Shown: positions 1 through 35,887 of the stretch, one piece after another
Layout: each line of letters opens with the position of its first letter
Position numbering within the stretch: position 1 is the first letter of the stretch
Assembly: GCA_018238965.1 (NCBI GenBank)
Contig: JABCSI010000007.1
Location: 1-35,887 of the forward strand
DNA from: Promethearchaeota archaeon
Lineage (GTDB): Archaea; Asgardarchaeota; Lokiarchaeia; Sigyniarchaeales; Promethearchaeaceae
DNA length: 35,887 nt
Direction of reading: 5' to 3'
Notes under the pieces: model-generated
Told to the model about the DNA's origin: nothing
The model's input: the letters and a program-made list of their open reading frames with translations, nothing else
The model's database searches: none
Program-made: the position numbers and the translations under genes

Positions 1-779
1 TCAACCAATTTCCAAAATTAAGAATCGGATGGGGTCTTCAAGCAAAACGAGAGCTCAACCGCACAGATGATGTGCGAAACGGGGTTATGACCAAGTCTCC
101 AAGCGCCATTCCCGTGCTGGAAGGAAAACATTTGGTGCATTATGGCTTCTCTGTCGCCAGCCCTCGCTTTTTCATCGATTCTACCGTCGATTATGCCAGC
201 TACCGCCCCATTGTGTCTCGCACCCGTATTGTATGGCGAAATGTCTCCAATATTCGTCTCCGACGGCGGATGTTTTGCGCAGTTATTCCTCCCGGCATCG
301 CCACCGTCAATTCCCTCAATTATATTTGCGAATGTGAATCCAAAGATTCTGTTCACTTGGAAGGGGATGGATTGTGGTATCTTTTCGGTCTCTTGGGGTC
401 CCTGGTGGCGGAATTCCAGCTGCGGATTTTCAGCACCAATAATAATTTGAACCAATACCTCATCGAAAATCTGGCTCTCCCGCTCTACAATCCCTCTGAT
501 CCCCTGCATCAACACCTGGTAGCTCTCGTCAAAGATTTTCAACCCACATCCAGCCAGTGGGCCGATCAGATGGTCACCCTCGGGCATCAATCCGAAGCAA
601 AAGCCGCCCTGACTCAAAAATATTGGCACCACCTTGCCGAAATTGATGCTGTCTGTCTGAAAATCTATGGATTGGATTCAGATCAATTTGAAATTTTACA
701 AGGTAAGTTTCCGAAACTCGAACCCGCCTATTTTTCCATGATTTCAAAATATTTTAACTCGGTGGGTGCGCTATTATAG
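1..779 (+). CDS. DNA adenine methyltransferase (restriction-modification), 3' fragment
   Basis: The reading frame is open from the left edge (first complete codon at base 3) to a TAG at 777-779, so this is the C-terminal part of a gene that starts outside the window; the GTG at 72 is only the first internal start-like codon. The visible ~258 residues begin with a stretch containing GWGLQAKRELNRTDD, then a block with RIVWRNVSNIRLRRRM and AVIPPGIATVNSLNYI, followed by a helical tail. This combination resembles the target-recognition part of type II/IIG N6-adenine methyltransferases of the Alw26I/Eco31I/Esp3I or Eco57I type. The catalytic NPPY and SAM-binding motifs would lie upstream and are not visible. 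A 204-codon ORF on the opposite strand is treated as a shadow. A BREX-like PglX or another TaqI-like enzyme is also possible. The fragment ends 75 bp from the 3' end of tRNA-Gly. Confidence 0.6.
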   Translation, partial: NQFPKLRIGWGLQAKRELNRTDDVRNGVMTKSPSAIPVLEGKHLVHYGFSVASPRFFIDSTVDYASYRPIVSRTRIVWRNVSNIRLRRRMFCAVIPPGIATVNSLNYICECESKDSVHLEGDGLWYLFGLLGSLVAEFQLRIFSTNNNLNQYLIENLALPLYNPSDPLHQHLVALVKDFQPTSSQWADQMVTLGHQSEAKAALTQKYWHHLAEIDAVCLKIYGLDSDQFEILQGKFPKLEPAYFSMISKYFNSVGALL

Positions 780-853
780 AAATCTTTCAAAATATTACTT
801 GACTAACTATTTGTATGGACTAAGTTATCCGAAATAGAAGAAGGAATAAAAAA

Positions 854-925
854 TGCGCCCACCGGGAATCGGACCCGGATCTCTGACTTGGCAAGCCAAA
901 ATCCTAACCATTAGACTATAGGCGC
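854..925 (-). tRNA. tRNA-Gly (anticodon GCC)
   Basis: The minus strand folds into a full 72-nt cloverleaf. The acceptor stem pairs GCGCCTA with TGGGCGC, with discriminator A. The D-stem is GTCT/GGAT with GG in the loop, the anticodon stem is TTGGC/GTCAG around the loop TTGCCAA (anticodon GCC), the variable loop has 4 nt, and the T-stem is CCGGG/CCCGG. CCA is not encoded. There is no intron. The T-loop reads TCCGATT, so position 55 is C instead of the near-universal U. A run of six T follows the 3' end on the minus strand and could end transcription. Confidence 0.95.
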
Positions 926-1331
926 TTGGATATTATGAGAGATTGAAGATCTGTCCATTTCAGAATATTCTATCAAAGATGGAATAATCTTCACTAACAA
1001 TGAATCTAACCTTGGATCGTATAAAAAATTTCTCGTGCAAGCGCTGAAGGCATTCCAGTTCTGGCATTGGAGGGGGAACCGTGGGGGAGCATGCCTTGGC
1101 TTTTATGTGTATTACAAAACCCCTTTAGAGCAAACAGTAAAAACAGAATTCCGTAGAAAAATTGAATAATCTTGAAAGGGTGTCTGGTATGTTCCTATCA
1201 TCCTCTCCTTGCTGGGGAAGGAAGACATGGGAAAAGTTCAGCCATGGGCGGGAAACTTCAAGGATCTTATGGAGTAGATTTAAAAAGATCAAATGAACAA
1301 TACTAGTAATTGTGTGGGAGATTGAAAACAC
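926..1331. other. Intergenic region between tRNA-Gly and the membrane-protein operon
   Basis: About 400 bp without a convincing protein gene. The short open frames here (up to about 35 codons) lack an SD site and protein-like composition. The stretch holds the upstream side of the tRNA gene, an AT-rich segment with TATAAAAA at 1020-1027, and a GC-rich island (1041-1104) described separately as a possible small RNA. The last 50 bp form the leader of the 1332 gene, with GGGAG about 14 nt before its ATG. Confidence 0.7.
1047..1104 (+). ncRNA. Candidate small structured RNA
   Basis: A GC-rich island stands out in an AT-rich intergenic region. It is closed by a perfect 7-bp inverted repeat (AAGGCAT at 1047-1053, ATGCCTT at 1091-1097) with two runs of five G inside, and is followed by GGCTTTT. 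TATAAAAA at 1020-1027 lies about 24-27 bp before the 5' arm, the usual archaeal TATA-to-start distance. No tRNA, SRP RNA, box C/D or clear H/ACA signature was recognised. The call rests on composition, pairing and promoter spacing only. Confidence 0.3.
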
Positions 1332-3464
1332 ATGCTCCCATCGTGGAAAAGTATCATGAACACCCCGAAACAGCGCAAAATTCATCCCAATATGCTCCAA
1401 CGGCTCAATAGGCGTAATTCCAAGATATTTTTAAGTTTACTTGTTCTTTTTGGGTTTGCTGGTCTTGCCTCTGGCGTGGAAATCTTAAAACATAATTATA
1501 GTAGGATTGGCCAAGGAACATTTCAGACCGAATCTGCCTTATTTGGTTCGATGGAGAAAACGTCCTCAATATCGTTGAAGAGTGAAAATCCTGATTTAGC
1601 AGAGAATATTGGGGATCTCCAGCCGTTATCCGCGCCAATTCCCCAAGATCTTTTTGGATTTGAACTGATCCTGCCGGGAAAACACACATCCTTCCAAAAT
1701 CTTCCCGTTTTGACAATTAATATTACAAACGAGGAATTGGTGTTACAAACCAACTATCAATTTGAAATTAGCAACCGATCGGAGGGAACCGGATATAGCA
1801 ATAATTTCAGCTCGGGTTGGTTACCCTTCTTCCCATTGGAGAGTGTCAGTGTCACAGAAATGAACGCAATTTTTTCCGATTTATGGGAGCAATCGGCCGA
1901 AGGTGTACCTATTGCGGTTGAATTTTTCATCAACTTAGATAATTCATCTTACGAGACTCTGATTTATAAAGATTGGAGTGAACCCGAGGTTCAAGTCGGG
2001 TATAATCTCACTGTTAACAACACTATTATCCCAGTAGGAATCGATTTTTATCCTTTTAATGCACCTCCCATCCTTTATTTTAATATCACTGATAATGTGC
2101 CCAACAATGTAGTATTATCAATCATGGTCAACAACCGCATCCATCCATACAGCATTTCAGTGGATGTTCCAAAAATTAACCCGATAGGGGGGAATACTCT
2201 TTACAACGGGTTAGCAAATATTACTCTTTTGACTGAAGAGGGGATCTGGCAGAATATAATTGATGGGAATGTATCATTTGTTTATTCTATTCATGACGCC
2301 GCCGGAAATCCAACGGAGTGGAAGTTGCTAAGTTTTCTCAAAGATACCGTATCTCCCCACTTGGATAGTGGAATTCCAGATCGATCCTGGTTAACCATCG
2401 GTGATTATGAGATGGAATCTACTAATACTAATATAGGAAATGTCATTGAGGTTACTGAACGACCCCAAATGCTGATTACTTTGTATGATACTGATATAAA
2501 GATGGTTGGGTTAAAGATTCTTGATGTATCATTCTCATCCACTTTGAATACTTCCTCTTCATTAGATATTCCCACCAATGCGGGTTCACCACCCCAATCT
2601 GCCGAAATGAAGGAATATATTTACATTTCGGGAATTAAAAATGGGAGTAGTTGGATCATAGATATTTCTCCTGAAATTTGGGATTCATTGGAAGATGGTT
2701 TACTTAACATGCAGCTGGAGTTGGAGGATTTTGCGGGGAATTTCGCACTTTTTAAATTTTCTATGGTGAAGGTCGGAGACCAGAGTTCCAATATTACCCC
2801 CTTATATTTGTTTTTTGGTGCCAGTGCTGCCATAGTGCTGAGCTTGATCATTTTCAGTGCAATGCTAACGACAGATCGTCGACAACGGCTGTTCCAAATA
2901 GAAAGAGAAGAAAGAGAAGAAATTAGCAAGTGGGATTCCATTGATCCCGATCTCCTAGATCTTGTTTTGGAACCTCTCGATCACGTGAAATTGGCGCGGG
3001 TGTCGGTTCATTTCATGCGCGAAGGAAAAAATTTTGATCCAAATACAATCACAGAACCCGATTTAAAGGAATTTTTGAATGAACCCATACAATTGGTGCA
3101 TTTACAGGAGCTACGTCTGCTTTTAACCCGTTATCATATGAATCAATTGGATCAAGAAGAATTTGTCCACGAGATGTTTTCTTTATCTCCCCAAGAAAGG
3201 CGAAAATTTATTCTCAGGTACATGGAGAGTGGTAAACGAACTCTTCCCAAAGTAAGAAGGGTCAAGGATTCAAATTCTGGGCTTTCAAATCCCCGCATTC
3301 GGCTTCCCAGTGAGATTGCAAAAGAGTTATGGGGAACCTCTGAAGCAGATACCAATCAACTCGAAGATGAGTTATTGGGCGAGGAAGAAGATCCTTGGGA
3401 ATCTTTTGAGTCTTTAACCGATCAAGAAGATTCTCTCAATACAAATGAGGAGGGTTCAAAATAA
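1332..3464 (+). CDS. Type I membrane protein with large extracellular domain and cytosolic tail
   Basis: Function not recognised. This 710-residue protein has a basic N-terminus followed by a hydrophobic segment at about residues 31-50 (uncleaved anchor or signal peptide). A ~440-residue, Asn/Ser-rich outer region has many N-x-S/T sequons and beta-rich, Ig-like stretches (for example HDAAGN near 321-326). A second transmembrane helix lies at about 491-512, then a charged ~198-residue cytosolic tail ending in an acidic stretch. The layout is that of a single-span receptor or adhesin. ATG 1332 is preceded by GGGAG about 14 nt upstream; ATG 1356 is an alternative start without SD. The stop codon overlaps the next small ORF (TAATG), and a winged-helix regulator follows, so a sensing role coupled to transcription is possible but inferred. 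Confidence 0.8.
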   Translation: MLPSWKSIMNTPKQRKIHPNMLQRLNRRNSKIFLSLLVLFGFAGLASGVEILKHNYSRIGQGTFQTESALFGSMEKTSSISLKSENPDLAENIGDLQPLSAPIPQDLFGFELILPGKHTSFQNLPVLTINITNEELVLQTNYQFEISNRSEGTGYSNNFSSGWLPFFPLESVSVTEMNAIFSDLWEQSAEGVPIAVEFFINLDNSSYETLIYKDWSEPEVQVGYNLTVNNTIIPVGIDFYPFNAPPILYFNITDNVPNNVVLSIMVNNRIHPYSISVDVPKINPIGGNTLYNGLANITLLTEEGIWQNIIDGNVSFVYSIHDAAGNPTEWKLLSFLKDTVSPHLDSGIPDRSWLTIGDYEMESTNTNIGNVIEVTERPQMLITLYDTDIKMVGLKILDVSFSSTLNTSSSLDIPTNAGSPPQSAEMKEYIYISGIKNGSSWIIDISPEIWDSLEDGLLNMQLELEDFAGNFALFKFSMVKVGDQSSNITPLYLFFGASAAIVLSLIIFSAMLTTDRRQRLFQIEREEREEISKWDSIDPDLLDLVLEPLDHVKLARVSVHFMREGKNFDPNTITEPDLKEFLNEPIQLVHLQELRLLLTRYHMNQLDQEEFVHEMFSLSPQERRKFILRYMESGKRTLPKVRRVKDSNSGLSNPRIRLPSEIAKELWGTSEADTNQLEDELLGEEEDPWESFESLTDQEDSLNTNEEGSK

Positions 3465-3616
3465 TGAAGCCCCCTTTTGTCAATTATGTCAATTGTGTCA
3501 ATCGCGTTTTTTCATATTCCACGAATAATCGCGAAGGAAAATTCTTAAAGAAAAATTCGCATAGAAATATTGGGATTGGGATTGTGATTGGTCCAAAAGT
3601 GAGGTGGGAGTTATGA
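3464..3616 (+). CDS. Small 50-residue ORF between membrane protein and regulator
   Basis: Function not recognised. The ATG at 3464 overlaps the stop codon of the membrane-protein gene (TAATG), and a strong SD, GAGGAGGG, lies about 9 nt upstream inside that gene. The TGA overlaps the ATG of the winged-helix gene as ATGA (3613-3616). Both junctions are typical of translationally coupled genes, the main argument that this frame is used. The peptide starts MKPPFVNYVNCVNRVFSYS and is basic and Asn-rich; its first third has three V-N-x repeats encoded by a 9-bp tandem repeat. It ends in a small hydrophobic patch (IGIGIVIG). It could also be a translated leader whose only job is to deliver ribosomes to the regulator gene. 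Confidence 0.5.
   Translation: MKPPFVNYVNCVNRVFSYSTNNREGKFLKKNSHRNIGIGIVIGPKVRWEL
3478..3504 (+). repeat. Three tandem 9-bp repeats (TGTCAATTA type)
   Basis: TGTCAATTA, TGTCAATTG and TGTCAATCG follow each other without spacing. The 9-bp period keeps frame with the small ORF and encodes VNY-VNC-VNR. Confidence 0.8.
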
Positions 3617-4326
3617 AAATTGAAAAATTGACTGATATTGAGGACGAAACCTATCAAGTTATTAAGGGTATCCTCAAAAATCACAAACATTTCACCATGC
3701 AGGATCTACTCACTCAATGTTTTACTGTCTTATGTCCTCCCCATAGTGAGGAATCCGTTGATGCTGCCCTTAATTCGTTAGCAATTAAGCGATACTTTAT
3801 CAAAGGGACTTCCCTTACCAGAGAAGATGTGGCCAATAATGGCGTCAGAGCCCGTATTTTAACCTTTATTCAACAGAATCCGGGCGCCTATAATCGCTTA
3901 ATTAGGCGGGAATGCAATTTAGGTTCGAACGAATTCAAATGGCATCTGGGGATGTTGCTGAAATTCCACTTTATCAAAAAAATCCTGTTCAACGGCCGAT
4001 CCTACGGGTATTTTGAGGATCGGAATTACATGAATCATGAAGTTGATCTATTTCTGCTGCAAAACGAAAAAGTGAAAGCGATTTTGGATTATTTGTCAGA
4101 AACTCCCAATTCGATTTCGGGAATTGCCCGGGATCTGGGCATCCACTATAGCACCGTGCAGAAATACATGGAAATCTTGGTAGAACGGGAATTTTTACAA
4201 CCGATTGACGAAGCAACCCGTCATGAAATATACCAAGTCAATCAAACCTTGCAAATTAAACTGCAGAAAATTGTCAACGGTCAAGTATTCATTGAATTTG
4301 CAACCGAAGCCAGTAGCAGTGAATAA
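3613..4326 (+). CDS. Winged-helix DNA-binding regulator with tandem HTH domains
   Basis: A 237-residue cytosolic protein, likely a transcription regulator. After an N-terminal helical, possibly winged-helix part (about 1-65), a first winged helix spans roughly 75-125 (RARILTFIQQNPGAYNRLIR and following). A second spans about 145-195 and has a clear helix-turn-helix: SISGIARDLGIHYSTVQKYM, then a wing ending in EREFLQPI. ATG 3613 is preferred to GTG 3604 because GAGGTGG at 3601-3607 is well placed as its SD, and the ATG overlaps the stop of the small ORF upstream. Tandem winged helices of this kind are common in archaeal regulators. Co-transcription with a membrane receptor-like gene suggests it acts on its output. 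Target genes are unknown. Confidence 0.8.
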   Translation: MKIEKLTDIEDETYQVIKGILKNHKHFTMQDLLTQCFTVLCPPHSEESVDAALNSLAIKRYFIKGTSLTREDVANNGVRARILTFIQQNPGAYNRLIRRECNLGSNEFKWHLGMLLKFHFIKKILFNGRSYGYFEDRNYMNHEVDLFLLQNEKVKAILDYLSETPNSISGIARDLGIHYSTVQKYMEILVEREFLQPIDEATRHEIYQVNQTLQIKLQKIVNGQVFIEFATEASSSE

Positions 4327-4342
4327 TAACCGATTTTATTTT

Positions 4343-4368
4343 TTTCCGTTCGTTTTTCGTTGCGGAAA
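4343..4368 (+). terminator. Hairpin with T-tracts between convergent genes
   Basis: TTTCCG (4343-4348) pairs with CGGAAA (4363-4368) around a T-rich loop, and an upstream run of T lies just after the stop of the winged-helix gene. Its place between convergent genes fits a transcription end region. Archaeal termination often needs only the T-tracts, so the hairpin itself may not matter. Confidence 0.35.
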
Positions 4369-4426
4369 GAAGAAGTATAAGAAAAGAAAAATTGATAAAA
4401 CCAAAGGTGTTCTAAGAGTTCCATCT

Positions 4427-5521
4427 TTAGGCTTTAATGGTTAATTCGTAATCGTTAATTAGTTTTTTTTGTTTCTTTGTCAAGCTGCGGTATTCCGGAA
4501 TGGCTATTTCTACACGCACGTAGTGATCTCCACGGCGAGGGTTCCGATTCAGAACTGGAATTCCCTTCCCTCGGAGACGTAGTTCAGTACCCGGAGTAAT
4601 TCCCGATGCAATCTTTATTTTCGTTTTACCACTGACAGTATCCACTGAGATTTCGCACCCTTTAATTGCTTGGATGAATGAACAATGAACTGTTGAATAA
4701 ACATCATTACCTTTGCGCACAAACCGCTTATCGGACTTTACCCGTATTAGCACATACAAGTCACCAGGGATTGCATCTACTGCTGGAAAATGCCCCTGTC
4801 CTTGCATTTTTAAGTGCATTCCGTCTTCTACGCCTGCGGGAATAGTAACGCTATGATCCTGCTTTGTAGGGACTGCTTTCCGACCTTTACAGACAGGACA
4901 TGGTTTTCCCACAACTTCTCCTTCACCTTGGCATTTGGAACATGAAACTACTTGTTGCATCATGCCTAAGATTGACCGAGTGACACGGGTTTCCTGTCCT
5001 GATCCGTTACATTGCGGGCACGTTTGTACATTTGTACCTCCCTTTCCTTCGCATTGACTACACGGTTCGTATCGGGTGTATTTGAGATTTTTCTTCACAC
5101 CTGTGACCATTTCATGGAATGTAAGTTTAACGGTGATTTCAACATCTTCTCCGCGTACGCGTCTTCGACGACGACCAGAGGATCTACCCTTGCCTCTACC
5201 GCCAAATATATCTCCGCCGCCAAAGAACATGTCCATAATATCCGAAAAAGAAGAAAATCCACTTGAAAAATCCATACCGTTCGTATCGAGTCCGTTGAAC
5301 CCGAAACGGTCATATTTCTCCCGTTTGTCGGCATCGGATAGTACCATATAGGCCTCGTTAATTTCTTTAAATTTATCTTGTGCTTCGGGTGCTTTATTTC
5401 GATCCGGATGCCACTTCATGGCTAATTTCCGAAAGGCTTTTTTAACTTCATCTGGGGTTGCTCCACGTTGAACTCCCAGAACTTCATAATAATCTCTTTT
5501 GTTCTTCATTCGATTAGCCAT
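4427..5521 (-). CDS. dnaJ: DnaJ (Hsp40) co-chaperone
   Basis: A full-length type I DnaJ of 364 residues. It delivers unfolded substrates to DnaK and stimulates its ATPase. The J-domain is at about residues 9-75 with the HPD motif in KWHPDRN. A Gly/Phe-rich linker follows ([17 protein letters not shown]), then a basic run (RRRRRV). The zinc-binding domain has four Cys pairs: [24 protein letters not shown] and CPVCKGRK, the last lacking the final glycine of CxxCxGxG. The C-terminal substrate-binding domain contains the [10 protein letters not shown] and GDLYVLIRV landmarks. The gene lies 274 bp downstream of dnaK on the same strand, but a terminator-like hairpin between them suggests a separate promoter. 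ATG 5521 is used; ATG 5509 (residue 5) is an alternative. DnaK/DnaJ are usually considered acquired from bacteria in archaea. Confidence 0.97.
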
Positions 5522-5728
5522 AGGACACGGGTCTCTCTGTTAATTTTATTGTTAGTATTGTTGGAATTGCTGTTTTAAAAATTTGTATGAGTATAATGTT
5601 GGTTTAATATTTTCAGTGAGTTGGTAATTTTGGTAAATTAATTGTTGTTTGAAGTGTTAATGTAATGGAATTTATGGTGAATTTGAAGATAAGGGTTATT
5701 TTGGGTTAATTTTGAAAGGTTTACTAAG

Positions 5729-5757
5729 AAAAAAAAAGGAAGTTCGATAAAGAACTT
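5729..5757 (-). terminator. Intrinsic-type terminator after dnaK
   Basis: On the minus strand a 6-bp hairpin (AAGTTC/GAACTT, 6-nt loop, 5740-5757) is followed two bases later by nine T (5729-5737). It lies 38 bp after the dnaK stop codon, upstream of dnaJ. Confidence 0.6.
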
Positions 5758-5795
5758 TTGGATTATGGATATTTGAGGTGGGCAGACGATTCTAT

Positions 5796-7754
5796 TTATT
5801 CGTCTTCCCACTCTACGTCTACAACTTTCTTCTTCTTTTTATCTTTACCTTTCTCAGAAGGTTGTTCGTAGGTTGCTCCACCCATATTTCCAAAACCTGC
5901 GCCGCCTTGGGCTGCCTGTTGGGCAAATTTAGCTGCTTGTGCTGGGTCCATTCCTCCCATTCCGCCGGGTTGTCCTCCCTGTTGCGCGTAGATTTTTTCA
6001 GAGAACTTATGTAAATGTTGCTCAAGGGCGTCTTTTGTTTCCTTGATGCGTGTGAGGTTATCTGCCTTAATGGCGTCTTTCACATCTTCGATGGCTTTCA
6101 GAAGATTGTTCTTCAGTTCGTCATCGAGTTTTTCGGCATTATCCTTCATCAGTTTTTCGGCTTGGAATGCCATGCTATCGGCCTCATTGCGGACTTCGAT
6201 GGCCTCACGGACTTTCTGATCCTCTTCAGCATGCTTTTCCGCATCCCTGATCTTGGTTTGGATTTCCTCTTCCGAGAGCTTGGATTGACCAGTAATGGTA
6301 ATGGACTGTTCTTTTCCAGTTCCCAAGTCTTTGGCACTTACTTTTACAATCCCATTTTGGTCAATGGAAAAGCCCACCTCCACTTGGGGTGTTCCTCGTG
6401 GTGCAGGAGGGATACCATCCAAGTGGAATTTCCCTAAAGTAATATTATCCTTTGCCATGGGGCGTTCGCCTTGCATCACATGAATTTCTACGCTGGGTTG
6501 ATTATCCGCAGCAGTGGAAAAGACCTTGGAGCGTTCGACAGGGATGGTAGTATTACGTTCAATTAGTGCGGTTGCAATTCCTCCGAGGGTTTCGATGCTA
6601 AGGGTTAAGGGAGTGACATCTAAGAGCAATAGGTCTTCAACTTCTCCGCTAAGAATTCCGCCCTGAATTGCGGCGCCCTGGGCCACACATTCCATAGGAT
6701 CGATTCCGGTTTCCGGCTTGCGTCCGAAGAAATCGCCGTAGGATTTTTGAACAGAGGGCATCCTGGATGGTCCACCTACCATAATTATCTTCTTAATGTC
6801 AATTTTACGAAGTTTTGAGTCGGTGAGAGCCTTCTCCATCGGTCTTGTTAACCGTTTGATGATTGGGTCGATTAATTCTTCGAATTTGGCGCGGCTCAAT
6901 TCCATATCTAGACTGAGGGGCTGACCATCCTTACCCATTGCGATGAATGGAAGGTTGATTCGGGTGCTGAAAGTTGTTGAAAGTTCGATTTTTGCCTTTT
7001 CGGCTGCATCAATCAATCGCATCATGGCTTGGGAATCACCTGTGATGTCAACGTCGGTTTGTTTGCGGAATTCTCGCACGATCCAATCCTTGACGATTTC
7101 ATCCATATCGGTTCCACCAAGAGCAGTGTCTCCTGAGGTGGATAGCACTTCAAAGACACCTTCGCCCATTTCCATGATGGTAACGTCGAAAGTTCCGCCA
7201 CCAAGGTCCAGGACAACCACTTTCATGCTGCCATGGTCTTTTTTATCTAAACCATAAGCGATACATGCTGCGGTGGGTTCGTTGATAATCCGAACAACTT
7301 CGAGTCCGGCAATTCGACCAGCATCTTTGGTTGCGGTGCGTTGGGCATCGTTAAAGTATGCGGGTACGGTAATAACTGCCTTTTCCAAGGGTTCTCCAAT
7401 GTAATCCTCCGAATCCTTCTTGATTTTTGCCAAGATCATGGAGCTGATTTCCTCAGGAGTATATTGCTTGTTTTCGATTGTGATTTTATCATTCGAGCCC
7501 ATTTTGCGCTTTATCTTTCTAATAGTGCGGTCTGGATTTGATACTGCTTGACGTCTGGCGGGTTCACCTACGATACGTGTGCCGTCTTTCAAGAAGGCAA
7601 CATAACTGGGGAACGCTTTACCACCAATAGAGACACCTTCTGCGGCAGGAATGATTTCTGGTTTACCACCGATCATGACGCTGGCCGCTGAGTTCGAGGT
7701 GCCAAGATCAATACCGAGGATCTTTTCTTTGTGAGTTTTTTTTTCTTCAGACAT
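5796..7754 (-). CDS. dnaK: DnaK (Hsp70) chaperone
   Basis: A complete 652-residue Hsp70 with ATP-driven folding activity in the cytosol. The nucleotide-binding domain begins with [15 protein letters not shown] (phosphate-1), continues with the [12 protein letters not shown] phosphate-2 loop and the adenosine motif [11 protein letters not shown]. The linker [11 protein letters not shown] leads into the substrate-binding domain. The helical lid ends in a Gly/Met/Gln-rich tail and VEWEDE. The N-terminal domain lacks the ~24-residue insert seen in Gram-negative DnaK, as in Gram-positive and archaeal copies. grpE is not in the window, although dnaK, dnaJ and grpE are often neighbours. The promoter region shows a BRE/TATA and a palindrome. 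The start is ATG 7754; GAAGTGA lies about 9 nt upstream. Confidence 0.98.
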
Positions 7755-7835
7755 GATTTATTCACTTCTTCAGTTTGATTAAATTTTTCGTGATAGAGTG
7801 ATTAGAAACTTGTAATTAAATAAGAGAGAAATAAA

Positions 7836-7849
7836 ATATAAACTTTTCG
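7836..7849 (-). promoter_or_regulatory. BRE/TATA promoter of dnaK
   Basis: The minus strand shows CGAAAAG (BRE-like, 7843-7849) directly followed by TTTATAT (7836-7842), about 82-94 bp before the dnaK ATG. The expected start is near 7813, giving a leader of about 60 nt. The rest of the 313-bp gap (7755-8067) is AT-rich and holds no gene that can be supported. Confidence 0.5.
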
Positions 7850-7850
7850 T

Positions 7851-7864
7851 TTTTGTTAACAAAA
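7851..7864. promoter_or_regulatory. 14-bp perfect palindrome next to the dnaK BRE
   Basis: TTTTGTTAACAAAA is a perfect palindrome one base upstream of the BRE-like element. In archaea this position suits an activator, or a repressor that blocks TFB. The binding protein is unknown. Confidence 0.4.
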
Positions 7865-8067
7865 GGTTGTCGATAAATCTGAAAAATTACTAAGTGAAAG
7901 CGAACTAACGAAATCCTATCCTTGAAACAGCAACAATTTTATGGTTTAAAATCGAAATTAAGATCGACAAAATCTTTATAATAACCTTCAACACAAATAA
8001 TAATACCCAAAGAGAATCTTTGTTTGGGTTCAAAAATACAAAAATACTGCCTTAAGTTTGCATTATT

Positions 8068-8538
8068 ATGAAAATTGGAGAACATCACTACACAGAATAT
8101 TTATGTTCCTGTGGGAACAACGCATCTATGCAAGGATGGATTACAAATCCTGCTGATTTACCAAGATGTCAGATATGTAAACAATTAATTTGCAACAAAT
8201 GCGGACCGATAAAAATCTGTCCTTTATGTTACAGTGAATTACCAGAAAATACTAAAGAATTAGACTATTTCAAAAAACGTAGAAATGTGGCGTTGTTGGT
8301 TACAGTGATAACTTGGGCATTCCCGTTGATCATAGGTCTGCAAAATATATTTCCCCATGAGCATATTTTGTTATACATTTTATATTGTTGTATTGCACCG
8401 CTTTTGACTTTGAGTCTTACCCTATTAGGTTTTTTGCCGATGAAACTCAAATTTGAAAGATCTTTAAAAAATTTCTTGCAACATCCAGAAAATCATGAAA
8501 TGAGTCCCAGAATACGCTATTTTCTCGAAAATCCATAA
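8068..8538 (+). CDS. Membrane protein with RING/treble-clef-like zinc module
   Basis: Function not recognised. A 156-residue protein with eight cysteines in pairs near the N-terminus: C13/C15, C34/C37, C42/C45 and C51/C54. This spacing could hold two zinc ions in a cross-brace, as in RING or FYVE-type folds, or form two zinc ribbons. Two hydrophobic segments at about 74-92 and 99-123 make a helical hairpin in the membrane, followed by a short basic tail. The zinc part would face the cytosol if positive residues at the membrane edge stay inside. No SD precedes ATG 8068, so the mRNA may be leaderless or have a weak leader. No ubiquitin-like or E2 gene is visible nearby, so a ubiquitin-ligase role is only a thought. 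Confidence 0.7.
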   Translation: MKIGEHHYTEYLCSCGNNASMQGWITNPADLPRCQICKQLICNKCGPIKICPLCYSELPENTKELDYFKKRRNVALLVTVITWAFPLIIGLQNIFPHEHILLYILYCCIAPLLTLSLTLLGFLPMKLKFERSLKNFLQHPENHEMSPRIRYFLENP

Positions 8539-8640
8539 AATTTTTTTTTTAGATAGTGATGAGAATCTTGTATCAACCTTCCAGATCATCTCCCCGAAAC
8601 GCAACAATTTTTTTAAAATGCCTTCCTAAAGAGAACTATA

Positions 8641-8955
8641 ATGGGATATAACAATGGTCGCAGTGAACCTCCCGCCAATGACTCGGAACAAATGAAAGTG
8701 TGGGTTCTTCGGTCAATGCGCTTGCTTCTTGAAGGTCAAGTTTCGGATACTCTGATTCTTTCATCTCGTAAGATTAATACCGTGTTAACGCAGAAATATG
8801 GAGTGAATTTTAAAATTGATCGAATCGGTAGGTTTCTCGCAAAATTTGCCAAAGACAATAAATTGAAGCGTCTTTCGACCAAGATTCCAAAGTTTGAAGT
8901 GAATAAATATCTGTTAGATGAAATCCTACCTAAGGAAACTATCAAAAACCCATAA
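8641..8955 (+). CDS. Small basic protein of unknown function
   Basis: Not recognised. The 104-residue product has a Ser/Pro/Asn-rich start and then a mostly helical, basic core (RSMRLLLEGQVSDTLILSSR, then FKIDRIGRFLAKFAKDNKLK). The core has the feel of a helix-turn-helix or winged-helix fragment, but no clear family signature. There is no SD before ATG 8641. The stop codon lies in the first unit of a 21-bp tandem repeat, so the C-terminus borders unstable DNA. A GAAAC-GCAACAATTTT-like word about 45 bp upstream resembles one at 7924 upstream of the preceding gene, but it is too short to be called a shared promoter element. Confidence 0.55.
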   Translation: MGYNNGRSEPPANDSEQMKVWVLRSMRLLLEGQVSDTLILSSRKINTVLTQKYGVNFKIDRIGRFLAKFAKDNKLKRLSTKIPKFEVNKYLLDEILPKETIKNP

Positions 8956-9032
8956 ATATTCTCCAAAACTCCATAAATATTCTCCAAAACTCCATTAATA
9001 CTCTCTAAGACTCCAATTTTATTCTCAAAACT
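8950..9032. repeat. Four tandem 21-bp repeats
   Basis: The unit CCATAAATATTCTCCAAAACT occurs perfectly at 8950-8970 and 8971-8991, with degraded copies at 8992-9012 and 9013-9032 and a trailing CCATAAA. It spans the stop codon of the 8641 gene and fills the gap to the next one. The A-rich end supplies the likely TATA element of the 9066 gene. Confidence 0.85.
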
Positions 9033-9065
9033 CCATAAAAAAAAATAAACTTTTGCTGAACTTTT

Positions 9066-9836
9066 ATGCCAAAAACCACAAATCAAAAGCGCTATGACCA
9101 CTTCATTCAATCAGGGATGGACACATACCAAAATGCTGTAGACACAAAATCGGCTAAAAACACCATCAAATTCTCCCTGAAGTCGCTTAAATATTTCGAA
9201 TCAGCCATGAACATGGCAACACTTGTGAACATGACCGATCGCATTCCCTATGTGAATGAATACTGTGTTTTGAATCATGCCTTGATAGGTAATGCCCATT
9301 TTCAAGAGAAGTCACTGGCCGATTCAGTGGACTCCTTCAATTTGGCATTGGAAATCAACCAGAATACTTTGAAAAATCAAGAAACAATCATTCGGGAGAA
9401 TTATATTGTAGCAGAATTACTCAAAATCGCAATGCTTCAACAAGATGGTATTTTGGCTAGAAAATTTGCGAGAAAAATCTTGTCCAATGCCCAAAAACTC
9501 AAAGATCTCAAAAAACAGATAAAATATTACCGAATCGCCATTCAAGGATTTATTGATTCCCAGAATGAGACCGAACTTGATAAAGCTTGGAAAATGTTAC
9601 TCAAGGCTGGAAAAGGCGCGAAAACTGAAGAATTACTACCTCTCCAAGCCGATATATTAGTAGACTATGGTAAATTTTTACTCAAAAAGCAAGAACAAGA
9701 TCAGGCACAGACATCGGGAATCAAGAGTTCCAAAATCATCAAATATTTTGAAAAAGCCAAAAAAATTTATCAAAAAATCGACAATGAAGATAAAGTGGCT
9801 ACCCTAGAAAAGCAATTACAATCAATTGATCATTAA
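9066..9836 (+). CDS. TPR-like helical-repeat protein
   Basis: A 256-residue, strongly helical, Lys-rich soluble protein. Paired helices of about 34 residues with small/aromatic positions (SLKYFESAMNMATL; SLADSVDSFNLALEIN; ILARKFARKILSNAQK; SKIIKYFEKAKKIYQKI) fit tetratricopeptide-type repeats that bind partner proteins. No enzymatic motif or membrane segment is seen. There is no SD before ATG 9066; the A-rich ATAAAAAAAAATAAAC box about 20-30 bp upstream suggests a leaderless transcript. Its partner is unknown, and the neighbours on both sides are also unassigned. Confidence 0.7.
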   Translation: MPKTTNQKRYDHFIQSGMDTYQNAVDTKSAKNTIKFSLKSLKYFESAMNMATLVNMTDRIPYVNEYCVLNHALIGNAHFQEKSLADSVDSFNLALEINQNTLKNQETIIRENYIVAELLKIAMLQQDGILARKFARKILSNAQKLKDLKKQIKYYRIAIQGFIDSQNETELDKAWKMLLKAGKGAKTEELLPLQADILVDYGKFLLKKQEQDQAQTSGIKSSKIIKYFEKAKKIYQKIDNEDKVATLEKQLQSIDH

Positions 9837-9888
9837 TATTTACTCGATGTTGGAATTTGCGTTGAATGAATTCCAAATATTCCAAGAT

Positions 9889-10713
9889 TTATGACCAATT
9901 TCGTTCCTTGATGGTCCGATCAACCATGTATTCTATTTCCTTTAGCGAAATACCATTCATTTGATCATTTTTTAGTGATATTAATTGGAGCCCGACTAAG
10001 TTTTCCAACATTGAGTTCCATTCCTGTTTCGAAATCCCGAATTGGTCCTGAAAGAATTTTTGCGTAGCCAGAACCGAAAATGTTCCAAAATCCATTAACA
10101 ACGTGAGTAAATCAAAGGAATGGGGATCTTGGATTTGTTCGGGGTAAATTTGATGAAGAACATTGATCGCGAACCCAATTTTGCTCCGTTGATACTCCAA
10201 AAACATCAAGGAATATTTACGCTCGGGATGATTTTTACATACGTAACCCTTGGATCGGGGGTATTCGTCGCACATTATTGGATGTTGTCCATGAATAATG
10301 CAAAATGGGGTATTGGTATCGTTTTGGTAATCCAAGAATAGGCAATCGGGGCTTTCTCTGGATGTCTGAGGAAGAAATTCTGCAGCCTCGGAAGGGTGGG
10401 CTCGCCATATTTGTCGTTTCGTGGGGATAAAATAATGGAACACGGAGGATGGGATATTGTCAGTAACGTCTGATGGCTTTTTAACTGGGGACACTTCGGA
10501 AGATGCGGATATTTCGCGTTTCCAGTCCAGAAAAATCTTGAAATAAAGTCGGACCCAAGGATGGTATGATTCTGAATTATTTTTACTAGATTGGCTCAGA
10601 AAAGGGGCTGAGGATTTAAAGTGAATTTGCCCTTCAAATTCCTTGCAACATCGGCCACATCGGGAGCAATCAAGGTCCAATATCTCCAAAGTTGCACCAT
10701 TTGAATTATCCAT
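9889..10713 (-). CDS. YkgJ-family CxxCxxCC metal-cluster protein
   Basis: A 274-residue protein with the signature CSRCGRCC near the N-terminus (C16, C19, C22, C23 from ATG 10713) and a distal set CIIHGQHPIMCDEYPR plus two more Cys (about C124, C138, C148, C159). This pattern belongs to the zinc/iron-chelating YkgJ (UPF0153) family, whose members probably bind an Fe-S cluster or metal; their reactions are mostly unknown. The region between the two Cys sets is longer than in small family members. ATG 10713 is chosen over TTG 10740 because it is the first ATG and sits close to the CxxC core. It is transcribed divergently from the 1014-residue membrane protein. Confidence 0.8.
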   Translation of the reverse strand: MDNSNGATLEILDLDCSRCGRCCKEFEGQIHFKSSAPFLSQSSKNNSESYHPWVRLYFKIFLDWKREISASSEVSPVKKPSDVTDNIPSSVFHYFIPTKRQIWRAHPSEAAEFLPQTSRESPDCLFLDYQNDTNTPFCIIHGQHPIMCDEYPRSKGYVCKNHPERKYSLMFLEYQRSKIGFAINVLHQIYPEQIQDPHSFDLLTLLMDFGTFSVLATQKFFQDQFGISKQEWNSMLENLVGLQLISLKNDQMNGISLKEIEYMVDRTIKERNWS

Positions 10714-10817
10714 CAATACAATACTTCCTATATTTATCAATCCAACATCTTCAATGAATCTTTATTTTGCGAAGAATTTTTTTACTAAACAAACAAAAGT
10801 TACTATGATCATAATCA

Positions 10818-13800
10818 ATGCCTAAACGTAATGAGAAAAACCCGGTTTTCGTCAGTAAAAGCAATGTATCCACATCAAGTCCTCCCCCAACATCTACTTT
10901 GAAACAAAAGCTCTACTCCGGCGTTGTAACACCAATTCGTCGTTTCTTTATTAGACTCCGTGAATTATTTCTGGGGCGGACGGATAAACAACTCACCGGA
11001 GACAAGCCGAGTTATCTTGGTAAAAAAATGATCTTGTTACTGGGAATCTTTCTTATCTTCTCCTTTACTTTGTTCGCTGAAATGAATGCAGACCTGTTTG
11101 AGGGCACTTTCCTATGGACTGCATTGACCTTTTTCACATTTGATCAACCCTATGTTTTTGGGATAGCAGTATCATTTACTTTCATAGAATTAAGTTTAAT
11201 TAATTGTAATGATAAAATCCATGAGTGGTTTTTTGGGAAACTTTACGTCCTGAAGCAGCTGATAATTATTTCCGGGCTTATGGTTGGAAATTTTTACTTG
11301 GCGATATATTTAATTGGACAGAATGTCGATCTCTATTCTGGATTACTGATCCTGGCAATGTTTTGGCTCATATTTCAATCTATTCGGATTTTTAACGGCG
11401 CACAAACCGGTGCCACGAAATATGAGGCCAAGATTTCCGAACGCTATTCACCTTTCCTATATTTCATTGCTATCATCACCCCCTTTATTATATTGGGTGT
11501 GCTCACTTTCCTTTCATGGGTGTTCAGGTTCGTTATTGTCGTTTTCACTTTGGATAATATTGGGGATCCAGCCCATCAACAGACTGATGTTGCTTTGGAA
11601 ATATATAGAAGGGAGATGGGACTTATCATGCCGATGATTTACACCGGATTATTATTTATATTCATTTTGATGATTGCTCAAATGATTTTGAGTCGTAAGC
11701 GAGGTGCCACTAAAAGGGCGGGTGCCTACGATAATTTTAGTTTCGGTTTAATCGCCTTTGTAATGTTCCTTTATTCCATATATAATATTTCCCTATATCT
11801 ATTTCTCGACGAGACATTTCTTCAAGGATTTAATACAATGCTAGGGAGTGAATCTCACGGGAATACGGCCTTTTTCATTGAATATTTGATCACCATCTTC
11901 TTTCTGCTCTGGATCGTACTGGATTTGCATAAACAATTCGAGAAGGGGATTCTCTTCTTCACCAAAGATGGTTTGATTATATTTCTTCTAGGGGCAATCA
12001 TTGCCCAAACTACCGCTCGATTGGGTATTGCAACGGGAATTGCCAATGTGGGCAGTACCTTAGCGAATATTATTAAATATGACTACATGGTGTTGCCTTG
12101 GGTTATTCTAATTTTCCTAGGCTTTACAATCGTAATTTACTGGATTAAACCGCAAGAAATGAGTATGTTCTTACATATGTCCAAGTCCGCAGTCAAGGGA
12201 GAAGACAAAGGGATGGAAAATATCCTCCGATTTCTTAAACGGGAGTTTATCCGACGTGGAGAAATGTATATAATTTCACCGGATATTATTTCTTCACTTC
12301 GGAAAATTACTTCCTATCCCTCGTTAACGATTTGGTCCCTTATCCACCGTTTGAATAAGCAATATATTGATGTGCATTTACGGGAAGAAAAAGACGATGA
12401 AGGCAATAAGGTTATATATTTTGATTTTCTGCCAATAACCCAAAGATACCAAAAATCGAAAGATGCGGATAAACGGGCACAAGCCTACTTACAAAATTAT
12501 TTTGCCCAAACTTTACTGAATAAACCACGCAAAAAGAGTTCATTAACAAAGAAAAAACTCTCATCTTCCAAGCAATCCGATGTTTTTATCCAAAGTTTGT
12601 CATTCAATTATGCCAAGAAGGTTAAAGACCAAAAGGATATCCAGGAAGGGAGGATTACCAAAGGAAAAGATTATTTTCAAGAAGAGTGGATCAATCGAGA
12701 GATGGATCAAGAAACCAAATCTTTGGTCTATGAAATTGTTAAGAAAGAGTATATGCGCCGATTGACTCGTATCGCCGACTATCCCAATGAATTCCGCTTT
12801 AGAATCTCGGATATTGCCACAACTATTGAAACAGCTACAGCTGTACCCGTAGGAAGGGTTTTTGCTTTGTTGCACAGTTTGGCGGCCGAAAATTGGAATT
12901 TCCAACTCTCGGCAGATTTTGTGGATGTGAATCATCCCGATGACCGATTAGTGGAATTCCTCCCAATTGATGACTGGGAAGTCTATAATACGCTTAGAGA
13001 TTATCGCCCTGGCTCTCTGCGAGAAATCCACGTGGTGATGCAGACGTGGTTTGATCGGAACATACATTATCATCGAGAAGAGTTAGGAAGATTACCTCCT
13101 CTTGAATACAAAGATGATGATGCCGAATTCGAACGTTCTTATCGATCCCGTTGGTTTGCCCAAACAATGGGGTATTTTTCGAATAATTTTGATAAAATGG
13201 AGGCGATACGCCGAATTCGGTTACGATATAGGAAACTTCAAAAGGCTATCGCGGAATTGAGCGGGGAGAATGTGAATTTTTCAGAAAAGGAATACGCCTG
13301 TGAACTTTTACGGGCGGAATATCTTGATCGCATCCGTGATCGGAAAAATTTTCCTGAGACTCAAGATTTGGGGATATTAATATCCGAAATCGGACCAAAA
13401 TTAGCGAAAAAGGTGAAAATTCCCCTTGGACGGGTTTTTACAATGATTGAGACTATGGGAAAAGAAGATTGCAACGTGCGCCTGAATGTTGTTCGAAATG
13501 AAGCGAATAAAAAGGTGGCGGGTGAAAAAAGAATTGAATTTTTCCCCATCGATGATTTCAAAGTATATGCCGCTTTTGAAAAATACCGTCCAGAAGCTTT
13601 GAGCGAGGTGAAAATTGAGATGCAAAAAAGATTTCTCAAAAGTATTCGGCATTCCCGAACAAAACTCACGCGAATCCCTCCTTTAAAATATCGCGATTCT
13701 ACTGCAGAGATGCAACGCTCCGATAAATCCCGCTGGTTTGGTGAATTTATGCAGTTCATGAACAAAAATTATTCCAAAATGGAAGCTGAACGAAAAACCC

Positions 13801-13862
13801 AATTGGAATACAAAAAAGTCAAATACCTAATGAAAAACATAATTCAGGGTTCATCAAAATGA
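10818..13862 (+). CDS. Large multi-pass membrane protein with three repeated cytosolic modules
   Basis: Function not recognised. 1014 residues. After a basic, Ser/Pro-rich start (1-68), about nine to eleven hydrophobic segments lie between 69 and 443 (for example 69-90, 147-168, 212-234, 268-291, 308-330, 352-371, 424-443). The remaining ~570 residues are soluble and contain three divergent copies of one module, at about 467-560, 637-790 and 824-985. Each has a helical motif (SLTIWSLIHRL; VGRVFALLHSL; LGRVFTMIETM) and a strand motif (FDFLPITQRY; VEFLPIDDWEVY; IEFFPIDDFKVY). The last two also share RIPPLKYRD-like and SRWFxxxMxxF blocks. The helical part could be winged-helix-like. No ATPase or catalytic signature was found. 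Its stop overlaps phnN by 4 bp (ATGA), so the two are translated together. Confidence 0.75.
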   Translation: MPKRNEKNPVFVSKSNVSTSSPPPTSTLKQKLYSGVVTPIRRFFIRLRELFLGRTDKQLTGDKPSYLGKKMILLLGIFLIFSFTLFAEMNADLFEGTFLWTALTFFTFDQPYVFGIAVSFTFIELSLINCNDKIHEWFFGKLYVLKQLIIISGLMVGNFYLAIYLIGQNVDLYSGLLILAMFWLIFQSIRIFNGAQTGATKYEAKISERYSPFLYFIAIITPFIILGVLTFLSWVFRFVIVVFTLDNIGDPAHQQTDVALEIYRREMGLIMPMIYTGLLFIFILMIAQMILSRKRGATKRAGAYDNFSFGLIAFVMFLYSIYNISLYLFLDETFLQGFNTMLGSESHGNTAFFIEYLITIFFLLWIVLDLHKQFEKGILFFTKDGLIIFLLGAIIAQTTARLGIATGIANVGSTLANIIKYDYMVLPWVILIFLGFTIVIYWIKPQEMSMFLHMSKSAVKGEDKGMENILRFLKREFIRRGEMYIISPDIISSLRKITSYPSLTIWSLIHRLNKQYIDVHLREEKDDEGNKVIYFDFLPITQRYQKSKDADKRAQAYLQNYFAQTLLNKPRKKSSLTKKKLSSSKQSDVFIQSLSFNYAKKVKDQKDIQEGRITKGKDYFQEEWINREMDQETKSLVYEIVKKEYMRRLTRIADYPNEFRFRISDIATTIETATAVPVGRVFALLHSLAAENWNFQLSADFVDVNHPDDRLVEFLPIDDWEVYNTLRDYRPGSLREIHVVMQTWFDRNIHYHREELGRLPPLEYKDDDAEFERSYRSRWFAQTMGYFSNNFDKMEAIRRIRLRYRKLQKAIAELSGENVNFSEKEYACELLRAEYLDRIRDRKNFPETQDLGILISEIGPKLAKKVKIPLGRVFTMIETMGKEDCNVRLNVVRNEANKKVAGEKRIEFFPIDDFKVYAAFEKYRPEALSEVKIEMQKRFLKSIRHSRTKLTRIPPLKYRDSTAEMQRSDKSRWFGEFMQFMNKNYSKMEAERKTQLEYKKVKYLMKNIIQGSSK

Positions 13863-14461
13863 TTAAGCAGCCAAAACACCAGACCAAATCCTCAACCTCT
13901 GGCGTTTTATTTTTAGTAGTTGGTAATAGTGGAAGCGGAAAAGATTCGGTAATCGCAGGTGTGAGAACACTGTGGAACTCATCCAATCCTTCCTTTCCCT
14001 CAATTCATGTGCCGACGCGCTATATCACCAGACCATCCCATGAATCGGAAGATTTCGTTTCTATCTCTCTTGATAATTTCCAACAAATGAAGAACAAGGA
14101 TAAATTTGCATTTTGGTGGCATATTTATGAACTGGATTATGGCGTACCTGCCTCAATCTTCGAATGGTTGGAGAAGGGGGATTTTGTGCTGGTAAATGTC
14201 AGCCGGAATATCATCCCCCAAGTGAAAGCCAAAATCCCCAACACCCAAATAATATTTGTGAGTGTACCCTTCGCGGTGACAAAAGCACGTATTCTCTCCC
14301 GAGGAAGGGAAAATCCTGATGATCCAGTGTTTCAAGCCCGAATTGAGCGGGCGCGGAATCGACAAACACTTCCCGAAGCGGATATTGTGATTGATAATGC
14401 CGGGGATTTGGAAAATGCCATTTCCGATTTGGCGGATAAGTTACATCAGTATTTACCATAA
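13859..14461 (+). CDS. phnN: Ribose 1,5-bisphosphate phosphokinase (PhnN-like)
   Basis: A 200-residue P-loop kinase of the guanylate-kinase fold. The Walker A loop is GNSGSGKDS (about 23-31); the Asp after GK is typical of PhnN. Further signs are TRYITRP, FAFWWHIYELDYGVP, VLVNVSR and LSRGRE, which match the PhnN order of motifs better than true guanylate kinase. PhnN phosphorylates ribose 1,5-bisphosphate to PRPP. In bacteria it belongs to the C-P lyase pathway, but no other phn gene is visible here. A role in PRPP supply or nucleoside salvage is therefore more likely. It overlaps the upstream membrane-protein gene by 4 bp and is followed 42 bp later by aroK. Guanylate kinase activity is the alternative. 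Confidence 0.8.
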   Translation: MIKQPKHQTKSSTSGVLFLVVGNSGSGKDSVIAGVRTLWNSSNPSFPSIHVPTRYITRPSHESEDFVSISLDNFQQMKNKDKFAFWWHIYELDYGVPASIFEWLEKGDFVLVNVSRNIIPQVKAKIPNTQIIFVSVPFAVTKARILSRGRENPDDPVFQARIERARNRQTLPEADIVIDNAGDLENAISDLADKLHQYLP

Positions 14462-14472
14462 TTCCTATCGCA

Positions 14473-14484
14473 ATATCGCGATAT
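14473..14484. promoter_or_regulatory. 12-bp palindrome ATATCGCGATAT before aroK
   Basis: A perfect palindrome in the 42-bp gap between phnN and aroK, 20 bp before the aroK ATG. It could be an operator or the base of a small RNA hairpin. GAGG at 14492-14495 serves as SD. Confidence 0.3.
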
Positions 14485-14503
14485 CATTAAATGAGGAATC
14501 TTT

Positions 14504-15076
14504 ATGCCTTCAAATCTAGCGTTAATCGGTTTCCGTGCTTCGGGGAAAACATCTCTGGGTGCTGCTTTAGCTAAACGCTTGGGTATAAATTTTCTAGACT
14601 TGGATGCGGAGATTGAGCGATTGGAGGGAATCAGTATTAGGGAGATCTTTGCCCAACAAGGGGAGGAGAGTTTTCGAGATATTGAATCGCGAATCTTGGA
14701 ATCAGTGTGCCAATCTTCAACGCAATCCGTAATTGCCACAGGGGGAGGAATAATTCTTCGTGAAGTCAACCGTTCACTCTTACAAAACCACACCTTTACT
14801 GTATTTCTGGATGTCCCTGAAAAGCTCTTGGTCTCACGATTAACCTCCGAACAAAAGCTGCCAGATAATCCCCGACCTCCGCTCACTTCGCTTCCTTTAC
14901 CCGAAGAAATCCATAAACTTTTGATTCATCGCCTCCCCCTATATCGTAAGACTGCGCATTTAGAAGTGGAATTAAAAAACACTTTAATACCTCCCAATCT
15001 AATTCTAATAGAAGCCTTAAGGGAACAAGGTCCCGAATGGCTGAGAAATCGTCTTTTTTCCCACTCCATGGAGTAA
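14504..15076 (+). CDS. aroK: Shikimate kinase, bacterial (AroK/AroL) type
   Basis: A 190-residue P-loop kinase that phosphorylates shikimate at the 3-hydroxyl in aromatic amino-acid synthesis. It shows Walker A GFRASGKTS (9-17), the shikimate-binding region DLDAEIERLEG, FRDIESRIL, and the ATGGGIILR loop that is diagnostic for this family. The lid has DNPRPPL and the adenine-binding end RLPLYRKTA. Many archaea use an unrelated GHMP-type shikimate kinase, so this form points to gene exchange with bacteria. The C-terminal ~30 residues run past the usual end at about 170 and carry no recognised motif. It probably shares a transcript with phnN. Confidence 0.93.
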   Translation: MPSNLALIGFRASGKTSLGAALAKRLGINFLDLDAEIERLEGISIREIFAQQGEESFRDIESRILESVCQSSTQSVIATGGGIILREVNRSLLQNHTFTVFLDVPEKLLVSRLTSEQKLPDNPRPPLTSLPLPEEIHKLLIHRLPLYRKTAHLEVELKNTLIPPNLILIEALREQGPEWLRNRLFSHSME

Positions 15077-15103
15077 CGACGATACCAATTCAAGGTGAAA
15101 CTT

Positions 15104-15571
15104 ATGTCTCTCTTAAAATATCATATCGTTATACTATATTACAGCAAAGGAAATAATACTAAAATGCTGGCGAAACGAATCTTTGACATATTTCGAGAAT
15201 TCATTCCCAATGATTTTACAATTTCCATGATGGATGCCACAACCATGGATACTGCCAAATTACAAAAAGCAAATGGCTTGATCATTGGATCTCCTGATTA
15301 TTTCGGATATGTTAGCGGCTATATAAAAATATTTTTCGATGATATGTATTCTGAGAGATCGGTTTTTAAAGGGCGCCCCGTTTTTGGATTTATTACCCAC
15401 GGTGGGAAGGGAAATGCACAAAAATCCCTTTTACAATTATTTTCCAGCATGAAATTTCAAATAATCGAACCCGTTATTTCTGTCACCATGGATAAAATTA
15501 ATTCAAAAATCGAAGGTCAAATTCAAAAAAATTGCCTGAAAATGCTAAAAATCATCCAAAAGAAATCCTAA
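15104..15571 (+). CDS. Flavodoxin-like FMN protein
   Basis: 155 residues with a flavodoxin fold, expected to bind FMN and act as electron carrier or NAD(P)H:quinone reductase of the WrbA/NfnB-like group. The phosphate loop is YYSKGNNTKMLA (near residues 11-22); the second FMN loop is SPDYFGYVSGYIKIFFDD, and the third ends in THGGKGNA. ATG 15104 is chosen over GTG 15095 because AAGGTG at 15092-15097 is an SD with 6-nt spacing. It follows aroK by 27 bp on the same strand. The redox partner cannot be inferred from the context. Confidence 0.85.
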   Translation: MSLLKYHIVILYYSKGNNTKMLAKRIFDIFREFIPNDFTISMMDATTMDTAKLQKANGLIIGSPDYFGYVSGYIKIFFDDMYSERSVFKGRPVFGFITHGGKGNAQKSLLQLFSSMKFQIIEPVISVTMDKINSKIEGQIQKNCLKMLKIIQKKS

Positions 15572-15606
15572 TTCCCCCGAGGATACCATTTGTAATATGG
15601 ACATCC

Positions 15607-16077
15607 TCAGAATATTCGCAGTTCCACCAGTTTTTTATATAATCCATCGGGATACAGGGGTCTCTTTTTGGTATCAATTTCAGTTTTCGAAATCCAGAGC
15701 GCCCGAAAAGCTGTTTGTGCAGAGTCATCCTCATGCCCAATTAATTCTCGAAGGTAAACCGTGGGATCTTGGAGTTTTCCATCATAGACCTGGACAATTT
15801 CATGCCCCGCTATTCCATCACACACAAAAATATTTTCCAAAGTAAAGAGATACTGTAAATCATTCAGGGAAAGCTGCACCTCTTCCTGGAACTCTCGACG
15901 GATTGTGTCTTTGCTATATTCTCCGAAATTTATCCCGCCCCCTAATGGTCGATAGAAATATTCTTTCTTTACGGGATCAAAATCCTCAAACACAAGGATT
16001 TTACCTTGATGGGAGCAAAGGCAAATTGCAATCGGACGAATATGCGGTAGGCTTCGATTATCGAGTGAAGGTTCCAT
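15607..16077 (-). CDS. Nudix hydrolase
   Basis: 156 residues with a Nudix box at about residues 47-69: GGGINFGE, then seven residues, then REFQEEVQL. The catalytic Glu pair and Arg are intact; the usual Gly before the last hydrophobic residue is Gln. Such enzymes split nucleoside diphosphates linked to another group. The body (IRPIAICLCSHQGKILV, YFYRPLGGG) resembles small ADP-ribose or (d)NTP-type members, but the substrate cannot be read from the sequence. It converges with the flavodoxin gene (35 bp between stops). No SD is seen before ATG 16077. Confidence 0.9.
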   Translation of the reverse strand: MEPSLDNRSLPHIRPIAICLCSHQGKILVFEDFDPVKKEYFYRPLGGGINFGEYSKDTIRREFQEEVQLSLNDLQYLFTLENIFVCDGIAGHEIVQVYDGKLQDPTVYLRELIGHEDDSAQTAFRALWISKTEIDTKKRPLYPDGLYKKLVELRIF

Positions 16078-16132
16078 TTGTTGAAGAATAATCCTTTACC
16101 TAAAATTTTCACGGTTAAGGCAAATAAGTCCA

Positions 16133-16954
16133 TTATTCGCTGTGGGATTGACGTTTTGCCAGAATAATTTCAACCATTTCCGCAAATCCCAAGCCTCCCG
16201 GTTGTGAGGTGCAATATTGCGGCCAGACGGTGATATCATCGGTAAAATCATGGATGTTGGCGACACCAACGGAATGGGGGAAGAAATCAAACATGGGCTG
16301 ATCGTTTGGAGAATCTCCAATAAAGAGCGCATGGGTGGTGAGATCCGTGGGATCCATGGTTAATCGTTCGTTCCCGAATTTAATCGCCATTTTCAATTTG
16401 TCAAAATCCCCAAACCATCCATTTACATGAATGCTACTGATTTTTGTGGTAGCTCCATGATTCTGAAAGATCTCGATAATCCGTTGAATCTCTTCTCGAC
16501 TATGTGGGGGAACATCTTCACAAAAATCTATTGCCAAATCGAAGAGACGATAGGGTTGATCTGATGCCACAGCCACCGTTGGAATTTTCTGCAGAACTTC
16601 TTGGCGAATTTGATCCAATTTCCGCCGATTGACTTGAATCTGTCCTCTGTCTGCGTAATATTCCATTCGGAGCTTTGGAGGTGAGCTGGGGTTATCCATA
16701 TAGGCATAAAACGCACCATTCTCGCCAATTACTCCCGTGACTGGCCACATTCGGGCAATATGATCCACCCAACCTGCGCATCTCCCGGTAATTGGGACCA
16801 CATGGATACCCGCACGTTTCAATTTCCAGAGTGCATGGTAGGCTTCCGGAAGAATTTTCCCTTCGGAACTTAAGGTATCATCGATATCGGTAAAAATAAC
16901 GGAAATAGATCGAGCAATTTGGGTCGGAAAATCTGTGAAGGGAAGGAGATTCAT
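16133..16954 (-). CDS. HAD-superfamily phosphatase (Cof/IIB type)
   Basis: 273 residues. Motif I is FTDIDDTLS (two catalytic Asp), motif II lies in PITGR, and motif IV is FIGDSPNDQPMF followed by SVGVANI. This order and the cap position between motifs II and III match the HAD IIB branch (Cof, sucrose/mannosylglycerate/trehalose phosphatases). The likely substrate is a sugar or polyol phosphate. The open frame extends upstream to 17194, but that part overlaps the neighbouring gene by 140 bp and shows no domain, so ATG 16954 is used. The 12 bases TATCGCAAATAA (plus strand) just before this start also precede the next gene upstream. Confidence 0.88.
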   Translation of the reverse strand: MNLLPFTDFPTQIARSISVIFTDIDDTLSSEGKILPEAYHALWKLKRAGIHVVPITGRCAGWVDHIARMWPVTGVIGENGAFYAYMDNPSSPPKLRMEYYADRGQIQVNRRKLDQIRQEVLQKIPTVAVASDQPYRLFDLAIDFCEDVPPHSREEIQRIIEIFQNHGATTKISSIHVNGWFGDFDKLKMAIKFGNERLTMDPTDLTTHALFIGDSPNDQPMFDFFPHSVGVANIHDFTDDITVWPQYCTSQPGGLGFAEMVEIILAKRQSHSE

Positions 16955-16956
16955 GG

Positions 16957-16968
16957 TATCGCAAATAA
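16957..16968 (-). promoter_or_regulatory. Start-proximal 12-mer, copy 1 (TTATTTGCGATA)
   Basis: On the minus strand TTATTTGCGATA lies two bases before ATG 16954. An identical copy with identical spacing precedes ATG 17876. It may be an initiator/leader element of both genes. Confidence 0.35.
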
Positions 16969-17051
16969 AATTAAGGTTTGAAAATATTTGAAACCTCTCA
17001 ATGGGATTGGGAAGGATAAGAAAGGAGGGAAAAAAATCAATTTTTGGTGAA

Positions 17052-17876
17052 CTACCGGCGTTTTCTCTTCTTTTGGATTTTAATGCCCGAAATGTCGGCC
17101 TTGAATCTATATTGAAGAATTTGGAGGAGCAAATCGAATAGATCAAAATCCACATCCGGATAGTATTTTTGAACTTCGGCCAAGGCGTCTTCATCGGAAA
17201 TTTTATTCCACCCTTTTACCAATTCTAACAGTGCTTCACAGCGATCGAACAAATTCTGAAACTCTTGCTGAATCACGAGGTTTTGAGAATCATCGTCGAT
17301 GATGTCCATTGCTTTCTTTATCAATTTCTTCTCAAACGCTGTGGGATTAGCGTTTTGACGCCATGGAGTATTTTTTATATAACCCTCTGTTGTGATCACA
17401 AATGTATCATAGGTAGGTTTTTTCTTATACTCTAAATCATAGTACCAGGTAAAGAGCATAGGATTTTGATTCTTCTGGGGGAAGAATTGGGCAAAAAAGC
17501 GAGTGTAGAGAGGGGCTAAATTTTTATGTTCATATTTTGTATGGAGGATCGTAATGGGCATATTAATAATAACAGAATGCAGAACATTTTGCACTGCATA
17601 ATCTCCGTAAAGTTTCAGTAAGTCTCGAAAGTGGATTTTTTCCTCTGCGGCGACCGTTTTTTCTAAATTTATTTTAAAATCTAATTTTTCATAGCCGGCA
17701 TTGGATCCACTTTTGGTGAAAAATGCTATAAATTGATGATCGCAGCAAATACCTTCTTCTACTTGGACTTTGATTAGACCTAACTTCTTGGTTTCAAAGA
17801 GTTCTTGAGGAACGGAAATGTCTTTATTCTTTTTACAAAGGGGACATTCTATATGAACTGCTTTGGTTATGCTCAT
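17052..17876 (-). CDS. Zinc-binding protein of unknown function
   Basis: Function not recognised. 274 residues. The N-terminus has CPLCKK (C11/C14) and a later Cys-Cys-Asp-His (ICCDHQFIAFF, about 43-53), a plausible single zinc site of the zinc-ribbon kind. A long, mostly helical region with LRDLLKLYGDYAVQ-like segments follows, and a basic tail ends in KKRKRR. From memory, proteins with this N-terminal pattern (CPLC, then VPQELF, then CxHQFIAF) are frequent in Asgard archaea, which supports the taxonomic guess but not a function. It shares a 12-bp start-proximal sequence with the downstream HAD gene. Confidence 0.7.
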   Translation of the reverse strand: MSITKAVHIECPLCKKNKDISVPQELFETKKLGLIKVQVEEGICCDHQFIAFFTKSGSNAGYEKLDFKINLEKTVAAEEKIHFRDLLKLYGDYAVQNVLHSVIINMPITILHTKYEHKNLAPLYTRFFAQFFPQKNQNPMLFTWYYDLEYKKKPTYDTFVITTEGYIKNTPWRQNANPTAFEKKLIKKAMDIIDDDSQNLVIQQEFQNLFDRCEALLELVKGWNKISDEDALAEVQKYYPDVDFDLFDLLLQILQYRFKADISGIKIQKKRKRR

Positions 17877-17878
17877 TC

Positions 17879-17890
17879 TATCGCAAATAA
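17879..17890 (-). promoter_or_regulatory. Start-proximal 12-mer, copy 2 (TTATTTGCGATA)
   Basis: Identical to the copy at 16957-16968, again two bases before a start codon (ATG 17876). An AT-rich TATA-like stretch lies just upstream. Confidence 0.35.
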
Positions 17891-18123
17891 TATATCTAAC
17901 TATTTATGTTTTCTTTTTTTAAATAATGCCCTTCTTGTGGCATACGTTTAACAATTATAACATGGAATGGAATGGGATAGATGAATTTTTACAATCAATT
18001 TTGGGCAATTAGAAGCAAAATTTGGGCATTCGAATTTTGCAGCACAAGCACAAAATCCACTTCAAGAATTCTCAAAAATAGAACCCATTTGTTAAAGGGA
18101 GAAAAAATTTCACAATTTATTCC

Positions 18124-18450
18124 CTAATTTTGGGAAATTGAATGTAAGTCAGTTCCTGCGTTTTCTAGAATGTTCGAAGCTTCAACATACAATTTGAACG
18201 CTTTTTGGGGAAATCCCATATCATAAAGAAAATTTCCCTTATCCGTCATGGATTTTGCCACACCAAATCGATTTGATATTTGTTGTTTCAAACAAATGAT
18301 ACGGTTATAGAATTCCAAAACTAATGAATAGTCTCGACGTCTTTTTGCCTCCTCCAAGCTTAGGGCGAGCCGGTGCAACTCAACGACGTGTCTCATTTCC
18401 TTCATAGTTGAATCATTTGAATCTGGGCCTATAATACCATTCAATATCAT
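18124..18450 (-). CDS. Small helical protein, TPR-like
   Basis: Function not recognised. 108 residues, almost entirely helical. Pairs such as ALSLEEAKRRRDYSLVLEFY and KGNFLYDMGFPQKAFKLYVE look like two or three degenerate TPR helices; the second has the G-x-Y/A-x-x-A-F-x-x-Y spacing of a TPR. It lies 50 bp downstream of the HExxH-VWA gene on the same strand and could be the last gene of that operon. However, the gap contains three 12-bp direct repeats that may be a separate control region. ATG 18450 lies inside the first repeat; no SD is visible. Confidence 0.55.
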   Translation of the reverse strand: MILNGIIGPDSNDSTMKEMRHVVELHRLALSLEEAKRRRDYSLVLEFYNRIICLKQQISNRFGVAKSMTDKGNFLYDMGFPQKAFKLYVEASNILENAGTDLHSISQN

Positions 18451-18484
18451 GATACGATCCTCATGATATGATTCATGATATGAT
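18447..18484. repeat. Three 12-bp direct repeats (TCATGATAYGAT)
   Basis: Copies at 18447-18458 (one mismatch), 18461-18472 and 18473-18484 (perfect, adjacent). Each holds the palindromic core ATCATGAT or TCATGA. They fill the gap between two same-strand genes and overlap the start codon of the downstream one. Confidence 0.8.
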
Positions 18485-18500
18485 TCGGTATAATGTTAAA

Positions 18501-20351
18501 TCAAGAATTTGGATGATAGGTGTTATGTATTTCGCGAACTACTAAACCAATGAGATCTCGTTGTTTGGCGATACAATAAAATTTGGTTCCCATCTGTTGT
18601 AGGCGTTTTAATTCTTCAGTTTCGAGATCATGTTCACGCCCCCCTATGAAAAAACAAATAATCTTGTTTCCGAGCGCCAAGAGTTTCATAAAATCTGCAT
18701 AAGCTTGATCCCAGTTGCTAATCTCAAAATCAGTAATTACCAAAATACAAGAGGGGCGGGTGGCTTTTTTTGCAATCTGTAACATTTTTTCAGAAGGTAA
18801 AATCGTTCCAGATCCTTGATAACTCAAAAGAGTTTGTTCCAATTCGTATTGATTATTGGTCCATTCAACAAATCGACATCGCTCAGAGAAATTAATGACC
18901 GAAATAAACGCTCCTTGTTGAATGGCATATTGCATGGCGGCAAAACTGGCTAGTAAAGAGATATGATACCTTCCCGAAACCGATTTTTTGTTAAAATTCC
19001 ATGTCATTGACCCTGAACTATCGAGAACAATCATCAGATCGGGTAATTGCTGAATTACATCAATTCCAGGGCCTTTATGATAAACCCATTGTTTTGTAGT
19101 TATATTGGGAATGATTACGGGGGATGTGATTAAAGTTTGAACGGGATCGAGCTTTTCGAGTTCATCCCCCAAGCGCCATTTAATCGGATAGACCGGAATT
19201 GCTCCCCCTTCTTTCTGGGATACAATTTCAATTTTGATAAGATTTTTTGCGCGCCCCCGATACCACAAAGCAAGAGTTGTACGAGTATCTTGATATCCAA
19301 ACAAATTTGCAATTGCTTGAAAGTTTCCAAAGGATTCTTCTTGGGCAATTACCTGCAAATCATTTTTCAGTTTTTCTCCCGCTTGGGTTCCGGATGGTTT
19401 TTGGGAATCATTTTCTTCCTTGATTTGATCATAGTTGGGAATTTCTGTAAAACTTCCAAAAGTTGCAGATACGTCCTCCGGGAGCCCAATTGGTGATTGT
19501 GGGAACGATTGAGATTCACCACCTTCCGAGGGTCTACCTGATGAATCTGCAGGAGTGGAAGTTGACTCATTTTTCACATGACATTCATTTTTAAGAATCG
19601 GGATTAACAGTTTTGCAATTTTTGTGAGGTTTTTTTCCCACAATTCTTCATGATCCAGTGATTTTTGAACCAGCTTACAAACTTGACCAGTAACTGCCTC
19701 AAGCATGGAATTGAGTCCCAGATCTGGGAGAAAATCTTTTTCCCACATGATTTCATAGGCTCGACAGAGTAGTTTCCATAAATCACTGCTGGAATTTTCG
19801 GTAGTTGGTGATGGGGATGAAGAATTGGATGATTCTGGTTTAGAATTAGGAGAAGAAGAAGGAGATGAAGATGCTGGGGGTGGAATACCTTGGGATACCT
19901 GTAGAGTTAATTCCCATTCCATAATTTCGGGATAACGTAAATGGTTTTGATAATCTATAAGTAGATCTGAAAAAATGTTCACTATGATGGGGGCGTAATA
20001 TTTATACACCTGGGCCCGTAACACCGCGGCTATCAGTTTCATATTCGTGATGTTGTCATAGGGGCAAATAATATAGTGGGATATTTCGTGGAGACTCAGT
20101 GAAAAGAAATAATTGAAATATTCCTGGTCAAGAAAGATTTCCGGAGTGTTGGCGAGATTGAGGGTGATTTGGTACGTTGAAAAATCTATAAAAAATCCGG
20201 TTTGTTTGGAATAATCAAAAATCATCAAGGGATCTGGGATACTTGGGAAAAAATAGAGTTCCATTGCGGCATTGAATGCTGAATCGGCAATAGATCTGAT
20301 TTTTCGTTCTTCTGTAGAGAGTGTAGATTTTTTTTTTGAAGATCTTGACAC
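18501..20351 (-). CDS. Putative metallopeptidase-like protein with C-terminal VWA domain
   Basis: 616 residues, resembling DUF2201-type proteins that pair with MoxR ATPases. The N-terminal part has an HExxH motif (HEISH, 88-92) in FFSLSLHEISHYIICPYDN, followed by NIFSDLLIDYQN (125-136), which may complete a metal site. A Ser/Pro-rich linker (about 158-190) and a second disordered stretch (260-330) separate it from a VWA domain. The MIDAS metal site is complete: DSSGSM (444-449), T516 and D541. The start is GTG 20351: GGAGGAGG (20356-20363) sits between the MoxR stop and this GTG with a 4-nt spacer. VWA proteins of this class act as adaptors that bring clients to a MoxR ATPase. Peptidase activity is not proven, and the motif may only hold metal. 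No membrane segment is seen. Confidence 0.8.
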   Translation of the reverse strand: MSRSSKKKSTLSTEERKIRSIADSAFNAAMELYFFPSIPDPLMIFDYSKQTGFFIDFSTYQITLNLANTPEIFLDQEYFNYFFSLSLHEISHYIICPYDNITNMKLIAAVLRAQVYKYYAPIIVNIFSDLLIDYQNHLRYPEIMEWELTLQVSQGIPPPASSSPSSSPNSKPESSNSSSPSPTTENSSSDLWKLLCRAYEIMWEKDFLPDLGLNSMLEAVTGQVCKLVQKSLDHEELWEKNLTKIAKLLIPILKNECHVKNESTSTPADSSGRPSEGGESQSFPQSPIGLPEDVSATFGSFTEIPNYDQIKEENDSQKPSGTQAGEKLKNDLQVIAQEESFGNFQAIANLFGYQDTRTTLALWYRGRAKNLIKIEIVSQKEGGAIPVYPIKWRLGDELEKLDPVQTLITSPVIIPNITTKQWVYHKGPGIDVIQQLPDLMIVLDSSGSMTWNFNKKSVSGRYHISLLASFAAMQYAIQQGAFISVINFSERCRFVEWTNNQYELEQTLLSYQGSGTILPSEKMLQIAKKATRPSCILVITDFEISNWDQAYADFMKLLALGNKIICFFIGGREHDLETEELKRLQQMGTKFYCIAKQRDLIGLVVREIHNTYHPNS

Positions 20352-20363
20352 TATTCCTCCTCC

Positions 20364-22325
20364 TTATTGATTATAGAATTCTTTCCCCAAAATGGAGGTT
20401 TTTTGCTCCTTGGTTGCATCCTCTTTAGGAGAAGTCAAGGTAGGATCAATATCTACCAAGCCCATTTCTTCTTCCCTTCGTCTCTGGGCTAATCGGGCCT
20501 CTTCCACTAATTCTTCCATGTTTTTGAGCATCTTCCCATGGCTCAATTCAATTTCGTTCTTGAGGGTACTGGCAATTTCCCCGCCATAAAAGCTAAAATT
20601 GACAATGTCATAAGGATTAGTTCCAGTAACATTTATTTCCATCTCTAGGTCCTCTGTTCTAAGGCGGTATGTCCCACGTTGCTGGGTTGTTTCCTTCAAT
20701 TTATTGGTAAAACTGGGGATTAAACTATCAATGGTGAATCTTATAGAATTCCAAATCTCGAGGGCGCAATTGAAACTATAGAGTGTCAAGATTCGTAATT
20801 TATCATTGAGATTGGAAATCAGCTGCCCCCGATTCGGAAATTCCATATGCAGCAATAAATCTTTTCTTAACTGTGAAAGAAGACCTACATTTTTTTGTTG
20901 ATACGCCTGCTCGATTTCTTGGATTTTGGATTGATACTCTTCCGAAATTAATTTCTTAGCGAAGGGTAACAAATCATGTTGAACTATTAAATCACTTTTT
21001 GAAAAAGTGGTGAGTTGGGTGATGGCATTGGGGGGAGCATTTCCTGTCCTCAATGTTTCTATGAGATCATAGGCTTTCCGTCGATTTGTATACCTTTTAC
21101 GGATCATTTTTAACAAATTGGCGGTAAATTGGTATTTGTTTCCCCAAAAAGGTGCATCATTCAAGGTTCGGTCAATATAGTGAACCCGATGGGCAATAAT
21201 ATATGGTGCAATGGTATCAATAATGTTGATTGTGACCTCGTTCAATCCCAATAACCATGTTAGGGCACGTGCATATCGGAGCAAATCTTTTGCAACCCGC
21301 ACCGATAGGATCGAATCACAATGGGAACAGGGTATTTTTTTTGGAATATTATAATGACATCCGGTACAGAGGCCCGTACTCGGTTTTAGATAATCGGAAT
21401 TTCCTTTATCGATCCGTGTACAAAGTGTAAATTCCCGTACAATCGCATGGATGTAATCTTCAGCCTCTATGTTGCAATTTATTTCACCCACTTCAAACCA
21501 GATGTTGAGCAAATCTTCCTCGGTCAATACTTTTGGAACTTGAACCAATTCATCATAGCCTCCGAGTTTTTCATCCCGACTTCGTAAAATTTGGGATAAA
21601 TCTTGGGATGTGGGCATCGAAATTGGGACCGAAATTCCAAATCGATCCAAAAACGGCATGGACATTTCAAAGGTGCCTACATCGTTTGGATTCAGGGTGG
21701 CATATAGACAAAATTTGCTGACATTGAGCACTGCATCATAGTATTTGATCTTACCCTCAGCGAGGAGAGAAAGGAGAATATTTTGGGTGTAAGGGCTGCA
21801 ACGATTGACTTCATCGATTATTTTCCAGAAATTCGACGCAAAGGTTCGCCACATCACCTCCTCTTCACCATTTTTCATCAATTTTGGTAAATTCAAAGTG
21901 GCAATGATCTTTTCCTCGGTTAATTGGGGATGGCCCCGGAGAATGCATTCTTCTGCTTCACTTAAACTCATACCGGTAAACATTCTTCCGAGATATTTTA
22001 CTATCGAAGTTTTACCTCCTCCATGTCCTCCAATAAGGAGCATGGCCGAATTTGGCACCAAAGCATTCAGGATACATAAGGTTAGAATCTCCGGTAATTC
22101 CATAGTCTTTATTTTTTTTTTTTTACGGGATTTCGAGGTACCTTTTTTCTTCTTAGAGGATTTTGCGCTTTTTTTGGATGGATCCGTTGGAAGAAAATCC
22201 GAAATCGTGATTGGGGTGTTAAATTTGATACTAATTGTATTACTGTGGACAAAAAGCTGGTTTGCTTGGATTGTGTTGATAATATACCATACTTTTTGCC
22301 GAAAATAGTCGTTATGTTGTTCCAT
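20364..22325 (-). CDS. MoxR-type AAA+ ATPase with zinc-binding insert
   Basis: 653 residues. After an N-terminal part with a Lys/Ser-rich stretch (about 50-73) comes the AAA+ core. It has Walker A GGHGGGKTS (99-107), Walker B WKIIDEVNR (168-175), sensor 1 TLNPND (210-215) and an arginine-finger region FLDRFG (225-230). The order and DEVNR match MoxR/RavA-like ATPases. A Cys-rich insert, CTGCHYNIPKKIPCSHC (C320, C323, C333, C336), is likely a zinc knuckle and is not usual in MoxR. A long helical C-terminal half follows, ending in an acidic/basic coiled stretch. It is the first gene of an operon with the HExxH-VWA protein, whose GTG is 12 bp downstream. It probably works as a chaperone or client-remodelling motor. 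Confidence 0.85.
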   Translation of the reverse strand: MEQHNDYFRQKVWYIINTIQANQLFVHSNTISIKFNTPITISDFLPTDPSKKSAKSSKKKKGTSKSRKKKKIKTMELPEILTLCILNALVPNSAMLLIGGHGGGKTSIVKYLGRMFTGMSLSEAEECILRGHPQLTEEKIIATLNLPKLMKNGEEEVMWRTFASNFWKIIDEVNRCSPYTQNILLSLLAEGKIKYYDAVLNVSKFCLYATLNPNDVGTFEMSMPFLDRFGISVPISMPTSQDLSQILRSRDEKLGGYDELVQVPKVLTEEDLLNIWFEVGEINCNIEAEDYIHAIVREFTLCTRIDKGNSDYLKPSTGLCTGCHYNIPKKIPCSHCDSILSVRVAKDLLRYARALTWLLGLNEVTINIIDTIAPYIIAHRVHYIDRTLNDAPFWGNKYQFTANLLKMIRKRYTNRRKAYDLIETLRTGNAPPNAITQLTTFSKSDLIVQHDLLPFAKKLISEEYQSKIQEIEQAYQQKNVGLLSQLRKDLLLHMEFPNRGQLISNLNDKLRILTLYSFNCALEIWNSIRFTIDSLIPSFTNKLKETTQQRGTYRLRTEDLEMEINVTGTNPYDIVNFSFYGGEIASTLKNEIELSHGKMLKNMEELVEEARLAQRRREEEMGLVDIDPTLTSPKEDATKEQKTSILGKEFYNQ

Positions 22326-22484
22326 GGATGCTTTCTTTCTCCATTTTTGGGTTTACAGTTCGATCCTTCCCTAGAATATCTAACCTTTTCGAATATATAA
22401 ATCCTCAACCCGCGGTTATTTCTGATTTAATAGCTGATTTAAAAAATCAAATTTTTCCGGGATATAAATGGAAGGGAAAACATT

Positions 22485-22515
22485 ATAGGTTCATGGTGAA
22501 ATGATAGGTTCATGG
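22485..22515 (+). repeat. 12-bp direct repeat at the 22512 start codon
   Basis: ATAGGTTCATGG occurs at 22485-22496 and 22504-22515; the second spans the start codon of the next gene. The first copy carries an ATG that opens a three-codon frame, ATG GTG AAA TGA (22493-22504). Confidence 0.7.
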
Positions 22516-23162
22516 GAAAAAAAAAGGATCCCTCACCAGTCTCCCCTTCCCCTAAACAACCCAAAGATTCTCCCGAATCAGATTCAGAATCTACTCCCAC
22601 AGAAGAGCTGGGCGAACTGCCCGCGTCATTAGAATCCCATCCCGCCATTGATGAAAATCTTCAGAAATTAATCTCTGAGGAAGAACGGGAAAAAATGGAG
22701 GAAAATCTCGACTTGGTTGTCTGTTATCTCGAGGATATTGGCATTGTGGATATGAACATCGACCGCAAAAAGCTTATCATTGCCATCCCCTTTGATTATG
22801 AAGAATTCACCTTTCTCAGCCATATTGTGCTCAGTCCTGATTGGATCCTCATAAAAACCTCGATTTTCGAGTTGGATCGACTCACCGAATCTTCCCTGAT
22901 TAATCTATTTGCTGAAGTTCTGAAGGGCAATTTTATCCTAAATAGTGTGGTATATTCACTCGATCCGGAAAATAAGAGTGTATGGGCGCAGGCAGATGTC
23001 CCTATATCTGCAGATTTTGACACATTCAAGCTGAACTATTTCTCAATTGTGTTTGCGATAGACTATTTCATGAAGAATATTTCGGGAAAATTGCAGATGA
23101 AACTTAAATCTACGGCAGAAAGAAAAGACTTCAAAGGGTCGGAATCCAACATGTATATTTAA
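22512..23162 (+). CDS. CesT/YbjN-like chaperone-fold protein
   Basis: 216 residues. The first ~60 residues are Ser/Pro/Glu-rich and probably disordered. The rest has a helix, then strands KKLIIAIPFDYEE, WILIKTSIFEL, helix SLINLFAEVLKGNFILNSVVYSL, strands VWAQADVPIS and a final helix. This is the alpha-beta pattern of the type III secretion chaperone / YbjN fold, which usually binds a protein partner. The assignment rests on pattern only. It is divergent from the MoxR gene with a 186-bp shared promoter region, so it may be co-regulated. An AGG lies too close to ATG 22512 to be a normal SD. Confidence 0.6.
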   Translation: MGKKKDPSPVSPSPKQPKDSPESDSESTPTEELGELPASLESHPAIDENLQKLISEEEREKMEENLDLVVCYLEDIGIVDMNIDRKKLIIAIPFDYEEFTFLSHIVLSPDWILIKTSIFELDRLTESSLINLFAEVLKGNFILNSVVYSLDPENKSVWAQADVPISADFDTFKLNYFSIVFAIDYFMKNISGKLQMKLKSTAERKDFKGSESNMYI

Positions 23163-23245
23163 TCCCCATCATAGCATGCAAACTCGAATTGTAATTTGAT
23201 GTGCTAAAAATTTTTTAATTTTCCACTATTTCTTATACTTGTCGA

Positions 23246-23926
23246 ATGCCGAGTTCTAATCCTAAACATGCTAAGAAGAAAGTCACCTACACACGCAAGA
23301 AAACGCTGAAACAAAGTGGAGTTCCTGTTCGCTATTGGATCATGGGCACCATTGGAATACTAGTTATAACCAGTGTCATCTTAATCGTCATTAACATCGA
23401 TGATTTAACCAATCTCGATGATGATCCCGATCCTACACTCCTTAATACAGTTGTTGATGGATGTTATATTAGCTTTAATTATAAGATCTACATCGATTTG
23501 GATGAAGATGGTAAAATTGACCGTTGGGGGGATGATGCCGAGGTGCATGCATTTATTGATCACCATACAACCCAAGTCACTCGAGATAATATGATCCCAG
23601 GATGGTATGATGGAATGATTGGGATGGGGAAAGAGGGGGTAGATAGCGATTCATATATTCATATAGAGGCATTTGTTGATGATGATAATGATGGTCGTAA
23701 TGATATTACCGGAAATGAACCTATGGGATACACAACGGGTGCTATTGCCTATAAAGAATTGTATATTTATGTGCTAATCTTAGAGATATACGCCGAGGAT
23801 ACATATGATTCGAACACAGTCACATATACTTCATATTCCGATACGATTATCGGTATGTCTTCATTTCAAAACCTATTGCCTTCTCAAGTTACATCGACAC
23901 TCTCATACGGGGAACCAGTTTTTTAA
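23246..23926 (+). CDS. Membrane-anchored FKBP-like protein with two calcium-loop motifs
   Basis: 226 residues. A Lys-rich N-terminus precedes one hydrophobic helix (about 29-50), so the rest lies outside the cytosol. Two loops match D-x-D-x-D-G-x-x-D exactly: DLDEDGKID (84-92) and DDDNDGRND (145-153), as in EF-hand or dockerin loops. The stretch NMIPGWYDGMIGMGKEG (115-131) and the ending AYKELYIYVLILEI resemble the FKBP-type prolyl isomerase fold (VIPGWDEALLGMKVGE and the last strand). The rest is too divergent to be sure, and the active-site aromatic residues cannot be placed. A role in folding or holding surface proteins is an inference. No SD is present; an AT-rich box about 30 bp upstream suggests a leaderless mRNA. 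Confidence 0.5.
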   Translation: MPSSNPKHAKKKVTYTRKKTLKQSGVPVRYWIMGTIGILVITSVILIVINIDDLTNLDDDPDPTLLNTVVDGCYISFNYKIYIDLDEDGKIDRWGDDAEVHAFIDHHTTQVTRDNMIPGWYDGMIGMGKEGVDSDSYIHIEAFVDDDNDGRNDITGNEPMGYTTGAIAYKELYIYVLILEIYAEDTYDSNTVTYTSYSDTIIGMSSFQNLLPSQVTSTLSYGEPVF

Positions 23927-24024
23927 ATTTAGGTAGATATTTATATATTAGCGTTTGATTAAGCAAATTATTCTACCTTACACTTCTGATCCTGAGGTGT
24001 CTTTTTTTCTATCAATTTTAACGG

Positions 24025-26349
24025 ATGTTGGTCATGAATTCTCAATATTTTCCCTTTTCTGCGGTTTTGGGGCTTGATCGAGTGAAATTGGCTCTGATTA
24101 TGGGTTTAATTGATCCCAATGTTGGTGGAATATTGGTTTCGGGACCCCAGGGAACAGGGAAATCCACGGTAATTCGCGCGATGCATAATATTCTCCCCCA
24201 TCTTCAATGCCAAGAAGGATGTCAGTTTCAATGCGAAATCCCCTCCAAGTTTGAAGATTCTGAAGATCCAATCGTTTTTTCGGCCTTTATCTGTGAATTG
24301 TGTGAGGAACAGCAATCCCATCCCGAGTCTTCGAAGATTTCATCAAAGCCCATCCCTTTCCATACTCTTCCCTTGGGGATTTCCGACGATATGTTGATCG
24401 GGGGAATAAATATCGAGCATTTAATCACCCATGGGAAACGCACATTAATGCCGGGCTTGTTTGCAAAAGCTCACAGGGGCATCCTTTATGTTGATGAAAT
24501 CAACCTACTCCAGGATCACTTAGTGGATCTTCTTATAGATGTGACCAGCACCCATCTCAATCGGGTGGAAAGGGACGGTTTTTCTATGGTCCATCCTTCC
24601 AATTTTACACTTATTGGGTCCATGAATCCCGAAGAGGGAGAATTGCGTCCCCAAATTCAAGATCGGCTAGGGCTTGAAATTTCCGTTTCTCCGAGTAAAG
24701 ATCCACGCTTGCGATCCCAAATTACACGGCGATCATTCGAATTTCAAAATGACCCCGCAGAAATGATTAAAACTTATCGGGATCAGGACCGAGAAATTGC
24801 ACGGAAAATCGAGAATGCCCGATCTAAGGTTGGATCCATTCCAATTCCGACTGATTTCTATGGTAAGGCAATACAATTTGTTAATGCCTTGGGTATTCAA
24901 TCTCACCGTGCCGAAGTGCGATTTTTATGGACCGCCCGGGCGGTGGCTGCCTATCGGGGAAGAGATTTCATCTCAGAAGTAGATCTTAGGGAGGCGGCAT
25001 TTCTAGTCTTCGATGCCAAGATTCGTCGAATCCACGGTACTATCATGAATCCAACCTTCCTTCAGGATACTTTTTTTGATATATGGCATAAATTGCCCCG
25101 TCATCCATCTCCGGAGGATCAAGATGATTTTATTAAGCGCCCTCCCAGTGGTATGCAAATTCCAGAGGTTTTTCGTACCACCGCCCAAATCGGACAAGAA
25201 TATGCAGAAAATCCTCCCCCGAAATCCGCCCAAGATATGATGGAGATCGACAATCATGCGCTTCCCAGAAGTGAATCCAAGGATCGGTATTCCAATTATC
25301 AACTCAAGGATGAAAGTATTCCGGGCTATAAAGCAGGGAGTGATCAACAGGCTCTGGAGAAAATTTCTTCCGAAAACCCGTACCCCTTCTATCTGACGGA
25401 ATCTCCCCTTCAAATGGATGTTAAGAGTCTCTTTTCGCAATTACTGAAACGGCGCAAAATTGTTAGTTATACTGGAAAAGGTTCACGGGTAAAAGTAATC
25501 TCCCGATCGGGGGGACGATATGTATACGCCCGCAAGCCCCTCAATCACCATCCTCGTTCCATTGCGTTTGATGCCTCGATCAAATCCCATTTTCTCCACT
25601 ATCCCTCATCGTTAAAAAAAATTGAAAATGTTATCTTTCGGCGCCAGACCTCCGAAGGGAAAAAGAAATTGGCCGTGGACCTCAATTTGGACGATATTCA
25701 CGAGAAAATCAACGAATTACGGGCACCCTTGTCCCTGTATTTTATTGTCGATGCCAGTGCTTCCATGCGGCACACTCTTCCCCTAGCAATCAAAATTATC
25801 CAAAGCGTACATGCCGAGGGATATAAAAAGAAGGATAAGGTCTGCGTTCTCTCATTTCAAGGACGATCCGTGGATACCCTACAACGTCCTTCTGTCTCTT
25901 TGTCTGTTGCCCTTGCGAAATTGCAACAACTTCAAGCTACTTCCTATACTCCCCTTGGATCGGCGCTGAAGCAGACCCTCACCCTAATTTCCCAAGAAGC
26001 GAGAAAAGGTTTCACCTTACCGATAATTATTATTCTAAGCGATATGGGGGCGAATATTTCCTTAGATCAGCCAAAATCAAATGCTGCAACCCGAAATGAT
26101 TTTGATCGCATAGCCTCCGAATTGGACACTCTGGCGCGAAGAATTGGGCGCTTGGGCTATTTGACTATCATCATGAAACCGTTAAAATCGTTTGCTACCC
26201 GATATTTGGGCGTAGATTACCATTCGGTTCAAAAAATTGAGCGATCCTTTTTAGATTTCGCCCGATCGCAGATTTACGAATATGATGTCTCCGATGTGGA
26301 TGGTACAATCATGCAATTTAAGAAGATCGTCGAAAATTATTCAAATTAA
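24025..26349 (+). CDS. AAA+/VWA fusion related to magnesium chelatase ChlI-ChlD
   Basis: 774 residues. The N-terminal AAA+ domain has Walker A GPQGTGKS (40-47), Walker B LYVDEIN (154-160), the ChlI-type sensor SMNPEEGELRPQ (199-210) and the finger region DRLG (213-216). Five Cys (C62, C66, C70, C90, C93) sit between Walker A and the chelatase helix insert, probably a metal site. A helical lid domain follows (about 240-340), then a Pro/acidic linker and a C-terminal VWA domain with MIDAS residues DASAS (576-580), T642 and D673. This is the architecture of BchI/BchD-like chelatase subunits and archaeal relatives. No large chelatase subunit (ChlH/CobN) or tetrapyrrole gene is in the window, so the metal or client is unknown. 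ATG 24034 (residue 4) is an alternative start. Confidence 0.85.
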   Translation: MLVMNSQYFPFSAVLGLDRVKLALIMGLIDPNVGGILVSGPQGTGKSTVIRAMHNILPHLQCQEGCQFQCEIPSKFEDSEDPIVFSAFICELCEEQQSHPESSKISSKPIPFHTLPLGISDDMLIGGINIEHLITHGKRTLMPGLFAKAHRGILYVDEINLLQDHLVDLLIDVTSTHLNRVERDGFSMVHPSNFTLIGSMNPEEGELRPQIQDRLGLEISVSPSKDPRLRSQITRRSFEFQNDPAEMIKTYRDQDREIARKIENARSKVGSIPIPTDFYGKAIQFVNALGIQSHRAEVRFLWTARAVAAYRGRDFISEVDLREAAFLVFDAKIRRIHGTIMNPTFLQDTFFDIWHKLPRHPSPEDQDDFIKRPPSGMQIPEVFRTTAQIGQEYAENPPPKSAQDMMEIDNHALPRSESKDRYSNYQLKDESIPGYKAGSDQQALEKISSENPYPFYLTESPLQMDVKSLFSQLLKRRKIVSYTGKGSRVKVISRSGGRYVYARKPLNHHPRSIAFDASIKSHFLHYPSSLKKIENVIFRRQTSEGKKKLAVDLNLDDIHEKINELRAPLSLYFIVDASASMRHTLPLAIKIIQSVHAEGYKKKDKVCVLSFQGRSVDTLQRPSVSLSVALAKLQQLQATSYTPLGSALKQTLTLISQEARKGFTLPIIIILSDMGANISLDQPKSNAATRNDFDRIASELDTLARRIGRLGYLTIIMKPLKSFATRYLGVDYHSVQKIERSFLDFARSQIYEYDVSDVDGTIMQFKKIVENYSN

Positions 26350-26417
26350 GTTTATTAATAAGTGAAAAATGAAAAAAAGATAAATGGATGAAGGAATTTC
26401 CCTCAAGGTGAATTCTT

Positions 26418-28124
26418 TTACGAATTCTTTTTGGCTATGATTTTTTGAATGAATTTCAGGTAAATTGGGGACGGCTCGTAGGGTCGGGAACAATATTCGG
26501 GGTGAAATTGTGTACCCACCATAAAGGGATGGATTTCCTCATCAAGTTCAATTGCATTCACAATTTTCCCTGTTTGATCATACGCGGATATTCGTAATCC
26601 TTTCGCCTTTACCTCGTCTGTGAAATAAGATTCGTTGATATGGTATCTATGGCGGAACCGTTCGCGAATTTCACCCTTTTCATAGGCTTGGAATAATAGG
26701 GTGTTCTCGGACACAATAACCGGTTGTCCTCCCAACCGCATTGTTCCGCCCATATTTACAATTTTTTGTTGTTCATCCATCATACTCACCACCGGATTAG
26801 GAGTCTCGGGGGCAACTTCTGTAGAATGGGCATCGGTTATTCCCATCACATAGCGCATAAAGGCCACATAAAAGAGTTGGGCTCCAAAACAAATTCCCAA
26901 GTACGGAGTTTTATTTTCCATGGCATATTTTGCCGAAAGGACCATTCCCTCCACTCCCCGTGTTCCAAATCCGGGGGTTAATAAAATACCATCACAGGAA
27001 TCAAACTCGAGTTGAAACTCGGTTTTTTCCGTATCCACAAACACGATCTCCAAATTTACACCTTCGTGCGCACATGCATGCTTGAGTGCTTCGTTTATTG
27101 AAACGTAGCTATCTCGGTTATCGACATATTTCCCGGGCATGGCAATGCGAAGTGTTTTATCATAATTTTTGGTGTATAGACTTGCTGTTTTTATCCATTC
27201 GGAGTAGTTATTGACCTTGCTGAATTCCACAAGTCGTGGCTTTAAATTTAAATGTTCCCCCAATAAATCTCCGAGTTTCTGATCCTCAAAAATCAGAGGA
27301 ACTGTATATATGGATTTAATATCTGGATTTGAAATGACGTGATCCGGTTTCACATTCGTAAAGAGGGAAATTTTTCGTTTCAATTCGGTGGGTATTTCAA
27401 TTTTTGATCGGCAGATTAGAAAATCTGGCTGTAATCCCGCGCTCTGCAGCTCTTTAACGGAATGTTGGGTGGGTTTGCTTTTCAATTCTCCGACGGCCTC
27501 AGAATACGGAACCAGGGTAACATGAACGAGTGCAGTATCTTCTTTGGGCAATTCTAACCTTAATTGTCTAAAAGCCTCCAAGAATATGACTGATTCAACA
27601 TCACCTACCGTTCCCCCGCATTCAATGATCAGCGCATCGATTTTTTCGTTTCGTGCAATTTCCTTAATGCGATTTTTAATCATATCGGTGCAATGAGGGA
27701 TAATTTGGACTGTCTTGCCTAGGTATTCGCCTTTACGTTCCTTCAAAATAGTCTCAAAGTATATTTGCCCGCTGGTAATATTGTGGGATGGATGAATGTA
27801 GGAATTTAAAAATCTCTCGTACGTTCCAAAGTCTTGATCCAACTCTCCTATCATAGTATAGGTGTAGGGATTTAGTCCTTCGTCTTTAATGGGATTAAAA
27901 TGCCACACTTCATCGGTTATAAAACATTCACCGTGCTCCACCGGATTTAAAGTTCCGGGATCTACGTTCAAATACGGATCAATCTTTATTGCTGATACTT
28001 TGAAACCACGGAATTGGCAAAGTTTTCCAATAGAGGCTGTAGTGACCCCTTTGCCTATTCCCGACATAACGCCTCCAGTCACGAAAACAAATTTAGTAGT
28101 CGGAGACGTTTTTTTATTGGGCAT
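26418..28124 (-). CDS. pyrG: CTP synthase
   Basis: 568 residues from ATG 28124. It makes CTP from UTP, ATP and glutamine. The synthase domain starts [18 protein letters not shown] and has [17 protein letters not shown], the YERFL segment and [17 protein letters not shown]. The glutamine amidotransferase domain has the nucleophile Cys in YLGICFGAQ and the His-Glu pair in GTQFHPEY. Between [10 protein letters not shown] and [12 protein letters not shown] lies about 20 residues more than in typical enzymes ([20 protein letters not shown]), near the metal/ATP site; this helps explain the length above the usual ~540-550. An upstream extension to 28181 is ignored, since the family starts near the P-loop. 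A T-rich TATA-like box about 30 bp before the ATG suggests a leaderless transcript. Confidence 0.96.
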
Positions 28125-28181
28125 GGATCTACTAATGCGGGAAATCTTAAAAAAAATTCTTATTCTGGAATCATATCGCAT

Positions 28182-28565
28182 TCAAATAAACTGTGCATTG
28201 AAATCCTTATTGTATTTAGCCTTGGCTAATATATCGGCGACAGATTCTTTGGAAATTGGCTTAAGTAAGAAATCGTTGAAATGCATTCTTATTTGAGGAT
28301 TTTCCAAGATATTGGCCATTCCTACTTTGAAACAGTCATAACGAATCTCCTGAACCAAATCGTGGCCATGTAGACCACCCTTTAGATAAATTTCTGCAAT
28401 TACCAAATCAAATTTTTCTTTCTTTAATCTTTTTTGGGCGTCTACGCTGGAATGGGCTGTGGTCACATCGTGTTTTGGGTTGATTTGTAAAATAAGCTGT
28501 TTAAGGTTATCTTGATTTTGCAAATCATCCTCAATAATTAGAATGTTCATGTTGTCATGAGTCAA
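28182..28565 (-). CDS. Receiver-domain protein lacking the phospho-Asp
   Basis: 127 residues forming a stand-alone response-regulator receiver fold. The acidic pocket is NILIIEDD (E12, D13, D14) and the conserved Lys is in FLLKPIS (K102). The phosphorylated Asp, expected in the strand FDLVIAEIYL, is Glu (E58), and the usual Thr/Ser strand is not obvious (VGMANILE). It may be locked in an on-like state or work without phosphorylation. The start is TTG 28565: AAGGAGGT (28573-28580) is an excellent SD with a 7-nt spacer. ATG 28550 is possible but poorly spaced. It lies between the coiled-coil gene and pyrG on the same strand; no histidine kinase is near. Confidence 0.8.
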   Translation of the reverse strand: MTHDNMNILIIEDDLQNQDNLKQLILQINPKHDVTTAHSSVDAQKRLKKEKFDLVIAEIYLKGGLHGHDLVQEIRYDCFKVGMANILENPQIRMHFNDFLLKPISKESVADILAKAKYNKDFNAQFI

Positions 28566-28664
28566 ATGAAGTACCTCCTTAAATTTATAATCATTTTGGA
28601 ACATCTTAGAACATTTTAAAAAAGTTGAGAAATTCTAACTAATCGAAATATATGAATAATGCAA

Positions 28665-29225
28665 TTAATCCCTTAGCTTCTTTCCCCGGAGCCAAGATTC
28701 CATCGCCATGTTGTTAAATAGATTAACTTGCTTAGGATCCTCCGTTTGAAATAAAAGAATTTCATCCGGCTTAGTGCCCAAAGCTCCAAAAATTAATTTA
28801 TTTCCATCGACGATAAGACTCCAGCGATCATTTCCGTCATAAATGCGTATATCTATGTTGTCAAATGCTTCTAACTCTTCCACAATTTCCTGATGTGATT
28901 TTTCTCCCATGGAAATATTGCAGGCAACCTTGACATTCACATTCGCATTGACTTCAAAAAGATACAAGTCCCCTACATCTTTTATGGAGGGGGCAGTGAG
29001 ATTTATGTTGTGGAGGGCAGAATCTATTATCTCCTTAATTTTCGTTTTCAGCACTGCATTGGAAAATAACAACGCTTTTCCGACTTCATACTGCTGAACT
29101 TTTGTTTCAAATACCTCTACTTCTTCATCAGCGGCTTCTAAGTCTTCCTTTAAGAAATCCATCTCTTCCTCAAGGGATTTGATTTTTTCATTTAGTTCGG
29201 CTATTTTTTCCTCGTTTTCCGAAAT
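28665..29225 (-). CDS. Coiled-coil protein with PLD/TrmB-like C-terminal domain; ATT start likely
   Basis: 186 residues if it starts at ATT 29225. The first ~45 residues form an acidic coiled coil (SENEEKIAELNEKIKSLEEE and onward) that continues unbroken upstream of the first ATG (29162), so an ATG start would cut it. Upstream of the ATT is an in-frame TGA (29232-29234), and GAGGGTGA on the minus strand is an SD with a 6-nt spacer. No ATG, GTG or TTG lies between. The C-terminal half (IDIRIYDGNDRWSLIVDGNK, IFGALGTKPDEILL, ending in WLRGKKLRD) recalls the PLD-like sensor part of TrmB-type regulators, without a helix-turn-helix. Function unknown; it may act with the receiver protein 99 bp downstream. 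Confidence 0.7.
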   Translation of the reverse strand: MSENEEKIAELNEKIKSLEEEMDFLKEDLEAADEEVEVFETKVQQYEVGKALLFSNAVLKTKIKEIIDSALHNINLTAPSIKDVGDLYLFEVNANVNVKVACNISMGEKSHQEIVEELEAFDNIDIRIYDGNDRWSLIVDGNKLIFGALGTKPDEILLFQTEDPKQVNLFNNMAMESWLRGKKLRD

Positions 29226-29364
29226 TGTTGGTCACCCTCATTTTTATTGCTAATATAGTATATTATGTGCGGGAAGGATTTTTATTTTCTTCGCTTTATC
29301 AAATTTTTTTTGTTTTCTCAATTTCTCAATCCTAAAAACATTAAGGTCAATCAAACCTAAATGG

Positions 29365-29372
29365 TTATATAC
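29365..29372 (+). promoter_or_regulatory. TATA box of the tandem Roadblock gene
   Basis: TTATATAC, with an expected start about 25 bp downstream near 29396 and the ATG at 29411. The short leader holds the purine-rich SD region AGGAAGGTAGG. Confidence 0.5.
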
Positions 29373-29410
29373 GGAGTACTAAATATCATAAGTAGGAAGG
29401 TAGGAAAAAT

Positions 29411-30178
29411 ATGAGTACAAGCGATGATGAATTAATCTCCCAAATAGAAAAATTGATAGATGATACTATGGAGGCAAATGGTGCAATTCTTGCAGTCTCG
29501 GTTGGAACAGAGATCGCCACAAACATATGCACCAAGTTTAAGTCGGAAGTGGCTAATTTTTCGGAATTAGAACTCATCGCAAGCTCTACCAGTTTTCAAT
29601 ATATATCCAATTCCCTCTTTAGAAATATTGCCAAGGGGCATTTGCACAGCACTTATGTAACAGTGGATAAATACATTCTTCTGATGAATATTACAAAGGA
29701 AGTTTCGGTTGCCATGGTGTTGGATCGCAATTTCGCCGAAATGGAGGGTATTGAGAAATTTAATCAAGTGCTATCCGGCTTGGCATTAAAGGCAAATGCT
29801 TATGTTGAGACCAGCGAGTATCTGGTTCAAGATCCTCTGGTGAAAATTATTCGTGCAGTTCCCAGTGCTCTTTTTCTGGGCATCATTAGTAAGGAAGGAC
29901 TTCCTATCAAGATCATCGATAATGGCACCGTGCAGGCGGCCATGGTTTCATCACAGATTGCTGCTATGTCCAATTTAACACAAATAATGCTAAAGAAGCC
30001 AATGGATTACGCTCTCCTCGAAGGCTCAGGCGCCATCATTTTGGTAATTCAATTTGACGAAGAGCGCATTCTCACGATTTCGATTCCCGAGAATGAAAAA
30101 GCCAATGTGGGTCAGTATTTGGCCCGAATCAAGGAAATCATTAAAAATTGCGATACAAAATCCATTGGATTCTCGTAA
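29411..30178 (+). CDS. Tandem Roadblock/LC7-domain protein
   Basis: 255 residues with two Roadblock-like modules. The first (about 5-125) has the helix ELISQIEKLIDDTME, strands GAILAVSVG and YILLMNIT and a closing helix. The second (about 138-250) has LVKIIRAVPSALFLGIISKEGLPIKII, a middle helix QIAAMSNLTQIMLK, strands GSGAIILVIQFDEERILTISI and a last helix. Roadblock proteins of the MglB/LC7 class pair with small Ras-like GTPases and scaffold complexes; they are abundant in Asgard archaea. A single chain holding two modules could act as an intramolecular dimer. No GTPase gene is in the window. A good SD and TATA box support ATG 29411. Confidence 0.75.
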   Translation: MSTSDDELISQIEKLIDDTMEANGAILAVSVGTEIATNICTKFKSEVANFSELELIASSTSFQYISNSLFRNIAKGHLHSTYVTVDKYILLMNITKEVSVAMVLDRNFAEMEGIEKFNQVLSGLALKANAYVETSEYLVQDPLVKIIRAVPSALFLGIISKEGLPIKIIDNGTVQAAMVSSQIAAMSNLTQIMLKKPMDYALLEGSGAIILVIQFDEERILTISIPENEKANVGQYLARIKEIIKNCDTKSIGFS

Positions 30179-30259
30179 GAGTCAATTGTTGAACGATAAA
30201 AGTTTGATTTTTTCTTCTATTCTCTATTATTCTAGCAACTATTCAAAGGAATATGGCCC

Positions 30260-31042
30260 ATGAAGGTACGATTCTTAGGAACAAGTGGATTCGGAGTTAC
30301 AACTCGGCGAAATTTGCCTTCTCTTTTAATTGATGATTGTATCCTAGTTGATTGTGGAGAGGGAACTTTAAAAACAATGAAAGAGATGAACATTCCCATT
30401 CTACCCGTTAAAGCGGTCTTCCTCACACACCTGCATGCGGATCACATGCTCGGGTTAATTTCGTTATTGTGGGATTTGGCTCTATATACTCGGGATGATT
30501 TCACAATTCCCTGTACTTCTCCGCCAATTTTTGTGCCCGAAGGTATGGGCCCTAACCTCGATCAAATTTTACGTTCAACATTTTCCCCCTTTCAACGTGT
30601 GAACTTTTCTGTTGACATTCGTGAACTCCCTGGCGTACATACCGAACCGTTGTCCCTAAATATCCAAAATATTTCCTATTCTGTGGATTGGATACAAACT
30701 ACCCATACTCCAAAATGTTTCGCCTATAAATTTAACAAGAGGGTTGGGATATCCGGTGATACCGGCCCAATAGATCAATTTAAGGCATTCTTTCAAGATA
30801 TTCCTTATTTAATTCACGAGAGTACATTTCCAGACACCCACGCTACGTTAGCACATCAATTGAATCATTGTACTCCCCTTGATGTCGCCAATCTCGCAAG
30901 TGAAATATCATGTCGGAGAGTTATTTTAAATCATCTTCCTGATCTCTCTGAGGAGGAGGAGGTTTCATTTTTGGAAGAAGCGAAAAAAGTATTCCCCGAA
31001 ATTAGTGTCGCCCACGATAGAGATGTTTTTGAAATCATGTAG
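30260..31042 (+). CDS. RNase Z-like metallo-beta-lactamase-fold hydrolase
   Basis: 260 residues. The zinc ligands are intact: THLHADH (56-62), the Asp in GISGDTGP, and the late His in ILNHLPD; HESTF and the start VRFLGTSGFGV are also typical of the RNase Z branch. It is shorter than true RNase Z (~300 residues), and no long flexible arm for tRNA binding is obvious. It may be a tRNA 3'-processing enzyme variant or a small-molecule phosphodiesterase/esterase of the same branch. AAAGGA lies about 10 nt before ATG 30260. The stop overlaps the end of the convergent MFS gene by 8 bp. Confidence 0.85.
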   Translation: MKVRFLGTSGFGVTTRRNLPSLLIDDCILVDCGEGTLKTMKEMNIPILPVKAVFLTHLHADHMLGLISLLWDLALYTRDDFTIPCTSPPIFVPEGMGPNLDQILRSTFSPFQRVNFSVDIRELPGVHTEPLSLNIQNISYSVDWIQTTHTPKCFAYKFNKRVGISGDTGPIDQFKAFFQDIPYLIHESTFPDTHATLAHQLNHCTPLDVANLASEISCRRVILNHLPDLSEEEEVSFLEEAKKVFPEISVAHDRDVFEIM

Positions 31043-32414
31043 ATTTTTTCGGTTTAGGTTCATTGAATTCTTTAACTTCATTAAATTCATCAGATTCTGT
31101 AGATTCACTATTAATTTTAGATTTTTTACCATCTTTGCGGAAATACAACCAGTTTACTAAAATCCCTCCTCCTCCTATCACAAAGAAGAGAAGAGGTATG
31201 GAAATATCCGCAATCAAACCAAAAATTGGTGCCAAAATCGCAGTAATTATGGACTTTGACTGCGCTTCCACACTTAAGATTGTTGCACGCTTTTCGGACG
31301 GAACTTGATTACCGATATGACCAACCAATATGGGACGGCGCAAATTATAGAACATATATATTATTAGATAAAAGAAAATTACTCCCCATGAGAATCCAAT
31401 CATGTAGAATCCTCCAATGATAATCAAAGCAGCTCCAAAGAGATCAAACAGTAAATTATATGCTGAAGGGCTATCTGAAAATAAATTACTGAACCTATAG
31501 GCATTTCGGGATGAAAATGATGACAAAATATAGAAAATAGCATACAATAATCCTAGAATGAGTTTAGTATAATTCTCCTGATTACTTTCATCTAATTGCA
31601 AATCAACACACAGATACACAATTAGAAAAGTCATTATCGGTTGAATGTAATCCTTTAATCCCTTGAAAATAGCATCATAGGATGAAGAACTTAAGATGCT
31701 TTTCCGTAATTCATCAGATTTCAACATGTCGCCAATATTTTTGATGCTTTCTTTGAGCAATACTGGTAAATTGGATTGGGCATCGGGCGTGGGCTTATTC
31801 ATGTATTTTGGATAAGTTGCGATTAACGCAAAATCTAGCAAAAATGGAATGGTTGCGATTAGGAAAATCCAATTATCTGCAGGAAGGATGAATACAAATA
31901 CTATTGCAAAAATTGAGTTCAGGGCAGAACCGTATAAAGACCAAGATCGAGTTTGACCGTAAATAAGCGCTTTATATTCCAGCAGATCATTTTTTTCCAT
32001 CCAGTCCAGTTCCATGGCTTTATGGGTTCCGGATCGAAATGCTTCGCCCGAGCCATAAAAAATGGTTCCCAATAAGAGAAATATAAAATTGGGTCCTAAA
32101 AAATAGAATATAAAGGAAGCTATATAGAACGTGAAGCATACTAATAATTCTGTCTTCTTTCCGAAATTATCTGCCAAAACACCGGAGGGAATTTCGAGCA
32201 CAAATATGATTATTTGTTGGATGAGTACCAAAATGCCAATTTGGAACAGGCTATAGCCCCAACCTATAAAAATAAGAATAATAAAGGGTTCAAAAAATTG
32301 TAGGTTCTTAAAAAAGCCATAAAGTTGAAACTTCCACATAATAGGGCGTTTGAGAATCTCTCTTATTATAGGATCTTTTTTGCTCTTCTGGTTATGATTC
32401 TTGGTGATGGGCAC
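31035..32414 (-). CDS. MFS transporter
   Basis: 459 residues with about eleven or twelve hydrophobic helices (for example FIILIFIGWGYSLFQIGILV, FYIASFIFYFLGPNFIFLLL, WGVIFFYLIIYMFYNL). The loop GVLADNFGKKTELL between helices 2 and 3 is the major-facilitator motif A. The charged tail (DEFNEVKEFNEPKPKKS) is cytosolic. The substrate cannot be told; export of small molecules is common for single genes of this kind. The start is GTG 32414 without SD, with ATATATAAAA about 15-25 bp upstream, so a leaderless GTG start is possible. It is the last of several same-strand genes; the hydrolase gene ends its upstream side with a 39-bp gap. Confidence 0.88.
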   Translation of the reverse strand: MPITKNHNQKSKKDPIIREILKRPIMWKFQLYGFFKNLQFFEPFIILIFIGWGYSLFQIGILVLIQQIIIFVLEIPSGVLADNFGKKTELLVCFTFYIASFIFYFLGPNFIFLLLGTIFYGSGEAFRSGTHKAMELDWMEKNDLLEYKALIYGQTRSWSLYGSALNSIFAIVFVFILPADNWIFLIATIPFLLDFALIATYPKYMNKPTPDAQSNLPVLLKESIKNIGDMLKSDELRKSILSSSSYDAIFKGLKDYIQPIMTFLIVYLCVDLQLDESNQENYTKLILGLLYAIFYILSSFSSRNAYRFSNLFSDSPSAYNLLFDLFGAALIIIGGFYMIGFSWGVIFFYLIIYMFYNLRRPILVGHIGNQVPSEKRATILSVEAQSKSIITAILAPIFGLIADISIPLLFFVIGGGGILVNWLYFRKDGKKSKINSESTESDEFNEVKEFNEPKPKKST

Positions 32415-32453
32415 AATTATTCATATTTTATATATCATTTAAACATGGTTTTC

Positions 32454-33449
32454 CTACTTTGAATCCGAATTCAAATCCATAAAATCCAGAATATTAAAAT
32501 ATAGATCTTGGGTAAATTTATCCATCAACAGGTTATGTCCTCCATTGGAGTACAACCGGATCATCTTTTTGGGGTGAGCCCATCTCTGAAACAGTTTTTC
32601 TACCGCCAAATGATTCACAATGTGATCTGCAGTTCCTTGAAATAGAATACACGGAATTTTAAGACGGGAAACTAACCATGGTGTATTATTTATCATTTCT
32701 AAGATCTTTGTGAACAAACGAAGCGACATTTTAGGTAGCCTGAATGGATTTTCCTTCGCCAATGTTTTATATTCATCTAAATAGGTGATTTCCATTTTTT
32801 CCGGAAAAATATGTTGGACAGGTTCATTTTTGGTAAATAGACGACCCACGGAGATAAACGGAAAAAGTAATAGGTGTTTTAGTTGTTTTTGTAATTTCAA
32901 CATGGGGGAAATTAAAATCAATCCTTCGATCTTTCTAGATTTTGAACGTTTAGCAATTTGCATTGCAACCAGAGCACCTAGATCATATCCCAGCAAATAT
33001 ACAGGGGCATCATATTGTTGTGTAATTTTATTCATCAATTTTTGAATATCTGAATAGAGCATGCTATTTTTCTCTAAATCTCCCAAGTTACCTCCTGCAT
33101 ATCCGGCAGTACGACCGTGACCTCGGTAATCATATCCCACGACGAGAACACCATTATTTGAAAGAATATCGGCAAGGGGGTAGAATGTATCAGAACTGCC
33201 ATAAGCTTCATGAAATACAAAAACAATCGCTTTTGGGGGTATTATTCCTTTCTTTGCAATCGGATTCCAGATTTGGTAAAAAAAGCGAAGACCTCCATCC
33301 AATTCAAAGAAAAATTCCTCCGGATCCTGTAAAATATATCCCTTTCCAATCGTTTGACGGAGATTCTTCAATTTTTTATAATAATTCTTTATTTCTTTAT
33401 CAGAAATCCCCGTTGTTCCTAGAAAATGTCTGGAAATACTATCTGGCAT
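32454..33449 (-). CDS. Alpha/beta hydrolase with Asp at the nucleophile elbow
   Basis: 331 residues, of the monoglyceride lipase/S33-like group by layout. YDYRGHGRTAGYAGG (106-120) is the strand-4 region, the nucleophile elbow reads LLGYDLGAL (152-160), the acid is D275 in QGTADHIV, and the His is H305 in GGHNLL. The elbow normally has Ser (G-x-S-x-G), but here the codon is GAT, Asp 156. Asp nucleophiles occur in epoxide hydrolases and haloalkane dehalogenases, so the enzyme may do ester-intermediate chemistry of that type or be inactive. The oxyanion region HEAYGSS is also atypical (usually HGxGSS). The start is ATG 33449. The neighbours (MFS, BNR protein) give no pathway. Confidence 0.85.
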   Translation of the reverse strand: MPDSISRHFLGTTGISDKEIKNYYKKLKNLRQTIGKGYILQDPEEFFFELDGGLRFFYQIWNPIAKKGIIPPKAIVFVFHEAYGSSDTFYPLADILSNNGVLVVGYDYRGHGRTAGYAGGNLGDLEKNSMLYSDIQKLMNKITQQYDAPVYLLGYDLGALVAMQIAKRSKSRKIEGLILISPMLKLQKQLKHLLLFPFISVGRLFTKNEPVQHIFPEKMEITYLDEYKTLAKENPFRLPKMSLRLFTKILEMINNTPWLVSRLKIPCILFQGTADHIVNHLAVEKLFQRWAHPKKMIRLYSNGGHNLLMDKFTQDLYFNILDFMDLNSDSK

Positions 33450-33514
33450 AGCGTGTTGGCTCCTATTTACTTCAATTTATGATAATCTATAGTTGTCACG
33501 ATTGTACGAAATTT

Positions 33515-33546
33515 ATGTTTTGGAAATTTCATGTTTTGGAAATTTC
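33515..33546. repeat. 16-bp tandem duplication at the end of the BNR gene
   Basis: ATGTTTTGGAAATTTC occurs twice back to back (33515-33530 and 33531-33546). The stop codon of the minus-strand gene lies in the junction, and the second copy encodes its last residues EISKT. Confidence 0.85.
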
Positions 33547-34638
33547 ATAATGATATAATTTTTGTTCCGGGCTAAGAAAAGTGATGTGGAAAATATGATT
33601 ATCTTCCTTAAACAGGTGAAGTTGGGTAATTGGGTCATGAAATAAATCCGAATGGGCCCACATTTCAACAATTTGGTTTTTGACAGAATCATATTTCCAT
33701 AATACCAACCGAAATTGGTTTTGCACTTGCTGATTCCCAAGGACAAACATGTTATCGGTGCTATTTTCAAGATCAAGTAAATTTAAGCAATCAAAGGCTC
33801 CCACATCCATTCCAGGAAAGTTTTCTATTGGTTTTGTTTCAGTCCAAGTGGCTCCTACATCCTTCGATATCGCAATGTGAATTTTATTTGATGTGTGCAC
33901 GCGACAAAAAAGAAATAATTTTCCATCGTTTAATTCACATACATGGCCATCCTTGGTGCCAACAGATGCAATCTCATCAATTTTCTCATTGCTTTTTTCC
34001 AATTCATCGATTTCTCCTAAGTCATTGAGATTTTCTTCAGAAGGTTCAACGTATAGGGAAAAATTCCATAGTTTTCCATTATCATTGGAGGTTATACAAA
34101 GTAATCGTTTTCCAATAGGATTATAAACGGGGATTAGGAAACTCCCAATATGATATCCCACCTCCAACATGACCACGTTTCCAGAGGGAACCCAATTTTC
34201 TCCTTCCGGTGAGATTTGGATGGGTTTTTCCCAAGATTTTCCGTAATTATGGGATGAGGTATAATAAAGGGGTGCATCTACGGTATCAGATATGGAATCA
34301 GATATATCATTAGATTTGGTATCAGATAAAGTATTAGAATGGATAAGTGAATAAAGAATTATAAAATGACCTTGATTGTCGATTTGGTTCGTAAATTGAA
34401 TGCAAAAATCGGGGCTTTTTGAAATTTGGTCAAGGGGGTTGATAAATTCATACTCTTCCAATTTCCACGGATTATTTTCCAATTCCTTCACAAGAAACTG
34501 AATTTTTGGTTGATTTTTCTGGGAAAAAGAAATTATATGTTGCCCATGGGGAAGAACCTGAAACTGAAAGTTCGATATGGTAGAAATTTGGGAGAAGTGT
34601 TCTAAATTGATTACCTCGGTAAAATTTACCTTAACCAT
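33529..34638 (-). CDS. BNR/Asp-box (sialidase-like propeller) protein, cytosolic
   Basis: 369 residues with three Asp-boxes (S-x-D/N-x-G-x-x-W): SSHNYGKSW (128-136), SNDNGKLW (184-191) and SKDVGATW (258-265). Regular beta strands between them fit a six-bladed sialidase-type propeller. The catalytic Arg triad and Tyr/Glu of true sialidases were not placed, so activity is uncertain. There is no signal peptide or membrane helix, although family members often act outside the cell. A low-complexity Asp/Ser stretch (104-121) lies in the first half, encoded by repeated TCAGATA-like DNA. It may bind or clip glycans, or be a plain scaffold. Confidence 0.7.
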   Translation of the reverse strand: MVKVNFTEVINLEHFSQISTISNFQFQVLPHGQHIISFSQKNQPKIQFLVKELENNPWKLEEYEFINPLDQISKSPDFCIQFTNQIDNQGHFIILYSLIHSNTLSDTKSNDISDSISDTVDAPLYYTSSHNYGKSWEKPIQISPEGENWVPSGNVVMLEVGYHIGSFLIPVYNPIGKRLLCITSNDNGKLWNFSLYVEPSEENLNDLGEIDELEKSNEKIDEIASVGTKDGHVCELNDGKLFLFCRVHTSNKIHIAISKDVGATWTETKPIENFPGMDVGAFDCLNLLDLENSTDNMFVLGNQQVQNQFRLVLWKYDSVKNQIVEMWAHSDLFHDPITQLHLFKEDNHIFHITFLSPEQKLYHYEISKT

Positions 34639-34699
34639 AATATAATAAAAGAAGTCAAAAAATATAAAAAATTGTTTCCCGGAATGATAAATTCAAAAA

Positions 34700-34894
34700 T
34701 TAATCATCTTGAAGATCATAGCCCAACAATTTACAAGTATGGACTTCTTTCTTCAAAAATTCACGTATCGCCAACCGAATAGCTTCCGAACGCGAGGGCA
34801 CCAATCCGATATTTTGGATTTTTTCGATATTCTCAACATATATTTCGGGGAGGGCAATTGTGATATTCTTCATTTTTTGACGTTCTAATCCCAT
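34700..34894 (-). CDS. Ribbon-helix-helix (CopG/MetJ-type) regulator
   Basis: 64 residues from ATG 34894. The core KNITIALPEIYVENIEKI is the DNA-contacting strand and first helix, and PSRSEAIRLAIREFLKK is the second helix with the SRSEAIR signature of RHH dimers. A short tail with one Cys ends in DLQDD. GAGG at 34906-34909 is an SD 11 nt before ATG 34894; ATG 34873 (the first codon of the RHH core) and TTG 34903 are less supported. RHH proteins of this size act as DNA-binding dimers. It may control itself or the BNR gene 61 bp downstream. No toxin gene is next to it, so it is not obviously an antitoxin. Confidence 0.85.
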   Translation of the reverse strand: MGLERQKMKNITIALPEIYVENIEKIQNIGLVPSRSEAIRLAIREFLKKEVHTCKLLGYDLQDD

Positions 34895-35328
34895 TTGTAG
34901 CAAAACCTCGATGAGAATAAGAGATGAAGTTAAGATTTTGAAAATTGTTGCTTGAGTCTAAATCTCTATCCTTGTGCTTGTGGTAGTTATAGTAGATCGT
35001 TTGAACTTATAAAATTTTTGACCTTTATATTATAATTATTTTGAGGCCATAGGCGGGTTCTTTCTAATCCTATTCCCAACTTCCATCGGAGCTATGCGTT
35101 CCCTTCAAGAAAGAAGAAAAAATTTTTAAGATATTCTTTTAAATTTTAAAATGTTATATATAAGCTATTAACTACTAGTATTTATACAATTGAATTGAGG
35201 AATAAATTAAAAAGGCTATTATACTAATTAAAATCATATAAAATTAGTAAGAGGGCTTTCAATTTAATTTGTAAAAAATTGCCTTTGTTCATAATACTAA
35301 GATTGAATTACTTAACGGCGGGTAAATA
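34895..35328. other. Intergenic region with TATA-like boxes and a GC-rich island
   Basis: About 430 bp without a protein gene. It holds the start side of the RHH gene; two TATA-like stretches (TTATAAAA at 35007-35014, TTTATATTATA at 35024-35034); a GC-rich island (35042-35104) that could be a small RNA; a further box TTATATAT at 35154-35161; and CATAATAC near 35290, about 36 bp before the Roadblock gene. A weak SD (GGCGGGT) precedes ATG 35329. Confidence 0.6.
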
Positions 35329-35694
35329 ATGAGTAACGAAGAAACACTTGATGATATTTTACATGATCTATTATATTCAATCCCTGAGGTTCAAGCCGCA
35401 GCCATAGTCTCTGTTGAGGGATTACCAATCGCATCCGCTTTACCACCCGATGCAGATGAGACACGAATTGCAGCTATGACCGCAGCTATTTTGTCTTTGG
35501 GAGAGAGGGCTGCTCAAGAATTGGGAAAGGGTACATTAGAGCAAGTCTTTGTCCGTGGGGTAAATGGATATATTTTAACCATGTCGGCAGGACCAAATGC
35601 AGTATTGACCATTAGCACAACTAAAGACATTAAACTGGGCTTGATGTTTCTCGACACACGAAGAACGTGTGAAAAAATTATTAAACTTGTCTAA
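35329..35694 (+). CDS. Roadblock/LC7-domain protein (MglB-like)
   Basis: 121 residues that are a single Roadblock domain over nearly the whole length. It begins with helix TLDDILHDLLYSI, then PEVQAAAIVSVEGLPIAS (strand pair with the G-L-P turn), middle helix RIAAMTAAILSLGERAAQEL, strands GTLEQVFVRG, GYILTMSAG and AVLTISTT, and the final helix. This is the standard size and order for archaeal Roadblock/MglB proteins, which dimerise and serve as platforms or GAP partners for small GTPases. It is the best conserved marker in the window for an Asgard-type host. The gene stands alone, with a TATA-like box upstream and AT-rich sequence without genes (35695-35887) to the right edge. Confidence 0.93.
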   Translation: MSNEETLDDILHDLLYSIPEVQAAAIVSVEGLPIASALPPDADETRIAAMTAAILSLGERAAQELGKGTLEQVFVRGVNGYILTMSAGPNAVLTISTTKDIKLGLMFLDTRRTCEKIIKLV

Positions 35695-35887
35695 TCCCAA
35701 TCATTTTTTCTATTTTTCATAATTTTCCAGGAGTTTACAAAAATTTCATACTTTCTAATTTTTTTGCCACGCAATTCAAAAATATATATTTTATAAAAAT
35801 TTGATTCATTTTCATCTTCTTTTCATGCCTACTGGATTTTAGAAATGCTAACATCCTATCATTAATATCAATTACTTCTATTTAAGA

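Follow-up and report, generated by a model that had tools for sequence, protein, structure and literature searches.

The window analysed here, a 35,887-nucleotide stretch of the genome of a Promethearchaeota archaeon, encodes a receptor-like membrane protein followed by a winged-helix regulator. The two probably form a kinase-free transmembrane signalling unit of two proteins, in which the cytosolic tail of the receptor would dock on and control the regulator; we put the probability of this reading at roughly 0.7. The pair is most likely a phosphorylation-free receptor-regulator system that acts in the manner of anti-sigma or one-component systems. At the level of sequence its support is well established and consists of a conserved gene order, a common tail under unrelated ectodomains, a winged-helix regulator and a set of natural fusions, while physical docking, the direction of control, the ligand and the target genes are what we infer. 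The ectodomain would sense something outside the cell, and binding there would alter the contact between tail and regulator. The tail, docked on its partner winged-helix transcription factor, would govern the access of that factor to DNA, either by sequestration or by membrane-held activation.

The features of the locus are as follows:
1,332 to 3,464, plus strand: open reading frame of the receptor-like protein (710 aa), with 28–37% overall identity to its homologues in four family genomes
1,422 to 1,490, plus strand: signal peptide or N-terminal hydrophobic segment, about residues 31–53, predicted by hydropathy and present in five of five homologues
1,491 to 2,792, plus strand: ectodomain, about residues 54–487, without a Pfam match
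2,793 to 2,876, plus strand: transmembrane helix, about residues 488–515, predicted by hydropathy
2,934 to 3,239, plus strand: conserved cytosolic tail domain, about residues 535–636, with the core LLLTRY..EEF..EM..L.P.ER, matched by class-wide profiles
3,240 to 3,461, plus strand: acidic, poorly conserved extension, long in this genus only (alignment of five homologues)
3,465 to 3,612, plus strand: spacer between receptor and regulator, containing a 50-codon ORF (3,464 to 3,616) that is not conserved
3,475 to 3,502, plus strand: three tandem 9-bp repeats with a TGTCAAT core, within the spacer before the regulator
3,613 to 4,326, plus strand: winged-helix regulator (237 aa), by profile and homologue matches
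3,844 to 4,014, plus strand: first winged helix, about residues 78–134, with Trp110-His111 invariant in 16 of 16 members of the family alignment
4,060 to 4,254, plus strand: second winged helix, about residues 150–214, with HxNTVxKY in the family and an ArsR-like fold match

An earlier sequence-only reading of this DNA had described a single-span protein with a large outer domain and a 198-residue tail, followed by a tandem winged-helix protein, and both descriptions hold: the frame at 1,332–3,464 has hydrophobic segments at about residues 31–53 and 488–515, with some 198 residues of cytosolic tail after the second by hydropathy, and the downstream protein has winged-helix regions at about 78–134 and 150–214. 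The start codon of the receptor at 1,332 is uncertain, since its relatives have shorter N-termini, and that of the regulator is taken to be the ATG at 3,613 because its homologues begin MKIE or MKLE. The window receptor matches no Pfam family. Loops of the form D-x-A-G-N suggest that the ectodomain consists of Ig-like sandwiches, and an AlphaFold model of the receptor contains mostly strands, at low confidence (mean pLDDT 40.0, 5 rows).

The source genome (G000) belongs to the same genus as Ca. Harpocratesius repetitus FW102 (G001), which is available as one contig of 4,361,485 bases, and three further members of the family carry the label Ca. Prometheoarchaeum sp. NCBI places both genera in the class Promethearchaeia, which we take to be the class also called Lokiarchaeia. 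A search with the receptor matched six of 59 genomes, namely its own, four other family members (33–41% identity) and, by a weak partial match, G041. In all four of these family members (G001, G004, G006 and G007) the receptor is followed on the same strand by the regulator; a lack of conserved linkage in relatives, which the sequence-only reading had named as a refuting outcome, was thus not observed. The regulator there is 48–60% identical, and the contig of G006 stops within it. The upstream neighbour varies: the gene at 72–779 has a counterpart in Harpocratesius, and a different gene occupies that place in G004 and G007. Downstream lie minus-strand genes at 4,427–7,754, presumably dnaJ-like and dnaK-like, that converge on the regulator, and what we take to be the dnaJ-like gene converges on it in the window, G004 and G007 alike.

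The sequence-only reading also placed a 50-codon ORF between the two genes, joined to both by overlapping stop and start codons. The junctions are real (TAATG at 3,462–3,466 and ATGA at 3,613–3,616), but the ORF as a gene does not survive comparison with the four relatives. In the window, 148 bp separate the receptor stop from the regulator start; the spacers of the relatives measure 57–108 bp and are AT-rich (18–23% GC). In G001 and G006, stop codons interrupt the frame that would end at the ATGA junction; the 24-codon frames open at that junction in G004 and G007 resemble the window ORF no more than shuffled sequences do (567 and 1456 of 2000 shuffles scored as high). A conserved peptide or gene was accordingly rejected. 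A scan for promoters and terminators gave no excess with the model used, which is of bacterial type and unsuited to archaea.

The receptor tail carries a helical motif of about 75 residues that extends far beyond the family. A profile built from 14 rows (A3) finds it at 116 places in 63 of the 83 class genomes. One built from 44 rows (A5) finds it in 75 of the 83 and, weakly (E 6e-6 to 8e-4), in three of the 144 other genomes of the phylum; in one of these three, G173, the transmembrane segment and motif are present without an adjoining regulator. Genomes contain up to about 18–20 tail matches, and the window's own genome contains a single one with either profile. The motif has no convincing match in Pfam, where the 44 tails reached two families, each through one member and both chance-like, or in NCBIfam, where no family matched more than one tail; PDB sequences searched with its profile gave nothing below E 0.086. 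Winged helices being common, every one of the 83 class genomes has a match to the regulator profile (A4). Within the order, in another family, relatives of the regulator often lie directly behind membrane proteins that have an unrelated ectodomain and a similar tail end.

The adjacency of motif and regulator is likewise class-wide. The counts are lower bounds, since all 116 A3 tail matches were compared with 127 regulator matches, the top part of a listing that was itself incomplete, with weak matches at its end left off. Counting regulators at most 500 bp away, at least 50 of the 116 tail matches (48 receptors, two of them with two motifs) have one downstream in the same orientation and at least 37 have one upstream in the same orientation, where chance would give about 0.05 in either case. 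Among the regulator matches listed, none lies at that distance in the same orientation for the remaining 29, some of them on short contigs, and none in the opposite orientation for any of the 116. When the contigs that carry the 14 sequences of the profile are set aside, at least 37 of 102 tail matches have the regulator downstream and at least 36 upstream. By genome, the receptor-first order is found in at least 28, the reverse in at least 37 and either in at least 53 of the 63 with a tail match.

The anatomy of the loci was followed in 44 receptor-first or fused examples (46 motif rows), a sample that is not random, many loci having been chosen for their pairing. The motif starts 14–169 residues past the last transmembrane helix in 44 of the 46 rows. 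The other two have values of 251, which would be nearer only if a transmembrane helix was missed, and 771 in L093, whose transmembrane segment at 728–746 fell slightly below threshold. In 37 of 42 unfused rows no more than 21 residues separate the end of the motif from the receptor C-terminus, and the gap between receptor and regulator ranges from −31 to 148 bp among the receptor-first rows examined. Several variants of this layout occur. Two receptors, L099:764-3649 and L110:1185-3302, have two consecutive tail motifs. Polytopic proteins with four to six predicted transmembrane segments and a C-terminal tail motif (L135:1176-2912, L136:1126-2616 and L139:821-2506) are followed by a larger regulator, of 284–304 aa. 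A small transmembrane protein with the tail motif directly follows the regulator in L021:651-1433 and in relatives at L017, L022, L026, L030, L031 and L033–L036, the regulator-first order counted above in at least 37 genomes; about 75 C-terminal residues of these proteins weakly resemble ubiquitin (best E 0.031), which is suggestive only of a ubiquitin-like domain.

What stands above the tail differs widely. Among 18 receptors or paired proteins scanned, NosD/beta-helix domains occur in six (L091–L094, L096 and L112), PKD domains in L091 and L094, Kelch in L095, an SBBP propeller in L101 and L104, cadherin in L104, and Big_7 in L105 and, slightly under the cut-off, L098. In the receptor at L100:447-4112 the ectodomain comprises an entire GH9 glycosidase domain (E 7e-110) and fn3, the protein also has a transmembrane segment and the tail motif, and its regulator frame is short (153 aa). 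With the thresholds applied, L018, L106, L107, L109 and L111 gave no ectodomain family, while L021 had just one weak match below cut-off.

One genome, G040, joins the two partners in single polypeptides. Its four receptor-regulator fusions (985, 1547, 1107 and 1038 aa) have the order signal peptide, ectodomain, transmembrane segment, tail motif, regulator. Among the loci examined, again not a random sample, the fused regulators form one clade (support 100/98), which points to a single fusion with later duplication. Even with the regulator covalently attached, the fusions retain the tail motif, which therefore probably does more than anchor the regulator at the membrane. A further group, L121–L125, has regulators of the same family that lack the tail motif and bear transmembrane segments immediately ahead of the winged helices; these are apparently membrane-anchored one-component factors.

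The regulator family is, judging from its matches, of the DNA-binding winged-helix type. In Pfam the window protein reaches HTH_24 (24.1 bits, cut-off 21.9) and HTH_IclR (22.7, cut-off 22), its other matches lying below cut-off; these include HTH_HVO_0163_N (PF24266; 23.9 bits, cut-off 31), to which the fused relatives score 38.8, 35.7, 41.7 and, in L093, 25.7 bits. Across 16 members, HTH_HVO_0163_N is matched by 15, HTH_24 by 12, HTH_45 by 10 and the ArsR-type HTH_5 by nine. In the HxNTVxKY motif, H, T, K and Y are each conserved in 15 of 16 regulators. Fifteen of the 16 are basic, the window regulator has a net charge of −2, and most tails are acidic. Most solved structures found with the regulator profile are of DNA-binding proteins, the ArsR family included, with 5duk as the best match (2.1e-7); two Z-DNA-binding kinase domains are also among them. 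Foldseek matches to the model of tail plus regulator mirror the second winged helix (best E 9.5e-4).

That model itself (mean pLDDT 51.3, pTM 0.28, 3 rows) is too poor to give a usable interface. Distances among tails correlate with those among regulators at 0.61 over 44 pairs from the same non-random set of loci, a value reached by none of 500 permutations and uncorrected for shared descent. Within G040 the correlation is 0.28 over 12 paralogous pairs (61 of 5000 as high), with the nearest neighbour agreeing in three of 12, and the four pairs of G024 give no signal. Joint inheritance can be reflected in such a correlation.

One competing account is that the regulator merely controls its own operon, with the receptor gene as a target and without any contact with the tail. 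Regulators commonly adjoin the genes they control, so that adjacency alone would be expected, and the threefold 9-bp repeat in the spacer could serve as the site. The TGTCAAT repeats are possibly an operator, or else due to chance; the window shows no enrichment of the sequence (5 observed against 8.35 expected), and no such tandem repeat was seen in the spacers of the four relatives. Since autoregulation would also leave the common tail under unrelated ectodomains and the fusions unexplained, we consider it unlikely. It is somewhat less likely still that the receptor serves as an adhesin or as an enzyme at the surface, that the pair tunes the surface coat and that the signal passes through another, unlinked factor. 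Beta-helix, Kelch, GH9 and Ig-like domains, the types found here, are also frequent in adhesins and enzymes and would suit such a role, which however accounts for neither the conserved cytosolic motif nor the fusions.

The tandem winged helices invite yet another comparison, with ESCRT-II subunits, which are built in the same way. An adaptor of the Vps25/EAP30 type would bind membrane proteins, perhaps with ubiquitin-like domains, and one branch of the regulators is indeed paired with the small transmembrane protein whose C-terminus is weakly ubiquitin-like (E 0.031). In Pfam, however, the regulators match HTH families that bind DNA, and the matches listed include neither EAP30 nor ESCRT-II; the second winged helix is similar to that of ArsR repressors. 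Of the accounts weighed here we find this one the least probable. The source genome has one match each to PF05871 and PF04157, both on contig C307, outside the window, and the regulator was set aside as an ESCRT-II candidate.

A receptor that docks on and controls its regulator is thus the reading we prefer. The sequence-only reading had proposed a membrane-to-DNA unit without a histidine kinase, and for receptor and regulator the class-wide adjacency, the common tail and the four fusions support this well, while the small ORF drops out of it. The unit would be an additional rather than the only signalling route, since the genome also has kinase-type and receiver domains: 27 HATPase_c matches, 26 above cut-off, which need not all be kinases, and 22 response-regulator or receiver domains, many in the same frame as a histidine-kinase-type ATPase domain and few free. 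We are evenly divided on the wider proposal that a signalling system peculiar to Lokiarchaea operates across the class, a phosphorylation-free archaeal counterpart of anti-sigma control in which one cytosolic docking domain would link diverse receptors (putatively beta-helix, Kelch, glycosidase-like, Ig-like and polytopic) to paired winged-helix factors.

Little is known of the ways in which the archaeal relatives of eukaryotes perceive their environment. The tail motif and the regulator family yield a testable genome-wide list of receptor-regulator pairs, the natural fusions are useful for structural work, and the GH9, beta-helix and Kelch ectodomains hint at sensing of carbohydrates or of partner surfaces. 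No description of the system was found in the open-access papers searched.

Several known systems resemble it in part. RsgI/SigI systems employ a sigma factor and have an N-terminal cytosolic part, whereas the window pair employs a winged-helix regulator and carries its motif in a C-terminal tail. The likeness to RsgI/SigI of Clostridium thermocellum lies in a membrane protein with a substrate-sensing outer domain and its own transcription factor, and in the expansion into paralogous sets (PMC12203970). As in anti-sigma/sigma systems, a membrane receptor with a variable ectodomain is encoded beside its transcription factor. The partner is not a sigma factor; the matches are to winged HTH families, with one weak Sigma70_r4_2 match among the 16 regulators (E 0.0022). 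The commonest match of the first winged helix is to the N-terminal HTH family of HVO_0163 (PF24266), for whose function no account was found. Archaeal two-component systems also carry signals from membrane to gene (PMC5847659), but the window pair has neither a kinase nor a receiver domain in Pfam. Transmembrane transcription regulators and other one-component systems combine membrane sensing with DNA binding and dispense with a histidine kinase (PMC10269533), and ArnR/ArnR1 of Sulfolobus are an example of such membrane regulators (PMC6396743). A transmembrane segment and a DNA-binding domain share one polypeptide only in the four G040 fusions among the loci examined; separate ORFs encode them in 40 of those 44 loci, as they do in the window. 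In contrast to one-component systems, the unit in the window thus consists of two polypeptides, which the tail motif would link.
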